This document shows positions 1 through 64,000 of a DNA stretch of 64,000 bases, one piece after another. The position numbers and the translations under genes were made by a program. Under the pieces are notes generated by a model. It ran no database searches. It saw only the letters and a list, made by a program, of their open reading frames with translations, and was not told where the DNA came from. Position 1 is the stretch's first letter, and every line of letters starts with the position of its first letter. The stretch covers positions 1,657,106 through 1,721,105 of the forward strand of contig NZ_BPFI01000001.1 in assembly GCF_019972135.1 (NCBI RefSeq). The letters are read 5' to 3'. Origin of the DNA: Sulfurovum sp. TSL1 (lineage in GTDB: Bacteria; Campylobacterota; Campylobacteria; Campylobacterales; Sulfurovaceae).

Positions 1-870
1 TGCTTCATTGTATTTTTGTAATTGTTTCTGCTTTGCTCTTTCCGCTGCTTCAGCTTCCAGACGCTGTTCTCTTTCCTTTTCGACCTGTGCATGTTCAAAT
101 ATCGTAGCTACGAACTCACCAAGTTTCTCTTCTACTTTACTTGTTTTACCATCAGTCCATACTTTACGTAGTGAACATCCCCAGCAATAATTATCTATGA
201 CCAAAGATAGTTTTTCAGTCGGAGTATATTCACGAGTATAGTATTCATAATCACCCCAACCTTTTGTCAAAGTTTTAGAAGTTAGCTTTGACTTTTCTTC
301 AATCTTTATCCTAATACGTTGTTTATCTATTATAACCTCAGTAGTTCTACTTTCTTTAAAAGGTTGATATATTTCTATACTATTCTTTTCAAACCACTTA
401 CATAAAGCATCAATTATAAGAAGTGCCCTTCGTTCGTTAACTTTAGATACCCGGAGATCAAAGCCTTCTTTCCAAGGCCTTTTCATACCATATTCATCAG
501 TTTGACTTCTTTTTAAGCCATTGCGTGTTTTTATCGTAAGTGGATGTAGTTTTGTCAAGGTTTTCTTGACACTAATACTGTAAGTTTCCTTTTTGTCAAT
601 CTTTTCATAGATTATAGGTTGAGTCTCTTTATTAAAATTAAACTTTTTTATTTTGAGTTTACATTTTTCATAAACCGGTAGAGGTGGCACTACAATTGTT
701 TTACCAAATGCGACTTTAGACCAATGCCCTACTTTAGGCAAAGGAATTAAAAAAGTATCACATAGCTTCTTCATCTCATAAGTAGTTAGATTATATATGG
801 GAGCAAGTTTTGTTAAAGGGGTTTTCCATACTTCTCGATAGAGTTGTTCTCGACTGATGAACCTATTCAT
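1..870 (-). CDS. Conserved hypothetical protein with N-terminal HTH-like segment (3' end outside window)
   Basis: An open frame runs on the minus strand from an ATG at 870 to the window edge without a stop (290 codons visible). The N-terminus reads MNRFISREQLYREVWKTPLT and continues with a stretch ending GHWSKVAFGK. This matches a widespread family of unknown function whose members begin with the pattern LYxxVWxxPxTxLA and a later GYWARxxxGK segment; that part looks like a small helix-turn-helix. The visible C-terminal part is rich in Glu, Ala, Lys and Gln and is probably coiled coil. It lies 26 bp downstream of hsdR on the same strand and is likely part of the same accessory island. No function can be assigned. 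Confidence 0.75.
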   Translation of the reverse strand, partial: MNRFISREQLYREVWKTPLTKLAPIYNLTTYEMKKLCDTFLIPLPKVGHWSKVAFGKTIVVPPLPVYEKCKLKIKKFNFNKETQPIIYEKIDKKETYSISVKKTLTKLHPLTIKTRNGLKRSQTDEYGMKRPWKEGFDLRVSKVNERRALLIIDALCKWFEKNSIEIYQPFKESRTTEVIIDKQRIRIKIEEKSKLTSKTLTKGWGDYEYYTREYTPTEKLSLVIDNYCWGCSLRKVWTDGKTSKVEEKLGEFVATIFEHAQVEKEREQRLEAEAAERAKQKQLQKYNEA

Positions 871-895
871 ACGTTAACTTTTTATCTAAAGTATT

Positions 896-3757
896 CTATT
901 CATTATAAAACTTGTCAACAAAATTGACAAGCCTATCCAAAACCCTAGGAATGATTTTCTTTCTTTCTAGCAATTTTGGTTTTACTTTTAATGTCTTAGC
1001 AATATCATCTTTTAGAGGTTTGCGTTCATCATAAAGATAGGTATCAATGAGCTCTTTCACTGACTCTTTAATAAGATTCTCCTCCTCGCAGATTTCTTCA
1101 AATGCCTTGATTTTCTCTTCTTCCCAAAATTTTTCAAATTCATCATCGATACTGTCAATATCTATACCATCAAGGTTCTCATCTATAAATCGTTCAATAA
1201 GCTCGCGTTTACTTCTAAGTTGTGGATTAGAATTGAGTATATTATTGATATTCTCTCTCTGTGAATGTTTATCACTCTCTTTTGCATCCTTATACTTCGC
1301 AAGTAGTTTGAGAATGTATAATACGTTGATCTCATCTTTATGGATGAGTTCTAACTCAAAGTCCACATCCTCCAGGATAGATACCTTTTCACCACCTTCA
1401 CTCCTGTTGCTCTTTATCCTCTCATACAGGTCAAGGTATTTTGATTTGTAGTCTTCAAACTGTTGTTCGCTCATCGATAGATCAGACCATTTAAAGTCAC
1501 TAAAGCCCTCAAGGATGTTCTTGATACGCATGAGTTCCCTAAATGCCTTGATAAACTCTAACTGTTTTTCTTCATCGATAAGTTCATCTACGCTGTTTAC
1601 ACTTGGAGCGATTTTGATTAACTCCATGAATGCATCATTGAACTTTTTAACGTACTCTTCATATGGTTTCATCAAAATGATGTCTTTAGCATCTTTATTT
1701 GAAAAAAGTGCGATGGCATCATCGGTTGCTTTTTTGAGGTTTCTAAAGCATACAATATTCCCCTGGCTCTTTTGCTCATTGAGAATTCTGTTCGTTCTAC
1801 TGTAGGCTTGGATAAGTCCATGGTATTTTAGATTTTTATCCACATAAAGTGTGTTAAGTCTAGGGGAGTCAAATCCTGTGAGGAACATATTGACAACCAG
1901 CAGTATATCTAGCTCTTTTTGCTTCACTCTTTTGGAGATATCATTATAATAATTGTAAAAGCTCTGTGAGTCTTTGGTGCTAAATTTTGTACCGAACATT
2001 TTATTATAATCTTCAATAAACTCATCAAGCTTTTCTCTGCTATGTTTATTGATATGCTCTTCATCGATATGCGCACCATCACTCTCATCCAGATCATAGA
2101 TACCATTTGCATCCCGATCCTCTTCATTGGCACTATAGCTAAATATCGTAGCGATTTTAAGATTATGACTCCTAGACTTGAAGACCTCGTAGTACTTGAT
2201 CAACATATCGACACTACTCATACACATCATCGCATTAAACTCTTTAGAATGTGTTTTTCTTGGATGATTGGCAATGACATAGTCTACTATCTTACCGAGT
2301 CGTTCTTCACTCTCAAGGAGCTCTTTTGTATCGATATCTTCCACTTCTATATCGATATTGGTTGCACTACCCTCTTTCTCTTTGTATCTTCCTACATACT
2401 CTACAGAGAATTTCAGTACATTATCGTCACTGATCGCATCCGTAATCACATACTTATGCAACATCTCATCAAAAAGATCTGCCGTCGTTCTTTTGCCCAA
2501 CTTGTTTCCCATTGCATTTTCAGGAAAAATAGGTGTGCCGGTAAACCCTATCAGCTGTGCATTGGTAAAAAAATTGGTGATGTTCTTATGAGTCTCGCCA
2601 AACTGACTTCTATGGCATTCATCAAATATAAAGACAATGTTTTCTTCTTTTAAACTTTCCATGTCTTTGAGGTATCTTTGTTTACTGATTGCAGTATTGA
2701 GCTTTTGGATAGTGGTGATGATAAGGTCCGAATCTTTGTATTCACCTTTTTTATCTTTGTGTTTACCTAGGAACTGATTGACCAAAATCTTGGTGTTGTC
2801 CGTACCATCTACCGAACCGTCGCTGAAGCTGTTAAACTCTTTAGTTGTTTGATAGTCAAGGTCCTTCCTATCTACGACAAATACGACTTTCTTCACATGA
2901 GGCAGCTTCACAAGTATCTGTGACGCTTTAAACGAGGTAAGGGTTTTACCTGAACCAGTTGTGTGCCAAATATAGCCGTTTTTATTTGAGTTTTCTACCC
3001 TATCTATGATCGCTTCAACTGCATAAAACTGATAAGGCCTTAAAACCATCAGTATCTTAGGTACTTCAGCCAAAACGATGTACTTGCATATCATTTTAGA
3101 GATATGGCAAGGTTCTAAAAATGCAGTGGTAAACTCTTCCAGATTGGTGATGTTCTTATTGTGCTTATTCGCCCAAAAGAAAGTCTGCTTAAAGGACTGT
3201 TTCCTGTTATTGGAGTAGTACTTAGTATTGACCCCGTTACTGATGACAAATATCTGCACATAGTGAAACAACGCACTGTTATAACCATAAGAGTGTCTCT
3301 GATAACGATTGATTTGATGAAACGCTTCTTTAAGCTCCAAGCCACGTCTTTTTAGCTCTAGTTGCACCAACGGTAAACCGTTGATAAGGATCGTCACATC
3401 GTAGCGATTTTTATACTTGCCATCTATAGTGACTTGTTGTGTAACCTGAAAGAGGTTCTGGCACCAGTGTTCAGAATCTAGAAACTCTATATACTGTGTA
3501 GTTCCATCATCTTTGGGTAGTGCAAACTTATCTCGAAGTATCTTTGCTTTCTCAAACACGCTACCTTTATTCAAATGGTTGAGAATGCGGGTAAACTCCG
3601 TATTGCTAAATGTTTTTTTGTTATGCTTCTCAAGTTGAACTTTGAGATTAGCTTTTAAGTCCTCATCATCCCTTATAAAGACTTTTTTATAGCCTAAAAT
3701 TTCAGTAAGTTGTTTGACTAGATTTGATTCTAAAATTGCTTCTGGCTGTGTTGTCAT
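896..3757 (-). CDS. hsdR: Type I restriction enzyme R subunit (HsdR)
   Basis: This is the ATP-dependent translocase and endonuclease subunit of a type I restriction complex, 953 aa. The N-terminal nuclease domain has Asp120 and the E134-L-K136 signature of the PD-(D/E)xK fold. The SF2 motor follows: Walker A GSGKT at about 268-272, DECH at about 379-382, motif III FTGTP at about 405-409, and a motif VI-like QAYSRTNR. The C-terminal 250 residues are helical and probably bind the HsdM/HsdS core. The ATG is preceded by GAGGAAC at good spacing. It is the last hsd gene; between it and hsdS sit a DUF4917 gene, fic and a small opposite-strand ORF. The length is normal and no frameshift is seen, so it should be functional. 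Confidence 0.96.
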   Translation of the reverse strand: MTTQPEAILESNLVKQLTEILGYKKVFIRDDEDLKANLKVQLEKHNKKTFSNTEFTRILNHLNKGSVFEKAKILRDKFALPKDDGTTQYIEFLDSEHWCQNLFQVTQQVTIDGKYKNRYDVTILINGLPLVQLELKRRGLELKEAFHQINRYQRHSYGYNSALFHYVQIFVISNGVNTKYYSNNRKQSFKQTFFWANKHNKNITNLEEFTTAFLEPCHISKMICKYIVLAEVPKILMVLRPYQFYAVEAIIDRVENSNKNGYIWHTTGSGKTLTSFKASQILVKLPHVKKVVFVVDRKDLDYQTTKEFNSFSDGSVDGTDNTKILVNQFLGKHKDKKGEYKDSDLIITTIQKLNTAISKQRYLKDMESLKEENIVFIFDECHRSQFGETHKNITNFFTNAQLIGFTGTPIFPENAMGNKLGKRTTADLFDEMLHKYVITDAISDDNVLKFSVEYVGRYKEKEGSATNIDIEVEDIDTKELLESEERLGKIVDYVIANHPRKTHSKEFNAMMCMSSVDMLIKYYEVFKSRSHNLKIATIFSYSANEEDRDANGIYDLDESDGAHIDEEHINKHSREKLDEFIEDYNKMFGTKFSTKDSQSFYNYYNDISKRVKQKELDILLVVNMFLTGFDSPRLNTLYVDKNLKYHGLIQAYSRTNRILNEQKSQGNIVCFRNLKKATDDAIALFSNKDAKDIILMKPYEEYVKKFNDAFMELIKIAPSVNSVDELIDEEKQLEFIKAFRELMRIKNILEGFSDFKWSDLSMSEQQFEDYKSKYLDLYERIKSNRSEGGEKVSILEDVDFELELIHKDEINVLYILKLLAKYKDAKESDKHSQRENINNILNSNPQLRSKRELIERFIDENLDGIDIDSIDDEFEKFWEEEKIKAFEEICEEENLIKESVKELIDTYLYDERKPLKDDIAKTLKVKPKLLERKKIIPRVLDRLVNFVDKFYNE

Positions 3758-3839
3758 ATCTTGTTCCTCAAATACACATAGTCATAAATAATTTTATGCC
3801 AATTTAACAAGTTTTCTTGTAGTTTATGGCGATAATCGC

Positions 3840-3845
3840 TATAAT
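3840..3845 (+). promoter_or_regulatory. TATAAT box upstream of the 53-aa Fic-antitoxin candidate
   Basis: An exact TATAAT sits 28 nt before the ATG at 3874, in an AT-rich stretch between hsdR and the small ORF. No clear -35 box is seen, which is usual for Campylobacterota sigma-70 promoters. It would give the small ORF its own promoter, opposite to the hsd operon. Confidence 0.45.
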
Positions 3846-3873
3846 GAGTCAACATTGCAAAGGTGGAAATAGA

Positions 3874-4035
3874 ATGAAACGGACAATCGCAAACACTAAT
3901 AAATATTTCTCGTCGGCAGCTAAAAAAAGGACTATGATTATCAACTCTGTTCACAGTTCTGCTAAAGTGGAAGGTTCTAAAACCACAAAAAAAGAACTCA
4001 AAGAGCATTATAAACTTATTCAGATTCACGCATAA
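3874..4035 (+). CDS. Small protein with SxxxEG motif, candidate antitoxin of the convergent Fic protein
   Basis: A 53-aa ORF reads opposite to the hsd operon. It starts at an ATG with AAAGGTGG eight bases upstream and has a TATAAT box 28 nt upstream. Residues 29-34 are SAKVEG, which fits the (S/T)xxxE(G/N) inhibition motif by which class I Fic antitoxins such as VbhA insert a Glu into the Fic active site and block ATP binding. The rest is basic and helical. Its last 20 bp overlap the 3' end of fic tail-to-tail. The Fic protein itself shows no such motif at either end, which supports a separate inhibitor. Antitoxin function is inferred from motif and position. In typical class I pairs the antitoxin gene precedes fic on the same strand, so the convergent layout is unusual. 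Confidence 0.6.
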   Translation: MKRTIANTNKYFSSAAKKRTMIINSVHSSAKVEGSKTTKKELKEHYKLIQIHA

Positions 4036-4816
4036 TCTCCTCTTCAATCTTTGAAAGCAGTAACTCTTTCAAAGGTTCATAATCACATTCATAACCTTTA
4101 TGAACTCTTCTGATATAGTTGTCACCTTTTTTTAACTTGAGGCCGATCATTGGTAAACCATTCTTCGCAAGTATAATGTCGCATACTAACCTACTAAGCC
4201 TTCCATTTCCCTCACGAAAAGGATGTATAAATAGAAAGTCACTAATAAGCTTAGCTAGCTCCAAGGTAATATCTTCTACCGTTTCATACTCTTTTTGGCT
4301 TACTTCTTGTAAAAAACTGTCAAACTCTGGCAATCCTTGAAGAAATTCAACTCTCCACTCCCATGCCTCATTTCCATTACCTTTACTCATCGTAACGGTT
4401 CTTCTCATACCGGCAAAAGGATAGATCGTCTCAAAAATCATCTTATGCCACTGCTGTATCGTATCAAAACCAAATGCTTTGGATATATTAAAATTCTCAA
4501 CAAGATAACTATATGTTTCCAGTAATTTGAAATCTTCTTGCTTTGTAATAAACTCATCATCAGCAGACTTCAAGTAATTGATACAGACTCCTTCTTCTGT
4601 AACGATTTTCTGTATATCATTTGACTTCCATTCAAGCCAAGGGTTTTCAATGATCTTAGCACTATCTACACTACGCACTTCTTCTGGGTTCTTTTCAAGT
4701 ATATGCATAGGTGGTTTTGTTTGGTTAAAATATTTACCATCTGTCTCATACCAATAGATAGTTTTTCCATTCACTTCTTGTTTAAAGGCATAGAGTAAAT
4801 ATTTTGTCTTTGTCAT
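4016..4816 (-). CDS. fic: Fic-domain protein, probable AMP transferase or related nucleotidyl transferase
   Basis: The 266-aa product carries the canonical Fic signature HPFREGNGRLSR at residues 198-209. It contains the catalytic His198, the acidic Mg-binding residue (Glu202, an accepted variant of Asp) and the GNGR phosphate-binding loop. Enzymes of this family usually transfer AMP from ATP to a protein hydroxyl. A helical N-terminal region of about 100 residues precedes the domain. No SxxxE(G/N) inhibitory helix is visible in this protein. The gene starts 9 nt after the DUF4917 gene, so it is co-transcribed with hsdM, hsdS and that gene. Fic-like genes are known among the extra ORFs in Campylobacter type I restriction loci. 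The target is unknown; toxin or phage-defence effector are both possible. Confidence 0.9.
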   Translation of the reverse strand: MTKTKYLLYAFKQEVNGKTIYWYETDGKYFNQTKPPMHILEKNPEEVRSVDSAKIIENPWLEWKSNDIQKIVTEEGVCINYLKSADDEFITKQEDFKLLETYSYLVENFNISKAFGFDTIQQWHKMIFETIYPFAGMRRTVTMSKGNGNEAWEWRVEFLQGLPEFDSFLQEVSQKEYETVEDITLELAKLISDFLFIHPFREGNGRLSRLVCDIILAKNGLPMIGLKLKKGDNYIRRVHKGYECDYEPLKELLLSKIEEEIMRESE

Positions 4817-4825
4817 ATGTTAACT

Positions 4826-5875
4826 TTATCTCCAAACCGTTGCAGTTCTATAGTCATAAAAAAATACCTCTTTGGGTACATGAGCATTATTTAATTCTTG
4901 AACAAAATCAGCTATTTGGTCCTTTTCTTCTTCTCTTGAAATACCAAAGTAGATATTTTTTAACCCCGAATTTAGGACAGCCTTTCTAATATGTGTGTCG
5001 TTAGTTTTTAACATCGTTCCAAACACAATCAAGTTATCTTCTTTGGTTTTTCTACCAATACCATTTAAACTTTTATAGCAATGGTTTAAGTAAGCATTAT
5101 GAATTATTTTTGCATGTTTCTGTTCACTTGTTCCTTCCGAAACAAATATAGGATAGATATCATCTTCTAAATACTGTAATGTTTGAACCCTCAATGGTAC
5201 ATCAGTTCTGGAATATGTATTTTTAATAATTTTATTTTTCTTATCAAAAATATGAAGAGCTCCATGCAAGTATAAAACATTTGACTTAGTACCATCATTA
5301 CCAAACACCACATAATCTTGTCCTATTTCCTCATCTTCACGAAATCCATCTGTTGGTTTTAAAACAACATTATCAATCATTTCTGAAGATTTAAAATCCA
5401 TAAGTTTGATTGTGGTCCAATACAAAAGCAAGTCATAATTGAGTGAATATACTCTCTCAAATCCTTTAATAAAATTCGTACTGTTTATAAACTCTGTATC
5501 TGGTATTTCATTAATGGTACCAGGATGATTATTTGTAATTATAGTAACTAAATGTTCTTTTAATAGTTGTGCATCAGTAAGTATTCTTTCTTCATCAATA
5601 CAATCTTCGTTATCCTCTAAATATTTTTTTACAACTGCAACAGAAGTTTCCAATAGTTTTACAACTTCTTCAAAATCTTTAGTTTCAAATTCTTTAAATA
5701 CAAGGTGCATTGGGCTATCTTCTTCAATTAACCCATTATCTATAGCACTTTCCAGCAAGCTTGTGAAAGAAAACCTTTCAACATTATATGACATACTAAA
5801 CCCATTCCCGAGCAATAAATAGTTTCTACTATCATCATTATCGATTCTAGATAAAACGTCCTGATAAGTTAACAC
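4826..5875 (-). CDS. DUF4917 family protein with SIR2-like motifs
   Basis: A GTG start at 5875 is chosen because GGGAG lies eight bases upstream; a TTG at 5890 has no ribosome site. The product is 349 aa. It matches DUF4917: GNGFS at residues 23-27, NYD at about 146-148 in the context SLNYDLLLYW, and YLHGA at about 202-206. These three motifs correspond to the GAG(A/V)S, (T/x)NYD and (I/L)HG motifs of SIR2-fold NAD-binding domains used in several phage-defence NADases. A later VSEGTSEQK segment is also typical of DUF4917. It lies 38 bp after hsdS and 9 bp before fic in one operon. Whether it hydrolyses NAD is not shown by sequence; an accessory defence role is inferred from location and fold. 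Confidence 0.8.
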   Translation of the reverse strand: MLTYQDVLSRIDNDDSRNYLLLGNGFSMSYNVERFSFTSLLESAIDNGLIEEDSPMHLVFKEFETKDFEEVVKLLETSVAVVKKYLEDNEDCIDEERILTDAQLLKEHLVTIITNNHPGTINEIPDTEFINSTNFIKGFERVYSLNYDLLLYWTTIKLMDFKSSEMIDNVVLKPTDGFREDEEIGQDYVVFGNDGTKSNVLYLHGALHIFDKKNKIIKNTYSRTDVPLRVQTLQYLEDDIYPIFVSEGTSEQKHAKIIHNAYLNHCYKSLNGIGRKTKEDNLIVFGTMLKTNDTHIRKAVLNSGLKNIYFGISREEEKDQIADFVQELNNAHVPKEVFFYDYRTATVWR

Positions 5876-5913
5876 AGACTTCTCTCCCAATTTTTTTAAT
5901 TAGATCTTAATAT

Positions 5914-7137
5914 TTAAACAAACATCTGCTGAAATAGTCCTTTTTTGAATGCTTTGGTAGCATCTAATTGTTTTTGTACTTGCTCTATTTTAAAGTCTAT
6001 CGATGATAAGAAATTGGCTATTTTTGTTTGTTCTTGTTTTGAAGGTATAGTAATTGAATCACTAATTGCATAAGAGTTATTTATTTTCATATCATTTTTA
6101 GCACCTTTATGAACCAATGGTCTCAAATACCTATTAACATTGTCATCCAATTGAAAATAAAAACCTAGGTACTCTGATAAAAGGTTTTCTTTTGGTCTAT
6201 ATACTGCGTATAAAGTTGATACGATTCCAGCTTTATATTGATTCACCTTAATTATGCCATACGGGTTTGATTTTAGCGGGCTTTTAGTATATACAATGTC
6301 ATTAACTTCAACAATGTGATAATTATCTACTGATGCACCTGCGAATGACCTACCTTGGAACTCTATTTGATTAACTATCCCATATGTTCCAGATACCGAT
6401 AATACATCATTTTTATCAAATTTTTGTTCATAATTTCTTTCTTTGTGCTCAAACATTAGTTCATTGAGTTTTTTCTCCTCCCATTCAGGAAACTCACTCC
6501 CATCATCCGCTTTGAACCGAATCTCCTGAGAAAAGATTTTTTGCATCACCCCTTTTTTATACTGCTGTAGGAGTTCCTCTTTTTTTGTAAGCTGCTCTAT
6601 ACGGGTATCGACAGAGGTGAAAAATGAGGATATTTTTTTTTGTTCGGGTTTTGACGGTATATTTAACTTTAATGTCTTTAGCTGTGAGCTATATAGATGA
6701 ACTACTGAAATACCTTGAGAAAGTCTTGCTATATCAATCTTTTTAGCATTGTTAAGATAATAAGATAAAAATACACCATCTTCTTTAGTTTTAATAATGT
6801 TCAAGTCACCACCAAGAGCCACATTATCTTTTAGTACACAAGAAGCAGTAGCAATATCTATTTGTGCTTCTCCTGAAGCAGGTATGATTATGTCACCATA
6901 TTCACTTAATACTAAATCTTCTTTATCTACATTCGTTTTAGATACAACATCTTGTATTAGCTCATTGTATTGGCTATAAAGTTCTCCATATCTAATACAC
7001 TCTGTTTTTCCATCTTCAGCAAGATCTGCTTTTGAAACTCCCTTACCTTTAGAAAAGACAGCAATCTTATCTAATAGTATCTCTTCCCATTCACTACCAA
7101 ACTCTTTAAATCTCAACTGAGGTACATTACTCATCAT
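5914..7137 (-). CDS. hsdS: Type I restriction-modification specificity subunit (HsdS)
   Basis: The 407-aa protein has the two-fold architecture of HsdS. A first target recognition domain (about 10-150) is followed by a conserved coiled-coil spacer beginning EQKKISSFFTSVDTRIEQL. A second recognition domain (about 220-350) is followed by the matching C-terminal spacer EQTKIANFLSSIDFKIEQV. The two recognition domains differ, giving a bipartite DNA target that cannot be read from sequence. Both domains look intact, and I see no homopolymer tract or inverted partial copy that would suggest phase variation. GAGGGG precedes two adjacent ATG codons (7137 and 7134). It follows hsdM by 11 bp. Confidence 0.95.
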   Translation of the reverse strand: MMSNVPQLRFKEFGSEWEEILLDKIAVFSKGKGVSKADLAEDGKTECIRYGELYSQYNELIQDVVSKTNVDKEDLVLSEYGDIIIPASGEAQIDIATASCVLKDNVALGGDLNIIKTKEDGVFLSYYLNNAKKIDIARLSQGISVVHLYSSQLKTLKLNIPSKPEQKKISSFFTSVDTRIEQLTKKEELLQQYKKGVMQKIFSQEIRFKADDGSEFPEWEEKKLNELMFEHKERNYEQKFDKNDVLSVSGTYGIVNQIEFQGRSFAGASVDNYHIVEVNDIVYTKSPLKSNPYGIIKVNQYKAGIVSTLYAVYRPKENLLSEYLGFYFQLDDNVNRYLRPLVHKGAKNDMKINNSYAISDSITIPSKQEQTKIANFLSSIDFKIEQVQKQLDATKAFKKGLFQQMFV

Positions 7138-7148
7138 AAACCCCTCGA

Positions 7149-8708
7149 TTAAAACGGTGTAGCGATAGCAAGCTCACCACAGAACTTAGCTATCATCTCA
7201 TCGGTAGCTCTCATATCTACCTCAAGAGCTTTCAACTCACTACTCACCGTATCCAAATCAACAGGCTCTTCCTCTTCAAAAGTATCAACATATCTTGGGA
7301 TATTGAGATTATAGTCATTCTCTTTTATTTCATCAAGTGTAACTAGGCGAGAGTACTTCTCTTCAGCTATTCTGTCTCTGAAAGTCATTACTATCTTCTC
7401 AATATCTTCAACTCTCATATAGTTCTGGTTCTTAGCCTTCTCAAAATGTGCGGAAGCATCGATAAATAAGATATTGTCACTCTCTTCTCTACACTTTTTA
7501 AAGACTAGGATACATGTAGGGATAGAAGTACCGTAGAAGATATTGGCAGGTAGTCCTATCACAGCATCAAGGTAGTTTTTATCTTCTATAAGATACTTTC
7601 TTATATGACCCTCAGCAGCTCCTCGAAATAAAACACCGTGAGGCAGTACAATAGCCATAGTGCCATTCTCATCTAAGTGATGTATCATATGCTGTACAAA
7701 AGCAAAGTCAGCTTTAGAAGAAGGAGCTAGTTTACCATACTGCGAGAATCTATCATCACTCATAAAGAGCGGATTGGCTGACCATTTGGCAGAGAAGGGA
7801 GGATTGGCAATGATGGCTTCAAATCTAAGCTCCATATGCTGTGGATGCTCCAAAGTATCCTCTTGCTTAATGTCAAATTTTCTGTAGTGGACATCATGCA
7901 TTATCATGTTCATACGAGCAAGGTTATAGGTGGTACGGTTGAGCTCCTGCCCGTAAAAGCTGGAGACCTCTTCTACCTCCTTAGTCACACGAAGAAGAAG
8001 CGAACCCGAACCGCAGGTCGGATCATAAACTGACTTGAGCTTAGTTTTACCCGTAGTCACGATCTTGGCAAGTATCTTTGAGACCTGTTGAGGGGTATAG
8101 AACTCTCCAGCTTTCTTACCAGCACCCGCTGCAAACTGTCCTATAAGATACTCATAGGCATCACCAAGTACATCCCTATCATGGTTTTGTAGCTCGAAGT
8201 TGATGGCATCAAGATGTGAGAGAACTTTGGAGATAAGAGTATTTTTCTGTGCTTCAGTTTTACCCAGCTTTGAAGAGGTTAGATCAAGATCTTCAAAGAG
8301 ATAAACAAAGTCATCTTCACTCTCATGTCCCATTGTTGTTCGTTCAATGTTTCTAAGGATTTGTGTAAGGTCATCTAGTATGAAGTTATCCGTACTACCT
8401 GCACTTCTTTTCGCTACTTGGCTAAATAATTCTTCAGGCTCTAGGAAGTATCCAAGTTTTTCTATAGACTCTTCTTGTATCGCTTCAAGATACTCTTGTC
8501 TATCAGGTGAACTCGAAAGCTCCAGATAAGTCATGCCATCTTCTGCCAATATCTCATCAGCATAATGTTCCATCTTTTCAGAGAGATACTTATAAAAGAT
8601 AAAACCAAGGATATAATCACGAAACTCATCCGCATCCATCTTACCTCTGAGTGCATTGGCGATATTCCATAACTGCTGCTCTAACTGCTTTTTTTGCTCT
8701 TCTCCCAT
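7149..8708 (-). CDS. hsdM: Type I restriction-modification DNA methyltransferase subunit (HsdM)
   Basis: A 519-aa N6-adenine methyltransferase. The N-terminal helical HsdM domain (about 1-150) is followed by the SAM-binding segment GEFYTPQQVSKIL at about 201-213, motif I DPTCGSGSLLLR at about 229-240 and catalytic motif IV NPPF at 302-305. It methylates adenine in the sequence defined by HsdS and protects host DNA from HsdR. It is the first gene of the hsd operon. An A/T-rich promoter region and a 20-bp perfect palindrome (8801-8820) lie upstream. Length and motifs are normal. Confidence 0.97.
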   Translation of the reverse strand: MGEEQKKQLEQQLWNIANALRGKMDADEFRDYILGFIFYKYLSEKMEHYADEILAEDGMTYLELSSSPDRQEYLEAIQEESIEKLGYFLEPEELFSQVAKRSAGSTDNFILDDLTQILRNIERTTMGHESEDDFVYLFEDLDLTSSKLGKTEAQKNTLISKVLSHLDAINFELQNHDRDVLGDAYEYLIGQFAAGAGKKAGEFYTPQQVSKILAKIVTTGKTKLKSVYDPTCGSGSLLLRVTKEVEEVSSFYGQELNRTTYNLARMNMIMHDVHYRKFDIKQEDTLEHPQHMELRFEAIIANPPFSAKWSANPLFMSDDRFSQYGKLAPSSKADFAFVQHMIHHLDENGTMAIVLPHGVLFRGAAEGHIRKYLIEDKNYLDAVIGLPANIFYGTSIPTCILVFKKCREESDNILFIDASAHFEKAKNQNYMRVEDIEKIVMTFRDRIAEEKYSRLVTLDEIKENDYNLNIPRYVDTFEEEEPVDLDTVSSELKALEVDMRATDEMIAKFCGELAIATPF

Positions 8709-8790
8709 GTACCAGTACCCTTTTTGATCCTAAATATATTCTTAAATATTCTATCGTAAAGTACCACAGAGTTTTCATTGACAAAAAAAT

Positions 8791-8982
8791 CTAAAACAAT
8801 TTTATTAGTATACTAATAAAATGAACAATTTGATCATTCTCTCTTTTCAACCATATAAACCCAATAAATAAAGGTATCAAAGTCGCTAAAGCCATATAAA
8901 TCCATCTATTGGGCCAAGCTGACACAAAAATTAAACCAATCAAAAAGATAGATAATATGCCAAGAATAATAAAGCGGATCAT
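8791..8982 (-). CDS. Small two-helix membrane protein, unknown function
   Basis: 63 aa starting MIRFIILGILSIFLIGL. The ATG at 8982 shares one base with the TAA of the preceding 32-aa ORF (TAATG), which suggests translational coupling; a longer GTG start at 9018 is less likely. Two hydrophobic stretches (about 3-20 and 27-44) are joined by a WPNRW loop, and a charged turn (KREND) follows. The 3' end of the gene contains the perfect palindrome at 8801-8820. No family was recognised. Confidence 0.6.
   Translation of the reverse strand: MIRFIILGILSIFLIGLIFVSAWPNRWIYMALATLIPLFIGFIWLKRENDQIVHFISILIKLF
8801..8820. promoter_or_regulatory. 20-bp perfect palindrome upstream of hsdM
   Basis: The half-site TTTATTAGTA is followed directly by its exact reverse complement. 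It overlaps the last codons of the small membrane-protein gene and lies 93 bp before the hsdM start. It could be an operator for a dimeric regulator of hsdM, or a weak terminator for the upstream gene. It has no GC and no loop, so it is a poor RNA hairpin; an operator is more likely. Confidence 0.4.
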
Positions 8983-9080
8983 TAATCTTTTTTTTGTACT
9001 TTTTGTTCCAGATACCACGCCATTCTATACCCTATTAAAACAATACTTGCCAAAATAATTAAAGTTGCTGTTGTACTCAT
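8982..9080 (-). CDS. 32-aa single-helix membrane peptide, unknown
   Basis: Starts MSTTATLIILASIVLIGYRM with AAAGGA six bases before the ATG at 9080 and ends in a basic tail (EQKVQKKD). One predicted membrane helix spans about residues 5-18. Its stop overlaps the start of the next small membrane protein. The good ribosome site and coupling support it being real, but no homology was recognised. Confidence 0.5.
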   Translation of the reverse strand: MSTTATLIILASIVLIGYRMAWYLEQKVQKKD

Positions 9081-9135
9081 GTTAATCCTTTTATTGCTAT
9101 TTAATATCATATCTCATTTTTTTATTTAGATATGA

Positions 9136-9324
9136 TCATACTTCTATGTCAAGTTCTTCACAATACTGAAATATATATTCCCAATCCTCCTCAGTCAGTT
9201 TCGCGCATTCATTTTCAGCTTCAATCTCATCATCATGTACCCCCATAATTTCATAAGTCTTTACATGACCCTCAACAATTTTATAACCATATCGTCTTCT
9301 CTTGTATGTAAAAATTGTTTTCAT
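9136..9324 (-). CDS. 62-aa soluble protein, unknown
   Basis: Starts MKTIFTYKRRRYGYKIVEGH; the ATG at 9324 is preferred over an upstream TTG at 9348 because it has an AGAAG-like ribosome site. The N-terminal half is basic and the C-terminal half acidic (TEEDWEYIFQYCEELDIEV). It looks like a small folded cytosolic protein. It sits among small membrane-protein genes on the same strand. No domain was recognised. Confidence 0.55.
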   Translation of the reverse strand: MKTIFTYKRRRYGYKIVEGHVKTYEIMGVHDDEIEAENECAKLTEEDWEYIFQYCEELDIEV

Positions 9325-9378
9325 AAAACTTCTTTCTTTTGCATACAATTTAAACTTGTGGCATCATAATTTGATACG

Positions 9379-9780
9379 TCACCAGCAATCACAATCATAT
9401 GATCCGCAGTGATTGCATCTACTTTCATTTCCGGCAGCAAGAGCAATCAATAAGATTAATAGTGCCAAGCTAACTGTTGCATTGATAATTGTTGCAGCTA
9501 TTGCTATATCCGGTGAAGTCTTTTTTGAGATCCACCATGCCATATAAATGACAATGCCTAATGCGACAACTATACTTAAAACCCTTGCTAAAATATCACC
9601 ATGTGTATATCCAAACTGTCCTGCAATCAAGATAGCCAATGGTAAAAAGCCAAACAACACTGATCCTTCATTTACCGGTGCATACCCATACAATCTTTCA
9701 CTGTAGGAATTTAATTTAATCGTAGCTATCCAAAACCCAAAGATTAGTCCAATGGCAAGAAGTACCCATATTACTATCAT
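9379..9780 (-). CDS. Multi-pass membrane protein with Cys/His-rich C-terminal tail
   Basis: 133 aa from the ATG at 9780, which has GGAG seven bases upstream; an ATG at 9864 has its GAGG too close. Four hydrophobic segments can be placed at about 2-20, 38-54, 63-82 and 93-114. The last 14 residues (SRCNHCGSYDCDCW) hold four Cys and one His and could bind a metal ion. This tail on a small membrane protein is distinctive. No known family was recognised. The next upstream gene encodes a superinfection-immunity-like protein. Confidence 0.6.
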   Translation of the reverse strand: MIVIWVLLAIGLIFGFWIATIKLNSYSERLYGYAPVNEGSVLFGFLPLAILIAGQFGYTHGDILARVLSIVVALGIVIYMAWWISKKTSPDIAIAATIINATVSLALLILLIALAAGNESRCNHCGSYDCDCW

Positions 9781-9881
9781 ACTGTCTCTCCTTTTTATTA
9801 CTTTTCTTCTTAAATCTATCCTATTGCTATTGATTACAATTAAAACTGGCCTAAAGTTATTCATGACCTCTTTATTTATTA

Positions 9882-10088
9882 CTATTCTGTATCTAACTTT
9901 GATAGCTTGCCATCCCTAACAAATACCCAAGTTAGTGCTACAACCCAACCAATACCATAAAAAAGTCCGCCGAATATATTGACCACTGTTATTGCAGCTT
10001 TTCTTGGATGGTTCAAGCGATAAGCTAAATATGTTGGTAGCATATAAATCGCCAAAACGATTAATAATAAAAATAGTTTCATAATCAT
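9882..10088 (-). CDS. Superinfection immunity family membrane protein
   Basis: 68 aa. It has the family pattern of the phage T4 Imm-like superinfection immunity proteins: an N-terminal helix ending in LPTYLAYRLNHP, a short basic linker, then NIFGGLFYGIGWVVALTWV. T4 Imm blocks DNA entry of secondary phages at the membrane; small relatives are common in bacterial accessory regions and may have other roles. The ATG at 10088 overlaps the TGA of the upstream gene by one base, so the two are translationally coupled. Confidence 0.75.
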   Translation of the reverse strand: MIMKLFLLLIVLAIYMLPTYLAYRLNHPRKAAITVVNIFGGLFYGIGWVVALTWVFVRDGKLSKLDTE

Positions 10089-10762
10089 CAACTTTTTACT
10101 TTATTGGCATAATATGGTCTACATTTTTCATGATCTACAACTATCTGTGTTATAAGTTCATTATTTACATCATAATAGACCTGCTCTATCATGAGCCCCT
10201 CTGTTAGAAGTTTATATGTAGCTTCCTGTGGACATGAGTTTATAAGTTCCTGATGCAGAAGACCTTTTGAAACCAAAGTCAAATCATTGTTATAGTCATC
10301 TAAAAAATCTTGTTTACTAAACGTGGTTGATTTTATATACTGAACAATTGTATGATCATTCTTCTGGGAAACTTTTATAAGCTGAGCATATTGATTTATA
10401 TCCATAGGTAAAGAATCATTCATTTTCATTATTTGTCTAATAGCATCCGAAAGTACCCTATTTTTTTGCATTAATTTATCTCCGGTAAAGAGTATCCCGA
10501 CAGCAATCACAAGATAAATAATTAACGATACAAAAAAAACCAATATTTTTTTTGTGTTTGAACTAGACGACAATGTAGCAGAAGCAATAAATACTACAAA
10601 TAAGACTCCACTAAGTATATATCTTTGTAAATCATTATCAAAGAGCGTATTTATAGTATAAGTCCCCAATAAAGATATGGAAACTATAAATACCAAATAT
10701 TTGATATCAAATACTTTTTTCAAAACTGATTCATTGTTATTTTGAGTCACTACATCTTCCAT
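10088..10762 (-). CDS. Membrane protein with four N-terminal helices and a soluble C-terminal domain, unknown
   Basis: 224 aa from the ATG at 10762. Hydrophobic segments lie at about 23-40, 48-64 and 74-95, followed by a 125-residue soluble region with two Cys (CPQEA, EKCRPYY). It is the first gene of the small-membrane-protein operon and is transcribed away from an XRE-type regulator at 10857. No family was recognised. Co-transcription with a superinfection-immunity gene suggests an accessory or prophage-derived role. Confidence 0.65.
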   Translation of the reverse strand: MEDVVTQNNNESVLKKVFDIKYLVFIVSISLLGTYTINTLFDNDLQRYILSGVLFVVFIASATLSSSSNTKKILVFFVSLIIYLVIAVGILFTGDKLMQKNRVLSDAIRQIMKMNDSLPMDINQYAQLIKVSQKNDHTIVQYIKSTTFSKQDFLDDYNNDLTLVSKGLLHQELINSCPQEATYKLLTEGLMIEQVYYDVNNELITQIVVDHEKCRPYYANKVKS

Positions 10763-10789
10763 CAAAAACCCTCTTGTTTATCTTATGTT

Positions 10790-10853
10790 CTATAGGACAT
10801 TTATTAAAGATTATATCTCTACTACACTTAGATAAAAGATACCTATAGGACAT
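10790..10853. promoter_or_regulatory. Direct repeat CTATAGGACAT, candidate operator pair
   Basis: The 11-mer CTATAGGACAT occurs at 10790-10800 and again at 10843-10853, 53 bp apart (centre to centre). Both lie in the 94-bp spacer between two divergent genes. The second copy also supplies the AGGA ribosome site of the HTH gene at 10857. Paired identical sites next to a small XRE gene suggest autoregulation and control of the opposite operon. Confidence 0.5.
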
Positions 10854-10856
10854 ATT

Positions 10857-11105
10857 TTGGAGATATACGATTTTAATGAAGAAGAGTTAGATAAATTCTA
10901 TAAAAAGATCGGTAAAAATGTCAAAAAATATCGTGAAGAAAAGGGAGTTACCCAAATGGAATTAGCTCACGCTATAGGCCATAACTCAGTTGGATATATT
11001 TCCAAAGCAGAACTCTATAAATATAATAAACATTTTAGTCTCGAACAGCTTTATAAAATATCAAAAGTATTAAATGTGAATATATCTCAACTTATTGATG
11101 CATAA
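10857..11105 (+). CDS. XRE-family helix-turn-helix regulator
   Basis: 82 aa with a TTG start preceded by AGGA at seven bases; no ATG exists in frame upstream of the domain. Residues about 18-80 form a Cro/C1-type HTH: IGKNVKKYREEKGVTQMELA, then a recognition region with SVGYISKAEL and the closing LEQLYKISKVLNVNISQLID. This is the size of a stand-alone controller, as in restriction-modification C proteins or phage Cro. It is divergent from the membrane-protein operon and is the obvious ligand for the repeats at 10790-10853. Confidence 0.85.
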   Translation: MEIYDFNEEELDKFYKKIGKNVKKYREEKGVTQMELAHAIGHNSVGYISKAELYKYNKHFSLEQLYKISKVLNVNISQLIDA

Positions 11106-11148
11106 ACGCTCACATTCATTTTAAAATACTACTACAAAAATTAAGAAG

Positions 11149-12066
11149 TCATCCAAAATAATGTTCTGTAATTGAAGCTCTATTATGCTTCATCTCATAG
11201 CTTACCGTTTGCAATGATTGTTCATAGGTATATCCTGCTTTAGCATACTCGAACAACCTTCTTTGAGCGAAGTTCCATCTAAATCCATGTGAACCGTCCA
11301 GTACTACATTTGCTCTAGTACAACTATTACGTATATCCTCTAGATACTTTAGTTTTTTCAACCGAAAACTTCCTTTCTTTAGAATGATCGATTTAAGTTG
11401 ATCATAACTAGATCTAGAGATAAGAACATCGCCTGTCTTTCCCCCTTTTTCTTTTGTTTCGATCACACCAATTTCTTTACCGGTGACAGAATCAATGTCA
11501 TAACCTTTTAATTGATCTTTTTTGATGTAGCCTACTCCTTCAATCCTCGCTCCACCTTCTAATTGAATAGTAGCAGCTAACCTATGTTTTTCATCAATTA
11601 ATCCATCAATGATCCTTATAGGATCTGCATAGGCTCTATTATGATAATTATCAGCAACCTGCTTTAAATTACGGGCACTATTGAGTATCTTTTGTCGCAC
11701 AGAAAAATCATAGTATGATTCTTCACCATACTTATTTTTAGTGTAATACTTTAATGACATTTCGAGTTTTCCCATAGCTGCACTGATCTTCTCTAAATAT
11801 TGCTTAGCTGGATAATACTCTATCTTGTAATCCATATATGCAGCAATATGTGGTCCTTCAATTTTTTCACAATTGTTGATGCCCCAGTGTTCTCTAAGAT
11901 AATGAAAAAAATTATTCCAAATCTGTCTATAGCTAGCCATAGTTTGATAAGAACTTACCTTGTTGAAATATTCACTTTTTGGGTCATTCTTTTCTTCTTT
12001 TTTTGCACCCTCTTGAAAAATTACTTTTGTCAATTGTGCTGTTTGATACTCTACAGATCCTCTCAT
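11149..12066 (-). CDS. Tyrosine recombinase/integrase family protein
   Basis: 305 aa. An N-terminal SAM-like core-binding region (about 40-140) is followed by a divergent catalytic domain. The expected residues can be placed: Arg in GGARIEG, a beta-hairpin Lys in ETKEKGGKTG, the HxxR motif in GSHGFRWN, a second His in EMKHNR and the nucleophile Tyr in TEHYFG at the extreme C-terminus. It is far from XerC/D in sequence and unlike the second integrase of this window. AGGAAG precedes the ATG. It faces away from a 469-bp spacer full of inverted repeats that may hold its binding sites. Confidence 0.8.
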   Translation of the reverse strand: MRGSVEYQTAQLTKVIFQEGAKKEEKNDPKSEYFNKVSSYQTMASYRQIWNNFFHYLREHWGINNCEKIEGPHIAAYMDYKIEYYPAKQYLEKISAAMGKLEMSLKYYTKNKYGEESYYDFSVRQKILNSARNLKQVADNYHNRAYADPIRIIDGLIDEKHRLAATIQLEGGARIEGVGYIKKDQLKGYDIDSVTGKEIGVIETKEKGGKTGDVLISRSSYDQLKSIILKKGSFRLKKLKYLEDIRNSCTRANVVLDGSHGFRWNFAQRRLFEYAKAGYTYEQSLQTVSYEMKHNRASITEHYFG

Positions 12067-12170
12067 GACTCTTCCTATTTCTTAAGTGATGAATTCAGCC
12101 CTCATCTAAGGCAATTTGTTAAGTCATTACGCTTTTTGAAATGAAGCTTCAACATTGCTCTTTTGATTAC

Positions 12171-12209
12171 GGTGGGAGGTATGTCTCGTAAGACATACTG
12201 AGCTCCACC
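12171..12209. repeat. Extended hairpin GTGG-(AG)-GTATGTCT loop
   Basis: GTATGTCT and AGACATAC flank a 4-nt CGTA loop. The stem continues after an internal loop with GGTGG pairing to CCACC at the outer ends. The total is about 15 paired bases in 39 nt. There is no U-tract on either strand directly after the stem, so a simple terminator is unlikely. Confidence 0.6.
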
Positions 12210-12212
12210 AGC

Positions 12213-12226
12213 GACTCTTAAGAGTC
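12213..12226. repeat. 14-bp perfect palindrome GACTCTTAAGAGTC
   Basis: GACTCTT is followed directly by AAGAGTC. It lies 3 bp after the hairpin at 12171-12209 and 147 bp before the recombinase start. Dyad symmetry without a loop fits a protein-binding site. Confidence 0.5.
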
Positions 12227-12349
12227 ATTCGTTTTATAAGAAAACAAAAAAATGATAACAACTATTTTTCATAATGTAAATCCTCAAGATTTTTTACGAC
12301 CACTTTTTAAAAGACTTCAGTTTCCTTTTTTCGGGCTGAATCACTTTAA

Positions 12350-12367
12350 ATGCCTGTATATAGGCAT
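12350..12367. repeat. Inverted repeat ATGCCT-6-AGGCAT
   Basis: ATGCCT and AGGCAT are separated by GTATAT. This is a short hyphenated dyad, 169 bp before the start of the plus-strand operon. It may be an operator half-pair. Confidence 0.4.
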
Positions 12368-12535
12368 ATACAACCGTAGAAATTATTTTTCAGATTATGG
12401 ATGAATTTATGAAAATATTATGAACTGGATTACAAAACTAGGTTCAAAAAACATTGCTATTTTTCTCAAAAAGACAAAATTATGAATATATTATAGAGAG
12501 GTATTAACTTCTCAATATTACATAAGGAGTTAAAT

Positions 12536-13051
12536 ATGGGGAGTATCCAGAGTGATCATAGACAAATGGACAGACTTATAAAAACAAGTAGTGAAGATCA
12601 AGGTTTATTATTGAGATATTTTTCAAGACTTCCTCTTTCAATTAGATTAGAGTTAGAGAAAAATAAGAAAAAAATTTTTCATTCTATGAGAGAAAAGTAT
12701 GCTCAAATAAACTATGACGTTTTATCTTATGCAGCACATATCTTAAGCATAAAGTCACATTACAGTTTTGAAAAAAAGTTTAGTACCAAACAGTTCCAAA
12801 ACATGTCTCTAGATGAAATAAGAGATTTATCAATGCTACAACTACAAAAGGAAGATGAGAAAATCTATCTTTCCAAAAATGGTAAAAGAGAAAAACTACT
12901 ACATTACTGGTCTGTCGTTAAGCTTTATAGATCGAGAAAACCAAAACCAATAAGCTTTGAAAAAATTGAAGAGAAGCTGGAAAAACATTATAGCTTTAAA
13001 GTCAGTCACAATACGATCAACAAACTATGGCGTGAACTTGAGAAAAACTAA
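12536..13051 (+). CDS. Hypothetical protein with C-terminal HTH-like segment
   Basis: 171 aa. The ATG has AAGGAG six bases upstream. It is very basic and mostly helical. The C-terminal part (about 137-170, with SFEKIEEKLEKHYSFKVSHN then TINKLWRELEK) looks like a winged or simple helix-turn-helix, which suggests DNA binding. It is the first gene rightward of the hairpin-rich spacer, followed 70 bp later by another unknown gene. Low GC, like the rest of this module. No family was recognised. Confidence 0.65.
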   Translation: MGSIQSDHRQMDRLIKTSSEDQGLLLRYFSRLPLSIRLELEKNKKKIFHSMREKYAQINYDVLSYAAHILSIKSHYSFEKKFSTKQFQNMSLDEIRDLSMLQLQKEDEKIYLSKNGKREKLLHYWSVVKLYRSRKPKPISFEKIEEKLEKHYSFKVSHNTINKLWRELEKN

Positions 13052-13121
13052 ATCATTTATGAATATATAGATAAGAGAAGAGTTTTTCTTCCATAAACAA
13101 AATACGAAAAGGATAAACAAA

Positions 13122-13679
13122 ATGGATATGCACATTATGAAGATTGAAGAAGGTACTAGCACATTAATATATCTTCCTCTAACAACAAAAAATGACTTTT
13201 ATCTCAATCTTTTATATATCGAGACATCCGAGATAAATAATAAAAAATCTAATCAGCGTTTTTTATACGAATTTTCACTCACATATAATAACAAGCCGTT
13301 GACAAGAAATATTATTAACTTAGAGGAGTTTAAAGCGACTTTAAAGTGTTTTATCGACCGGAAAATGCAACTTGATGAGACAAGTAAGTATTTTATAGTT
13401 AAAGAACAAAACAAGATAAAATCGCTAAAGTTTTTAGATCAAGAGAATCGATATATATCTATCACAGAAGCTACGCAAATGTATAACATACTTACATATA
13501 CTTTATCTAAATACGACTTGACATATGAATATGATAAACATATTACTCATAGACGTAAGTTTGTCAGCGAACATTATTTAAAAAGACGTCCAAACATAAA
13601 TACTGATAACATATCTGTATTAAAATTTGATGATTATGATGATCATGAAGAAATGGCTTACAAGGAAAGAGTAGATTAA
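13122..13679 (+). CDS. Hypothetical protein of the integrative element
   Basis: 185 aa with AAAAGGA upstream of the ATG at 13122. It has a mixed alpha/beta composition, a basic patch HRRKFVSEHYLKRR near the end and an acidic tail (DDYDDHEEM). No domain, signal peptide or membrane segment was recognised. It is co-directional with the gene at 12536, and convergent with the repressor-like gene at 13800. Confidence 0.6.
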   Translation: MDMHIMKIEEGTSTLIYLPLTTKNDFYLNLLYIETSEINNKKSNQRFLYEFSLTYNNKPLTRNIINLEEFKATLKCFIDRKMQLDETSKYFIVKEQNKIKSLKFLDQENRYISITEATQMYNILTYTLSKYDLTYEYDKHITHRRKFVSEHYLKRRPNINTDNISVLKFDDYDDHEEMAYKERVD

Positions 13680-13799
13680 TTCGACAAAGGGCATTTTCTC
13701 TTTTTATAGAATATACTTGCTAAAGGTTGATAAATAAAGTTTCAACCTTTATATTCCATATATTATAACTACCCTAAAACAGAATATAAAATCTTATAT

Positions 13800-14525
13800 T
13801 TAGAAGGCTTTTTTATTATATATATTAATTTCTTTACGTAAAACTTCTAATACCTCGGGAATATTTTTTAAAATAACATACGCATCAAGGTTGGATAGTT
13901 CAATTTCTATCCAATTTATTAATTCTCTTTTCTCTCCAGGAGTAAGGAAATGTTTTGCCCGATCTTCTATTAGCTTCAGTTCATACTCAGAAACCAATTT
14001 AAGTAAAAATTCTTTTGCAGAATCTTCCCTAATCTCCTTCCTTTTCAAAGTATCTTCTTTAAAAGATTTGAGTACTTTAGCAAAAATCAGAATAAAACTG
14101 TTTTTATCTCGTTTTCCTGAAATTAATTTTTTAAAAAATGTATACTCTTGCCCAATATTATTAAATTTCAGTTTCAAATTACTAAAAATATTATATTCTT
14201 TGATCGATTCAAAAAAAAGTTCTACTTCATCATTATCATACGCCCTAGCTAAAGAAAAAGATAATATTTTTTTGTGTAAATTATCTAATTTGTCTATATT
14301 TAGAGAAAGAGTATCAATATACATGTCTCCTTTGCCTAATAATAACCAATCCATTGAAACCTGATATTTCTGATTTAATAAAATAGCTAAATCAATAGGT
14401 ATTTGTCTTTTTTTCCCAACATAATTAAAATATGATGCTGTAGTAATATTTAAATTTTTAGAAAACTCTTTTTTTGACATTTTTAAATCTATTCGCACTG
14501 ATTCTAATCTGTTAGCAATATCCAT
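13800..14525 (-). CDS. Phage-type repressor with N-terminal XRE HTH
   Basis: 241 aa from the ATG at 14525, which has GGAG five bases upstream; a longer frame to 14606 lacks support. Residues 1-70 form a Cro/C1-type HTH (MDIANRLESVRIDLKMSKKE, then a recognition part TTASYFNYVGKKRQIP and the closing VSMDWLLLGKGDMY). The sequence WLLLGKG after the HTH is typical of prophage CI-like repressors. The C-terminal 170 residues are helical and show no S24 peptidase motif. It is divergent from the early operon at 14676 across a 150-bp spacer with a palindromic operator candidate. Confidence 0.82.
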   Translation of the reverse strand: MDIANRLESVRIDLKMSKKEFSKNLNITTASYFNYVGKKRQIPIDLAILLNQKYQVSMDWLLLGKGDMYIDTLSLNIDKLDNLHKKILSFSLARAYDNDEVELFFESIKEYNIFSNLKLKFNNIGQEYTFFKKLISGKRDKNSFILIFAKVLKSFKEDTLKRKEIREDSAKEFLLKLVSEYELKLIEDRAKHFLTPGEKRELINWIEIELSNLDAYVILKNIPEVLEVLRKEINIYNKKAF

Positions 14526-14612
14526 GTATCTCCAATATTTTAAATTGTTACTTAAATAATAACATAATTTATCTATAAAAGAATACAAATATTTACACAA
14601 AGACAAATTTAA

Positions 14613-14626
14613 TAAACATATGTTTA
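14613..14626. promoter_or_regulatory. Palindromic operator candidate TAAACATATGTTTA
   Basis: A perfect 14-bp palindrome sits between the divergent repressor (start 14525) and the early operon (start 14676). TATACAAT at about 14643-14650 can be the -10 box of the early operon, so the palindrome would overlap its -35 region, the classic place for repression. Binding by the product of 13800-14525 is inferred. Confidence 0.55.
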
Positions 14627-14675
14627 CTTTTAAGATTAAATGGTATACAATTATTTATCATTTTAAGGATTAACC

Positions 14676-15107
14676 ATGCAATTAGATGAAAATTACATTT
14701 ATATTTTTGAAAAAAAATATCCTGGATCTATTGAACTAATACAAAGTGCTATTCAAGATGAATATCATCTCCTATGGTATTTATGTAAAGACTTTGCTGC
14801 AAAAATGCTTACATGTAATCCAAGTTGGCAATGGCTTGGCCTAAGGATAGATGACTTCTCACTTCTTGCAACACAGTATATGTGCAAGAGATTACCTGTA
14901 TGGATATGGAGATCTAATTTTGAACTAGGATCTCTTTGTCATGTAATATGTAGTATAGAAGATACGGTTAGATGGTTAGCAAATCGATGGGTTTCAACTC
15001 TGAAAAACCTATTTGATCCTAGATATTCTTACCATATATCCCCAAGCTTTCTTACCATTTTTGATGAAGCTTATATGACCGTAGGTAAGATGCAATGGGA
15101 AAGTTAA
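14676..15107 (+). CDS. Hypothetical protein of the early operon
   Basis: 143 aa, ATG preceded by AAGGATT. It is rich in aromatic residues (several Trp and Tyr, for example NPSWQWLGLRID and LPVWIWRSNFELG). No hydrophobic stretch is long enough for a sure membrane helix. It overlaps the next gene by 13 bp, so the two are probably coupled. It is the first gene to the right of the operator candidate. Function unknown. Confidence 0.6.
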   Translation: MQLDENYIYIFEKKYPGSIELIQSAIQDEYHLLWYLCKDFAAKMLTCNPSWQWLGLRIDDFSLLATQYMCKRLPVWIWRSNFELGSLCHVICSIEDTVRWLANRWVSTLKNLFDPRYSYHISPSFLTIFDEAYMTVGKMQWES

Positions 15108-15751
15108 TAAAGAAGTTTAAAAATAATTTTACCCAAGTACCAAATACTATTATTAAAGATAAGAGACTTTCATTTAAAGCAAAAGGTCTATATATGCACT
15201 TAGTATCCAAGCCAGATAATTGGGTGTATTATGTAAAAGAATTTGAAAAATCTTCTAAAGATGGGAGAGATAGTATTCAGAGTGGCCTTAAAGAATTAGA
15301 AAAATATGAGTACTTAATTCGTGTACGTACTAAAGATACGTATGGTCGCTTTAGCAGCTTTGATTATTACATTTATGCTGAACCATTAAACGGGTTTTCC
15401 GTCGGATGGAAAAACGGTCAATCGGGGGAACCATCAGACGGACAATCCTCCCCTACTAATACTAAATCTACTAACACAGATTTAACTAATACTGACTGTA
15501 GGTATGAGAACGTAGGAGAGTTTAGAAATTATATTAGACAACACTTTATAAATAAAGACATACTGACGGCACAAGACAAAAATACAAACCAAATTTATAT
15601 TATTTCTGTTGGTCCTGATGGAAAGCTCTATGATAAAAAGGGTACTAGGTTTACCGCAGATCGTTCACTAGAAATGTGGAATGATCTATTTAAATATTAT
15701 TTAAGACATCAACTTGATTTTCAGAAATCGAACTATGTTAATAGATTTTAA
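15095..15751 (+). CDS. HTH_36-type protein, probable replication initiator-like protein of the element
   Basis: 218 aa. Residues about 10-90 form the helix-turn-helix domain common in phage and plasmid replication proteins: FTQVPNTIIKDKRLSFKAKG, LYMHLVSKPDNW, then SIQSGLKELEKYEYLIRVR. A Ser/Thr/Asn-rich linker (about 105-135, with SSPTNTKSTNTDLTNTD) connects to a C-terminal domain of unknown fold. Its place between the first early gene and a putative Xis gene is where replication functions usually lie in phage satellites. A role in replication or partition of the excised element is inferred. Confidence 0.7.
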   Translation: MGKLIKKFKNNFTQVPNTIIKDKRLSFKAKGLYMHLVSKPDNWVYYVKEFEKSSKDGRDSIQSGLKELEKYEYLIRVRTKDTYGRFSSFDYYIYAEPLNGFSVGWKNGQSGEPSDGQSSPTNTKSTNTDLTNTDCRYENVGEFRNYIRQHFINKDILTAQDKNTNQIYIISVGPDGKLYDKKGTRFTADRSLEMWNDLFKYYLRHQLDFQKSNYVNRF

Positions 15752-15781
15752 ATAAGAATTTATAGAGTACGAGGAGTATAA

Positions 15782-16003
15782 ATGAATAATGAATCAAGAT
15801 ATCTGAAGACTTCAAAAATGGCTAAATTCCTTGGATATAGTCCAGACTTTTTAAAAGATAATCGTGAAATTATTTTTTTTGAAAATGTTCATTACTTTTC
15901 AAAAAAAAAGAGAATCGATTGGAAAGTATCAAAAATGGTAGAGTGGATGGAAAATAAAAATATGTCTGATAAAGCTAGAGAAATTTTGGACTTTGTATCA
16001 TAA
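15782..16003 (+). CDS. AlpA/Xis-like small DNA-binding protein
   Basis: 73 aa with GAGGAG six bases before the ATG. The pattern LKTSKMAKFLGYSPDFLKDN, then a short turn with HYFSKKKRIDWKVSKMVEWM, resembles MerR-like excisionases of the AlpA type: a helix-turn-helix followed by a small wing. Two genes downstream is the integrase, so it probably controls excision or integrase expression. Confidence 0.65.
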   Translation: MNNESRYLKTSKMAKFLGYSPDFLKDNREIIFFENVHYFSKKKRIDWKVSKMVEWMENKNMSDKAREILDFVS

Positions 16004-16029
16004 ATATATTAATAAGAGAAAGGAAAATC

Positions 16030-16287
16030 ATGACACAATTTGAACACGAAATTATAGTTCTTTGTTTAAATATATTAGGATGTTTGAAACAAACTAATGA
16101 AGAAATTACAAAAGACAAAGAAGAAATAATCTATTTCGAAAATTTATTAATTAATGCTAAAAAACTATACTTCAAATCAACTTCAAAAAAGCGGATAAAT
16201 AATCAATATCATTTTGATTTACTCAGAGACTTAATTGAAATAAGTGAGCGAAAACTATTTGAATACTACATGGAAAGAAATAAATAA
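16030..16287 (+). CDS. Small hypothetical coiled protein before the integrase
   Basis: 85 aa, helical and highly charged, with AAAGGA before the ATG. It has one Cys pair region (VLCLNILGCL) at the N-terminus. It lies 26 bp after the AlpA-like gene and 48 bp before the integrase and is probably in the same transcript. No family was recognised. Confidence 0.55.
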   Translation: MTQFEHEIIVLCLNILGCLKQTNEEITKDKEEIIYFENLLINAKKLYFKSTSKKRINNQYHFDLLRDLIEISERKLFEYYMERNK

Positions 16288-16335
16288 TTTCGATATCATA
16301 GATATGCCCATTGTCTACTGGAAAGGAATATAGAC

Positions 16336-17403
16336 ATGGTAAAAATGTTCAAGCGTAACAATGGTAAGCTTTACTTGGAATATGAAGCTTACGGCAAGTC
16401 AGTGCAAAAAAGTACACGCCTGCTAGATACGCCAAAAAATAGAACATTGATCAACAAAGAGGTGATCCCCGCACTTGAAGCAAGGATCATATCAGGTGAA
16501 TTTGCAAAAGAGAAGCCTAAAACCTTTTCTTATTACAGTGAGATCTATCTCAAAAGCAAACAGCACTTGAAAGATTATAACAAAAAAAAGCAGCATGTTA
16601 CCGACATAAACATGTTTTTCGGTGAAATGCGCATTGACAAAATTACACGCGGAGATGTCAAAGACTGGGTACAGATGAGACTGGATATGGGCAATTCACC
16701 CAAAACAGTTAAAAACTATTTAGTCAACATTAGAGGTACACTCCACGAAGCAATAGATAGAGAGATCATCACACAAAATGTTGCATTAAACATTAAGATG
16801 CCCTCACATAAACCAAAAGAGATAGAACCTTTTTCTAGTAAAGAGGTTCAACTTCTGTTAAGTGAAGCAGACAAGTTCTTTAAATTATACCTTTCGATTG
16901 GTTTTTATACTGGTATGCGTATGGGTGAGATCATAGGACTACAGTATGATGACTTTGACTTTGAGAACAAGGTCATACATGTGAAACGTTCTATTTACAA
17001 AGGGAAAGTAACTACCCCAAAAACAGATGGAAGCATTAGAGAAATACCGTTGTTTGATGAACTCATGCCGTATCTTAGTAAACAAGAAAACTCAATATGG
17101 CTATTCCAAGGGCTAGATGGTTCACATCTAAATACTTTTGGACAACATAATTATGAGGGTTGGGCTAAACTACTCAGGAAATGTGGTCTAAAATATAGAA
17201 AGCCTGGTAGTACTCGGCATACGTTTATCGTATCGTTGTTGAAGAACAGTGATCTCAGTATACTGGAGATTGCTCAAATGGCCGGACATATGACGACCCA
17301 AATGATCATTAAGCATTACGGGAAGTATATTAAAGGTGAACATCTGAAAGTAGATAGGAAATTAAAACTGTTTACTGACAAAACCGCTGACAATAGGCTG
17401 TAA
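16336..17403 (+). CDS. int: Site-specific tyrosine integrase adjacent to tRNA-Ser
   Basis: 355 aa. An N-terminal Arm-type region (1-55) and a SAM-like core-binding domain (about 60-150, ending GNSPKTVKNYLVNIRGTL) precede the catalytic domain. Catalytic residues: Arg in YTGMRMGE, Lys in TTPKTDGSIRE, Arg in GSTRHTF, His in MAGHM and Tyr in KHYGKY. At the HxxR box the His is replaced by Gly (GSTR). The stop codon is 14 bp from the 3' end of tRNA-Ser, so this integrase most likely inserts the element into that tRNA's 3' end. The element then extends leftward. Confidence 0.93.
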   Translation: MVKMFKRNNGKLYLEYEAYGKSVQKSTRLLDTPKNRTLINKEVIPALEARIISGEFAKEKPKTFSYYSEIYLKSKQHLKDYNKKKQHVTDINMFFGEMRIDKITRGDVKDWVQMRLDMGNSPKTVKNYLVNIRGTLHEAIDREIITQNVALNIKMPSHKPKEIEPFSSKEVQLLLSEADKFFKLYLSIGFYTGMRMGEIIGLQYDDFDFENKVIHVKRSIYKGKVTTPKTDGSIREIPLFDELMPYLSKQENSIWLFQGLDGSHLNTFGQHNYEGWAKLLRKCGLKYRKPGSTRHTFIVSLLKNSDLSILEIAQMAGHMTTQMIIKHYGKYIKGEHLKVDRKLKLFTDKTADNRL

Positions 17404-17416
17404 AGTACGGATTTTA

Positions 17417-17504
17417 TGGCCGGGAGAGGGGGATTCGAACCCCCGGAGGTGTTACCCTCACCGGTTTTCAAGACCGGCACATTCGACCACTCTGACATCT
17501 CCCG
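17417..17504 (-). tRNA. tRNA-Ser(TGA), probable integration target
   Basis: An 88-nt class II tRNA with a 7-bp acceptor stem (CGGGAGA/TCTCCCG), anticodon loop CTTGAAA giving anticodon TGA, a variable arm of serine type and an encoded CCA. The 3' end faces the integrase gene at 16336-17403. The tRNA is intact, as expected when the element restores the 3' end on insertion. Confidence 0.97.
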
Positions 17505-17557
17505 ACAATTTAAAGCATAAAATCTTATCTAAAGATAGATAAATTCTAGTTGATTAA

Positions 17558-17631
17558 TGGAGGAGCCACCCGGATTTGAACCGGGGATAGCAGCTTTGCA
17601 GGCTGCGGCCTTACCGCTTGGCGATGGCTCC
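17558..17631 (-). tRNA. tRNA-Cys(GCA)
   Basis: A 74-nt tRNA. The acceptor is GGAGCCA/TGGCTCC, the anticodon arm GCAGC-CTGCAAA-GCTGC gives GCA, and CCA is encoded. It is third in a four-tRNA operon read Gly-Leu-Cys-Ser. Confidence 0.97.
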
Positions 17632-17648
17632 ATACTCAAATATACAAG

Positions 17649-17735
17649 TGGTACCCGGAGCCGGACTTGAACCGGCACGGTCACAATGACCGGGGGATTT
17701 TAAGTCCCCTGTGTCTACCATTCCACCACCCGGGC
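17649..17735 (-). tRNA. tRNA-Leu(TAA)
   Basis: An 87-nt class II tRNA with anticodon arm GGGGA-CTTAAAA-TCCCC giving TAA, a long variable arm and encoded CCA. The acceptor GCCCGGG pairs with TCCGGGT through two G-U pairs. Confidence 0.97.
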
Positions 17736-17775
17736 ATCATTGGTACCATTTATATATTTAAATATTCGTTTTTCA

Positions 17776-17850
17776 TGGAGCGGGCGAACGGGTTCGAACC
17801 GTCGACCCCAACCTTGGCAAGGTTATGCTCTACCACTGAGCTACGCCCGC
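17776..17850 (-). tRNA. tRNA-Gly(GCC)
   Basis: A 75-nt tRNA with acceptor GCGGGCG/CGCCCGC, anticodon loop TTGCCAA giving GCC and encoded CCA. It is the first gene of the tRNA operon. Confidence 0.97.
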
Positions 17851-18020
17851 AAATCCATACCTTTTTTAAGCATTTACTTAAAATTGGAGTGCGATTATAG
17901 CCAAAAAAGTTTTTAATGTAAAGAGAAAAACATTACTTATGCGATAAAAAGTCTATTTACCCTCTTTTTTTTGAGAATCATCTGCTATAATCCATAAAAA
18001 TACATACTAAAGGCTTTCTC

Positions 18021-19709
18021 ATGAGAAGTGACGAAATAAAACAGGGGTATAGTAGAGCTCCACACAGAAGTCTACTGCGTGCAACAGGCGTAAAAGATGA
18101 AGATTTTGAAAAACCGTTCATCGGTGTAGCAAATTCATTTATAGAGATCATTCCTGGGCACTTTTTTCTTAACAAAGTAGCAGAAGTCATTAAAGAAGAG
18201 ATACGTGCCAATGGCTGTGTTCCTTTTGAATTCAATACGATCGGTGTAGATGACGGTATCGCTATGGGCCATGATGGTATGCTTTACTCTCTTCCAAGCC
18301 GTGAGATCATCGCGAACTCTGTAGAGACGGTTATGAATGCACATAAACTGGATGCAATGATCGCTATACCCAACTGTGACAAGATCGTTCCGGGGATGAT
18401 CATGGGTGCATTGCGGGTGAATGTTCCTACTGTATTTGTCTCTGGTGGCCCTATGGAAAAAGGATATACAAAAGACGGTACACCTATTGACCTTGCCACA
18501 GCATTCGAGGCGGTCGGTAAACATGAAACAGGTGAGATCACAGATGAAGAGCTTCATGATATCGAGTGTAATGCTTGTCCAAGCGGCGGGTCTTGTTCAG
18601 GAATGTTCACGGCAAACTCTATGAATACGCTGATGGAAGCCATGGGTATCGCGCTTCCGGGTAACGGGACCATCCTTGCGCTCACACCTGAAAGAACAGA
18701 GCTTTACAGAAAAGCAGCCAGACGTATCTGTGAAATAGCTAAATTAGAACAAAGCGAACGTGAAAAATACCGTATAAGAAATATTTTAAATGAAAATGCC
18801 GTTCGCAATGCTTTTGCAGTAGATATGGCCATGGGTGGAAGTTCAAATACGGTACTCCATATGCTGGCTATCGCAAAAGAAGCTGAAATAGACTTCAATC
18901 TTGAAGATATCAATGCGATCTCTAAACGTGTTTCTCACATTGCGAAGATCTCTCCATCCCTCTCGACTGTGCATATGGAAGATATCAACAAGGCAGGCGG
19001 GGTCAATGCCGTCATGCATGAAATGATGAAACGTGGTGATAATATCCTCATAGACAATCTATCCGTTACCGGTGAAACATTGTATGAAAAAGTGAAAGAT
19101 GCAGAGATATTGGATACAAATATTATCCACACGATTGACGATCCTTACTCTGAAGTGGGTGGATTGGCTATCCTTTACGGTAACCTTGCAGAACAGGGTG
19201 CCGTCATCAAAACAGCGGGGATCACCGGAGACAGAGTCTTTACCGGTACTGCTGTATGCTTCAATTCACAGGATGAAGCCATTGAAGGGATCCTCGGCGG
19301 TAAAGTAAAAGCCGGAAATGTGGTCGTTATACGATATGAAGGTCCTCGTGGTGGTCCCGGTATGCAAGAGATGCTCAGCCCTACAAGCCTCATCATGGGT
19401 ATGGGTCTGGGAGACAAGGTGGCGCTGATCACGGATGGTAGATTCTCTGGAGCAACAAGAGGGGCAAGTATAGGTCATGTAAGTCCTGAAGCTGCGGAAG
19501 GTGGCCTTATAGGGCTACTTGAAGATGGGGATGAAATACACATCGATGTGGATAATTATATCCTGGAGGCAAAACTATCTTTTGAAGAGATCGCAGAAAG
19601 AAGAGACAACTTCAAACCTTTGGTCAAGCCGCTGAAAAGTAAATGGCTAAGACAATATAGAGCCCTGGTAACCAATGCCAGCTCCGGGGCTGTGCTAGAA
19701 GCTGAATAG
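18021..19709 (+). CDS. ilvD: Dihydroxy-acid dehydratase
   Basis: 562 aa. It catalyses the dehydration of 2,3-dihydroxy-isovalerate or -methylvalerate, the last common step to valine and isoleucine. The Fe-S and substrate regions are clear: PNCDK (Cys119), [18 protein letters not shown] (about 183-200, Cys192), [11 protein letters not shown], and the C-terminal [10 protein letters not shown] and GHVSPEA. At the third variable position it has PGH (about 45-47) as in the E. coli-type oxygen-sensitive enzyme, rather than the PCN of the [2Fe-2S] plant type. It is monocistronic, with a stem-loop just downstream, and is the first core gene after the tRNA operon. Confidence 0.98.
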
Positions 19710-19729
19710 TAGATATTTACAGACTATAT

Positions 19730-19754
19730 CCTATCAGGGGCCTTCCTTGATAGG
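19730..19754 (+). terminator. Stem-loop downstream of ilvD
   Basis: CCTATCA and TGATAGG pair around an 11-nt loop, 20 bp after the ilvD stop. The following TCCCTCTT is only partly U-rich, so it is a probable but not classical intrinsic terminator. Confidence 0.6.
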
Positions 19755-19780
19755 TCCCTCTTAACTCCCTACAAATACGT

Positions 19781-19993
19781 TTAATGTATCAGGTGAAATC
19801 TGGATATCAGTTTACCCATCCGTGTCGACTTTAAAGGCAATACTACAAGATCATGTAGACTATTGTTCTTTTCTATGGTATGGTTTGGTATAACACCACC
19901 TGCCCTTTCAAGTACTTCACCACAACTCACACATTGTTTCCACAGACCATCCCAAGATACATTGGTATTGTTACATTTTCTACAGGCATCCAT
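19781..19993 (-). CDS. Small zinc-ribbon protein
   Basis: 70 aa from the ATG at 19993, which has GGAAG a few bases upstream. Two CxxC knuckles (CRKC at about 4-7 and CVSC at about 21-24) with a WDGLWKQ segment between them form a zinc ribbon. The remaining 40 residues are unstructured and basic. Function is unknown; similar stand-alone ribbons occur as uncharacterised proteins in many bacteria. Confidence 0.6.
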   Translation of the reverse strand: MDACRKCNNTNVSWDGLWKQCVSCGEVLERAGGVIPNHTIEKNNSLHDLVVLPLKSTRMGKLISRFHLIH

Positions 19994-20150
19994 GATACTT
20001 CCTTTACTCCTTTTGCACTTTTTTATTCTGACCAAATGACCCAGTATAAGTATCTCATACTATAGACTAGGTTTCCGATTTTCATATTAGATTTCACTCA
20101 CTAGAAGGGTTGAGGAGTGAATTACCCCTCATTAAGAAGATAACTGCCGA

Positions 20151-21104
20151 TTAAGAAGGTCGTCTCGCACCTTTGTATCTGTTGCTATAGAATTTTTTAT
20201 CAAGACTTGTGATCACAACCTTTTTCTTTGCAGATGAAGCATGAATGAACTTATTGTCTCCAAGATAAATCCCTACATGATTCACATACCCTTTACGTTT
20301 TTTAGACGTATCAAAGAAGATCAGGTCACCCTTTTGCAACTCACTTCTTTTCACGAATTTTCCAAATTTGGACTGTCTGATCGAAGTTCGTGGAATATCG
20401 ATACCGATATTTTTATAGACAAATTTTGTAAAACTGGAACAATCATAGGTATTTTTGTTACCGCTTGCTCCCCACACGTATTTTTTCCCTAGTTTTGTTT
20501 TTGCCAATGACGTAATTCTTTGGCACTTATCAGCGTCTTTGTCTTTCTTGTTTGTAAAAATATCCGTGAAAGAAAACGTTTTCTGTTCTTCTTTCTTTTC
20601 TTTCTCTAAACTGATCGTATCGAGGTTGGAAAGGGATGCAACCAACTTTTTGTCTGAAGCTGGCTTCTTTGCTTTCGCCAATGTATGCGTATTTTTCGTT
20701 TGGGGAATATGCAATACCTTTCCAATTTTAAGTATTTGACTTTTTCTAAGCGCATTGGCTTTTCTTAGTTTTGTCACAGAAGTGTGATGTTTAAGGGCGA
20801 TAGAAGAGAGGGTGTCTCCTTTTTTTGCTACGTATTTCACTGGTTTTTCAGATGTTTTCGTATAAAGGACCTTCACATTTGTCGGTACTTTCAAGACCTT
20901 TCCTATCCTCAGGATAGCGCCTTTTTTAAGTCCATTCGTTTTTCTTACTTTTAAAATGGTGGTCTGATGTTTATGGGCGATAGAAGAGAGTGTGTCCCCT
21001 TTTTTCACTGTATATTTGACTATTTGTTTCGCTGTGTTGGTAGAGGCTGTAGCTGTGATCGTGGTGAGAGATAGGGCAAGTAGTAACGCATAAAAATTTT
21101 TCAA
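20151..21104 (-). CDS. Secreted peptidoglycan hydrolase, two LysM domains plus NlpC/P60
   Basis: 317 aa with a TTG start behind AGGAG. A signal peptide (about 1-20) is followed by two near-identical LysM domains (about 29-74 and 89-134, each beginning with VKKGDTLSSIA or AKKGDTLSSIA), a Ser/Lys-rich linker, and an NlpC/P60 domain (about 195-317). Catalytic Cys222 (YDCSSF), His276 (VNHVGIY) and His288 (FIHASS) are present. It would cleave the peptide stem of peptidoglycan in the periplasm, for cell separation or wall turnover. Two hydrophilic linkers of unusual length separate the modules. It is monocistronic. Confidence 0.94.
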   Translation of the reverse strand: MKNFYALLLALSLTTITATASTNTAKQIVKYTVKKGDTLSSIAHKHQTTILKVRKTNGLKKGAILRIGKVLKVPTNVKVLYTKTSEKPVKYVAKKGDTLSSIALKHHTSVTKLRKANALRKSQILKIGKVLHIPQTKNTHTLAKAKKPASDKKLVASLSNLDTISLEKEKKEEQKTFSFTDIFTNKKDKDADKCQRITSLAKTKLGKKYVWGASGNKNTYDCSSFTKFVYKNIGIDIPRTSIRQSKFGKFVKRSELQKGDLIFFDTSKKRKGYVNHVGIYLGDNKFIHASSAKKKVVITSLDKKFYSNRYKGARRPS

Positions 21105-21271
21105 TAGATTCTCCTACATAATTAAGCTATCCGTATAAATTATAAAAATCCATACTTAAAAATATTTGAATAGATTGTAGCTATATATGATTAATAAAAA
21201 ATAAACATGCTTTTAAATGAAGCTTAACATGCCACCTCTCCTTGAAGCTCCAAAAGCACAAGCTTACTTGA

Positions 21272-22954
21272 TCATGCATGACTTTTTAGTTCGCCTACAA
21301 TGTGATCGGCTACCCGAAATGCATTGGCATAAATCGTCCAGGTATAGGCTACAGACCCCCCTGTAGGCATAAAACTCGCATCTGCAACATAGAGGTTCTT
21401 TACATCATGGGATCGGCAATATTTGTTCAGTACGGATGTTTTGGGATCGTTCCCAAAACGGCATCCTCCTGCAACCAGATTCTGCGGGGGCGCAGAAGAG
21501 ATAGCAGAGTATATATTCTTAGCGCCCATCTCTTCGAGTATCCTTTCACACTTCTTTGCAATATAATTTCCTACCTTCAGATCTTGGGGATGTCCTTCCA
21601 CACGCAGTTTGCCTACGGGCATACCGAACTTGTCTTTATGCACAGGATCCAACGAGACAAAACAGTTGTCGTTCGGTAGCCAGTCATTAAAGACTTCAAA
21701 ACGTATACTTTTTTGCTCTGTAAAGCGAGACACCAAACGTTCTCCCAGCTCTTTACCCCATATCAGCTTACCGTCCTTATGATTGTTTTTCCGTGCACGA
21801 GTGATGATATTTTGATGTTCAAACATAAACTCAACGGACCCTCCTTTAAATTTACCATGCCACCAATGGTCTATAAAATACCAATCCAGTATCGATCGGT
21901 TGACAAAAAGTCCTGTTGTCATCAACGCTTCGAAATTGATATCTTTCAAAGAATCCTTATGCAGTTCTCCCTGACCGGAACCTCCCCCGGAAAAAATGAG
22001 GTTCTTACCTACTTCGCCGCTACTGTTCCCCAATCCATTTGGATGATGTGCATTGGCAGAATTGAGTAATAACCTTGCACTCTCATGTGCCTGGGCGGCC
22101 ACGACAAAGATCTTGCCTTTGATCTTTTTCTCTTTGCCTGTCACTGTATCGACGACCACCGCATGACCTACCTCATCTTGTTTGTCTGTATGCAGATACT
22201 TGACATAGGTGTTACTCAGCAAGGTCAGGTTACCTGTAGCCAAAGCGGGTTTGAGAAGTGCCTCTCTCGAACTTCCCTTAGCCCCGGAGCTGCACCCATA
22301 GCTTCCGCAACGGTTGGAGTAATAACAGGCATTACGCCCCGGCTTGTCTTTTGAAAGTACCGCTCTTGGTGTCACGAGCGGCGTAATGTCAAGTGCTTGA
22401 CAACTTTTGTCAAATAGCTTGACCACTGCATTTTCTTTGGTAGGAGGCTGGGTAAAACCTGCCGTACTCCGTGGTGGTTCAAAGGGATGTTTCTCGGCCT
22501 TACCCGAAATGCCTACCAGCTCTTCCGTCAGTGTATAATAGGGTTCCAGATCTTCATAAGAGATGGGCCAATCCGCCACATTGGCTCCTTCTATCTCACC
22601 ATACTTGCTCTTCAGCCTGAAATCATCAGGGTGCATACGGTGCAGCATACCCGACATGAGGTTGGAAGAGCCTCCCACGATGTTCCCGTTCCAAAAACTC
22701 CAACCCGATTCATAGGTAGGCGTCGCTACCCACTCACCGTCTATTTTTTCTTCTATCGTATGGTACTCATCAAATAGGTTAGGCGTGACCAGATCTCTTC
22801 TGCAGTAAGCCAACTCATCTTTGGAGAATTCTTCACGCTTGATGAGCCGCCCTTTCTCTAGCACTGCTACTTTGTACCCTGCTTGACACAGCGTATAGGC
22901 TACAGCTCCGCCGCTTGCTCCTGAGCCGATGATAACAACATCATACATACTCAT
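21272..22954 (-). CDS. GMC-family FAD-dependent oxidoreductase
   Basis: 560 aa. The N-terminal FAD site is VVIIGSGASGGAVAYTL with GKVAVLEKG-like strand 2 (here YKVAVLEKG). A second GMC signature NIVGGSSNLMSGMLHRM follows, and the C-terminal part has VAGGCRFGNDP and the closing PTGGSVAYTWTIYANAFR. Together with the Tat-exported subunit encoded just upstream (ATGA overlap), it resembles the gluconate 2-dehydrogenase type of membrane-linked sugar or alcohol dehydrogenase, in which the small subunit carries the export signal. The substrate cannot be predicted. No cytochrome subunit is adjacent. Confidence 0.88.
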   Translation of the reverse strand: MSMYDVVIIGSGASGGAVAYTLCQAGYKVAVLEKGRLIKREEFSKDELAYCRRDLVTPNLFDEYHTIEEKIDGEWVATPTYESGWSFWNGNIVGGSSNLMSGMLHRMHPDDFRLKSKYGEIEGANVADWPISYEDLEPYYTLTEELVGISGKAEKHPFEPPRSTAGFTQPPTKENAVVKLFDKSCQALDITPLVTPRAVLSKDKPGRNACYYSNRCGSYGCSSGAKGSSREALLKPALATGNLTLLSNTYVKYLHTDKQDEVGHAVVVDTVTGKEKKIKGKIFVVAAQAHESARLLLNSANAHHPNGLGNSSGEVGKNLIFSGGGSGQGELHKDSLKDINFEALMTTGLFVNRSILDWYFIDHWWHGKFKGGSVEFMFEHQNIITRARKNNHKDGKLIWGKELGERLVSRFTEQKSIRFEVFNDWLPNDNCFVSLDPVHKDKFGMPVGKLRVEGHPQDLKVGNYIAKKCERILEEMGAKNIYSAISSAPPQNLVAGGCRFGNDPKTSVLNKYCRSHDVKNLYVADASFMPTGGSVAYTWTIYANAFRVADHIVGELKSHA

Positions 22955-23451
22955 AACTCTATATATCTTGTTGTAGGCCTAGGGAGACCGCCGTACGAAG
23001 AGATCGCCTTCCACCCTGCTTCGTCAATGTTTGAACCATAGATCGGATCGCTAAAGAGTCCTTCCATGGTCAGAGTCATGATATGTGACAACCAATTACG
23101 GCCATAGTGTGTCTCCTCATAGGCACGCAGTGCCTTCTCTTTCTCTGACTCTGTCATAGATACAAATCTTCCTTTTTCACGTTTCTCCAGTTCTTTTGCC
23201 CCTTCAATGACAAAGGCTTTGATATCTTTATCAAAGCTCTGATGCATCATGGTTTCAAACAGGAATTCTGTGACCTTCATCGATCTGGAAGAAGGGAGTT
23301 TGCCGCCTTCAGGGAATAGATGCTCCTGTACAGCAGAGAGTGTCGGTGCTACCCGTTTAAATGCTTTCTCAAAATCACTGACCCCTTTTGCCTGCAGATA
23401 GGAAGAGAGTCCCAGAACGGAACCCAATATGAGAAATTTTCTTCTTTTCAT
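22951..23451 (-). CDS. Gluconate 2-dehydrogenase subunit 3 family protein with Tat signal
   Basis: 166 aa from the ATG at 23451 (MKRRKFLILGSVLGLSSYLQ). The twin-arginine RRKFL plus hydrophobic core fits a Tat signal peptide. The mature part has the family pattern LFPEGGKLPSSRSM, HYGRNWLSHIMTLTMEGLF and GWKAISSYGG. It overlaps the GMC oxidoreductase by ATGA and probably chaperones it to the periplasm by hitch-hiker export. The frame stays open upstream to 23778, but that extension is antisense to the lipoprotein gene at 23582 and is not coding. Confidence 0.85.
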   Translation of the reverse strand: MKRRKFLILGSVLGLSSYLQAKGVSDFEKAFKRVAPTLSAVQEHLFPEGGKLPSSRSMKVTEFLFETMMHQSFDKDIKAFVIEGAKELEKREKGRFVSMTESEKEKALRAYEETHYGRNWLSHIMTLTMEGLFSDPIYGSNIDEAGWKAISSYGGLPRPTTRYIEL

Positions 23452-23581
23452 TGCACACTCTTTACATTGATTTGTTCTTATTATACCTACCATCTGTGCA
23501 CTTTGGGTGCAACAGACTACACATACCTTACACAAGTAGTATATTATACTGCAACTGTCAAAAAAATAGAAGGAGAAAGAT

Positions 23582-23773
23582 ATGCAAAAATTCATTGTGG
23601 GTGCGTTTATAGGATTGGCAATGCTTGCTTTTATCGGCTGTACAAAGAACAATACTGTAGAATCAGATACTAAATGCTCGACAAGCACCAAATGTGAAGG
23701 GACAACGAAATGTTCCGGAGACAGATCAAAAGCTGTGACGACAAAATGTGATGCCAGTAAGAAGTGCGGTTGA
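23582..23773 (+). CDS. Small Cys-rich lipoprotein with TKC repeats
   Basis: 63 aa. A signal peptide ends with the lipobox LAFIGC, and AGAAGGAG precedes the ATG. The 44-residue mature part contains five further Cys, mostly as repeated KC dipeptides (TKCSTSTKCEGTTKCSG, TTKCDASKKCG). It resembles in spirit the short Cys-containing repeat proteins of the bufferin/HvfA group, but no signature is exact. Two more secreted KC-rich proteins lie within 1.4 kb on the same strand (23876 and 24653). Metal binding is inferred only from composition. Confidence 0.75.
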   Translation: MQKFIVGAFIGLAMLAFIGCTKNNTVESDTKCSTSTKCEGTTKCSGDRSKAVTTKCDASKKCG

Positions 23774-23875
23774 TACATATTCTTACGCTCTTTAACTTAA
23801 GTGTTTTCTCATGGTGAGAGATCTTCCATAGAAAATGCACTTATGTTACTTTACACCATTATTTTAAAGGATAGA

Positions 23876-24067
23876 ATGATGATAAAATTACTCTTTGGAG
23901 CACTACTGAGCTTGTCCCTGCTCACCCTTACCGGATGTGGTGAGAAAGAAAACACAAGCACGGAGTCTATGACAAAATGTGAAGCCGGAAAATGTGATAA
24001 TGCGACGCAAAAATCGGAAGTACCTGCACAAAAGTGTAACGCAGATGCAAAAGATGTTGATAACTGA
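23876..24067 (+). CDS. Small Cys-rich lipoprotein
   Basis: 63 aa from ATG 23876, with AAAGGAT upstream. A hydrophobic signal ends in the lipobox LTLTGC. The mature peptide has MTKCEAGKCDN and QKCNADAKD, three Cys in KC context. It is probably a sister of the lipoprotein at 23582. A strong stem-loop follows the stop codon. Confidence 0.75.
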   Translation: MMIKLLFGALLSLSLLTLTGCGEKENTSTESMTKCEAGKCDNATQKSEVPAQKCNADAKDVDN

Positions 24068-24077
24068 TCTCTTCGCC

Positions 24078-24112
24078 CCTGTTCTCTATAAAACAAGAGG
24101 ACAGGCTTCTTT
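24078..24112 (+). terminator. Intrinsic terminator after the second Cys-rich lipoprotein
   Basis: CCTGTTCTCT pairs with AGAGGACAGG (10 bp, one G-U pair) across an 8-nt loop and is followed by CTTCTTTTCC. It ends the lipoprotein transcript and separates it from the DoxX gene. Confidence 0.8.
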
Positions 24113-24199
24113 TCCTCTACCCAATACACACAGCGTGCACATCTTTCATACTATACTTGCACTGTAACAACAAACATATTGTATATAAAGGAGTTACAA

Positions 24200-24637
24200 A
24201 TGCTAAAAGGTATCTATCCTAACGCCAGAAATATATTAAGCAGGGGAAGAGATATTGCCTTACTGTTGGCCAGACTTACTATCGCCTATGGATTTTACAA
24301 CCCAGCGATGCAAAAGTGGTCAGACATCTCAAGTGTTGGCGAGTGGTTTGGTACCCTGGGCATCCCCCTCCCTGCCTTGAATGCCTATCTGGCAGCCAGT
24401 ACGGAACTGTTGGGAGTTGTATTATTAACATTGGGACTCTTTACAAGACTTATCTCATTGCCCCTTATAGTGATGATGGTCGTTGCCATTGTTACCGTAC
24501 ATATAGGCCATGGCTTTTCTGCAGGAGATAATGGGTTTGAAATTCCTTTATATTACATACTGTTTTTAGCCCTATTTGCTTCATTTGGAGCCGGAAAATT
24601 TAGCTTGGACCACCTTCTTTTTGGTGAAGAGCAATAA
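24200..24637 (+). CDS. DoxX family membrane protein
   Basis: 145 aa from the ATG at 24200, with AAAGGAG before it; an upstream TTG at 24179 is not needed. Four membrane helices with the DoxX pattern: ALLLARLTIAYGFYNPAMQK, then SVGEWFGTLGIPLPALNAYL, ASTELLGVVLLTLGLFTRL and a final helix after HGFSAGDNGFE. DoxX proteins occur as the membrane partner (HvfD-like) in bufferin operons and in thiosulfate or redox contexts. The gene is followed 15 bp later by a Cys-rich secreted protein, so the pair is co-transcribed. Confidence 0.88.
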   Translation: MLKGIYPNARNILSRGRDIALLLARLTIAYGFYNPAMQKWSDISSVGEWFGTLGIPLPALNAYLAASTELLGVVLLTLGLFTRLISLPLIVMMVVAIVTVHIGHGFSAGDNGFEIPLYYILFLALFASFGAGKFSLDHLLFGEEQ

Positions 24638-24652
24638 CAGAAAGGATGAACC

Positions 24653-24964
24653 ATGAAAACAACACTTCAATTAGGATTATTATATATCGGTGCTTTAGCT
24701 TTATCACTTACTTTGGCAACGGCTGAGGGGAAATACGAAGGTTCCCAACAAGGTATGATGAATAACGATGCTAAATGCGGAGATGCTCAAAAAGAGATGA
24801 AGGAAAAGCGCGAGACCTATCGAAAAGAGATGAAAGAAAAGAACGGAAAATGCGGGGAGTCACAAAAGGACATGATGGATAATGACGGAAAATGTAATGC
24901 TTCTATGAAACCAAAGCCTGCACCCACTAAAGGTAAATGCGGACAAGGTAAATGTGGGGACTAA
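24653..24964 (+). CDS. Secreted low-complexity KCG-repeat protein, bufferin/HvfA-like precursor candidate
   Basis: 103 aa. A signal peptide probably cleaves at LATA|EGKYEG. The mature region is Lys/Glu/Met/Gly-rich with Cys in a regular context: AKCGDAQ, GKCGESQ, GKCNAS and a C-terminal GKCGQGKCGD. EGKCG/GKCG motifs mark HvfA/BufA-type precursors, whose Cys are turned into oxazolone-thioamide by a DUF692 (MNIO) enzyme to chelate copper. A DoxX gene lies just upstream, as in hvf operons. No DUF692 or DUF2063 gene is in this window, so modification would have to be done in trans, or the protein is unmodified. Confidence 0.7.
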   Translation: MKTTLQLGLLYIGALALSLTLATAEGKYEGSQQGMMNNDAKCGDAQKEMKEKRETYRKEMKEKNGKCGESQKDMMDNDGKCNASMKPKPAPTKGKCGQGKCGD

Positions 24965-25073
24965 TCTACACATAACGCTTCTTTTTAAAGTCTCCTCTAT
25001 CTCAGGGTATGGGAGATTTATCTTTCTTTTATAAATCATTGTATAATGTATCTATGAAGTCAAAAGGATACCT

Positions 25074-25583
25074 ATGCGATACTTACTGATCATGCTTACA
25101 CTCTTATTGTCTCTTACAGGATGTGAAGACAAGGAACAGCTTACCAAGAAACAGGCTGCACATGATGCCCAGATAGCACAACAGGCCAGAGCGGAACTGC
25201 TTGCTGAACTTGAGGCGGAAAAGCTGCGGAAACAGAAAGAGGCGCAAGAGAAAAATGAAACCAAGCTCACCAAGATGGGTGTCCGCATGGATGATGGCAT
25301 TATTACCATCGATACAAATAAAACAAAAGAATTTTTCAGAGACTTCAATCAAAAGATGTCTGTACAAATGAAAAAGATCTCTGATGACCTCGAAAAAGGC
25401 ATCATTGAGACCAAAGAAGCTGGAGTAGAAATGAATGAACAATATATTCATATCGATCTCAACCAAACCCAAAACCTGCTGCAGGAATGGGGAAAGAAAA
25501 TGCAAATTTTTGTACAAGAGTTTGATGAAATGGCACGTACACTGGAAACTAATGCATCAAATACTACAGATAAAGGAATGTAA
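25074..25583 (+). CDS. Coiled-coil lipoprotein, unknown function
   Basis: 169 aa with AAAAGGA before the ATG. The signal peptide ends at the lipobox LSLTGC. A heptad-rich helix follows (about 20-65, KKQAAHDAQIAQQARAELL and on), then two internally similar strands: GVRMDDGIITIDTNKTKEFF and GVEMNEQYIHIDLNQTQNLL, each followed by a helix. This points to a duplicated beta-helix unit. The stop overlaps the next start (TAATG), so it is coupled to the FTR-rhodanese gene. Confidence 0.8.
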   Translation: MRYLLIMLTLLLSLTGCEDKEQLTKKQAAHDAQIAQQARAELLAELEAEKLRKQKEAQEKNETKLTKMGVRMDDGIITIDTNKTKEFFRDFNQKMSVQMKKISDDLEKGIIETKEAGVEMNEQYIHIDLNQTQNLLQEWGKKMQIFVQEFDEMARTLETNASNTTDKGM

Positions 25584-26323
25584 TGCAACCGATAGATATG
25601 AACTCAGATGAATTTCAAGCCGAACTGGAGAAGACTTGGACCTTTGTAAAGAAGGTAAACAAGCAGTTCGGGTTTGTTCCCAACCCCAATGAAGAGGTCA
25701 ATGAAGGTGTGGCGATGGGGCTTGCACGCAATAAACTCATTTATGGTAAGAGATTTTGTCCATGTTTTATGGTGATAGGAGAGACAAAAGAGGAACAAAA
25801 AGCTGCAGACAACCGTATCTGTCCATGTACACCTGCATTGGAAAAAGAGATCCCTGAAGACGGTACCTGTCACTGTGGGATCTTCTGTACACCGGAGTAC
25901 GCCCAGGCACAAGCGCAACACGACGCCATAGAGGAAGTCGTGCATCAACACTCTGGGGGCTTAACGAAAGAACAGGCAGAGCTTCTTCTGAAAGAAGAAC
26001 AGCTTGACGGAGATGAACTTGAAGCGCTCATAGAAGCAAAAAAACTGGGGATGATCGATTTTACCCTTGTGGACACAAGAGAATACATGGAGTACCAAAT
26101 GGAACATATCGTAGGGACAGACAAACTTGTACCTACCTCACAGTTCTATGCAAAAATAGAAGAAGAACTCGCAGGGTTCAAGCAAAAACCTATCATCGTT
26201 TACTGTCACTCCGGAAGCAGAAGCTACCAGGTACAACACGCTATGAAAGGCTTGGGGTTCGAACACGTATGCAACCTCAGACCAGGGATCATCGGCTTTT
26301 CCGGTCAAACCCAAAGAGGATAA
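25583..26323 (+). CDS. Ferredoxin-thioredoxin reductase catalytic (beta) domain fused to rhodanese
   Basis: 246 aa. The N-terminal 105 residues hold the full FTR-beta pattern: CPC at 59-61, CPC at 80-82 and CHC at 96-98, with Cys102 near by. These Cys bind a [4Fe-4S] cluster and form the redox-active disulfide. A 40-residue linker leads to a rhodanese domain (about 140-246) with active-site Cys208 in YCHSGSRS. It is a cytosolic enzyme without a signal peptide. The fusion couples disulfide reduction to sulfane-sulfur handling, which fits a sulfur-oxidising host. Its partner may be a thioredoxin-like protein elsewhere. Confidence 0.9.
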   Translation: MQPIDMNSDEFQAELEKTWTFVKKVNKQFGFVPNPNEEVNEGVAMGLARNKLIYGKRFCPCFMVIGETKEEQKAADNRICPCTPALEKEIPEDGTCHCGIFCTPEYAQAQAQHDAIEEVVHQHSGGLTKEQAELLLKEEQLDGDELEALIEAKKLGMIDFTLVDTREYMEYQMEHIVGTDKLVPTSQFYAKIEEELAGFKQKPIIVYCHSGSRSYQVQHAMKGLGFEHVCNLRPGIIGFSGQTQRG

Positions 26324-26336
26324 CCGATATCCTATA

Positions 26337-26354
26337 AGGAGGATTTTCCCTCCT
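26337..26354 (+). terminator. Short stem-loop after the FTR-rhodanese gene
   Basis: AGGAGG pairs with CCTCCT around a 6-nt loop, 13 bp after the stop. No U-tract follows, so termination is uncertain. Confidence 0.4.
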
Positions 26355-26437
26355 CCCGTAAAAGAGGCAGCCCTAATCCCTCAAAAAAATCAAAACTATG
26401 ACACTATCCATAAGCCCACGACAGTCCCTTACGTTTT

Positions 26438-26495
26438 TTTCTTTTTGGTTACTTCTTTCTTTTTTTGTCGTAGTACAAAAAAGAAAAAGTGACAG
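26438..26495. repeat. REP-like T-rich/A-rich inverted repeat
   Basis: Within the 278-bp spacer between the FTR gene and rplT, GGTTACTT...TTTCTTTTTTTGT is followed by CGTAGT and ACAAAAAAGAAA...AGTGAC. The arms pair over about 20 bp with one slip. This pattern of a GTTACTT/T-run arm facing an A-run/AGTGAC arm is reminiscent of dispersed hairpins seen in many proteobacterial genomes. It may serve as a two-way terminator for the convergent genes. The remaining spacer holds nothing I recognise. Confidence 0.5.
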
Positions 26496-26601
26496 AGAAA
26501 ACTCAAGCCAATTCAATGTAACAATAAAAATAATTTAGGGAAATATTAAAAAGGGGATGAGGAGCCGAAACTCCTCAAGATATAGTTAACTAAAAAGTTA
26601 A

Positions 26602-26958
26602 TTATTTAGCAATCGCAGCTTTTGAAGCCTCAGCTACTTTTGTAAAACTTTCAGGAGCATTCATTGCCATATCAGCAAGAATCTTTCTGTCAAGTTCGAT
26701 GTTTGCAAGCTTAAGACCATGCATGAATGTTGAATAGTTCATTCCATTTAATCTTGTAGCCGCATTGATACGAACGATCCAGAGTCTTCTGAAATCTCTC
26801 TTTTTTTGTCTTCTATCTCTGTAAGCATATACTAATGAACGCTCGAGTTGTTCTTTCGCTTTTCTGAAGTGTTTTCTTCTACCGCTATAGAACCCTCTTG
26901 CTTGTTTTAATAGTCTTTTATGACGTCTGTGTCTTACAACACCAGTTTTTACTCTCAT
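26602..26958 (-). CDS. rplT: 50S ribosomal protein L20
   Basis: 118 aa, the usual length. It starts [20 protein letters not shown] and has the basic N-terminal helix and the conserved globular domain ([20 protein letters not shown]). L20 binds 23S rRNA early in 50S assembly and in many bacteria represses the infC-rpmI-rplT mRNA. Here it is separated from infC by the mutS7 gene, so it is co-transcribed with rpmI only. Confidence 0.99.
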
Positions 26959-27077
26959 GGTTTTCCTTTACCTTATACTTGTACTGTAACTCTTCTGAGC
27001 CAGTTTTAGTAGGTGCCAAACATTCTCTCTGTTTGAACTTGCCCCTAATCGGGGGAATATTATCTATCAAAAGATGA

Positions 27078-27269
27078 TTAGTTGATCATCTCTTTAATGT
27101 TTTTTGCATCAACAGGGTCAACGTACTTAGGACTTCTCATACTTCTGTGATGTTTACCATCAACTTTAGAAAGGATGTGACTTCTGAATGCCGTACCTCT
27201 TTTGATTTTGCCGCTTTTTTTCACTTTAAAACGCTTTACAGCGCCTTTAACACTTTTCATTTTTGGCAT
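27078..27269 (-). CDS. rpmI: 50S ribosomal protein L35
   Basis: 63 aa, normal size, starting [20 protein letters not shown] with the family [18 protein letters not shown] segment. It is 119 bp upstream of rplT on the same strand. Its promoter must lie in the spacer before the divergent mutS7, where a TATAAT box is found. Confidence 0.99.
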
Positions 27270-27329
27270 ATGCTTACTCCCTTATGGATTTTTTCTACCA
27301 AACATACATTTAGTACAAAATGGGACGGT

Positions 27330-27335
27330 ATTATA
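27330..27335 (-). promoter_or_regulatory. TATAAT box for the rpmI-rplT operon
   Basis: On the minus strand TATAAT occurs 61 nt upstream of the rpmI start, inside the dyad GGTATAATACC. It is the best promoter candidate for rpmI-rplT now that the genes are cut off from infC. Confidence 0.5.
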
Positions 27336-27431
27336 CCCAAGTTATCTAAAAATTTTATAAATCCTTTCTCTACCGATATCTCTAACCCTATTTGTGTTAA
27401 AATCTATCTATTAAAAATGAGGGCGGGGCTA

Positions 27432-30362
27432 GTGGACAAAGTAACCGAAATACTTTCTCAAAAAAAGAAACTTTTAACAGAAATCTATTTTGATCTGCAA
27501 CTGTATTTTGAAGAAAAATACGGGAAAGATGCCCTTGTCCTGATGGAGATCGGTACTTTTTTCGAAGTCTATGAAGTCAATAATGACGAGATGAAAGTAG
27601 GCAAAGCCAAAGAGATAGCCGAACTGCTGAACATCCAGCTCACACGCAAAAGTAAAGCTGTATTGGAAAACTCGGTTTCCAACCCTCTTCTTGCAGGTGT
27701 CCCTGCTGTCTCTTTAGACCGATATCTCTCCCGTCTCATCTCTACCAAAAAATATACGATCATCGTCGTCAAACAGAAAGGAGAGATGCCGAACATCAAA
27801 CGGTATGTCTCCAACATCATCTCTCCGGGCACCAATTTTGAGTACCTCAGTGAACCCTCTGAAAACAACATTGTTTCTCTGCTCATAGATGAAAATGCTG
27901 GCATCTTCTCCGTAGGGTATGCTGCCATAGATGTGAGTACGGGTAAAACCATCTGCAACGAGATACACTCTACCCGCGATGACAAAACCTATGCACTGGA
28001 TGAAGCGTTCAACCTTTTACAAACCTATACGACCTCAGAGGTCATCATCACGCTTGACAGTAAAGAGATAGACAAGGATTGGATCATTCACTATTTGGAA
28101 CTCGAATCTCTGCACTACTCTCTCAATGCAAAACGTTTTAAAATACAATTTCAAAATGAGCTCTTTACCCGTGTCTTCAACATCAACTCTTTCCTTTCGA
28201 GCATTGAGTTTCTGGACCTTGAAAGACACCCTTATACCACAGAGTCTTTGGCGGTACTGATCGACTTTATCATCGAACATGATGAGAGTATTATAGAGAA
28301 GATGAACAAGCCGCAGTTCCTGGGAAATAACCGTTATATGTACATTGGCAACAATGCCATGGAACAGCTTTCCGTGATCTCTCGTGATCCTTCCGACATC
28401 ACACTGCTTGATCTGATAGACAAAACCTCTACTGCTTTTGGAAAACGCCTTCTCAAAGAGCGCTTGCTCAACCCTATCTGCGATAAAGCACTGCTTGAGG
28501 CACGCTATAACCTTACAGAACTGTTACTGCCGAACATCAATCGTTTTGAAACACATTTAAAGCAGATCTATGACCTTGAGCGTATCACGCGGCGGATCAA
28601 ACTGCGTAAACTGCACCCTGTAGAACTGACGTACATTGCTATGTCCCTGGACGCTATTCTCAAACTGCTTGACGATGCCCAGAGCAATGGCCTTGAGATA
28701 GAGGGCACCCTCTATGATGAAACCCGGGAGATGCTGAAAGTCTTACATGACACGTTTGAGCTGGATATCTGTGCCCGCTTCCGTATAGAACAGATCAATG
28801 ACAACCTGTTTAAAGATGGCGTTTACCCTGCGATTGACACTATTGTCAAGCATCAGCAGAAAGAGGTCAACAAAATGGAAGATGTAGCCGCCCATGTTGA
28901 ATCACTCTTTGAAAAAGATAAACTTTTTAGCGGTACGACCCAATATGCCACGGTGAGTTATTTGGAAAGCGAGGGGTACTTTCTCAACCTTACCAAAAAC
29001 CGTTTTACCCTCATAGAGAAGTCTCTTAAAGACTCTTTCGTGACCATTGACAACGAGCATCACTTCTTTAAAGACTTTCATTATAAATACTTAAAAAATG
29101 CCGTTAAAGTACAGGCCCCTCTCTTTGAAGAGATCACAAGAAACTATGAAGCATCACAGGTCAAACTTGTTTCCCTTGTCAAACAGCGCTATATAGAGAG
29201 TCTTGATCTGCTTGAGAACAGGTTCTCTTTACTGCTTGACAAATTGATCGTTTTTATAGCGGATATCGATGTCGCGATCTCCAATGCCAAATGCACTAAA
29301 ACGTTGAATCTCTCCCGTCCAATCATCGAAGAGGGAAATTTTTACGAAGCAACGGCATTGCGTCATCCCATTATAGAGTCCAATGACGAACGCGGTATCT
29401 ATGTACCCAATGATGTTTTTTTGGGAGAGAACAATGGGACTACCCACAACCATATCACCCTCAATGCCAGTGATGGGGAAGATGTTCTGGGCACGCTTCT
29501 GTACGGGATCAACTCTTCAGGGAAATCCTCATTGATGAAAAGTATAGGGATCTCAGTGGTCCTGGCGCAGGCCGGTTTTTTTGTACCGGCATTGGAACTT
29601 CGTTTTGGGCTCTATGACAAACTCTTTACACGGATCGTTTCACAAGACAACCTTTACAAAGGATTGTCAACCTTCGCAGTAGAGATGTTGGAGCTCAAAA
29701 ATATCTTCAACCGTGCGAATGAGCGCTCTTTGGTCTTAGGTGATGAGATAAGCCAGGGGACAGAAACAGAATCTGCGCTTGCGATCGTTTCAAGTGCGAT
29801 ACTCAAGCTGATCTCATTGAGATCGACCTTTATCTTTGCTACGCACCTGCATCAGCTGGGAAGCATCCCTCAGCTGCAGAACATGAAACATCTTATCTTC
29901 CTGCATTTGGGGATCAAGTATGATGCAAGCAATGATACCCTCATCTATAACCGTGTCCTGCAGTTAGGTATGGGAGACAGTCTTTACGGACTTGAATTTG
30001 CAAAATCACTCCATATGGACAGTGAATTTCTCAACATGGCACAAACCATACGGGAAGATCTGAACCACGGCGGAAGCGACATGAAAAAACTGCGCAGACA
30101 AAAAAGCAGTAAATACAACAAAGACCTTTACCTCAGTAAGTGTGCCTTATGTGAAGAGAGTGTAGAAGATGTGCATCATATCGCTGAACAGAAGCATGCA
30201 AATCAGGAAGGACAGATCGACCACTTCCACAAAAACCATAAGTACAACCTCATCCCCCTGTGCAAAGACCATCACAATCTGGTACATGAAGGAAAGATCA
30301 ATATTTCTGGATTTGTGATGACAAGTGAAGGATTAAAATTGCACTATGAGATCAAGAGCTAA
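27432..30362 (+). CDS. MutS7-type mismatch-recognition ATPase with C-terminal HNH nuclease domain
   Basis: 976 aa from a GTG at 27432, which has GAGGGCGGGG upstream; an ATG at 27417 is the alternative. The N-terminal mismatch domain shows [13 protein letters not shown] with the Phe-x-Glu motif, then connector, lever and clamp domains. The ATPase has Walker [15 protein letters not shown], Walker [16 protein letters not shown] and FATHLHQL. After a linker, the last 80 residues carry an HNH/zinc-type module: [19 protein letters not shown], then [17 protein letters not shown]. This architecture is the MutS7 subfamily known from some Campylobacterota, giant viruses and octocoral mitochondria. It is transcribed opposite to, and inserted within, the thrS-infC-rpmI-rplT cluster. 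Confidence 0.92.
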
Positions 30363-30476
30363 AGCTCAGTGCATGTGAGGAACTAAATTCCGAATCGTAC
30401 AAAGAGTAACATAAACCAAAATAGGTTTAGAGTGTATGAGGTTTGCCTGCAGGAAATGCCCTTGGGTATGCTAGCG

Positions 30477-30509
30477 ATTTAACGCTGTACTAAGAGTACA
30501 GCGTTAAAT
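30477..30509. terminator. Perfect 15-bp stem-loop between convergent mutS7 and infC
   Basis: ATTTAACGCTGTACT and its exact reverse complement flank a 3-nt loop. It lies 115 bp after mutS7 and 35 bp after infC (on the other strand), so it can stop transcription from both sides. No strong U-tract follows on either strand. Confidence 0.65.
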
Positions 30510-30543
30510 ATCTATCGAAAGGTTGTGTGCTAGAAACTTATTT

Positions 30544-31092
30544 TTATTTCTTTTGAGGTGTCACGTACATGTTGATGTAACGTCCCTCTTGTGTAGGTTT
30601 GCTTTCCAGGTTTCCGATATCTTCCAGCATAGGCCAAACACGGTTAAGCACATCTACGCCCCATTCAGGGTTTGCCATCTCACGTCCTCTAAGGAAGACA
30701 CGAAGTTTTACATGTTTCCCTTTCTCCAAGAACTCTCTGGCATGTTTCACTTTATATGCTATGTCATTTTCAGCGATCTTACAAGAAAATTTTACTTCTT
30801 TGACATCTATCGTCTTTTGGTTCTTTCTTGCTTCTTTTTTCTTTTTCTCAAGTTCGTATTTGTGTTTGCCGTAATCCATGATCTTCGCAACAGGAGGTTT
30901 AGCATCAGGGGACATGAGCACAAGGTCTAGACCTTTCTCTTCAGCTATTTGCAGTGCTTCTGACTTAGAAATGATACCAAGCTGTTCGCCGTCATCACTG
31001 AGGACTCTAAGTTCATTCGCTCTGATAGCGTCATTCATAATGACATCATCACCTTTTTTTCTGCCTCTGTTTCTATCGTTTTGTTTACTCAA
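30544..31092 (-). CDS. infC: Translation initiation factor IF-3
   Basis: 182 aa. N-domain [20 protein letters not shown], the Tyr/Lys-rich linker, and C-domain with [20 protein letters not shown] and [10 protein letters not shown]. The start is a TTG at 31092, with AAGAAGG seven bases upstream. The TTG overlaps the thrS stop codon (TTGA), so the genes are coupled. infC in other bacteria uses rare start codons for autoregulation (AUU in E. coli); TTG here could play the same part. Normally rpmI follows at once, but here mutS7 intervenes. Confidence 0.97.
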
Positions 31093-32903
31093 ATTTTACC
31101 TTCTTGAAGTTGTTGTGTTAATTTTACCATAAATTCTTCTTGCGTAAGATTATACTGTTCTTTGGCTCTTCTGTCACGAATTGCGACCGTTTTATTTGCC
31201 ACTTCTTCATCACCGATGATCACTACGTACGGTACACGCTGCTTTTCTGCGTTACGTACACGTTTGTTGAGAGAATCATTTTTGTCATAGACTTCAGCAT
31301 CCATTCCCTCTTGAACCAATCTTTTCTTAAGCGCATAGGCGTACTCTGCATGCGTATCGGCGATAGGAACAAAGATGACCTGTACAGGAGCCAAAAAGAA
31401 CGGAAACTCTCCTGCATAATGCTCTGTAAGGATACCGATAAAACGTTCAAATGATCCCAGGATCGCTCTATGTATCATCACCGGTTTCTTACGTGTATTG
31501 TCATCTGCAACATACTCTACCTCAAAACGTTCAGGAAGGTTAAAATCTACCTGTATCGTACCACACTGCCATTTACGCCCAATAGCATCCGTGATCTTGA
31601 TATCGATCTTAGGACCATAAAATGCACCCCCGCCTTCATCGATGGTAAAAGGCAGGTTGTTGCCGTTCAGTGCATCTTTGAGTCCTTGTGTCGCCAATTC
31701 CCATACAGAATCATCACCGATCGCTTTTTCCGGCTTGGTTGCGACTTCCATCGTATACTCAAAGCCAAACAGTTTCATCACTGAATCCACGAACTCTACG
31801 ACGTCAAGTACTTCAGCAGCGATCTGGTTTGCTTCACAGAAGATATGTGCATCATCCTGGGTAAATTCACGTACACGAAGCAGCCCGTGCAATACCCCTG
31901 ACTTTTCATGACGGTGTACCACCCCGTACTCATAATAACGCAACGGAAGATCACGATAACTTTTCGGTGTCTGTTTAAAGACCTGGATATGTCCCAAACA
32001 GTTCATCGGCTTGATACCATACTCCTGTTCATCGATCGTAGTAAGATACATATTTTCACCATAACATGCATAGTGCCCAGAGATCCTCCACATATCCGCT
32101 TTCAGGATCTCCGGTCCACGTACGGGTTCATACCCGCGCGTAAGGTGTGCTTTGTGCAGGATACTCTCCAGTTTGTAGCGGAGTTTTGCCCCTTTTGGCA
32201 TCCAGAACGGAAGTCCCGGACCTGCTGCATCATTGAACATAAAGAGTTCCATCTCGTGACCTATCTTTCTATGGTCACGTTTTTTAGCCTCTTCAAGCAT
32301 CTCCAAATGCGCTTTCAGCGCTTCTTTGTCTGCAAAAGCCACACCGTAGATACGCGTGAGCATCTCCGCCTTTTCATCACCGCCAAGGTATGCCCCTGCG
32401 ACACGTGTCAGTTTGAAGTTATGCAGGAAACGGAGTGCCGGTACGTGAGGTCCACGACACAGGTCTTCAAAATCACCCTGCTTATAGACAGAGAGCGTAT
32501 CATCCTCGATACGAGACATGACCTTTTGTTTCAGATCATCATCTGCGAACTTTTCCATCGCTTCGGCTTTGCTCATTTCGTACTTTTCGATCTTGTACTT
32601 TTTCTTGATGAGCTCTTTCATCTTCTTTTCGATCGTTTTAAGATCATTCTCACCTATTTGCTGGTCGACCCTGAAGTCATAGTAGAAACCTTCATCTACC
32701 ACTGGACCTACAAAGAACTGTGAGTTAGGATAAAGTTCTGTGATGGCCTGGGCCATAAGGTGTGCAGTCGAGTGACGTATGATCTCCAAAGAAGCCTCAG
32801 AATTGTCATACTCTATAGGTGTTGCCGTACAGTTCTCCCCTGCACTCTGTGTATCAATAATATTGCCCTGGTCATCTATGTAACCGATAAGATTTTCACT
32901 CAA
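31089..32903 (-). CDS. thrS: Threonyl-tRNA synthetase
   Basis: 604 aa, TTG start with AAAGGG five bases upstream. The editing domain carries [11 protein letters not shown] and the CRGPH motif; the catalytic core has MNCLGH and other zinc-ligand positions, and the anticodon-binding domain occupies the last 110 residues. The N-terminal TGS domain typical of the E. coli enzyme appears reduced to a short segment before HSTAHL, as in other Campylobacterota. It is first in the thrS-infC operon. Confidence 0.98.
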
Positions 32904-33023
32904 ATTAACCCTTTGTGTTATCGCCGCCTACAATGCAGCGTTAAAATGCGGCTATTATAGCCAAAAGTTGGATAGAAAGAAATTAATGGCAAAAAGAGAC
33001 CGGTCTTTCTCTCAGGCACACCC

Positions 33024-33452
33024 TTAATCATTCAATATTTTTACCAGTCCCATGGGAGCATAGGCAGCCATGGGGCCACCTGCTACCCATTTTTTCATTG
33101 CAAGTTTTCCCCTTAGCGCATAATTGCTTCCCTCGTCCGTGTCTCTTATTTCATCGCAATATTTTAATAATTCCTCGGCCTGTTCCATGTCATTGTCCGT
33201 AAAATTCTTTAACAGATAGTGTGTGCGTATTTTGAGTATATCTTTTTCGTTGAGGTGGTAGGCTTGTGCAATATAATCCATCACTCCCATAAAGTAGCCA
33301 AAGATCATTGCATATTTGTTCTTGTCGTCAAGCAGGAAAGGGTTATTCATTTTTGGCATAGCTAGAGAAGCCTCCGTAAAGGCACTCAACTCTTCATATA
33401 TTTTTTCATAAGGTACTGTATCTTTCGTTTTTAGAAAGTCAAATAGTCCCAA
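33024..33452 (-). CDS. Hypothetical helical protein
   Basis: 142 aa with a TTG start behind CAGGGG. It is all-helical, ends GGPMAAYAPMGLVKILND and has two small clusters of charged residues. No signal peptide or membrane helix is clear. It is monocistronic between thrS and tRNA-Val. No family was recognised. Confidence 0.7.
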   Translation of the reverse strand: MGLFDFLKTKDTVPYEKIYEELSAFTEASLAMPKMNNPFLLDDKNKYAMIFGYFMGVMDYIAQAYHLNEKDILKIRTHYLLKNFTDNDMEQAEELLKYCDEIRDTDEGSNYALRGKLAMKKWVAGGPMAAYAPMGLVKILND

Positions 33453-33589
33453 AACAACCCCTGTCTAACAATTTAATATAGAAACTATAGCATAAAAACG
33501 TCAAATTATATCAAATAATATTGCGTAATACAAAATAATTATCAAGATGTGAAGTTAAGAAAAGTTTTGAAAATGATAAATTTAATGAG

Positions 33590-33665
33590 TGGTGATCACG
33601 ATTGGGCTCGAACCAACGACTTCTTCCATGTCAAGGAAGTACTCTACCAACTGAGTTACGCGATC
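33590..33665 (-). tRNA. tRNA-Val(GAC)
   Basis: A 76-nt tRNA. Acceptor GATCGCG/CGTGATC with one G-U pair, anticodon arm CTTCC-TTGACAT-GGAAG giving GAC, T-arm loop TTCGAGC and encoded CCA. Confidence 0.95.
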
Positions 33666-33713
33666 ATTAAATAAAACGCAATCGCAACAAAGTCACGATT
33701 ACTACGCTCATGC

Positions 33714-33737
33714 TGAGTTTCCTTCAGCAGGAAGCTC
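33714..33737 (-). terminator. Stem-loop between the Sel1 gene and tRNA-Val
   Basis: TGAGTTTCCT pairs with AGGAAGCTCA (10 bp with one G-U). It lies about 60 bp after the Sel1 gene stop. No U-tract, so it is only a possible terminator. Confidence 0.35.
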
Positions 33738-33799
33738 AAAACGCTGGCGTTATTTACAGGTTGAAAGTATAGCCAACTGATACTTAAAAATGGGGCGGC

Positions 33800-34435
33800 T
33801 TAGTCTTCGCAGACCCAGGCGCTCTCCGAACAGAGTCTGTCGAGATATTCACTTGCTTCGCTTTTCCCTGAGATCAATGCTTTTTTAAAGTTGTCATACG
33901 CCTTCATTTTATCATGCGTGATACCTTCTCCCCATGCATACAGTACTGCTACATTGACCTGTGCAGCATTGTCGCCCAGACCCGCAGCTTTCTGGAAAAG
34001 TTCAAAGGCCTTTTGCTGGTCCTGATTTACGCCTTTGCCTTCCATATACAAAGCAGCAAGATTGTTATAGGCCTGTACAATACCTGATTCTATGGCTTTC
34101 TCATACCAGTATCGTGCTTTTTCATAACCATGGGCATCGGTTTCTCCGGCACTGTGATAGAGTTGTGCCAAGTTGTACTGCGCGGGGCCGTTGCCTTGTT
34201 TTGCCGCTTTTTCATACCATGTCTTCGCTTTGTCAAGGTCTTTCTGGACCCCTTTTCCGTTGGCATAAATAAGGCCGACATTGTACTGTGCTTTTGCATC
34301 ATCTTTTTTGGCCAATTCATAAAAAGTATTCAATGCTTTGATGTAGCCGCCGTTGTTGTAGTCTTCTACCGCCTGATTGAAATCATTGGAGAAAAGCGTG
34401 ACCGTAGCGATAATAAAAATAGATAAAACTTTCAT
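33800..34435 (-). CDS. Secreted Sel1-repeat (TPR-like) protein
   Basis: 211 aa with GAGGAAATT before the ATG. A signal peptide (about 1-17) is followed by about four Sel1 repeats of the type AQYNVGLIYANGKGVQKDLD, KAKTWYEKAAKQGNGPAQYN and onward. The C-terminus has a Cys pair (RLCSESAWVCED) that could form a disulfide. Such proteins act as periplasmic protein-binding scaffolds; in Helicobacter they are the Hcp (cysteine-rich) family. Specific partner unknown. Confidence 0.85.
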   Translation of the reverse strand: MKVLSIFIIATVTLFSNDFNQAVEDYNNGGYIKALNTFYELAKKDDAKAQYNVGLIYANGKGVQKDLDKAKTWYEKAAKQGNGPAQYNLAQLYHSAGETDAHGYEKARYWYEKAIESGIVQAYNNLAALYMEGKGVNQDQQKAFELFQKAAGLGDNAAQVNVAVLYAWGEGITHDKMKAYDNFKKALISGKSEASEYLDRLCSESAWVCED

Positions 34436-34462
34436 AATTTCCTCTTTAAACTAACAGATACA

Positions 34463-35209
34463 TTATATCAGGGTCTCAGCAACAAATGTCTTAGTTACCT
34501 TGCCGCCAAATCTGTACACACCCTCTTCATAGCTCACATAGAGTTCCTCCCCGCTTGTAGGATACACTTTCATCTTATCAGAGACTTTACCCTCTTTATG
34601 ACAACGTATAAAACATGCGACCATCCCTGTCCCACAGGCCAAGGTTTCATCTTCCACACCACGCTCGTAGGTGCGGACATAGAGTGCATCATCTTTGACG
34701 GTACAGATATCCACATTCGCATTATATTTGTGACGCAAAATACGTGCCTCTTCTATGTTGAACTCATCTATATCGTCTCTCACGGCTACGAGATGAGGCA
34801 CACCCGAATTGATCAGCCACCAATTTTCACCATACTCTTCTATCTCTTTGCTGATGATCTCCGGAGGGACCATGTCACTCACCACATAAAGGCCATTGAT
34901 GGTGGCACGTATCACGCCTGCACCGGTGAGGAACTCTGCTTTATTGTCTTTGGCGATGCCTTTTTCCAGTGCAAAGTGGGCTACCGCTCTACTTGCATTA
35001 CCGCACATATCTGCAACACTTCCGTCTGCATTGTAGAATTCCCATTCAAAATCATATTCGGGGTGTGGCAACACCACTACAAGACCATCTGCTCCTACAC
35101 CATTTTGTCTATGGCAGAGTTTTTTGGCAAGTTCTGATCTATCGGCCTTCTTTTGTGCCACAAACATTACAAAATCATTGCCGCTGGCCGAATATTTAGT
35201 CACTGTCAT
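34463..35209 (-). CDS. dapF: Diaminopimelate epimerase
   Basis: 248 aa. It interconverts LL- and meso-diaminopimelate for lysine and peptidoglycan. Both catalytic Cys are present: MCGNASR and ACGTGM, plus the opening SASGNDFVMF and NGVGADG. It overlaps coaE by 14 bp and lies in an operon with coaE and an L,D-transpeptidase, a sensible peptidoglycan link. Slightly shorter than the E. coli enzyme (274 aa), as in related species. Confidence 0.97.
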   Translation of the reverse strand: MTVTKYSASGNDFVMFVAQKKADRSELAKKLCHRQNGVGADGLVVVLPHPEYDFEWEFYNADGSVADMCGNASRAVAHFALEKGIAKDNKAEFLTGAGVIRATINGLYVVSDMVPPEIISKEIEEYGENWWLINSGVPHLVAVRDDIDEFNIEEARILRHKYNANVDICTVKDDALYVRTYERGVEDETLACGTGMVACFIRCHKEGKVSDKMKVYPTSGEELYVSYEEGVYRFGGKVTKTFVAETLI

Positions 35210-35795
35210 AAAGTATCTCCTCTTTTACGCGTTCACATTCTTTTTCTAATTGTGTAAGTGTACCACTATTATCTATAACATAGGTAGCCCGTTTACGTTT
35301 TTCTTCGACAGGGATTTGTGCCTGTATACGATTGAGTGCCTCTTCTTTCGTATACCCTTCCCTCTGCATCAGGCGTTCAAGCTGTTGTGCTTCTGTTGTA
35401 TAGACCACGAGCGATTTTTTGATAGGGTAGCGTTCATTTTCAAAAAAGAGGGGAATATCAATAAAATAGGGTTTCCCCAATTTGTCCTGTTCGGTGGAGA
35501 GACGTTCGATCTCATCATAGATCAGCGGATGGAGCAGTGCTTCAAGTGCTTTACGCTTCGTGTGGTCGGAAAAGACCATGGCTCCCAAAGCCTTTCTGTC
35601 CACCTTCCCCTCATCTACCAACGATTCACCGAATTTCTCAGCGATCGCCTGATGCTGTTCATCCAGTATCTTGTGGGCGATCTTGTCGGCATCTATGATA
35701 TGAAACCCGGAAGCTTCAAGAAGCTTTACAGTCGTACTTTTCCCCGTCGCGATACTTCCTGTGAGGGCGATAGCATACTTAAAAGCCATTACCAT
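35196..35795 (-). CDS. coaE: Dephospho-CoA kinase
   Basis: 199 aa. P-loop LTGSIATGKSTT, the HIIDADKIAHKIL motif, HPLI and DIPLFFE are all present. It phosphorylates the 3' hydroxyl of dephospho-CoA in the last step of CoA synthesis. Two starts are possible, ATG 35795 or ATG 35789; the latter forms TAATG with the upstream gene's stop. Confidence 0.97.
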   Translation of the reverse strand: MVMAFKYAIALTGSIATGKSTTVKLLEASGFHIIDADKIAHKILDEQHQAIAEKFGESLVDEGKVDRKALGAMVFSDHTKRKALEALLHPLIYDEIERLSTEQDKLGKPYFIDIPLFFENERYPIKKSLVVYTTEAQQLERLMQREGYTKEEALNRIQAQIPVEEKRKRATYVIDNSGTLTQLEKECERVKEEILYDSD

Positions 35796-37462
35796 TTTCT
35801 GTAAGACTGAAGTTGCATATGGTCATACCCGTAGATATCATTTCTAAACTGCAGCACGCCATCGTAATCTACATAAGCGGTCAGATACACCACATCTACA
35901 GGAACTTTCTCTGTTAAGCTCAAAAACTCTTTTCTTGTGCCCTTGAGCCTCTCCTGTGCCTTCTCAAAGTCTATCGTCTCATTAAAGGTAGAGAATGTTT
36001 CCAGCAACTCTATGGGTTTAGAAAGACGGATACACCCGTGACTGAAGGCCCTTACATTACGTTCAAAAAGATTTTTTGCCGGTGTATCATGCATATAAAC
36101 AGAAAACTGGTTTGGAAAAAGAAATTTCACTTTTCCCAGGGCATTATGATACCCCGGTGTCTGCGCAAAACGGTACGGCACGGTTTTGCTGTAACGGTAC
36201 TGCCCCCAGTTTACAGAACTTGCACGCACTTTCTCGGCATCTGGTCCCCACCCTGTATAGATCTCTATTTTCTCTTTTGCCATGGCATGGGGATCTCTAA
36301 ATATCTTGGGGATCATCTCTTTTTGGATAATGCTCTTGGGTACGTTCCAATGCGGATTCAGTACAATGGTTCGTACGGTATTGGAGAATACCGGTGTAGG
36401 ATTTTTTCTTGTTCCTGTGATCACTTCCATCTGTAGGCGCAACGCGTTATCTTCTTCAAAAAAGAGTGTAAATGCAGGGATATTAATGATGATGTGCCGT
36501 TTTGCATTGCGTTCATGAAGCCATTTGATACGATCAAGATTCAAACGTATCTGTTCAATACGTTTTTCGATCGGTACATTGAGCGCTGCCATGGTCTTTG
36601 TCCCGATGATACCTTCATCTTCCAAACCATGACGTTTTTGAAAATGCACAATAGCCTCTTTTAAACAGCTATCATACCTGTACTCTTCCCTGCTGTTACA
36701 TCTGCCATAATCTCCTGTGATACGCAGTCTCTCTCTCAAAAGAGGAACGATATCATGGGATTCACCCGGTTTGAGGACACCTTTAAACGCTATGATCGGC
36801 CATCCGCCACTTTTTTGCATCTCCTGGTATTTGATGAGTGATGTCTGAAGTGCTTTATAGTGGTACTCTTTGGGTGCTGCCTGAGCGAACAATTCTGATA
36901 AACTACCGCTCATTGCTGCCGTTTCAAGAAGTGAAAGTGGACCAAACCCAGGTCTGTACGTCACCCATCCTGCATATATACCCTGTGCTTTCAGATTGTA
37001 AAGTCTATCTTGAAATGCACCCCAGTTAATACTGCCGTACAGCGTATAGTCAGCATACCCTTTATAGAGTTGTGAGATTTTAAATTCGAGATCTACTTTT
37101 TGGGACAAGGTGCCATTTGAACTGTAAATATCTTGGGCTTTTTGCTCCAAACGGAGCGCATCCTGATAGAGTTTGGAGGTCGTATCGAGCGTTTTATCCT
37201 GTGTGATCTGTCTAAAAAGTTCTTGGCTGAAGGAAGAGACAGAATCCTCATCTATCCAGAGAGGCACGAAGAAAAGCCGTGTATAGAGTTGTTTTAAAAA
37301 ACTATTTGAAGGTTGGGTCTGCAGCGAATTGATCATCACCGTTGAGGCAGCTTCATGAAATTCCAAATGGGTATTTGCATTGGCACCTGAGGTGAACATA
37401 AAAGCAGCAATAAGTCCAAAGCGTAGAGATAGATCTCTGAGTATCTGTTTAATTCTTTTCAT
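35789..37462 (-). CDS. L,D-transpeptidase of the YcbB type
   Basis: 557 aa. A signal peptide (about 1-29, ending ANAN) precedes a helical domain, a peptidoglycan-binding domain (LKEAIVHFQKRHGLEDEGII, GTKTMAALN), and a YkuD catalytic domain with the nucleophile Cys in FSHGCIRLSKP and the upstream YMHDTP. It makes 3-3 cross-links in the periplasm or attaches proteins to peptidoglycan. It is first in an operon with coaE and dapF. Confidence 0.94.
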   Translation of the reverse strand: MKRIKQILRDLSLRFGLIAAFMFTSGANANTHLEFHEAASTVMINSLQTQPSNSFLKQLYTRLFFVPLWIDEDSVSSFSQELFRQITQDKTLDTTSKLYQDALRLEQKAQDIYSSNGTLSQKVDLEFKISQLYKGYADYTLYGSINWGAFQDRLYNLKAQGIYAGWVTYRPGFGPLSLLETAAMSGSLSELFAQAAPKEYHYKALQTSLIKYQEMQKSGGWPIIAFKGVLKPGESHDIVPLLRERLRITGDYGRCNSREEYRYDSCLKEAIVHFQKRHGLEDEGIIGTKTMAALNVPIEKRIEQIRLNLDRIKWLHERNAKRHIIINIPAFTLFFEEDNALRLQMEVITGTRKNPTPVFSNTVRTIVLNPHWNVPKSIIQKEMIPKIFRDPHAMAKEKIEIYTGWGPDAEKVRASSVNWGQYRYSKTVPYRFAQTPGYHNALGKVKFLFPNQFSVYMHDTPAKNLFERNVRAFSHGCIRLSKPIELLETFSTFNETIDFEKAQERLKGTRKEFLSLTEKVPVDVVYLTAYVDYDGVLQFRNDIYGYDHMQLQSYRKW

Positions 37463-37543
37463 TGACCTTCCATTTTATCTTGATCTGACATGAGTATATC
37501 AAAAAATTATACCAAAACAGTTTTCACCTGAAAGAAGTGTGAT

Positions 37544-38668
37544 CTAAAAAAAGTAATTGACAAACATCCTGAGGTTTTGAAAAGAGAGATCTCCATTTTG
37601 GACATCAGAGAAGATAGCTGAAAAGTTGACAGAATCACTATACGCATAGCCCATCCCAATGTCATATTCTCGTGCACGGGTTTGATCTCCTGTATGGGCA
37701 TCTATATTTGCTGTAAAATGCAATCCTTCAGCTCCTACGGCAGAGGCATCCCATGATATGGTATAGAGCAGGGTCTCTCCATCCGGTCCTTCTTCTCTAA
37801 GGGTATTATGTTCTGCATTGGTGAAGAACGGCCCACCGCCAAAGAAGTTGTCTGCGGCACTGCCTTTGACTTTATTGTAGGCGATCGTTGTTGTCAGTCC
37901 TGCCTTTTTAAGACCAAAAGATGCTGCTGCACCATAAATCGCTGCACTCTCTGCATTATCATAATCTTGAAAGGCATATTGAAGTGCAGCACCGTAAATA
38001 AAGCTATCGGTTTCCTCTTCGTAATTGGCTTCGAAATAGCTTATTTTAACTTCATCCTTCAAGTGATAGAACCATCCGGATAGTATCATTTTGCTCACAC
38101 CTTCATAGGTGATACCCAGTATTTGCATGCCCTTATTCGCATTGACATCACTAAATGTACCCGGTGTTTCACTGTCAACACCTGACCATTTTTGTACATG
38201 TGAAAGAAATATCGTTGTATCTTTGAGTGAGGTATCGAGCAGCGTCAAAGCCTCAAAGGTATTAGGGACCATCCCTATATCGTCACTGTCGGCAAAAGGC
38301 GTATCAAAACTCTGTCGTCCTACAACCAGTTTCGTATCGGAGAGTGTGCCTTTCAAGTAGGCTTCACCCAAGATGGCATAATCTTCATTGTTCTTATCAA
38401 AAAAAGGGATGCCTTCAAACCCCTCTTCTCCATTACCCTGGGAAGTAAAAAGTGTTGCACCTGCCTGTAGACCATGGTAAGGTGCTGTTTCAAAATGCAG
38501 TTTCAGACCTAGTGCAAATTCCGTCTCTGTGTTATCTTCCGCTTTATGGCTTTGATACCCCAGCCTAACCATGCCATCACTCTGCGTATTGGATAACGCA
38601 TGCCCAAGAGTCTCTGCATAAAGAGGCATACCCATGATCAACAGAATATAGACTATTCTCTTTTTCAC
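37544..38668 (-). CDS. Outer-membrane porin, OprD/DcaP-like beta barrel, linked to feoAB
   Basis: 374 aa, GTG start. A signal peptide (about 1-18, ending YAET) is followed by alternating beta-strand sequence with repeated glycine/aromatic ends (GLKLHFETAPYHGLQAGATL, EDYAILGEAYLKGTL) and a terminal Phe (MFVNYFF), the signature recognised by the BAM complex. It starts 6 bp after feoA, so it is probably part of the feoBA transcript and may let ferrous iron or a related ion into the periplasm. This coupling is inferred from position. Confidence 0.85.
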   Translation of the reverse strand: MKKRIVYILLIMGMPLYAETLGHALSNTQSDGMVRLGYQSHKAEDNTETEFALGLKLHFETAPYHGLQAGATLFTSQGNGEEGFEGIPFFDKNNEDYAILGEAYLKGTLSDTKLVVGRQSFDTPFADSDDIGMVPNTFEALTLLDTSLKDTTIFLSHVQKWSGVDSETPGTFSDVNANKGMQILGITYEGVSKMILSGWFYHLKDEVKISYFEANYEEETDSFIYGAALQYAFQDYDNAESAAIYGAAASFGLKKAGLTTTIAYNKVKGSAADNFFGGGPFFTNAEHNTLREEGPDGETLLYTISWDASAVGAEGLHFTANIDAHTGDQTRAREYDIGMGYAYSDSVNFSAIFSDVQNGDLSFQNLRMFVNYFF

Positions 38669-38674
38669 GGGATA

Positions 38675-38905
38675 TTAATGCTCTATTTGCTCTACTTCTA
38701 TTTTGCCTGCTTCAACTGCACGCAATGCGATCAGTGTTGAACCTACTTCTATCTCCATCGTCTGCTTGGCAATGGAACACCCTTTGACAAAAAGGATTTC
38801 ACCGCGCATCACGCCAAATGAGGTCAGCCTGTCTTTTAAAGCCTTGTCTGCATGTACCTGTATGATCTCAGCTTTATCACCTTTATGTAATTCACTCAAT
38901 ACCAT
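38675..38905 (-). CDS. feoA: Ferrous iron transport protein FeoA
   Basis: 76 aa SH3-like FeoA: LSELHKGDKAEIIQV, LKDRLTSFGVMRGE and a terminal IEVEQIEH. A cytosolic accessory of FeoB. AGGAG precedes the ATG, and it is separated from feoB by one base. Confidence 0.95.
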   Translation of the reverse strand: MVLSELHKGDKAEIIQVHADKALKDRLTSFGVMRGEILFVKGCSIAKQTMEIEVGSTLIALRAVEAGKIEVEQIEH

Positions 38906-38906
38906 C

Positions 38907-41030
38907 TTACACTCCTGTTATCATTAACGTCACATGGTACGCTATAAAACTCAATATCCAAGCTGTTGCAGTAGTCATCACGAAAAGATAGACCAAGTAT
39001 TTCCACCCTCCGGCCTCTTTGGCAAAGACCATGGATGCCGCCAGACAAGGCAGGTATACCATTACAAAGACCACAAATGCTATCGCCGCTGCAAACGGGA
39101 TGTTCGCTTTGATCTTTGCTATCAGTCCCTCATTGCCTTCATCCACTTCATCTCCAAGGGCATAAAGTACTCCCAGTGTCGATACCACCACCTCTTTTGC
39201 CGCAAGTCCTGCTTCAAGAGCTACTGCCATACGCCAGTCAAACCCGAGCGGTGCAAAAAATGGTTCGGAAGCATGCCCTATCTTACCCAGGTAACTCTCT
39301 TCAAGCAAACGTGCGGAGAGTTCATTGTGTAATTGGTTTTTCTCTTTCTCATTGACCGCTTGTGCGATCTTCGTTTCATACTGTGTTTCAAGCTCACTGT
39401 TCTTAGGGTAGTTCCCTGCAAACCAGATCAGTATAGCTGCAGCCAAAATGTAGGTTCCTGCTTTTTTAAGGTAAGACTTCGCCTGACCGTACACCGTGTG
39501 CCAGATGAGTTTCAGTGACGGCATACGGTATTTTGGCATCTCCATGACGAACGGTTCATCTTCGCCTTTAAAGACAAACATTTTCAGCACCTTTGCAGCG
39601 ATCAGACCCAAAATGGCTCCTGAAATATAAATGATAAACAAGATATTTCCTGCCTTTTCTTCGGCAAAAAATGCACCTGCAAAAAGCACGTAGATCGGCA
39701 ATCTGGCACCACAGGACATAAATCCTATGATGAAAAGCGTGATCAATCTGTCTTTTTCATTTTTAAGGGTCCGTGCCGCCATATATGCGGGTACAGAACA
39801 TCCAAACCCCGTGACCAGAGGAATAAAGCTCTTTCCGTGCAGCCCGAACTTGTGGAAAAAACCGTCCAGCAAAAAGGCCACACGGCTCATATAGCCTGTC
39901 GTTTCCAGCAAAGCAATACCTATGAAGAGGATCAGAATATTTGGAAGGAACATGATGACCGCTCCTACACCTGCTATCATCCCGTCTGCAACCAGTGAAC
40001 CCAGTTCACCCTCACCCAGTACTGACTTGGCCTGATCTCCCAGCCACCCAAAGGCGGCATCGATATAATCCATAGGTACAGAGCCCAGTTCAAACGTAAG
40101 TTGGAACAGTGCCCACATAAAGAACAGGAAAAGCGGTATGCCCAGGATCTTGTTAATAAGAAGATTGTCTATCTTTTGTGTCAGGTTCTTGGCTTTCATC
40201 CCTGTCATAGACATCACTTCCATCTTCGCACCTTTGGCAAAGGCAAAATGTTCATCCGCAAAGATCTCATTGAGGTCTTTTGTATTGTTATGCAGATAAA
40301 GGTGGTTAAGCCCTTCTCTTACGATCGGAAGCATCTCTATCCAGATAGGTTCATCGTGCATTATTTTATACACATCTACATCTTCCTGAAGCAGCCGAAC
40401 TGCCAACTGCCGATAGGGGATCCTGCTTTGGTAATTTTTCTCTTTTAAGAAAGTGACGATCGTCTCTATCTCTTCTTCTATAGGATCACTGTAGATGACT
40501 TTTGCTCTCGTCTCATCTTGTTCATAGACAGAAATAATGGCCTTTTTTAGTGCTTCTACTCCGGTCTTTTGTGCGGCTGAGGTTTTAATGCAGGGTACAC
40601 CAAGAATAGCCGAAAGCTGTTTCTCGTCTATCTCTATCCCTTCTTTTTTTGCTTCATCATCCATATTAAGGGCAACGATCACTTTCTTGCCCGTTTCAAG
40701 CAGTTGTGTGGTAAAGAGCAGATTTCTCTGAAGGTTCGTAGAGTCTACGACATTGACGATGATATCGTATTCATCACTTTGTAAAAAGCTCTTGGTGACC
40801 TTCTCTTCTATCGTGTATTCCGTTAAGGAGTAGGCACCCGGCAGGTCAATAATATGTATCTCATAGTCCTTGCAGCTGACCTCATCGCACAGTCTAAATT
40901 CTACTTCTGTTTTATCTACGGTGACACCTGAAAAATTACCTACTTTGAGTGTGGCATTGGATATCGCATTAATGAGTGAGCTTTTCCCTACGTTTGGCTG
41001 TCCTGCCAATGCTATGGTTATTTTTTCCAC
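38907..41030 (-). CDS. feoB: Ferrous iron transporter FeoB
   Basis: 707 aa, GTG start at 41030 behind AAGGA. The N-terminal G domain has G1 GQPNVGKSS, G3 DLPGAYSL and G4 NMDD, followed by the helical GDI domain. The membrane part holds two Gate motifs (GFGCSVPAYMAARTL and a C-terminal PCLAAS). It imports Fe2+ through the inner membrane. It is first of the feoB-feoA-porin operon; the palindrome at 41066-41080 is a good candidate Fur site, and expression should rise under iron limitation. Confidence 0.98.
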   Translation of the reverse strand: MEKITIALAGQPNVGKSSLINAISNATLKVGNFSGVTVDKTEVEFRLCDEVSCKDYEIHIIDLPGAYSLTEYTIEEKVTKSFLQSDEYDIIVNVVDSTNLQRNLLFTTQLLETGKKVIVALNMDDEAKKEGIEIDEKQLSAILGVPCIKTSAAQKTGVEALKKAIISVYEQDETRAKVIYSDPIEEEIETIVTFLKEKNYQSRIPYRQLAVRLLQEDVDVYKIMHDEPIWIEMLPIVREGLNHLYLHNNTKDLNEIFADEHFAFAKGAKMEVMSMTGMKAKNLTQKIDNLLINKILGIPLFLFFMWALFQLTFELGSVPMDYIDAAFGWLGDQAKSVLGEGELGSLVADGMIAGVGAVIMFLPNILILFIGIALLETTGYMSRVAFLLDGFFHKFGLHGKSFIPLVTGFGCSVPAYMAARTLKNEKDRLITLFIIGFMSCGARLPIYVLFAGAFFAEEKAGNILFIIYISGAILGLIAAKVLKMFVFKGEDEPFVMEMPKYRMPSLKLIWHTVYGQAKSYLKKAGTYILAAAILIWFAGNYPKNSELETQYETKIAQAVNEKEKNQLHNELSARLLEESYLGKIGHASEPFFAPLGFDWRMAVALEAGLAAKEVVVSTLGVLYALGDEVDEGNEGLIAKIKANIPFAAAIAFVVFVMVYLPCLAASMVFAKEAGGWKYLVYLFVMTTATAWILSFIAYHVTLMITGV

Positions 41031-41065
41031 CTATTTTCCTTATGGAGTAGTATAACCTATATAAA

Positions 41066-41080
41066 TGATAACTATTATCA
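41066..41080. promoter_or_regulatory. Fur-box-like palindrome TGATAA-CTA-TTATCA
   Basis: A perfect dyad 36 bp before the feoB start. The half-site TGATAA is the core of the Fur consensus (GATAAT repeated). Its position over the feoB promoter fits iron-dependent repression. The assignment follows consensus and context only. Confidence 0.7.
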
Positions 41081-41121
41081 CTTATCTAAATTTTGATGAA
41101 GTATAATCTACCTTCTCTTAA

Positions 41122-41162
41122 AAAGCTATTAAATTGAGAGTAATTATCAATTTAATAGCTTT
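41122..41162 (-). terminator. Strong intrinsic terminator of the AsmA-like gene
   Basis: A perfect 16-bp stem (AAAGCTATTAAATTGA and complement) with a 9-nt loop, ending in TTTTT on the minus strand 7 bp after the AsmA gene stop. It isolates this gene from the divergent feo promoter. Confidence 0.9.
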
Positions 41163-41168
41163 GCCACA

Positions 41169-43667
41169 TTAAAATGGCAAACTTTTTAAAAACTCTCCGG
41201 CCTTCCCGCCCAGTGCCTTATCGAGCTTTTCCTGAACCTTCTCATCTATTTTATCTTTGATCAGTGCCGAGGTATCAAGGGTGATTTTCGGATGATCGAC
41301 CGACCCTTTGATCTTTCCTCTTACCGTGTGTTCTTCATAGACGAACTTGAACCTGGCCGTATTGGTGTTATTTAACTTGTTCAATCTTCCCTCAGTGATG
41401 TCAATACTGCTGCTTGTCCCTGTCGCATGCAACGTATACGCTGTAATATTTCCCTTTATATCGGCATGAAACTTGGTGGAGGAGAAGATCACACGTGCAG
41501 GATCCTTTCCTATTGCCAGGCTTATCACATTGGTCAGGTCACTTGGTTTGATCTGGAATGAGGCGATATCCAGATCCACCACACCTGATTTTTGTTTCAG
41601 GTTGTAGGTTGCGTTACCTGAAGCCGATCCCAGAAAGTTCTTCTTATGCCCGAGTGTTCCCAAAATATTTTCCAGAGGTACACTGCTTATCGTACTGGTC
41701 AAGTTATCCCCTTTAAGGGTATAATTGATCTTGCCTCCCAAAGAGGTCGTTGCCCCCGTTATCTGTAGTATTTTGTCTTTAGACAACTCCCCTTTCAAGA
41801 GAAGAGGTCCGTAGAGTTTTTGACCAATCAGCGGCTGTACATCCTTTAAATTTGGAATGTCGATGGTATAAGCACTTTTCAACGTTTGCTTCTGTGCATC
41901 ATAGACCATGTTGTCAAGCGTGATGTTTCCCACGGAACTTTCCACTTTTGTATGGATAGTTCCTTTTCCCTCTTTGAATGTCCCGGAAGACTCTACGACC
42001 GCATTCATGGTGAAGGCTTCGCCTGTCAACTCTTTCATTGCACCCGGTTGAGTGACCAGTTTGCTGCTCTTTAGAGAGAATGTGCCCTCTTCGGGATCAA
42101 GATCCGTAAAGTCTATATGACTGTCTATGGTCCCTTTGACATAGACAGGCAATCCGCTCAAGGCAAGTATCTTCTCTACGGAAAGCTCGGAGATATCTAC
42201 TTTGGCCGTTTTGCTGTCGTACGCAAACTCGACTTTTTTACCCAGTCCTTCCGTCACGCCGGAGATACTCAGCGTATCCGCAAGAGTGAGTCTCCCTTTG
42301 GCACTGACCGGTGTAGCTTTCACTTTTTTTGCCTGGGGGATCAATGCATTGATATCATGGACAAGGAGATCATACTCTGAGACCAGACTGTTTTGTTCCA
42401 GATCATATTCGAACGAAGGAAGTGTGATATCGGTCAGTGTTGACACGACCTTCACATTTCCGCTCAGCAGGGCATTGTCTATCTCTCCTTTAGATACGAA
42501 AGTAAAGGTATTCTCTTCGGGGATCTTGTATCCTGCCATTTTTTCTACGGCCTTAGGGTTCAATACCCCTTTATCGACCTGTAGTCTATAGGTCCCGGAC
42601 ATTTCTTCCAACTTCTCCAACACCAAGTCTCCGCTGAGTTCACCTTTTGCATAGTCGGGTTGTTTGAGAAAAGCCAGAAGCTTCTCTAAAGAGAGCTTCT
42701 CCAAAGTGACTTTGGCTGTTTCTCCCAGAGTAAAATCGAGCACACCTCCCAAAGAGCGGCTCGTTCCTGTCACACGTGTGCTTTCTTCTTTCTTTGTTAG
42801 CTTCCCTTCTATTTTGAAAGGACCCGCCAGCTTATTCTTTGTCAAGATACGCATATCCTTCACATCCAGACGGTAGGCTGCGTTTGCTTCATCCGTAGCC
42901 ATATCCATCACTGCATCTTTGACCTGCAATGCAAAAAGGTTACTTTGTATATCCCCCGTCAATTGGGCACTTTTCCCCTCAAGCTTGGCATCCACTCTCC
43001 CTTCTACATAACTTTTTTCAGGAAGGGTATAGTGATAGAGTTCTTCCACCAATGCACGATCGAAAGAGGCTTTGTTCAGGACAATATGCCCATACCCGCT
43101 TGCCGTCTCTTCAGCCATTTTAGGCATATTGATCTCAACATCCAGTTTTCCTTCTGCCAAAGCAGGATACCCTGCGAGCTGTAAGACTTCTGAAAAGTGT
43201 GCGCCTTTCATGTTAGCCATGATCTTCTGGGCACTCTCATCGATGAGATTGAAACGGTAGTCCAATGCAGCGCCGAGGGCGCTTCCTTGTCCCTCGACAT
43301 AGATATCTTCGGAATCCCCTTTAAAATTTCCTTGAATATCCACCTCTTTTACCTTGATCTCCTTATAAGCGAACCTGTCTGTTTTGATCTGATAGGTACC
43401 CTCGAACGACTGGCTCCACAGATCATGCTGCGTTGTCACATCTACAAAAGCCTGCTTGTTAATGACTATTTCCAAACTCGATGTCCCAGACTCGAGTTTG
43501 AAGGTGTTGACCTCAACCGGCAACCCTATCTTCTCTTCCAGTTTCTCTTTGACATAGGGTTTTAACATATTGTTACCCGTTTGACTGAAAATGAAAAAAG
43601 AGAGGCCTACGATTGTAAGCAATAGAAACAGTAATATCCAAAGTGTTATTTTAAGTATTTTATTCAT
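41169..43667 (-). CDS. AsmA-like outer-membrane assembly/lipid-transfer family protein
   Basis: 832 aa. An N-terminal membrane anchor (about 7-29) precedes a long beta-rich periplasmic part, ending with an amphipathic tail (IDEKVQEKLDKALGGKAGEF). The AsmA-type pattern is clear: GLPVEVNTFKLE near the start and repeated units containing SLGG(K/V) followed by LEK(I/L)L and a GxLSGD-like strand. At least three copies of about 180 residues can be seen (compare SLEKLLAFLKQPDYAKGELS with SVEKILALSGLPVYVKGTID). Such proteins form hydrophobic grooves that carry phospholipids to the outer membrane. Monocistronic; a strong terminator follows. Confidence 0.85.
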   Translation of the reverse strand: MNKILKITLWILLFLLLTIVGLSFFIFSQTGNNMLKPYVKEKLEEKIGLPVEVNTFKLESGTSSLEIVINKQAFVDVTTQHDLWSQSFEGTYQIKTDRFAYKEIKVKEVDIQGNFKGDSEDIYVEGQGSALGAALDYRFNLIDESAQKIMANMKGAHFSEVLQLAGYPALAEGKLDVEINMPKMAEETASGYGHIVLNKASFDRALVEELYHYTLPEKSYVEGRVDAKLEGKSAQLTGDIQSNLFALQVKDAVMDMATDEANAAYRLDVKDMRILTKNKLAGPFKIEGKLTKKEESTRVTGTSRSLGGVLDFTLGETAKVTLEKLSLEKLLAFLKQPDYAKGELSGDLVLEKLEEMSGTYRLQVDKGVLNPKAVEKMAGYKIPEENTFTFVSKGEIDNALLSGNVKVVSTLTDITLPSFEYDLEQNSLVSEYDLLVHDINALIPQAKKVKATPVSAKGRLTLADTLSISGVTEGLGKKVEFAYDSKTAKVDISELSVEKILALSGLPVYVKGTIDSHIDFTDLDPEEGTFSLKSSKLVTQPGAMKELTGEAFTMNAVVESSGTFKEGKGTIHTKVESSVGNITLDNMVYDAQKQTLKSAYTIDIPNLKDVQPLIGQKLYGPLLLKGELSKDKILQITGATTSLGGKINYTLKGDNLTSTISSVPLENILGTLGHKKNFLGSASGNATYNLKQKSGVVDLDIASFQIKPSDLTNVISLAIGKDPARVIFSSTKFHADIKGNITAYTLHATGTSSSIDITEGRLNKLNNTNTARFKFVYEEHTVRGKIKGSVDHPKITLDTSALIKDKIDEKVQEKLDKALGGKAGEFLKSLPF

Positions 43668-43711
43668 GCCCTATTATACTAAAATAAACATAGAAGTGCT
43701 AGAATACCTCC

Positions 43712-44620
43712 ATGCATTTTACATTCGGTTCACCCTATCTATTGGCGCTACTGTTACTTTTACCCTGTTTTCTTTGGTGCAAACAGTACAGTAAACCCTA
43801 TTATTTCCCTAAATTGGCATGGGTGACACGACAGAGTCCTCTTTTGAGCTGGGAGCCATGGCTGAAAATGGCACTCTTCACACTGATGGTCGTTGCCCTT
43901 GCAAAACCTTTCGTCTATGATGCGATCTCGGACCAGCACAAAAAAGGACGGGACCTTGTTCTCGCCATCGATGCAAGCGGTTCTATGGCACAGAGCGGAT
44001 TTCATCTCAAAGACCGGATGAAAACCAAATATGAGATCACGACCGAACTCTCCAAAGACTTCATAGCAAAACGTTTTGATGACAATATGGGGGTGGTCGT
44101 TTTTGGTACCTTCGCCTATACCGCTTCCCCTCTGACCTATGACCTTGAATCACTCTCCTATCTTCTCGAGATGACCAATGTCGGACTTGCAGGAGAAAGT
44201 ACGGCCCTGGGTGATGCTATCATGCAGTCCATCCGTACCCTCTCGTACGGTGAGGCAAAGAGCAAAGTGATCATCCTCCTTACGGACGGATACCATAATG
44301 CAGGACAGACTTCACCTAAAGAAGCGGTACAGAAAGCCAAAGAGCTGGGTATCAAGATCTATACCATAGGGATAGGAAAACGATCTGATTATGATGTTTC
44401 TCTGCTTGAGACCATCGCAAAGCAGAGTGGTGCTAAAAGTTATGCCGCCTCTTCTGCAGAGGCCCTCTCCAAGGTCTATGATGAGATCAATGCCCTGGAG
44501 CCCAGCGCGATAAGAAGCGAGAACTACCTCAACCAGAGAGTGCTGATACTCTACCCTTTGGCACTGGTGTTCATCCTCCTTTTACTCTGGGTACTCTGGA
44601 CCAGAAGGAGTGAAACATGA
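43712..44620 (+). CDS. batA: BatA-type VWA membrane protein
   Basis: 302 aa. Two N-terminal membrane segments (about 7-23 and 50-66) are followed by a von Willebrand A domain with the MIDAS motif DASGSM at 87-92, TDGYHN later, and a C-terminal membrane helix (about 278-297). It is the first gene of a five-gene operon with overlapping starts. Bat proteins are linked to envelope stress and, with MoxR ATPases, to metal-ion-dependent protein maturation. Confidence 0.9.
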   Translation: MHFTFGSPYLLALLLLLPCFLWCKQYSKPYYFPKLAWVTRQSPLLSWEPWLKMALFTLMVVALAKPFVYDAISDQHKKGRDLVLAIDASGSMAQSGFHLKDRMKTKYEITTELSKDFIAKRFDDNMGVVVFGTFAYTASPLTYDLESLSYLLEMTNVGLAGESTALGDAIMQSIRTLSYGEAKSKVIILLTDGYHNAGQTSPKEAVQKAKELGIKIYTIGIGKRSDYDVSLLETIAKQSGAKSYAASSAEALSKVYDEINALEPSAIRSENYLNQRVLILYPLALVFILLLLWVLWTRRSET

Positions 44621-46149
44621 CCCTGCTCTATCCAAGCTTTTTATGGCTGCTGATCCCTTTGGCTCTACTTCTATGGTACAGTTCACGCAAAGTGGTACCT
44701 TTGGTACATCTTGTCATCCTAATGCTTGTGGTGCTTTCACTCGCACGCCCCGTCCGGGAAGAGACACTGCAAGAAGCCGGTATAGAAGCCAAAGACATTA
44801 TCATTGCACTGGATGTCTCCTACTCCATGAAAGCCACGGACATCACACCGACACGTTACGACTTTGCAAAAGAGACCATTGCTGCCCTTCTGCAGGAAAA
44901 TCCGGGTGACAATATCATGCTCATCGCCTTTACAACGAACCCCTTGCTGCTTTCTCCCCCCACCACGGACCATGCCCTGATCAACATTGCCCTTGCAAAT
45001 CTCAACCCGGAGTTCATCCTTACCAAAGGCACCTCGCTTGAAACGCTCTTTAAGAGGATCGCTTCCATGAAAAGGGGGCATAAGAACCTCATACTTATGA
45101 CAGACGGGGGTGACGAAGAGGACCTTGGAAAACTGACAACGCTTATCCAAAATGCAGATATCTCTTTGAGCATTTTGGCATTGGGGAGCACACTGGGAAC
45201 GACCATTGTGAACAAAGACGGAAGCCTTCTCAAGGACAAAGATGACAACCTTGTCATCTCGCGTGTCAATCCTCTTTTGGAATCACTCTCTTCCTCTGTT
45301 TCAGGCACTTATGTGACTGCCTCAAGTACCCCCGAAGCCACAGCGGACAGGGTCAGTGATGCATTGCAGGAGAATGCGGATCAGGCACAACACATTCAAA
45401 AGATGCAGCGCCATTACCTGGAGCTCTATCAGCTGCCTTTGGGAGTCGCGCTTGTCTTGTTCTTTATGCTCCATACGCGCGCTGTCAAATACCTGCTGAT
45501 ACTCTTTGCCCTTCTAGGGGTACAGGCCGAGGCTTCCCTGCTTGACAACTATCATCTGAACCGTGCCTACCAAAGCTACAGAACCTCTGATCTCAATGAG
45601 ACAAAAAAGCAGATACAGCAGATCAAGGCCCGCTCTTTGCAAAGCCAAATGCTACTGGCAAATACGTACTACAAACAGCGTGCCTTTAAAAAAGCGATCC
45701 AAACCTACAGAACCATCCGTTCCACTTCTCCAAAGATCAAACAGCAGCTCTATTACAATATCGCCAATGCCTATGCGATGCAAGAGTCATACGATAAAGC
45801 CAAACTTTACTATACTAAAGTCTTGCAGTTGGGGGAAGATCCGGATGCTGAACATAATCTACGCCTGGTGGCACTTCTGAGCGACCAAAAGAGTGCGGAC
45901 CTTGGTATCGCGCACCCGAAATCACAAGACTCCTCTTCAAGCAAAAGTGAATCACAAGAGGAGAATAAAGAGTCAAAAAGTGAAGATGAACCCAGTTCGG
46001 GAAGCGGTGGAGGCGGAGAGAGCCAAACACAAAAAGAGCAGAAGGAGAACAAGCTTTTAGATGCAGGAAATCAAGAGCAGCACCCTCTGGGCTCTAAAGT
46101 CTATGAACTTATCAATAAAGGATATATACGTGAAACACAACCCTGGTAA
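44617..46149 (+). CDS. batB: BatB-BatC fusion: VWA domain plus TPR region
   Basis: 510 aa. Two N-terminal helices, a VWA domain with DVSYSM (66-71) and TDGGDE, a third helix at about 270-288, then a TPR region (about 305-425: AYQSYRTSDLNETKKQIQQI, LYYNIANAYAMQESYDKAKL). A Ser/Glu/Lys/Gln-rich acidic tail (about 430-500, with SGSGGGGESQTQKEQKEN) follows. In Bacteroides-type operons these are separate BatB and BatC proteins; here they are one chain. It overlaps batA by ATGA. Confidence 0.88.
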   Translation: MTLLYPSFLWLLIPLALLLWYSSRKVVPLVHLVILMLVVLSLARPVREETLQEAGIEAKDIIIALDVSYSMKATDITPTRYDFAKETIAALLQENPGDNIMLIAFTTNPLLLSPPTTDHALINIALANLNPEFILTKGTSLETLFKRIASMKRGHKNLILMTDGGDEEDLGKLTTLIQNADISLSILALGSTLGTTIVNKDGSLLKDKDDNLVISRVNPLLESLSSSVSGTYVTASSTPEATADRVSDALQENADQAQHIQKMQRHYLELYQLPLGVALVLFFMLHTRAVKYLLILFALLGVQAEASLLDNYHLNRAYQSYRTSDLNETKKQIQQIKARSLQSQMLLANTYYKQRAFKKAIQTYRTIRSTSPKIKQQLYYNIANAYAMQESYDKAKLYYTKVLQLGEDPDAEHNLRLVALLSDQKSADLGIAHPKSQDSSSSKSESQEENKESKSEDEPSSGSGGGGESQTQKEQKENKLLDAGNQEQHPLGSKVYELINKGYIRETQPW

Positions 46150-47278
46150 AAGCGCTTTACATTTATGCTTTCTTCTTCTAAGTTTTCTCACGCTTCAGGC
46201 AGAAGATTTTACCTATACTTTGAATGTAGATCAACCGGCGCCTTATGTCAAGGAGCCCGTCATACTGACCCTCGATCTCAACCAAACCAATCATGATGTC
46301 GTGATGCTCTTTAACTTTGACATCCGCCAAAGTGAAGATTATACGTTTCAAAGGCTGGATATCAAGGAAACAGAAAGCTATCATGATCTCAAAATTCATT
46401 ATGTCTATCTCATCTACCCTTTAAAGTCTGGAGATATCAACATCACATTCGATCTCACCAAAAAAGTCACAACGGATGAGAGTCTGGCTTACAGTTTTTC
46501 CGGGGACAGAGACAATGTGAAGACTTTGGTTACAAAAAACACACCTATCGATCTGCCTCCTTTACAGCTCCGGGTCAAACCGCTTCCTGAAGGGACACTC
46601 CTTGTAGGAGACTTTGCATTAAACTATGGGATCAAAAAGCATCAAGCCAAGGCCTATGAACCGCTCCCTTTCCAAGTGACTATCAAAGGAAAAGGGTACC
46701 CTCCGCTACTGGAGAGAGTGCTTCCAAAAGAAGGCAACTTTACGCGTTTTACAGAAAAACCTATTGTCAAGTCTGTAGCAACCACAGGGGGGACACAAAG
46801 TACAGTAACCTATCCGATGGCGCTTTCACATAGTCAAAGTTTTACACTTCCACCCATACGTCTCATCGCCTTTGATCCTCAAAGCGAAAAAAGTTACACA
46901 CTGGATATCCCTTCACAGCAGTTCAATATTGAGCAGGTGGAGTCCCGTCATTTGGTCGACACGGTAGATTCACCCGATATCGCCAAGGAGGACTGGTCCT
47001 GGCTACGTACACTTTCGGGGTATATCGTGGCATTTTTTGCAGGCTATATGACTGCGCTTAGCTGGAGATGGACCAAGAAAAAGAGAGAAAAAGAAGCCCA
47101 TCCTTTGGTACAGAAGATACGGAACTGCAAGGATGAAAAAGCGTTACTGCAGGTACTTATCGCAGCAGACAACAGTGAATTTACCTCCAGTATAGAAAAA
47201 CTGGAAGATTCTTTATATGGAAATGGTAAAATCAGCTTGAATCAAGTAAAACAGGACGTTCTGGAGAAAATAATATGA
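46130..47278 (+). CDS. batD: BatD-like membrane protein
   Basis: 382 aa from GTG 46130, which has AAAGGA upstream and overlaps batB by 20 bp; a longer frame to 46061 lies inside batB. A signal peptide (about 8-24) is followed by an immunoglobulin-like periplasmic domain, BatD type (TYTLNVDQPAPYVKEPVILT). A membrane helix (about 299-316) and a soluble cytosolic tail (KKKREKEAHPLVQKI) follow. It is probably the adaptor of the Bat complex. Confidence 0.83.
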   Translation: MKHNPGKSALHLCFLLLSFLTLQAEDFTYTLNVDQPAPYVKEPVILTLDLNQTNHDVVMLFNFDIRQSEDYTFQRLDIKETESYHDLKIHYVYLIYPLKSGDINITFDLTKKVTTDESLAYSFSGDRDNVKTLVTKNTPIDLPPLQLRVKPLPEGTLLVGDFALNYGIKKHQAKAYEPLPFQVTIKGKGYPPLLERVLPKEGNFTRFTEKPIVKSVATTGGTQSTVTYPMALSHSQSFTLPPIRLIAFDPQSEKSYTLDIPSQQFNIEQVESRHLVDTVDSPDIAKEDWSWLRTLSGYIVAFFAGYMTALSWRWTKKKREKEAHPLVQKIRNCKDEKALLQVLIAADNSEFTSSIEKLEDSLYGNGKISLNQVKQDVLEKII

Positions 47279-48222
47279 ATGAACAGATAAACAGACTTAA
47301 AAGCGAGATAAGCAAAGCCGTGATAGGCCAGGAAGCCATGGTTGAAGGATTGCTCATAGGATTGCTTTGTGATGGCCATATACTGGTCGAAGGTGTACCG
47401 GGACTTGCAAAGACCACCACTATCAATGCGCTCTCACGCGCCCTGGGGTTAGAGTCTAAACGTATCCAGTTCACGCCCGACCTTTTGCCCTCAGACATCA
47501 TCGGTGCACAGATCTATAACCCGAAGGACCACAGCTTCAGCATCAAAAAAGGCCCTCTTTTTACACACCTTCTCCTAGCGGATGAGATCAACCGTGCCCC
47601 GGCAAAAGTACAATCCGCCCTGCTTGAAGTGATGCAGGAGAGACAGGTCACCATTGCCGAAGAGACCTTTAAACTTGATCGGCCGTTCCTGGTCATGGCA
47701 ACACAGAACCCCATAGAACAGGAAGGCGTCTACGCACTGCCTGAAGCACAGCTGGACCGCTTTATGATGAAGATCGTGGTCCAGCACAACAGTGAAGCCC
47801 AAGAGCTGGAGATCATGCGAAAAGCAGCAAGTAAAAGTTTTGGTGAAGTACAGACCGTACTGAGTATAGAAGATCTCTTTACCCTTCAGGAAGAGATCGG
47901 GAAGATCCACGTCGATGAGGAGATGGAACGCTATATGGTACAGATCATCGCTGCAACCAGAGACCCTCTCAGGTTCGGCTTAGAGGATATTGCCGAGAAC
48001 ATCATGTTCGGAGCAAGCCCAAGGGCCTCGATAGACCTTTATAAGGCAGCCAAAGCCAAAGCCTTTTTACGCGGAAATGATTTTGTAAGTCCTGCAGACA
48101 TCGGGTATGTGATCCACAACGTACTCCGTCACCGTATCGTGCTTTCCTATGAGGCCAGAGCTAAGGGTATACATACAGATGAGATCATCACTGCTATCAT
48201 TGAGACATTGCCGATACCCTAA
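47275..48222 (+). CDS. MoxR-family AAA+ ATPase
   Basis: 315 aa. Walker A EGVPGLAKTTTI, the FTPDLLPSDIIG segment, Walker B LLADEINRAPAKVQ and sensor residues in ATQNPIEQEG are all present. MoxR proteins remodel partner proteins, often with VWA proteins encoded beside them. It overlaps batD (ATGA) and the DUF58 gene (TAATG). In most genomes moxR comes first in the bat operon; here it is fourth. Confidence 0.96.
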   Translation: MNEQINRLKSEISKAVIGQEAMVEGLLIGLLCDGHILVEGVPGLAKTTTINALSRALGLESKRIQFTPDLLPSDIIGAQIYNPKDHSFSIKKGPLFTHLLLADEINRAPAKVQSALLEVMQERQVTIAEETFKLDRPFLVMATQNPIEQEGVYALPEAQLDRFMMKIVVQHNSEAQELEIMRKAASKSFGEVQTVLSIEDLFTLQEEIGKIHVDEEMERYMVQIIAATRDPLRFGLEDIAENIMFGASPRASIDLYKAAKAKAFLRGNDFVSPADIGYVIHNVLRHRIVLSYEARAKGIHTDEIITAIIETLPIP

Positions 48223-49049
48223 TGAATACAGCCCTTAAAGCCCTGCAGCTCAAAGCCAGACACCAGGTATACACTTTGCTGAGCGGACACAATCTCTCTA
48301 AGCTCCAGGGAGAAGGGTATGACTTCTCTGAACTCAGAGAATACCAGATGGGTGATGACATCCGCAAGATCAACTGGACCATTTCGGCAAAACTGGGTCA
48401 TCCCTATATCAAAGAGCTGCATGCGAACCGTGAACTCTCCGTCGTAGTCGCTGCCTTCATGGATGCCAGCCTCTATTTTGGTGCAGGCAATGCCAAACAG
48501 AAGAAGCTGACTGAAGTAGCCACCATCCTGGGCTATGCGGCACAGCAGAACAATGACCTTTTTACAGGGATACACTATATGCAGGGACAAACCCATACGA
48601 CCCCGCCGACCAAACAGCTCTACCATATAGAACAGTTCTCGCAGACACTCTACAGTGCTTCTGTGCTCAATACCGCACTGGACTATAGTGCTGCGATCCA
48701 AGACCTTTTCAAAAGGCTGCACAAACCTTCACTTCTGTTTATTCTGAGTGACTTTTTGGAAGAGATGGATCTCTCGTTGCTCTCCCAAAAACACGAAGTC
48801 ATTGCGGTGATCATCAGGGACAGAGAAGAAGAAGTGCCTAAAAAACTTGGGGAAGTCACGCTCTCCCATCCGCAGGATGGCAAGAGGATGGATACCTACT
48901 TTGGGCAAAGAAGCATAGAGAAGTATCTTGCAAAACTCAAAGAGAATGATGAGAAGCTCTCTGAGCATTTTGCCCACTACGACATTCGTTCTGTCAAGAT
49001 ATTCACAGATGACGAAGCCGTAAGCAAACTGGTGGGGCTCTTTGTCTAG
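48222..49049 (+). CDS. DUF58 (VWA-like) protein of the moxR-bat cluster
   Basis: 275 aa with the DUF58 signature GEGYDFSELREYQMGDDIRK followed by INWTISAKLG, then a degenerate VWA domain (LFILSDFLEEMDLS). No membrane helix. It partners with MoxR in other systems. Its start shares one base with the moxR stop (TAATG). Confidence 0.92.
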   Translation: MNTALKALQLKARHQVYTLLSGHNLSKLQGEGYDFSELREYQMGDDIRKINWTISAKLGHPYIKELHANRELSVVVAAFMDASLYFGAGNAKQKKLTEVATILGYAAQQNNDLFTGIHYMQGQTHTTPPTKQLYHIEQFSQTLYSASVLNTALDYSAAIQDLFKRLHKPSLLFILSDFLEEMDLSLLSQKHEVIAVIIRDREEEVPKKLGEVTLSHPQDGKRMDTYFGQRSIEKYLAKLKENDEKLSEHFAHYDIRSVKIFTDDEAVSKLVGLFV

Positions 49050-49067
49050 TCCAACTATTTTTTTGCT

Positions 49068-49325
49068 TCAGATAAACAATAAGTAGACAAAGACCACAAA
49101 TAAGATCACATGCAGGAAACCTTCAAACATGTTGGTTTCCCCGTCATTGAAGTTCACGATGCTGACGATCAGGGTCAACCCCAGCATCACACCCTGTACC
49201 GGAAAACCTATGAGGTTCCCCAGCGTTGACTACACCAACGTATGTTCAAAATAAGTGATGACAAAATAAGAGATGATGGCTGCAAAGAGACTATACTCTG
49301 TTGAAAGATGCTTAAGAAGTTGCAT
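49068..49325 (-). pseudogene. Decayed CaCA-family (ChaA-like) cation/proton antiporter fragment
   Basis: The minus-strand frame begins ATG at 49325, sharing a base with the stop of the DUF3972 gene (TAATG). It reads MQLLKHLSTEYSLFAAIISY and on for 31 codons, then hits a TAG at about 49230. The same frame continues for 53 codons with VSIVNFNDGETNMFEGFLHV followed by a hydrophobic end, then stops at 49068. The last part resembles the C-terminal end of ChaA-type Ca2+(Na+)/H+ antiporters (VSxxNFxxGRTxxLxGxxHL). The first part looks like the N-terminal end. The remaining 300 or so residues are missing, so an internal deletion plus a nonsense codon is likely. Confidence 0.75.
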
Positions 49326-49978
49326 TATTTCAAGATATCCTTATAGCTTTTGTTGGCATTACACTTGAGTTTCCCCTCCACACCCATGATGCGTTCATCT
49401 CCTGATCTATAGGCTTTTTTCAAACGTTTTGTGATCTTGGCCTGTTCTTTTTCTTTCGTGATCTTGTGCTGCTTGAAGAATTTTTTGAGTCCTATCCAAC
49501 GATCCTCTTCAGCGTCCATACTCTCTTCTTCGGAGATCACCTCTATCGCTTCTTGTGATTTTCTCTGCTCTAACTGATGGACATAAAGCGTACGCATCTC
49601 GTAGAATGCCTCTTTGAGCAGGTCTATCTCACCTTTGAGTGTTGTTGAGATCTGCTTATTGGACTTTTTGAGGTCTTTGACGGTGCCTTTGAGTACCGAT
49701 ATCGTTTCATCTTTGGCTTTCAGTAATGCTTTATAGTCTTTCACCTCTGCAGGAGGTACCGAAGTGTTGGTTTGCGTTGAGATGGGCTTTTTGGGTACCA
49801 CCCTAGTCTCTTTTTCACTAGAGGCTGTTTCTTCTGCTCTCTCATTGTCAACGACAATGTAAAGTTTACCCTCTACGTTTTTCGCTGTCAATATCCCCCG
49901 CTTGACTTTCGCGTAGACCGCTTGTCTGGAAATACCCAGTTCCTGTGCATACTCAGCAGGCTTCATCAACTTTTCCAT
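49325..49978 (-). CDS. DUF3972 family protein with N-terminal HTH
   Basis: 217 aa. N-terminal MerR-like HTH (MKPAEYAQELGISRQAVYAK, VKRGILTAKNVEGKLYIVVD), a flexible Thr/Pro/Glu linker, a coiled coil (about 80-145) and a basic C-terminal region. DUF3972 is restricted mainly to Campylobacterota. Function unknown; DNA binding is suggested by the HTH. The antiporter remnant is coupled to its 3' end, so the two were once an operon. Confidence 0.85.
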   Translation of the reverse strand: MEKLMKPAEYAQELGISRQAVYAKVKRGILTAKNVEGKLYIVVDNERAEETASSEKETRVVPKKPISTQTNTSVPPAEVKDYKALLKAKDETISVLKGTVKDLKKSNKQISTTLKGEIDLLKEAFYEMRTLYVHQLEQRKSQEAIEVISEEESMDAEEDRWIGLKKFFKQHKITKEKEQAKITKRLKKAYRSGDERIMGVEGKLKCNANKSYKDILK

Positions 49979-50139
49979 ACTCTCCCCTGTTTACAGTTTT
50001 GTAAATGATAGCATAAATTTTATGAAAGCTTTACAGAAGAAAATCCTCATATTCAATCGAAAGTTAATCTTGTAATTGAGCTTGTATAAAAATACAAACT
50101 AAAATAATGCCAAGAATTACATTTAAAGATCAATCTATT

Positions 50140-50176
50140 AAAAACCTCATAAATTTATATATTTTATAAGGTTTTT
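50140..50176 (-). terminator. Stem-loop AAAAACCT/AGGTTTTT after the gene at 50175
   Basis: AAAAACCTcATAA pairs with TTATAAGGTTTTT with one mismatch. On the minus strand it ends in a T-run directly behind the stop codon. A closely related hairpin lies at 50761-50793, on the other side of the same gene. Confidence 0.65.
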
Positions 50177-50705
50177 ACTCCTCATATTTACTTGTATTAA
50201 AATCACATAGCTTTTTACCCTCTCCAATCTTTGGAGTAGAATAACTGTCTCCACTAAGTAGTCTGTCATATTCTAAATAGGCTTTCTTTCTCTCTTGAGT
50301 ATTAAATATTATGTTACTTCTAAAATATTCATTAGTAACATCTTTTATTACCAGAAGAACTTCATTAAAATATTTTGCATATATTTTATAGTAAGATTCA
50401 CAATATGACGGAGCACTCACGTAATCATGAATCTCTTTAGCCTTCTCAGGCGTTTCTAATACTTTCTTATATGCTCGCCCTGCCTGCATAGCAATATCTA
50501 TATGTATAGGATGTTCGTCTTTATATGTTTCATAAATCCAACGCTCCACATCATCCCGCACACCATTGTTATTAGAATCTATACCAAGTAGTGTTGAGTT
50601 GTTGATTTTAGGGTCTGGTTCTGGTGGAAGAGTGTGTCCATTAATGGTTTCGGAATAAGTATTTGAAGTTAAAAGTAATAATAGAATCAATCCAATCTTT
50701 TTCAT
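50175..50705 (-). CDS. Secreted protein with calcium-type DxNxNG loop, unknown
   Basis: 176 aa from ATG 50705 (MKKIGLILLLLLTSNTYSE); an upstream TTG is less likely. A clear signal peptide (about 1-18) is followed by the EF-hand-like loop GIDSNNNGVRDDVERWIYET, typical of thrombospondin type 3 or dockerin calcium sites. The rest is helical with two Cys (SYCESY and KKLCDF). Low GC compared with neighbours and flanking hairpins hint at an acquired gene. Confidence 0.75.
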   Translation of the reverse strand: MKKIGLILLLLLTSNTYSETINGHTLPPEPDPKINNSTLLGIDSNNNGVRDDVERWIYETYKDEHPIHIDIAMQAGRAYKKVLETPEKAKEIHDYVSAPSYCESYYKIYAKYFNEVLLVIKDVTNEYFRSNIIFNTQERKKAYLEYDRLLSGDSYSTPKIGEGKKLCDFNTSKYEE

Positions 50706-50760
50706 GTATATAGCCTTTATATTCAATCAACTATATACTATCTTAATTCTCTGAAAACCA

Positions 50761-50793
50761 AAACCTTATAATCTAACATATTTTATAAGGTTT
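50761..50793. repeat. Perfect 11-bp stem-loop AAACCTTATAA/TTATAAGGTTT
   Basis: An 11-bp stem with an 11-nt loop, 56 bp upstream of the gene at 50175-50705. It is close in sequence to the hairpin at 50140-50176, and AAAACCTTATAAAA occurs again at 50841-50854. It could end a leftward transcript or mark the border of an insertion. Confidence 0.6.
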
Positions 50794-50963
50794 ATTGCTG
50801 TAGCGACATTTGCAAACCATAAATTTGCATCTCTTGATAGAAAACCTTATAAAACGTGCTATATGGCAGATTTTATAATGAATATGATTCCTTGGGTTTA
50901 AATGTATTTGTTAAGAGATTTGTATAGTGTTAGAGATTTTTTAATGCAAGAAAAACGGGTGAT

Positions 50964-51599
50964 CTATTTTTGGGTACCGTCAAGTACGGGGACAAAGAGG
51001 CACTGTTCGATCGTCTCAGACGTAATGCGGCCGTTTTTCTTATAGTAACGTGTGATGATATGATAGTTTTCTGCCTCTTCCACAGGGGCCACCAATATAC
51101 CGCCCTCAGCCAATTGTTCAAAAAGTACGGCAGGTATCTCTTTGGCTGTGGCTGAGAAGAGTATACGTTCAAAAGGAGCATACTGCTTCCATCCTCTTTG
51201 CCCATCGTCAAAACGTGTAATGATATTGTGCATTTCAAGAGAGGAAAAACGGCTTTTTGCCTCTTTGAGAAGCTCGTCGATACGCTCTATGGTGAAGACA
51301 CGACGACAGATCTTGCTGAGTATTGCTGCTTGATATCCGCTTCCACAACCGATCTCAAGGACGGAGTCAACGCCTTCAAGCTCCAAGTGCTGTGTCATTT
51401 TAGCGACCGTTAGAGGGGAGGATATCCACTGGCTTGCCGCCAAAGGGAGAGCTTCGAGCTGATACGCAAGATGTTTAAACTGAGAAGGAACAAAGGTCTC
51501 TCTGTCAACAGCCAACAATGCTTCTCTGACATGCGCATCCAATGCAAAGTGTTTCTCGATCTCTGCAACAAGATTGTGTCGCTGTCTCTCTTTTATCAT
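50964..51599 (-). CDS. pcm: Protein-L-isoaspartate O-methyltransferase
   Basis: 211 aa. SAM motif I VLEIGCGSGYQAAIL at about 79-93, plus IERIDELL (motif post I) and the PLTVAKM start segment. It methylates abnormal isoaspartyl residues for repair. Typical length. It starts 91 bp after the end of the upstream nitrilase gene on the same strand. Confidence 0.95.
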   Translation of the reverse strand: MIKERQRHNLVAEIEKHFALDAHVREALLAVDRETFVPSQFKHLAYQLEALPLAASQWISSPLTVAKMTQHLELEGVDSVLEIGCGSGYQAAILSKICRRVFTIERIDELLKEAKSRFSSLEMHNIITRFDDGQRGWKQYAPFERILFSATAKEIPAVLFEQLAEGGILVAPVEEAENYHIITRYYKKNGRITSETIEQCLFVPVLDGTQK

Positions 51600-51690
51600 A
51601 AATTCAAGTCCCTCATCCCAAATAATGCAGAAATTCTATCTAAAATCAAGTTAAAAAGGCTTTTTCGCTTATCCAGGAGATCCTGTTTTT

Positions 51691-52422
51691 CTAGTCCATT
51701 ACTATATAACGGCGCATTTTTTTGATCTCTCTGAAGTCGATACACCCTTCTACGGCTTCCAGTGTATCATCTTTCGTCACTTCCCCTGTAGGCGAAATAA
51801 TGGACGATGCACTTGCCATATCTTCATCACAAGAGTTTGAAACGACAACATAACACTGGTTCATCACAGCCAGCGCACGGGAGAGTACTTCCAGATGTGT
51901 TTTACGCGGCTTCCCCCATCTTGAAGGCACAAACACGACATCCGCACCTTCCAGCTGTTGCCATAGCTCTTTGAACCGCAGCTCAAAACAGATCAGTATG
52001 GCATACTTCACCCCTTCGATCTCAAAAGGTTTGATCTTCTTCTTTTTCCCTTCGAGAAAATAAAGGTCCTCATCTCCCAGTTTAAAGAGTTTTACCTTCT
52101 CTTGCCGATGTACGATCTTATGCTTATGGATGACCACTGCCTGATTCACAAAATGCCCATCCTCTTCAAGAATAAGGGTGAAGACTACGATCTGATCGTT
52201 CACCTCTTTTTTGAGTGTTTTCAGTGCATTGGCAGAAAATTTTGCAGCCGTGGCCATATGCTCATAATCGAACGAGGTCATAAAGACTTCGGGTGCCACA
52301 ACAATGTGCTTGTCTTGATGTTCTCTCAGATGAAAAAGGAGTGTATCAAGGTTTTCCTGATACCGTTTGTGCGAAGGAAGCTGTAAAGTGACAACTTCCA
52401 TGGTTTTAGGCAGGATCAACAT
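51691..52422 (-). CDS. Carbon-nitrogen hydrolase (nitrilase superfamily)
   Basis: 243 aa with ATG 52422 preceded by TAGG. The catalytic triad is visible: Glu45 (APEVF), Lys at about 109-111 (EKVKLF) and Cys145 (ILICFELRF). It belongs to the short amidase or omega-amidase-like branch; the exact amide cannot be told. It lies 8 bp after nrdB on the same strand and is co-transcribed. Confidence 0.92.
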   Translation of the reverse strand: MLILPKTMEVVTLQLPSHKRYQENLDTLLFHLREHQDKHIVVAPEVFMTSFDYEHMATAAKFSANALKTLKKEVNDQIVVFTLILEEDGHFVNQAVVIHKHKIVHRQEKVKLFKLGDEDLYFLEGKKKKIKPFEIEGVKYAILICFELRFKELWQQLEGADVVFVPSRWGKPRKTHLEVLSRALAVMNQCYVVVSNSCDEDMASASSIISPTGEVTKDDTLEAVEGCIDFREIKKMRRYIVMD

Positions 52423-52430
52423 GCAAAGAC

Positions 52431-53450
52431 CTAAAAGTCATCCAGGTCCAGACTTCCTTTGGAGTAGTTCGTTACATTTCCTTCAAAGAAGTTTGTCTTT
52501 TGATCATTAAACTGTGAAAAGTTGTCTACCCATTTGATAGGGTGTTCCACATTATAGATCTTCTCAAGCCCCACCGCATGCAATCTTTTATCCGCAAGAT
52601 ATTGAATATACTGCGTGATGATGTTATCTGTAAGCCCCAGTATTTGTCCTTGCGTGATATAGGCTCCCCATTCACACTCAAGCTTGACTGCGGATCTGAA
52701 CATTTCATACACTTCCTCAATAAGCTCTTTGGTAAAAAGATCCGGTCTCTCTTTTTTGGTAGAGTTGATCATGTTCTGGAACAGAAGAAGGTGTGTCACC
52801 TCATCTCTTTGGATAAAACGTATCATCTGTGCGGTTCCGAGCATTTTATCTGAACGTGCCAGTGTATAGAGGTAGGCAAAACCACTGTAAAAGTAGATAC
52901 CTTCAAGAATTTGATTGGCGAACATTGCTTTTACGATATTGGCATCTGTAGGATTGCTTGTAAGCTCATCATACACTTTGGCTATAGCATCATTTTTAGA
53001 CTTGAGCTTCATATCTCTTCTCCAAAGCTCATAGATCTCATCAGAGTTTGTAGAGATACTGTCCACCATTACCGCATAACTCTGAGAGTGTAGCGCCTCT
53101 TCAAATGCCTGTCTTACCAAGATGAGATTGACTTCGGGAGAAGTAATAAAAGGGTTTAGATTGTCAATGATATTATTGGTCTGAAGAGAATCCATAAAAA
53201 TGAGTTGCGCAAGCACTTTATCGTATGCTGACTTCTCTGCATCCGTCAAATGTTTATAATCATTGACATCACGGGTCATATCCACCTCTTTAGGGAACCA
53301 GGTGTTATTTAACATCATCTCCCATAGATTATATGCCCATTGATACTTAATGTCATTCAGTTCAAAGATCCCCGTTGGATCTCCGCCGAATATTCTTCTT
53401 TCAGATGTTTTTTCTTTTGAGTCGGGGTTATATATTCTTTTTCTTTCCAT
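52431..53450 (-). CDS. nrdB: Class Ia ribonucleotide reductase, beta subunit
   Basis: 339 aa. Carries the diiron/tyrosyl radical fold: [26 protein letters not shown] with the radical-site Tyr, [14 protein letters not shown], and [11 protein letters not shown] with further ligands. It gives the radical for deoxyribonucleotide synthesis and pairs with NrdA at 54914-57283, 1.5 kb upstream on the same strand. A small gene and a structured spacer separate the two, so they may be regulated independently. Confidence 0.97.
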
Positions 53451-53677
53451 CTGTACACCTTGATAGTTTTTTCATCTATTATTTTAAAACATTATACACA
53501 TTTTGGCTGATGATTTAGTAAGAATAGGTCGATGAATAATTGATAAAAGACAAACTCAAATAAGTACTTGAGCCTGTATCCGTCAGACCTTCAATATCTC
53601 TCATCAAATTCAGTGACGGAGAGGTGTCAAAGATCTGAAAAATGCCCTAAGACACATAAACATTTACGCAGGAAAGT

Positions 53678-53938
53678 TTATTCGTCCCATTTATGTTTAT
53701 GTGGGGTTCGTTCCAAATACTCCTGATCATAGTCGTCATCCTCATAGTATTCGTCATCTGCATCCGCCCATCCAAAGAATTCATCCGTAAAGACCTTGTC
53801 ATATCCCATCTCAACAAGCATCTCGTCAAGAATCGCATAATCCGTGCCTTTCGTTCTACAATAATTCATAAGCGTTTGCATATCCTCTTTTCCAACCCCG
53901 TTTACTTTCAAAGCAAACTCAATCTCTTGGAAGGTCAT
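53678..53938 (-). CDS. Small acidic protein near nrdB, unknown
   Basis: 86 aa, ATG with GGGTAGG before it. The first half is helical (EIEFALKVNGVGKEDMQTLM); the second half is extremely acidic (WADADDEYYEDDDYDQEYLE) and ends in HKHKWDE. It lies between nrdA and nrdB, on their strand. No family was recognised. Confidence 0.65.
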   Translation of the reverse strand: MTFQEIEFALKVNGVGKEDMQTLMNYCRTKGTDYAILDEMLVEMGYDKVFTDEFFGWADADDEYYEDDDYDQEYLERTPHKHKWDE

Positions 53939-54134
53939 CCTACCCTCTCCTCTTTTTAAATCACTGCTATACAGACAGCTTCTCTGGAAGTTTTATATTT
54001 CTATCCATATTGGAATTATATGTCAAAATCTGAGATTTTAAGCTAAAAAAAATCTTAATTTATCTAAAAAAATAATGATGTGATTTTTATCGAATATGAT
54101 CCTGTTTGTCTCATAGTTAAAAGCGTATCTAAAA

Positions 54135-54312
54135 AGGTAACTTTTCATGGGAAATATATTTGAAAAAAGGAGATGCACCTATCAAGGGAAACTCAAGATG
54201 CATACAAAGTGAAAAGTTACCTAGAAAGCCTGAAGTGTCAAAAAGGGATAAGAGTCCTTCATGGCTTTCATATGGCAAGTATAACTTTATTGTATGAAGT
54301 AAGTGTGAAGTC
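54135..54312 (+). ncRNA. Structured RNA candidate, copy A
   Basis: P1: AGGTAACTTTTC (54135-54146) pairs perfectly with GAAAAGTTACCT (54211-54222). It encloses a smaller stem ATGCA/TGCAT (54173-54177/54199-54203). P2: GAAAGCC-TGAAG (54224-54235) pairs with CTTCA-T-GGCTTTC (54257-54269), with a single bulged T. A conserved tail ends GTGAAGTC. TATGAT at 54095-54100, about 35 nt before P1, is a possible -10 box. GGA-rich loops (AAGGAG, AAGGGA) recur. The plus strand is favoured by these purine-rich loops and by the box. Confidence 0.55.
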
Positions 54313-54377
54313 TATCCGGCAAACATCATCACAGTATATAATCCTTCTTATGCTTGACAGCTTCTAATGTTGAAACA

Positions 54378-54554
54378 AGATAACTTTTGTATGTTTCGGA
54401 CTCTTGTAAAGGAGGGTATACACATCTCTGAGCATACCATATAAACTCAAAAGCTATCTAGAAAACCACGAGGCATATAAAAGGGAGGGAGGAGGAACCT
54501 CTGTGGTTTTCATAATGCTATTATATTCTTCTTGTGTGTAATGAATGTGAAATC
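54378..54554 (+). ncRNA. Structured RNA candidate, copy B
   Basis: P1: AGATAACTTTTG (54378-54389) pairs with CAAAAGCTATCT (54448-54459), with one A-C mismatch. Inner stem GGTAT/ATACC (54415-54419/54434-54438). P2: GAAAACCAC-GAGG (54461-54473) pairs with CCTC-T-GTGGTTTTC (54498-54511), with the bulged T at the same place as in copy A. The tail ends GTGAAATC. TATAAT at 54337-54342 is again about 36 nt before P1. Two P1 pairs and one P2 pair differ from copy A by paired changes (G-C to A-U, C-G to G-C). Confidence 0.55.
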
Positions 54555-54821
54555 TGAAAGTGACTAAAAAAATGTCATACTTGAATTGTCAATTTGACCA
54601 CTTTTTTTCTGCTTAAAATAAGCGTCTTTTTTATTTTTTCCATATCTAGGGTTAAAAAAGGGATTAAAACGTCTTATTTTGTATTTTAGACAGCTTAATT
54701 CATCTTTTAAACCTTTTTTATAGGAACAATAATAATTACTAATAGGGTTACACAAAAAAAATTCTGGAGATATATAAAAAAGAAATGAAAAGGAAGAGGT
54801 AAAAAGTTTTAAACTCAAAAT

Positions 54822-54854
54822 ATCAGTCCCCCACAGAAAATTGTGGTCACTGAT
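54822..54854 (-). terminator. Stem-loop downstream of nrdA
   Basis: ATCAGT and ACTGAT form the outer stem, CCACA and TGTGG the inner one, with a loop of 6 nt. It is 60 bp after the nrdA stop. On the minus strand an ATTTTGAGTTT segment follows; it is the likely nrdA terminator, though the U-run is weak. Confidence 0.55.
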
Positions 54855-54913
54855 AGAGACTCACCTGCTAAATCTCAAAAGAGTAAAAGTGCATCACTCT
54901 CATCTAGGTGTGA

Positions 54914-57283
54914 TTACTGACAACCCACACACTCCATAGATCTATCTTCTACATCATTAGAAGATTCAGGAGACTGAGATCTTAGATAGTAGGTAGACTT
55001 CAATCCGAACTTCCAGGCATTCATATAGATCTCATTGAGGTACTTACCGCTTGCTTTATCCAGTGTGATAAAGATGTTCAGACTCTGTCCCTGGTCTAGC
55101 CATTTTTGTCTGATGGCACCTGCTTTGACAAGGAGGTTCTGATCGAGATCATAACTCGGTGTATAATACTGCCAAGTGTCTGCATTCAGATTCGGTGCAA
55201 CAACCGGGATAAGCCCTGAAAGGTTCTCTTCAAACCACTTTCTTTTATAGACCGGTTCGATCGCTTGTGTTGTACCTGTCAAAATAGAGATAGAACTTGT
55301 CGGTGCAATAGCCATAAGGTAACCGTTTCTCATACCGTCTGTTTTGACTTTTTCTTTCAGTTCCTGCCAGTCATGGGTATATCCGAAAAGACCGCCTCTG
55401 TCAACCAGTTTACATGCATTCTCATTGGCTTTATCGATAGGGAAAACACCTTTAGACCAGTCTGAACCTTCAAAGTTCGGATAACATCCTTTCTCCAAGG
55501 CCAGATTGCTTGATGACTCAATGGCATAATAAGAGAAGGACTCCATGACTTCATCTATTTTAGTAAAGTGCTCATGGCTTCCCCACTCTACCTGTGCCTC
55601 TGCAAGCATCTGAGCTTCACCCATGACACCAAGACCAATGGATCTTGACTTTTCATTGGTCTTCTTTACTTTTGCCAAAGGATAGAAGTTCAAGTCGATC
55701 ACATTGTCAAGCATACGGATCGCTGTAGGCACCACACGCTCCATATCTTCTTTGGTATTGACATTGGCAAGGTTGACAGAAGCAAGGTTACATACTGCGG
55801 TATCACCGTCCGTTTTTTCTTTGTCAACGATCCATATCTGTTTACCGTTAATGCTGTCAAGTGCTGTCACTTTTTTAGCCGGCTTGGTTGTCCCGTTGTC
55901 TACAGTGAGCATCTCATTTTCATCATAGGCTTCAGTCGTTCCATCCTCGAATGTGAAACGTGTTTTATACGTGTTCGGTGCAGTGTTCTGGAAAATCTCT
56001 GTACAGAGGTTTGTACTTCTGATGACACCTGCATGCTTGTTAGGGTTTGCTTTGTTTGCTGTATCTTTGAATGTAAGGAACGGGTTTCCTGTTTCAAAGT
56101 AAGAACGAAGCATCTCCTTCCAAAGATTTTTCGCAGAAACTCTTTCTCTCGTGATCTTATCCTCTGAATTTTCAAGCTCTACATAACGCGCTTCAAACGC
56201 ATCACCATAGAGTGTTGTCAACTCTGTCACTTCAAATGGATCAAAGAGTGTCCACATCTCATCTGCTTCTACCCTTTTCATGAAAAGGTCATTGAGCCAG
56301 ATCGCAGGGAAAAGGTCATGTGCTCTACGACGCTCTTCTCCTGAGTTCTTTTTCAAATCAAGGAAGTCACGTATGTCAACATGCCACGGTTCAATGTAAA
56401 CAGCGATGGCCCCTTTACGTGTACCAAGTTGGTCTACGGCTATAGCAACATCATTGGCTATTTTGAGGAAAGGCACGATACCCCCTGCAGCATGCTTGTG
56501 TCCATCAATGTATGAACCCATACCACGGACCAGTGACCAGTCCCAACCGATCCCCCCACCGAATTTGGAAAGCAATGCCATCTCTTTGTACCCGTCAAAG
56601 ATACCTTCAATATTATCCGGTGTCGATCCGATGTAACATGAGCTCAGCTGGTGTCTCGGTGTTCTGGCATTGGATAGGGTCGGTGTTGCTGCCATCACTT
56701 CAAATTTACTCAAAATGTCATAAAACTTTTTCGCCCATGTCTGACAGTCAAACTCGTTTTGTGCCAGGAACATAGCCACACCCATAAAAAGTTGCTGGGG
56801 CAATTCAATAGGAGTCCCGTTACGGTCTTTTAAAAGATATCTGTCATAGAGCGTACGAATACCCAGGTAGTTGAACTGCAGATCACGCTCAGGCTTAATG
56901 TAATCATTAAGATCATCCAGGTCATATTTGTCTTTCAGCCCGAGAACGATACGTCCCTCTTTCTCTCCACGTTCAAAATGTTCACGCAGATGGTTATAGC
57001 CTGTAAACCCCGTGACTTTATGGTAGAGATCGTAAAGAAAAAGTCTAGCTGCAACAAACGTCCAGTCAGGTCTGTCAATGTCTATCTTGTCAACCGCTGT
57101 TTTAATCAGTGTCTGTTGTATCTCCTGAGAAGAGATCATGTCACGAAATTGCAGCTTGGCATCTACCTCGAGTTCACTTTGACTTACCCGCACAAGCCCC
57201 TCTACTGCTGCGGCTGTATACTTCTGAATTTTTCCTACATCTAAGGTTTCTACTCTACCATTTCGTTTAACGACTCTGATCAT
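54914..57283 (-). CDS. nrdA: Class Ia ribonucleotide reductase, alpha subunit
   Basis: 789 aa from ATG 57283 (MIRVVKRNGRVETLDVGKIQ), preceded by AGGGAAAAG and matching the N-terminus known in Helicobacter NrdA; a TTG 23 codons upstream (57352) is possible. The ATP-cone, GGGIGWDWSLVRGMGSYID with the active-site region, NLCTEIFQNTAP (Cys, Glu) and the C-terminal redox pair in ECVGCQ are present. It reduces ribonucleoside diphosphates, with NrdB giving the radical. No frameshift, intein or insertion. Confidence 0.97.
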   Translation of the reverse strand: MIRVVKRNGRVETLDVGKIQKYTAAAVEGLVRVSQSELEVDAKLQFRDMISSQEIQQTLIKTAVDKIDIDRPDWTFVAARLFLYDLYHKVTGFTGYNHLREHFERGEKEGRIVLGLKDKYDLDDLNDYIKPERDLQFNYLGIRTLYDRYLLKDRNGTPIELPQQLFMGVAMFLAQNEFDCQTWAKKFYDILSKFEVMAATPTLSNARTPRHQLSSCYIGSTPDNIEGIFDGYKEMALLSKFGGGIGWDWSLVRGMGSYIDGHKHAAGGIVPFLKIANDVAIAVDQLGTRKGAIAVYIEPWHVDIRDFLDLKKNSGEERRRAHDLFPAIWLNDLFMKRVEADEMWTLFDPFEVTELTTLYGDAFEARYVELENSEDKITRERVSAKNLWKEMLRSYFETGNPFLTFKDTANKANPNKHAGVIRSTNLCTEIFQNTAPNTYKTRFTFEDGTTEAYDENEMLTVDNGTTKPAKKVTALDSINGKQIWIVDKEKTDGDTAVCNLASVNLANVNTKEDMERVVPTAIRMLDNVIDLNFYPLAKVKKTNEKSRSIGLGVMGEAQMLAEAQVEWGSHEHFTKIDEVMESFSYYAIESSSNLALEKGCYPNFEGSDWSKGVFPIDKANENACKLVDRGGLFGYTHDWQELKEKVKTDGMRNGYLMAIAPTSSISILTGTTQAIEPVYKRKWFEENLSGLIPVVAPNLNADTWQYYTPSYDLDQNLLVKAGAIRQKWLDQGQSLNIFITLDKASGKYLNEIYMNAWKFGLKSTYYLRSQSPESSNDVEDRSMECVGCQ

Positions 57284-57515
57284 CTTTTCCCTGTCCTTTT
57301 GTGTTGCTTTGTCATCGTTTTTGATGACATTGATTAATCCGATTTTACTCAAATTTACCTTGTGTATTTTTGAAATGTTGTATCATTTTTAGGCATCTTT
57401 TTTATAAGATTTGGTGATAGCATTTAAAAGGCTCTCTGGCAGGGAGATTGGGAAAAGTATAAGGATTGTTTATAGGGTAAAAAGGGCGAAAAAGTAATAT
57501 GCTCTGTCTATGTTG

Positions 57516-57538
57516 ATCGTGGACGAAGTGCCCACGAT
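57516..57538 (-). terminator. Stem-loop after purB
   Basis: ATCGTGG and CCACGAT pair around a 9-nt loop, 9 bp after the purB stop on the minus strand. No U-tract; a possible terminator. Confidence 0.45.
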
Positions 57539-57546
57539 GCAATTAT

Positions 57547-58875
57547 TTATTTAAATACTCTTTTGAAAATAGCATCTACATTTTTAGTGTAGTAGTCATA
57601 ATTGAAACATTCTCTGATCTGTGCTTCGGAAAGTTTAGATCTTAACTCTTCATCTGCAAGCAAGTGTCCCAAGTATAAGGATTCACCTTCGTCATTAGTA
57701 GATGCTTTACCTTGCTGGATCTCTTCCCATACTTTCATCGCATTTCTTTGAACGATCCTATACGCGTCTTCTCTACTTACACCGGCTTTAGGAAGCTCCA
57801 GAAGTACTCTTTGAGAGAATACCAATCCTCCCGTAAGGTTAAGGTTTTTCATCATGTTCTCAGGCATGACTGTGAGGTTTGCAATGACATTGTTCATTCT
57901 GTGCAGCATGAAGTCTGTAGTGATAAACGCATCCGGAAGCCAAAATCTTTCAGTAGAGGAGTGAGAGATATCTCTTTCATGCCAAAGGGCTACGTTTTCC
58001 ATAGCCGGAGCAGCATAGGCTCTGATCATTCTGGCAAGGCCGGTGATATTCTCCGTAAGGATCGGGTTTCGCTTATGCGGCATAGCAGAAGATCCTTTCT
58101 GCCCTTTTGCAAAATACTCCTCAGCTTCATACACTTCTGTTCTTTGCAAGTGTCTTACCTGCACTGCAAATTTTTCTACAGAAGAAGCCATCAGTGCCAA
58201 AGCAGTTGCCAATCTTGCATATCTGTCTCTGTGGACTACTTGATTTGAACAAGGCTCAGGTTTTAAACCTAACTCAGCCATGGCCAACTCTTCAAGTTCA
58301 AGCGGTGCATGTGCAAAGTTACCCATAGCTCCAGAGATCTGACCTACAGAGATCACTTCCATAGTCTCTTCAAGGTTCTTAAGGTGTCTGGCCATCTCAT
58401 CATACCACACAGCCAAGGTCAAACCGAATGTAATAGGCTCACCATGGATACCATGGCTTCTTCCCACCATGAGGGTCATTTTGTGTTCCTCCGCACGTTT
58501 CTTGATAGACTCCATGAGCATCTTCACATCTGCAATGATGATCTCCAGAGAAGCTTTCATTTGGAGGGCAACACCTGTATCCACTGCATCCGAAGAGGTC
58601 ATTCCGTAGTGGAACCATCTAGACTCTTCTCCGAGACTTTCACTGACACTGGTATTAAAAGCGATCAGGTCATGTTTTGTGATCGCTTCTATCTCCTCTA
58701 TTCTCTCCACTGAGAATGTCGCATTGTTCACGATCTTTTCGCAATCATCATCAGGAATAAGCCCCAGTTTATTCCATGCTTTCACCGCTGCTTTTTCGAC
58801 CTCAAGCCATGCCGCATATCTTGCCTGTTGTGTCCAATGTTTTGTCATCTCTTCTCTTGAATATCTTTCAACCAT
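57547..58875 (-). CDS. purB: Adenylosuccinate lyase
   Basis: 442 aa of the fumarase/aspartase fold. Signature loop GSSAMPHKRNPI with the catalytic Ser, and TSSDAVDTG and GRSHGIHGEPITFG motifs. It acts twice in purine synthesis (SAICAR to AICAR and adenylosuccinate to AMP). AAGGA lies before the ATG. Monocistronic; upstream a 6-bp stem TTCCCG/CGGGAA sits in the promoter region shared with the divergent pseudouridine synthase. Confidence 0.97.
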   Translation of the reverse strand: MVERYSREEMTKHWTQQARYAAWLEVEKAAVKAWNKLGLIPDDDCEKIVNNATFSVERIEEIEAITKHDLIAFNTSVSESLGEESRWFHYGMTSSDAVDTGVALQMKASLEIIIADVKMLMESIKKRAEEHKMTLMVGRSHGIHGEPITFGLTLAVWYDEMARHLKNLEETMEVISVGQISGAMGNFAHAPLELEELAMAELGLKPEPCSNQVVHRDRYARLATALALMASSVEKFAVQVRHLQRTEVYEAEEYFAKGQKGSSAMPHKRNPILTENITGLARMIRAYAAPAMENVALWHERDISHSSTERFWLPDAFITTDFMLHRMNNVIANLTVMPENMMKNLNLTGGLVFSQRVLLELPKAGVSREDAYRIVQRNAMKVWEEIQQGKASTNDEGESLYLGHLLADEELRSKLSEAQIRECFNYDYYTKNVDAIFKRVFK

Positions 58876-59013
58876 TTTCTTTTCCTTGGCGTTTTACATT
58901 GCAACCCTCGTTCCCGTGATCTCTGCGGGAATAGATATCTCAATACAATATAGAAACAAATTTTTTATGCTAGAATTCTACCAAAATAGCAGTTATATAA
59001 AGGTGAAGCAGGG

Positions 59014-59943
59014 ATGCCATTTGTCAAAGAAAAGTTTACAGTAGCAGAGAAAATGCCTGCATTTGTATTTATCATGCGTACCTTTGATCTTTCACAAGGA
59101 CAGGCGCAACGTGTCATCTCCAAAGGCAGATTATTGATAGAGAACACCTCTTTTTTCCGTTCCGGGGAGCCTATAGAAGGTGAAGTGGAAGTGGTCTATT
59201 TCAAACCCTCTTCACAAGGGAACACTCCTCTTTTTCACAACAATGATTTTATGGTCTTTGAGAAATATTCTGGTGTATTGGTCCATCCCAATACGATGGC
59301 AACCCCCTACTCTCTCCTCGATGAAATTCGTACTTTCGCCGGGGATGATGCCAATGCTGTCCACCGTATAGACATGGAGACATCAGGATTGCTTTTGGCT
59401 AGTAAACATAAAAGATCAGAGTCTTATTTGAAAATGTCATTTGAAGACAGAAGCATTAAAAAATCTTACCTTGCATGGGTAGACGGAAAACTCACAGAAC
59501 CCTTTTCTTCGAGTGAGCGTATCAAGACAAACAATGACTATAGCCAAACCAAGCACAAAGTCTTTATCTCTGAGAATGGTAAAGCTTCGCATACAGACTT
59601 TGTTCCTCTCGAGTATGATGAAACACTTGATGCTACGCTTGTAGCCTGTTATCCGCATACAGGAAGAACGCATCAGATAAGGGTCCATTTGTTTCACGTG
59701 AAACATCCTATTTTAGGAGACCCCCTATACGGAACAACCTTCAAGGCCGCCAATGATTACCTCGAAGAGATGCTCAGTCCGGAAGACCGCAGGAGAGAAA
59801 CAGGCGCAAGCAGACTGATGCTGCATGCCCATAGTTTGACCTTTAGTATGGGTGCTAAATTCCATATAGAGAGTAAAAGTGATTTTGCCCAGATGAAAGA
59901 TCTGATCTGTGAGAAAGAAAAAAGAGTGTTTAATAAAAGATAG
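59014..59943 (+). CDS. RluA-family pseudouridine synthase
   Basis: 309 aa. An N-terminal S4-like domain (about 18-60, FDLSQGQAQRVISKGRLLIE) is followed by the catalytic domain with Asp in HRIDMETSGLLL and the closing HTGRTHQIRVHLFHV. It converts a uridine of rRNA or tRNA to pseudouridine; the exact target (RluC/RluD type) cannot be told from sequence. Confidence 0.93.
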   Translation: MPFVKEKFTVAEKMPAFVFIMRTFDLSQGQAQRVISKGRLLIENTSFFRSGEPIEGEVEVVYFKPSSQGNTPLFHNNDFMVFEKYSGVLVHPNTMATPYSLLDEIRTFAGDDANAVHRIDMETSGLLLASKHKRSESYLKMSFEDRSIKKSYLAWVDGKLTEPFSSSERIKTNNDYSQTKHKVFISENGKASHTDFVPLEYDETLDATLVACYPHTGRTHQIRVHLFHVKHPILGDPLYGTTFKAANDYLEEMLSPEDRRRETGASRLMLHAHSLTFSMGAKFHIESKSDFAQMKDLICEKEKRVFNKR

Positions 59944-59951
59944 GGAGAAAG

Positions 59952-60053
59952 TTATTTCTCCTCATCGCTCCTGGAATCATAGATAAACCAACCCACGCCA
60001 ATGGCTGCAACAACAATGATAAACCCCAACATAAAAAGCTCTATACTTGGCAT
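59952..60053 (-). CDS. 33-aa single-pass membrane peptide
   Basis: MPSIELFMLGFIIVVAAIGV and a short charged tail (YDSRSDEEK). AAAAGGAG lies six bases before the ATG. One hydrophobic helix spans about residues 6-24. It is too short for most gene finders but has a strong ribosome site. It resembles the small membrane proteins of cytochrome oxidase or transporter complexes, but nothing specific is recognised. It is 77 bp downstream of rlmN on the same strand. Confidence 0.65.
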   Translation of the reverse strand: MPSIELFMLGFIIVVAAIGVGWFIYDSRSDEEK

Positions 60054-60130
60054 TGTACTTCTCCTTTTGTATCATTTCTTCTTGCATTTGAGCAAAGCCC
60101 ATATACAATTCATCTCACTAAAGCTTCGAC

Positions 60131-61204
60131 TTACGCCTCAGGTCTTACAGACTCTTGTTCTCGTAGCTGTCCGCAGGCCGCTGATATATCCAACCCTTTA
60201 GACTCACGTATCGTACAGTGTAAACCTCTTTTAGTGAGATACTCCTGGAACGCTTTCATTTCTTTTTCACTTGGACGTTTAAATTCAGTCCCTCCGTACG
60301 GATTGAAGTAGATCAAGTTGACCTTGGCTTTAATACCGTCTAAAAGAGAGAGAAGTTTCTTTGCGGCAGAGATATCATCATTGACATCTTTGATGACAAG
60401 ATACTCGAACATGACCCGTTTTCTGTCATTGACGGGAAAGTTTTTTACCGCAGTGATGATAGACTCGATATTGTATGCCTTGTTAATAGGCATCAACTGT
60501 TGTCTCAGCTCATCGTCAACCGCATGTAAAGAGATCGCCAGGTTCACGCCAAGCTCCATCTTCCCAAGTTTTTCTATTTTCGTACTGAGTCCGGAGGTCG
60601 AAATGGTTTGTCTATGGGTTGCTATCGCCATACCCTCAGGATCGGCAAATATCTTGACGGCTTTTGCCACCTCTGTCAGGTTGTCAAGTGGTTCACCCAT
60701 CCCCATGAAAACAATATTGACACGTCGGTTGGCATCGATCGCGTTGTCTTTCTTGATCATACGTACCTGCTCAACGATCTCACCGGCTGTCAGGTTACGC
60801 ATAAAACCGCCCTTTGCGGTCAAACAAAAGGCACACCCTACCTTGCACCCTACCTGTGATGAGATACAGACCGTATAACGCTCCTGATGCTTTACAGAGC
60901 CATCTTCATGATACTCCTTCTCTCTCATTAAAAGCAGTACAGCTTCCACTGTATGTTTATCATGGAGTTCAAAAAGATATTTACGGCTTCCGTCTTTAGA
61001 ATTCTGTACCATGACTGTTTTAAGGGGCGTAAGGGTATACGCTTCATCCAGTTTCTCTCTCATCTCTTTGGGGAGATTTTTCATCTCTTCAAATGAATCC
61101 GCATATTTATGGTAGATCCAGTTGTATATCTGCTTTGCACGAAAAGAAGGCTTGATCACTTCACCTAACTCTTCTTTTGTCAGATCTTGTATTATGTTCT
61201 TCAT
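60131..61204 (-). CDS. rlmN: 23S rRNA (adenine-2503-C2) methyltransferase RlmN
   Basis: 357 aa radical-SAM enzyme. The cluster motif CKVGCAFC is preceded by [13 protein letters not shown], and GEPLDN and the second catalytic Cys near the end (SAACGQL) are present. It methylates A2503 of 23S rRNA and A37 of some tRNAs. The ATG follows the stop of the phosphorylase gene with no gap. Confidence 0.97.
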
Positions 61205-61729
61205 TTATTTACTTTCTTTCATATACTTAGTCAATCTAAGCATTGCTTCACTATGGTTATGTATAAAGTCTTTATGTGCATTTTCATCACAATAATTGGT
61301 TACGATAAAAATACCTGCTGCAGGGATATCAAAAGATTTTGCTACTTTCAGTACGGCATAGTACTCCATATTTTCTATATGGATTTTTTTAGAAAGATAC
61401 GCTTTCCCGATCTCTTTATCCGTCGTAATATAATTAGAACTGTTCACTATTGTTTCACGTGAAACATCTTCTGCCGTGGAGACCATATTGTCTATGGGGG
61501 TATAGGAGCCTCCGGTAAAAAAACTGTTTTCTATGTTCGCTGCTGTCTTTGATTCTATAATGTCAAACACTTTCTTTTCTCCATACGAACCTGCTGTACC
61601 TACGAACAATAAAAATTTTGGTTTTTGAGACAGACATAAACGCGTTAAATTGATCGCCACATCTGTCATGCCAATGCCAACGGGCAAAGCAAAATCAAAC
61701 TGCTCGCTCTCTCCTGCACAAATGATCAT
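61205..61729 (-). CDS. Short nucleoside-phosphorylase-like protein
   Basis: 174 aa. LLFVGTAGSYG, the phosphate/nucleoside region STAEDVSRET, and KIHIENMEYYAVLKVAKSFD with the Met-Glu that contacts ribose, and TNYCDENA in place of the usual SD-containing segment. This matches the PNP/MTAN fold, but the first 40-60 residues are missing relative to MTA/SAH nucleosidases (about 230 aa). It may be a small variant of this family common in Campylobacterota. It is between hisF (2 bp gap) and rlmN (no gap), so co-transcribed. Confidence 0.8.
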   Translation of the reverse strand: MIICAGESEQFDFALPVGIGMTDVAINLTRLCLSQKPKFLLFVGTAGSYGEKKVFDIIESKTAANIENSFFTGGSYTPIDNMVSTAEDVSRETIVNSSNYITTDKEIGKAYLSKKIHIENMEYYAVLKVAKSFDIPAAGIFIVTNYCDENAHKDFIHNHSEAMLRLTKYMKESK

Positions 61730-61731
61730 AA

Positions 61732-62496
61732 CTACATTCTCACCGGGATATTTTTCCCTTTAAGATAGCTTTTTAATTCCATAATGTCAATCTCTTTAAA
61801 GTGGAAGATCGAAGCCGCTAAAGCAGCATCCGCATGTCCGATCGTAAATGCTTCTTCAATATGCTGCATCGTCCCTGCTCCGCCTGATGCGATCACCGGG
61901 ATATTCACAAGATCACTGATCTTTCTGTTTAAGTCATTGTCAAATCCTGCTTTGGTCCCATCTGCATCCATGGAGGTGACAAGTAGTTCACCTGCCCCTC
62001 TTTCGTATGCTTCTTTTGCCCACTCGAGCGCATCGATACCCGTGTCGTTGCGCCCGCCGTGGGTAAAGACATGCCATGTGTCTTCAGCAACCCTTTTGGC
62101 ATCTATCGCCACTACGATACACTGGGATCCAAAACGTTTTGCACCCTCTTCTATGAATGCCGGGTTTTTAATGGCTGCCGAATTGACACTGACTTTGTCA
62201 CAGCCTACATTGAGAAGATTGTAGATATCAGAAAGCTCTCTGATCCCTCCTCCTACGGTCAGAGGAATAAAGACTTCCTGCGCTACTTTTTTCACGACAT
62301 CAACGATCGTGTCACGTCCTTCATGACTCGCACCGATGTCAAGAAAAGTGATCTCATCTGCACCTTCTTCATTGTAACGTCTGGCCACTTCAACAGGATC
62401 TCCCGCATCACGCAAACCAACAAAATTAACACCTTTCACTACCCGTCCGTTATCTACATCAAGACAAGGTATGATACGTTTTGCAAAATAATCCAT
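61732..62496 (-). CDS. hisF: Imidazole glycerol phosphate synthase subunit HisF
   Basis: 254 aa TIM barrel, typical length. The N-terminal [17 protein letters not shown] with catalytic Asp, and [16 protein letters not shown] with the second Asp. It cyclises the histidine intermediate with ammonia from HisH. First gene of the hisF-phosphorylase-rlmN operon. Confidence 0.98.
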
Positions 62497-62589
62497 CTAA
62501 TACGTCGTGTTCCTCTCAAAATTATGATAAGATTATACAAAAATTATCCCAAACTCGGGATTAAATGAAATATAAAGGTAGATTATAGT

Positions 62590-63447
62590 ATGATTATTGA
62601 AAATTTGGCCGAATTTGCCAGTAAAAAATTTGGTCAAAACTTTTTGAAGAATGATATCTATCTTCATAAAATCATCCAAGCGATGCCCAATGACGATTTA
62701 AAAGTCGCAGAAATTGGACCTGGCTTAGGTGATTTAACCAAAGAACTTGTAAAAGTTCGAAATGTCACAGCATTTGAGGTTGATAAAAGATTATGTGAGC
62801 ATCTTACGACTGAATTTGAAGAACCTATGAAAAATGGGGTCTTTGAACTACGGTGCGGAGATGTGCTTGAGCGTTGGGAGTCAGGAAGTCTGCTGGATGA
62901 GCCTTATCATCTGGTAGCAAACCTGCCCTATTATATCGCGACCAATATTATTTTAAAAGCATTTAAAGATGAACACTGCCGGTCTATTCTGGTTATGGTT
63001 CAAAAAGAAGTTGCCGTTAAGTTTGCAGCGAGTGTCAAACAAAAAGAGTTTTCTGCTCTTTCTGTTCTTGCCGCAAGTGTCGGAAAAGCAACACTCTGTT
63101 TCGAGGTTGAGCCCGAAGCATTTGTTCCTCCTCCAAACGTTACTTCTGCCGTGCTTTTAATAGAGAAGAACCGGTCACAGGATGACGAGAAGTTTGAAGC
63201 GTTCTTAAAGATCGCATTTGCGCAACCGCGTAAAAAACTCTCTAAAAACCTTATGGCTGTTTTTTCTAAAGATATTGTAAATACAATTTTCGCAAAGTTG
63301 GAACTTGATTCTAACCTGCGACCTCATGAAGCTGGGACATCTATTTATCATCACATATATAATGAACTAAAGGATAATTTAGATGCAAAACAACAATCAG
63401 AACAACGAAAACTCTCAAAATCAAGAGCCAAGAACACCCAGAGATAG
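62590..63447 (+). CDS. rsmA: 16S rRNA dimethyladenosine transferase (RsmA/KsgA)
   Basis: 285 aa. FGQNFL, motif I VAEIGPGLGDLTKEL and the catalytic NLPYY. It dimethylates A1518/A1519 of 16S rRNA. The last 65 bp overlap the start of the RNase J gene in another frame, so the C-terminal tail (AKQQSEQRKLSKSRAKNTQR) is constrained by the Asn/Pro-rich start of the next gene. AAAGG lies upstream of the ATG. Confidence 0.97.
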   Translation: MIIENLAEFASKKFGQNFLKNDIYLHKIIQAMPNDDLKVAEIGPGLGDLTKELVKVRNVTAFEVDKRLCEHLTTEFEEPMKNGVFELRCGDVLERWESGSLLDEPYHLVANLPYYIATNIILKAFKDEHCRSILVMVQKEVAVKFAASVKQKEFSALSVLAASVGKATLCFEVEPEAFVPPPNVTSAVLLIEKNRSQDDEKFEAFLKIAFAQPRKKLSKNLMAVFSKDIVNTIFAKLELDSNLRPHEAGTSIYHHIYNELKDNLDAKQQSEQRKLSKSRAKNTQR

Positions 63448-64000
63448 AAAACCAAATCCACATAGACAAAATAGACCAAATGCACAGGGTGAAAATAACC
63501 AAAATACCAACCGCCCCAACCCTAATGCGAACAGAAAACCGCATCCCAATAGAAAACCAAATCCTAATAGAGAACTCAATGGGAATGTGCCTGACAGAGA
63601 AGCTCCGGACGGGAACAGAAACCCGAACCCTAACAGAAAGCAAAATCCCAATAGAAAACCGAACCCTAACAGAGATCAAAGTGCAGAGGGAACAGGGAAT
63701 AAACCAAACCCGAATAAGAAACCTTTCTCAGGCAATAAACCAAATCAGAACCGTGGCGGTAAAAACAAAAATAGAAGAAAAAATGTTACCACGGTAAATG
63801 ATACGATGAGAGCATCTCTTGAAGAGAATGCACGTGTAAAAGATGCTACCATGAATCCATGGAAAAAAATTGACATGGCGAGTAAAGGGAAGATCAGATT
63901 TACACCACTTGGAGGTCTCGGAGAGATCGGTGGAAATATGGCTGTACTTGAGACAGAAACTACGGCTATCGTTATCGATGTAGGTATGAGTTTCCCTGAT
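63383..64000 (+). CDS. rnj: Ribonuclease J, N-terminal part with long Asn/Pro/Arg repeat extension (runs past window)
   Basis: The ATG at 63383 (MQNNNQNNENSQNQEPRTPR) begins an open frame to the window end (206 codons). The first 130 residues are low complexity with repeated RKPNPN units (RKPHPN, RKPNPN, RNPNPN, RKQNPN). From about residue 160 the sequence is RNase J-like (RFTPLGGLGEIGGNMAVLET, then VIDVGMSFPD). RNase J of Helicobacter also has an N-terminal extension, needed for RNA or helicase binding. It starts inside rsmA, so the two are coupled. The rest of the enzyme lies outside the window. Confidence 0.92.
   Translation, partial: MQNNNQNNENSQNQEPRTPRDRKPNPHRQNRPNAQGENNQNTNRPNPNANRKPHPNRKPNPNRELNGNVPDREAPDGNRNPNPNRKQNPNRKPNPNRDQSAEGTGNKPNPNKKPFSGNKPNQNRGGKNKNRRKNVTTVNDTMRASLEENARVKDATMNPWKKIDMASKGKIRFTPLGGLGEIGGNMAVLETETTAIVIDVGMSFPD

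Follow-up and report, generated by a model that had tools for sequence, protein, structure and literature searches.

Small exported peptides rich in Lys-Cys (KC) pairs, the membrane protein HvfX, and a GMC-family flavoprotein with its Gluconate_2-dh3 partner (G2DH3) probably make up a single system. The genes were studied in a Sulfurovum, a marine sulfur bacterium, in a window of 64 kb (the whole stretch of DNA that was analysed). With a probability of roughly 0.42, we read them as a copper-buffering set, in part periplasmic and in part anchored in the membrane, that would work without an MNIO enzyme, the flavoprotein pair replacing it. MNIO is the sole maker of such copper peptides described in the literature searched. 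The initial annotation had spoken of an orphan locus. Instead, the set recurs throughout the clade of Sulfurovum-like bacteria, together with its GMC/Gluconate_2-dh3 partner. The features are as follows.

21272..22954, minus strand: GMC-family flavoprotein (PF05199/PF00732), kin of FAD-glucose and fructose dehydrogenases
22951..23451, minus strand: Gluconate_2-dh3 small subunit (PF13618, 45.5 bits), twin-arginine start MKRRKFLILG
23493..23550, plus strand: operator/promoter-like element, TGTGYACT-N3-RGTGCAA, TACACA, TTACACA, then a terminal TATTATACT
23582..23773, plus strand: KC lipoprotein 1, 63 aa, lipobox FIGC, five more Cys, each in KC
23876..24067, plus strand: KC lipoprotein 2, 63 aa, lipobox LTGC, three more Cys, each in KC
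24200..24637, plus strand: HvfX (DoxX family) membrane protein, 145 aa (PF07681, 70.7 bits; NF050144, 121 bits)
24653..24964, plus strand: secreted KCG protein, HvfA-like, 103 aa, Sec-type signal-like N-terminus, five Cys
25074..25583, plus strand: lipoprotein, a coiled coil by eye, a conserved neighbour in Sulfurovum-like loci only
25583..26323, plus strand: ferredoxin-thioredoxin reductase beta/rhodanese fusion (PF02943, 127.6 bits; PF00581, 51.5 bits)

The three small peptide genes are under purifying selection and are no chance open reading frames. Against relatives, dN/dS is 0.15-0.31 for the gene at 23582, 0.18-0.30 for that at 23876, and 0.09-0.31 for that at 24653 where dS is finite; two of the relatives (L018 and L189) give identical figures and are probably one strain. 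With the open reading frames read, this upholds the earlier description of 23582-24964, in which two lipoproteins rich in KC accompany a DoxX protein and a secreted KCG protein, and the lipoboxes do the same for its lipid-anchored members. The KC-HvfX-KCG gene order is maintained across many Sulfurovum-like loci, and synteny makes the reductase/rhodanese fusion a conserved neighbour 3' of the KC cluster in Sulfurovum-like loci only.

The Gluconate_2-dh3/GMC unit (21272-23451, minus strand) diverges from the KC genes and starts 131 bases upstream of lipoprotein 1. The operator-like element lies between the two units, and its TGTG/CACA dyad recurs in relatives, where 38 of the 56 intergenic G2DH3-KC regions contain it. 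This points to joint control of both divergent units by a shared element. The element has no strong match at the CusA-linked lipoprotein stretches of the same genome (L259, L260) or at its second HvfX (L034).

The proposed likeness to HvfA and HvfX is confirmed. The protein at 24200..24637 exceeds the curated cut-off of 80 bits for the HvfX family (NF050144). The protein at 24653..24964 combines a signal-like N-terminus with repeated KCG, both traits of HvfA/EGKCG precursors. It contains GKCG three times and AKCG once and ends in KGKCGQGKCGD, a C-terminal motif retained in relatives. Its scores of 14.7 and 14.1 bits fall below the HvfA models (NF050188, cut-off 95; NF050137, cut-off 19.5), and the precursor of a relative (L037 8563-8745) passes the HvfA-domain model NF050137 with 30.1 bits.

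HvfX itself is called uncharacterised in the available part of PMC13419390. No PDB sequence matches the HvfX profile. For an AlphaFold model (pLDDT 86.9), Foldseek retrieved no PDB match of use; the best was NACHO/TMEM35A (E 0.44, probability 0.98), a human receptor assembly factor.

Several known systems resemble this one. The oxazolin/hvf operon of Haemophilus influenzae (HvfA, the MNIO HvfB, HvfC, HvfX) and the related fontiphorin/captophorin clusters likewise combine a Sec-exported KCG/GKCG precursor with HvfX. Hvf-type members with lipoprotein signals are also in print, since the available part of PMC12636315 describes NedA, a lipid-anchored EGKCG peptide. Unlike these systems, the genome studied here has neither MNIO nor PME1/HvfC, a GMC/Gluconate_2-dh3 pair adjoins, the KC motif is relaxed after Cys, and tags are dispersed on copper proteins. 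The bufferins Buf1/Buf2 (DUF2282, Buf_6/12Cys) share exported Cys peptides, DoxX linkage, and a copper role, but their Cys pattern differs and they require the MNIO that is absent here.

The DUF692 enzyme and the PME1/DUF2063 partner of an MNIO-dependent RiPP cluster are both missing from this genome. The genome-wide search proposed in the initial annotation found neither: in an assembly that is 99.94% complete, profile searches gave zero matches for DUF692/MNIO (PF05114) and for DUF2063/PME1 (PF09836). A clade-specific profile of 14 Campylobacterota MNIO proteins had no match at E <= 1 in any of 47 genomes, which are the carriers of HvfX or GMC without MNIO, this genome included, plus G398. 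The PF05114 search does detect MNIO in other genomes. Within the family, PF05114 and PF09836 match the same 3 of 150 genomes, and HvfX is above its cut-off in 60 of the 150. The earlier statement that the neighbourhood has no maturation enzyme was right for DUF692 and DUF2063, but the divergent GMC/Gluconate_2-dh3 pair had gone unconnected. According to the available part of PMC12452194, only 67 of 2583 Buf_EGKCG genomes are without MNIO.

Evidence for coupling is provided by co-occurrence across the class. Among 298 sampled genomes, HvfX is above its cut-off in 42, MNIO is found in 13 (leaving out G304 and G332, which are below the family cut-off), and a close GMC ortholog, about half or more identical to the GMC protein of the window, is found in 45 (leaving out 20 genomes with a sole match at 29-31% identity). 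The ortholog is present in 31 of 33 genomes with HvfX and no MNIO versus 1 of 9 with both HvfX and MNIO (Fisher 3e-6), counts that are not independent because the genomes are related. At the level of genera, the corresponding figures are 9/10 and 1/8 (p 0.003). Genomes with neither HvfX nor MNIO carry the ortholog in 13 of 252 cases. There are exceptions: G002 and G023 have HvfX with neither enzyme. HvfX and the KC peptides pair with MNIO or with GMC, and rarely with both or neither, as might be expected of alternative enzymes for one job.

The GMC protein has the GMC fold with an FAD-binding N-terminus that defines this dehydrogenase family. Its nearest solved relatives are an FAD-glucose dehydrogenase (6a2u) and a fructose dehydrogenase (7w2j). 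Foldseek confirmed the GMC fold of its AlphaFold model (pTM 0.84) at 2.6e-38; the model is silent on the key residues because the Cys motif (198-223) and the active-site loop (526-535) are of low confidence. Like the large subunits of 6a2u and 7w2j, and like Cj0415, it has the GMC fold, three aligned cluster cysteines, and a Tat-type small subunit. These cysteines (C209/C215/C220), which we take to be [3Fe-4S] ligands, are retained in the window, are present in 123/123 rows, and were aligned with 6a2u by phmmer.

Unlike those enzymes, the protein has lost its presumed catalytic residues, the His and Asn at the sites aligned with FDH. The window has Leu at the catalytic-His site and Ala at the second. 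At the sites of FDH H1147A (8k6j) and N1190A (8xcn), Leu and Pro/Ala/Thr (one X) are found in 118/118 clade rows, which are partly redundant and among which the named-scan rows (the best 80 of 525 relatives) came via a Leu-containing pattern; the GMC loci examined first were obtained by protein searches, which do not carry this bias. Distant GADH-type homologues (Campylobacter) retain both His and Asn in 5 of 5 cases. With the catalytic His lost, it may be that the GMC protein oxidises no substrate at all. A further difference from 6a2u, 7w2j, and Cj0415 is that no cytochrome c subunit gene was seen in the mapped neighbourhoods of the GMC pair. Given the lost residues and the contrast with the GADH-type rows, the pair is unlikely to serve as a gluconate dehydrogenase.

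The Gluconate_2-dh3 protein carries the twin-arginine motif RRxF[LIV] in 127 of 146 homologue rows, and it is proposed as a putative Tat carrier of the GMC protein. The mechanism would then run as follows. The two KC lipoproteins and the soluble KCG protein would exit the cell by Sec. HvfX would sit in the inner membrane, likely as a membrane partner. The flavin and iron-sulfur GMC protein would be exported through Tat, carried by its Gluconate_2-dh3 partner. Whereas MNIO is a cytoplasmic enzyme that works through a leader, the exported GMC protein would replace cytoplasmic MNIO/PME1 and act on Lys-Cys(-Gly) sites after export, probably by oxidising them. The coupling is well supported; from the sequences we infer the chemistry, and likewise copper as the metal, Tat export, the action of GMC on KC sites, its product, and the role of HvfX. 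That GMC is the enzyme modifying the KC sites is possible, at somewhat under even odds. In the literature, a search of partial coverage found nothing linking GMC to KC peptides.

If true, a swap from MNIO to an exported flavoprotein separates the peptide from its enzyme, provides a function for a GMC clade whose active site is emptied, and offers a handle on HvfX. Thiooxazoles should not be presumed on KC peptides merely near DoxX.

A close rival, which we also regard as a tentative possibility, is that the KC peptides and tags are plain thiol Cu(I) sites that are never modified, with GMC and HvfX keeping their redox state or serving copper in some other way. The motif itself can be read in its favour. 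Gly follows Cys in 99/109 cases beside MNIO, 185/472 in Sulfurovum-type loci, and 168/233 in other GMC loci, and Lys precedes Cys in 75/109, 455/472, and 175/233 respectively; the peptides were found by a detector independent of KC, some sequences within a set are related to each other, and in the other-GMC set 10 of the 44 peptides belong to another Cys-rich kind. By these counts, the residue that is fixed in Sulfurovum is no longer the Gly that follows Cys but the Lys that precedes it. A relaxed residue after Cys would suit a plain thiol site, as would a GMC clade without canonical catalytic residues. Yet the KC peptides of GMC genomes in families f3 and f10 are nearly as strict in keeping KCG as the precursors of MNIO are.

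The distribution of the motif also speaks against plain thiols, which would be expected also where both enzymes are lacking. We searched 160 genomes of the class for the DNA motif that encodes KCGxxKCG. Of the 239 genomes without HvfX, MNIO, or GMC, 101 were taken (21 from families of positives and 80 from a random list in order) and 138 were left out. The motif is present in 29/31 genomes with HvfX and GMC but no MNIO (G268 and G341 have HvfX and GMC without it), 7/9 with HvfX and MNIO, 0/2 with HvfX only, 2/13 with GMC only, 2/4 with MNIO only, and 2/101 without all three. One of the last two matches has an in-frame stop, so that only 1/101 is real: a KC peptide in G398 (L265), a genome without HvfX, MNIO, or a close GMC match. 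An off-frame control motif, with six free bases instead of seven, matched 4 of 298 genomes.

Tags on folded copper proteins are the third point in favour of plain thiols, and they also bear on the flavoprotein reading. In the nine motif-bearing MNIO genomes, all 19 matches lie, by position, in the precursor adjoining MNIO. Dispersed tags, sorted by hand and defined as lying on a different contig from HvfX and GMC or more than 10 kb away from them, occur in 14/31 motif-bearing GMC genomes versus 0/9 MNIO genomes (Fisher p 0.016). Ten tagged lipoproteins, in nine genomes, lie directly 3' of a gene for an RND pump. The genome studied here has two of the ten, and its two pumps are CusA/CzcA (TIGR00914, 1016 and 990 bits); the other eight pumps are named by sequence likeness only. 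Tagged cytochromes c lie beside a permease, which in L263 is an SO_0444 Cu/Zn efflux protein (NF033936, 397 bits). A tagged PCu(A)C protein (PF04314, 138 bits) has a C-terminal MKCGSGKCGK and lies beside SCO1 (L266). A tagged NosL-like protein (L264) scores 22.1, just below its cut-off of 24, and tagged Spy-like and cbb3-linked membrane proteins were named by eye. In L281 and L283 a membrane protein with six helices (by eye) lies beside CcoN and has a C-terminal MKCGPAMKCAPGKCGMGKCGSKN tail, a hint that the assembly of cbb3 oxidase is tagged as well. One further match (G024 C1:1713359) is due to chance, as no open reading frame carries the motif there.

Under the flavoprotein reading, further exported copper proteins could acquire KCG tags because GMC would need no leader peptide, and the dispersal of the tags would be explained because an enzyme exported through Tat would act on any exported protein. 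The reading would thus, if true, account for a short copper tag spreading over unrelated copper proteins. The earlier link to copper now shows through the copper proteins that carry tags at other sites of these genomes; it does not come from the window itself. A bolder version is unlikely as a whole: that the GMC protein, without sugar-oxidising residues, would be a novel type of extracytoplasmic peptide-modifying enzyme acting on leader-free Lys-Cys(-Gly) tags, and would have displaced MNIO several times in Campylobacterota, so letting tags graft onto exporter partners, chaperones, and cytochromes.

It is improbable that the pair is an unrelated periplasmic dehydrogenase whose co-occurrence with the KC genes comes from shared ancestry and habitat. 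Such an origin would fit the relatedness of the sampled genomes, and Cj0415 of C. jejuni is a gluconate dehydrogenase according to the available part of PMC3156733. The GADH-type rows, however, retain the His and Asn that the GMC clade has lost. GMC and HvfX are less than 3 kb apart in 23/31 genomes, on separate contigs in 3, and far apart in 5. The pair is divergent in family f1 (that of the window) and in f10, and follows co-directionally as KC-HvfX-G2DH3-GMC in f2, f3, f6, and f7. Because gene order differs among families, the association is not one frozen synteny. Within f10, some genomes have KC-MNIO-PME1-HvfX-RR-HK, and others have GMC-G2DH3 divergent from KC-HvfX-RR-HK; in genus g39, MNIO is found in G221 and G271 and GMC in G341. 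The HvfX tree has at least 4 changes between linked MNIO and GMC labels, but is weakly resolved, with 20/45 inner branches open. The divergent operator-like element common to Sulfurovum-type loci also argues against an unrelated enzyme.

Stand-alone pairs speak for an unrelated enzyme. A scan of named genomes with the GMC alignment gave, among the best 80 of 525 relatives, mostly Sulfurovum, with records labelled Sulfurimonas or Sulfurospirillum, a few gammaproteobacteria, and one Bacteroidetes MAG. KC peptides lie beside the pair at many of these 80 loci, and at others the pair has no such company. Arcobacter-like and gammaproteobacterial genomes have the pair with no KC neighbour. Eleven of the 13 genomes with GMC but without HvfX and MNIO also are without KCGxxKCG; in four of these (G179, G184, G192, G349), other KC peptides adjoin the pair.

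Other lipoproteins are found near pairs of this clade. Outside Campylobacterota, the Bacteroidetes MAG (L223) has a KCGEGKCGEGKCG lipoprotein with KCGEGKCGEGKCGEGKCGEGKCGEG repeats, a point in favour of the flavoprotein reading. In L194, L196, L198, and L204, short lipoproteins of a different kind (SSKCGGTCAPSYPTCVKPTCGCK) occur close to the same GMC pair and are possibly a further substrate class.

The genome has a second HvfX, which shares an operon with a glutamate-synthase-like FMN protein anchored in the membrane (PF01645, 190 bits):

C1:626985-629091 of the same genome (L034 5983-8185): second HvfX and glutamate-synthase-like protein (PF01645)

This pairing repeats across the family. Such linkage suggests a partner other than the GMC pair and so weighs against the flavoprotein reading, but there is only a slim chance that the FMN protein is the replacement enzyme. 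Its homologues of at least 52% identity lie mostly directly 3' of HvfX, and genus g8 (L037) has the order HvfA-HvfX-HvfX-GltS with a precursor above the HvfA-domain cut-off. It is absent, however, from many KC-HvfX-G2DH3-GMC clusters (L084, L088, L089, L090, L092, L105), and it would be no replacement for MNIO because it is also found once inside a complete MNIO cluster (L120).

Modification in trans by a DUF692/MNIO enzyme elsewhere in the genome, suggested in the initial annotation and raised for unlinked precursors in other genomes in the available part of PMC12452194, is ruled out for practical purposes by the empty PF05114, PF09836, and clade MNIO profile searches of this nearly complete assembly.

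An Rfam search of the 64-kb window found tRNAs alone. An open reading frame at 16336-17850, tyrosine-recombinase-like by eye, ends beside four tRNA genes (Ser, Cys, Leu, Gly), and this region is a possible integrated element.

Follow-up and report, generated by a model that had tools for sequence, protein, structure and literature searches.

The analysed window, a 64,000-nt stretch of the Sulfurovum sp. TSL1 genome, carried the genes nrdA and nrdB on the minus strand and, in the interval between them, two related units at an offset of 243 bp. These units, copies A and B, had been recognized from the sequence alone and were present as described. The features of the locus, in the order in which they lie on the minus strand, were as follows.

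57352–54914, minus strand: nrdA, with a likely ATG start at 57283 (Pfam Ribonuc_red_lgC/lgN and ATP-cone), flanking the interval upstream.
54520–54551, minus strand: promoter of copy B, TTCACA-TTCAT-TACACA-N9-TATAAT (conserved profile; 0 mismatches to the promoter pattern).
54513–54376, minus strand: small RNA copy B, predicted +1 at 54513, ~138 nt (full-length match to the covariance models R1 and R2, 100.6 and 90.1 bits).
54376–54511, minus strand: hairpins I and II of copy B in the same order as in copy A, with UUCCUCCUCCCUCCCUUUUAUA in the hairpin I loop (folds, alignment and loop motif count).
54278–54309, minus strand: promoter of copy A, TTCACA-CTTAC-TTCATA-N9-TATACT (conserved ungapped profile and pattern match).
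54271–54133, minus strand: small RNA copy A, predicted +1 at 54271, ~139 nt (full-length match to R1 and R2, 119.9 and 109.4 bits).
54224–54269, minus strand: hairpin I (P2) of copy A, GAAAGCC (54263–54269) paired with GGCTTTC (54224–54230), with UAUCCCUUUUU in the loop (covariation of helix 1).
54135–54222, minus strand: hairpin II (P1) of copy A, AGGTAACTTTTCA (54210–54222) paired with TGAAAAGTTACCT (54135–54147), around an inner hairpin and the single strand CUCCUUUUUUCAAAUAU (covariation of helix 2).
53678–53938, minus strand: 86-aa open reading frame 3′ of copy A, start region AAAAAGAGGAGAGGGUAGGAUG (no Pfam match; candidate target of the copy B loop).
53450–52431, minus strand: nrdB (Pfam Ribonuc_red_sm), flanking the interval downstream.

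Each unit was composed of a promoter, the sequence AUGAAAG from +1, hairpin I with a C/U-rich loop, and hairpin II, which contained an inner hairpin together with a CUCCUUUUAAAUUAU-like single strand. Both stems described in the sequence-only reading, P1 with its inner hairpin and P2 with its one-base bulge, were seen in the sequence and in the folds of both copies. The family consensus was GAAAGCC/GGCUUUC for the first hairpin, followed by AGGUAACUUUUCA/UGAAAAGUUACC for the second, and the length of the RNA was ~110–165 nt. Only single folds predicted the inner hairpin of P1, whose columns aligned poorly. The description of a tandem pair was appropriate for the two units of the locus but fell short for the genome, in which the model search found four copies. 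The other two copies were located near a CDGSH gene, identified by Pfam, and near a phosphatase/kinase-like gene, named by reading its sequence.

The folding energies of single copies were unremarkable by themselves on either strand, with z scores of −1.24 (A, plus), −0.86 (B, plus), and −2.70 (A, minus), and the case for an RNA rests on comparative evidence. In an alignment of 19 copies (A2), which was made by sequence alone and was not fitted to structure, 95.7% of the cells in the two stems were paired and 12 pairs showed compensatory changes; none of 500 shuffles reached the observed values. An alignment of 68 sequences, taken from covariance model matches and fitted to structure, gave 95.3% paired stem cells and compensatory changes in 17 of 20 pairs, again with 0/500 shuffles reaching these values, and far exceeded slid controls. 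Helix 1 (hairpin I) contributed 96.1% paired cells with compensatory change in 6/7 pairs, and helix 2 (hairpin II) 94.9% with change in 11/13 pairs. Copies A and B were among the training sequences of model R1. Since the DNA of copy A was in this training set, its independent support comes from the orthologues and the promoter. At the end of the RNA no strong U-tract terminator was found, and the T content was 48–59% in the five bases after P1, compared with ~33% beyond.

The promoter region lay outside the covariance model, and its conservation was observed without gaps. The profile of the copies was TTCACA at −38 to −33, TWCACA at −27 to −22, TATAMT at −12 to −7, and A at +1. With one mismatch allowed, the −10 box stood at exactly this position in 66/72 copies, including 48/53 copies outside the training set, compared with 1.4% of other upstream positions, and five further late model matches also had the promoter. 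The two hexamers formed 11-bp direct repeats (TTCACA-N5-TWCACA), which replaced the −35 element upstream of the −10 box. The PHO box consists likewise of two 11-nt direct repeats (PMC4415409). Because this is the layout of OmpR/PhoB-family promoters, the sRNAs are probably controlled by a response regulator of this type and thus by a two-component system, the class of activator being judged from the repeats.

The 32-bp promoter pattern occurred at 72 sites in this genome with at most three mismatches, compared with 20 for a reversed control. The sites often preceded genes for periplasmic, outer-membrane, cytochrome, or copper-oxidase-like proteins, as judged by eye from the sequences, and their hexamers varied among TTCACA, TACACA, TGCACA, and TTAACA. 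Because the repeats before envelope and metal genes differed somewhat in their hexamers, several regulators may be at work. Clustered promoters with 11-bp TGCACA/TACACA repeats were also observed at G000:C2 ~151000–180000 and at C1 358000–365000 and 401000–409000, before genes for efflux, multicopper-oxidase-like, and small periplasmic proteins. These clusters probably represent a metal-response regulon.

The RNA was read from the minus strand, opposite to the first proposal. Paired stems by themselves are compatible with both strands, and TATRAT boxes do exist on the plus strand of this genome. However, the wobble pairs of the larger alignment, counted on the minus strand, comprised 80 G·U cells in 16 columns and only 10 A·C cells in 5 columns, whereas an RNA of the plus strand would give the opposite asymmetry. 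The first 19 sequences gave 20 G·U and 1 A·C. The P1 pair regarded as lost in copy B was A·C on the plus strand and is a G·U pair on the minus strand. The TATRAT box assigned ~35 nt upstream of the plus-strand unit was found at 7/73 loci, compared with 2/73 in the control, and was absent from most orthologues of A and B; the plus-strand starts placed near 54107 and 54349 were unsupported, the predicted +1 positions being 54271 and 54513. The similar GTGAARTC tail of the two units is the reverse complement of the upstream repeat GAYTTCAC of the promoter. With the wobble asymmetry and the conserved minus-strand promoter both against it, a structured RNA on the plus strand is extremely improbable. 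The loops resembling an anti-Shine-Dalgarno sequence had been missed because the plus strand shows purine-rich GGAG tracts in their place. A check of G·U/A·C asymmetry and promoter can therefore overturn a strand call based on paired stems alone.

The sequence-only reading depended on homologous units with the same stems in related genomes, and these were found. Of 100 relatives searched at the DNA level, 17 genomes gave matches, most of them from the same genus, and model R1 gave full-length matches with covarying stems in 62 of the 175 genomes of the taxonomic family. The matches of model R2 over 399 genomes of the order were limited to three genera of the same family, Sulfurovum included. 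Near-identical RNA hairpins in a named genome collection were all from Sulfurovum, one record being Sulfurovum sp. AR. When 32 genomes, almost none of them with an earlier match, were searched more sensitively, two credible copies were added (L144 and L145); two late weak matches (L146 and L147, E 0.006–0.01) lacked the promoter and were judged false. Many genomes of the family, nearly complete Sulfurovum ones among them, had no copy detectable by the model searches. In the window, no Rfam model matched at the gathering threshold, and at E ≤ 5 only chance matches to unrelated families appeared among 4227 families, so a known Rfam family was dropped. The claim of a duplicated regulatory small RNA class outside the known families was thus borne out by the covariation, the Rfam result, and the lack of coding. 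Sulfurovum and its relatives, for which literature searches surfaced no described sRNA, gain a well-supported RNA family that Rfam lacks.

The interval between nrdA and nrdB was the commonest and most conserved site of the RNA and is the ancestral site of the family. In many genomes of genus g1, ppnP was located just upstream of the RNA and a 173-aa gene faced it from downstream. Many Sulfurovum genomes have this nucleoside phosphorylase gene, ppnP, between nrdA and the RNA; the present one does not. The convergent 173-aa gene between the RNA and nrdB (e.g., L028:1667–2188, minus strand) was conserved with 33–88% identity and had no Pfam match. An operator or recombination site was at first suspected in TACAGATTATTGTTGTTCTTATCTGTAG, which precedes many copies, but this was rejected because the ppnP coding sequence ends there (...ITDYCCSYL*). 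Two copies were structurally altered. In L065 (G012:C7, 2068–2217, minus strand), the copy was decayed, the end of ppnP replacing hairpin I and the promoter, so that hairpin II alone remained beside ppnP. In L048 (G172:C52, 1501–1699, minus strand), an inverted repeat of the approximate form GGGCACCTCTAACAATAGGTG...CACCTATTGTTAGAGGTGCCC was inserted within hairpin II and looks like a small mobile hairpin.

The loops varied in length and sequence and carried the motif in several forms (CUCC, UCCC, CCUCCC, CCUCCCUCCC, and CUCCUUUUAAAU). These C/U-rich loops resembled the 3′ anti-Shine-Dalgarno end of 16S rRNA. CUCC or UCCC was present in the loops of 67/68 sequences and in both loops of 60/68, so that the unpaired anti-Shine-Dalgarno motif of base-pairing sRNAs of this kind was conserved here above dinucleotide shuffles. 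CCUCC occurred in 38/68 hairpin I loops, compared with 15 in dinucleotide shuffles, and in 25/68 hairpin II loops; CUCCU occurred in 41/68 hairpin II sequences, compared with 9.3 in the shuffles.

Predicted pairing of the loops with start regions in the window was slightly better than with mid-gene regions. Pairing with gene starts was not always above that of shuffled loops (copy B hairpin I, −9.41 compared with −9.46 for shuffled loops). The duplex of the copy B loop with the start of the 86-aa gene was predicted at −27.7 kcal/mol, compared with a mean of −10.2 (sd 3.6) for the 55 other start regions of the window, and ranged from −26.8 to −32.0 kcal/mol across five related genomes. The ribosome-binding site of this gene is unusually purine-rich, and the adjacent gene therefore stays a candidate target only, although the best local one. 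The 86-aa open reading frame has a very acidic C-terminal half, and five related genomes keep it in their nrdA–nrdB interval.

Our main reading, to which we give a probability of about 0.62, is that copies A and B belong, as paralogues, to an undescribed group of non-coding sRNAs in the Sulfurovum family; they would be independent minus-strand transcripts with promoters of their own and would repress translation through their loops. Each copy would be transcribed from its own sigma70-type promoter, in which direct repeats replace the −35 box, probably under the control of a two-component regulator of the OmpR/PhoB type. The RNA folds into two hairpins, each presenting a C/U-rich, anti-Shine-Dalgarno-like loop. 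Hfq was not found in this genome, and without it the loops would most likely block the translation of selected mRNAs by pairing with their purine-rich ribosome-binding sites. Strand, structure, loop motif, promoter layout, and distribution of the family are computational results; expression, the class of activator, pairing with targets, and repression are inferred. The precedents for such loops, the failure to find Hfq and CsrA in the genome, and the outlying duplex with the 86-aa gene together make anti-Shine-Dalgarno repression the most likely mechanism. The RNA would offer a handle on sRNA action in bacteria without Hfq. A wider proposal, which we regard as tentative and rather doubtful, is that of a family-wide, Hfq-free riboregulator whose two loops mimic the 16S rRNA tail and whose up to four paralogues have diverged to separate targets; its activator would be a response regulator that senses the envelope or metals and has periplasmic and outer-membrane genes under its control as well.

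Repression by the loops was ranked, with moderate confidence, above a role in cis and above protein sequestration. The RNA could be a 5′ untranslated leader, a riboswitch or attenuator, controlling nrdB or the next gene, as its conserved position in the nrdA–nrdB interval would suggest. In genus g32 it starts ~44–65 nt after nrdA and ends 68–86 nt before nrdB, in some Sulfurovum genomes it lies 90–113 nt upstream of nrdB, and in genus g41 it lies 18–62 nt upstream of an AAA-ATPase gene. However, the nearest detected downstream gene of 21 copies was convergent on the opposite strand, sometimes within ~30 nt, and the copies beside the CDGSH and phosphatase/kinase genes adjoin unrelated genes. 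The varied and often convergent downstream genes point to an autonomous transcript. Furthermore, the RNA lacked the conserved unpaired core typical of aptamers, its loops keeping only their C/U composition. A leader of nrdB as the sole explanation was rejected, because the RNA was not consistently in the 5′ untranslated region of one same-strand gene, and a cis-acting leader in general is unlikely.

An equally unlikely reading is that the C/U-rich loops titrate an RNA-binding protein, such as a cold-shock protein, a KH-domain protein, or Rho, in the manner of CsrB for CsrA. At least two repeated C/U motifs displayed in loops and several copies per genome would fit such a function. Its CsrA version, a CsrB/RsmZ-type sponge first suggested by the GGA motifs of the plus strand, was ruled out: CsrA (PF02599) was not found in this genome, the GGA motifs fall on the strand that is not transcribed, and the transcribed loops read CUCC. 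A leaderless mini-gene starting with AUGAAAGCC... at +1 and encoding a peptide of ~16 residues is most improbable. An ATG was present at the predicted +1 in 48/74 copies, but 22/74 had neither ATG nor GTG there, four started with TAG, the lengths and frames differed, and the stem changes were compensatory. Coding on the minus strand at +1 was therefore rejected, in agreement with the sequence-only reading that coding does not explain the similarity of the copies.

The preferred reading, repression by anti-Shine-Dalgarno-like loops, has precedents in other bacteria. The alpha-r14/cuckoo sRNAs have several hairpins, each with a C-rich anti-Shine-Dalgarno loop, and divergent stem sequences; one of them, NfeR1 of Sinorhizobium meliloti, blocks the ntrB ribosome-binding site (PMC10746234; PMC3927594). 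The hairpins described here similarly show a C-rich anti-Shine-Dalgarno motif in the loop. However, the alpha-r14/cuckoo sRNAs belong to the Alphaproteobacteria and have three or four hairpins, all showing the invariant loop motif CCUCCUCCC, whereas in the present RNAs the main hairpins number two, stem sequences are conserved, the C/U loops vary, and the promoter has TTCACA repeats. With two hairpins and a varying motif in place of three or four with identical CCUCCUCCC, membership in that family was rejected, and C/U-loop anti-Shine-Dalgarno sRNAs apparently arose here independently of the alphaproteobacterial ones.

The name of the CcsR sRNAs derives from their C-rich loop motif. CcsR1–4 of Rhodobacter sphaeroides are tandem paralogous sRNAs (PMC10253847), as are copies A and B. 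CcsR1–4 share a transcript with the DUF1127 gene ccaF1, which starts at an RpoH promoter and is processed by RNase E, whereas each copy here has its own predicted promoter, and no DUF1127 gene was noticed beside the copies. Within the Campylobacterota, RepG of Helicobacter pylori pairs through a C/U-rich loop with a G-rich leader (PMC8295292), and CJnc230 of Campylobacter jejuni has a putative anti-Shine-Dalgarno stretch (PMC11187230). Although the present RNAs share with RepG a C/U-rich loop and with CJnc230 an anti-Shine-Dalgarno-like stretch, RepG is set apart by its description (a C/U-rich terminator loop, homologues reported in Helicobacter species, and a G-repeat target), and no sign of homology with it was seen. 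CJnc230 is a 98-nt, RpoN-dependent RNA with a 12-nt single strand between two stem-loops and is linked to the upstream flgE. The family is real and uncatalogued; it would act like the known anti-Shine-Dalgarno sRNAs and lies outside the definition of any named family tested.
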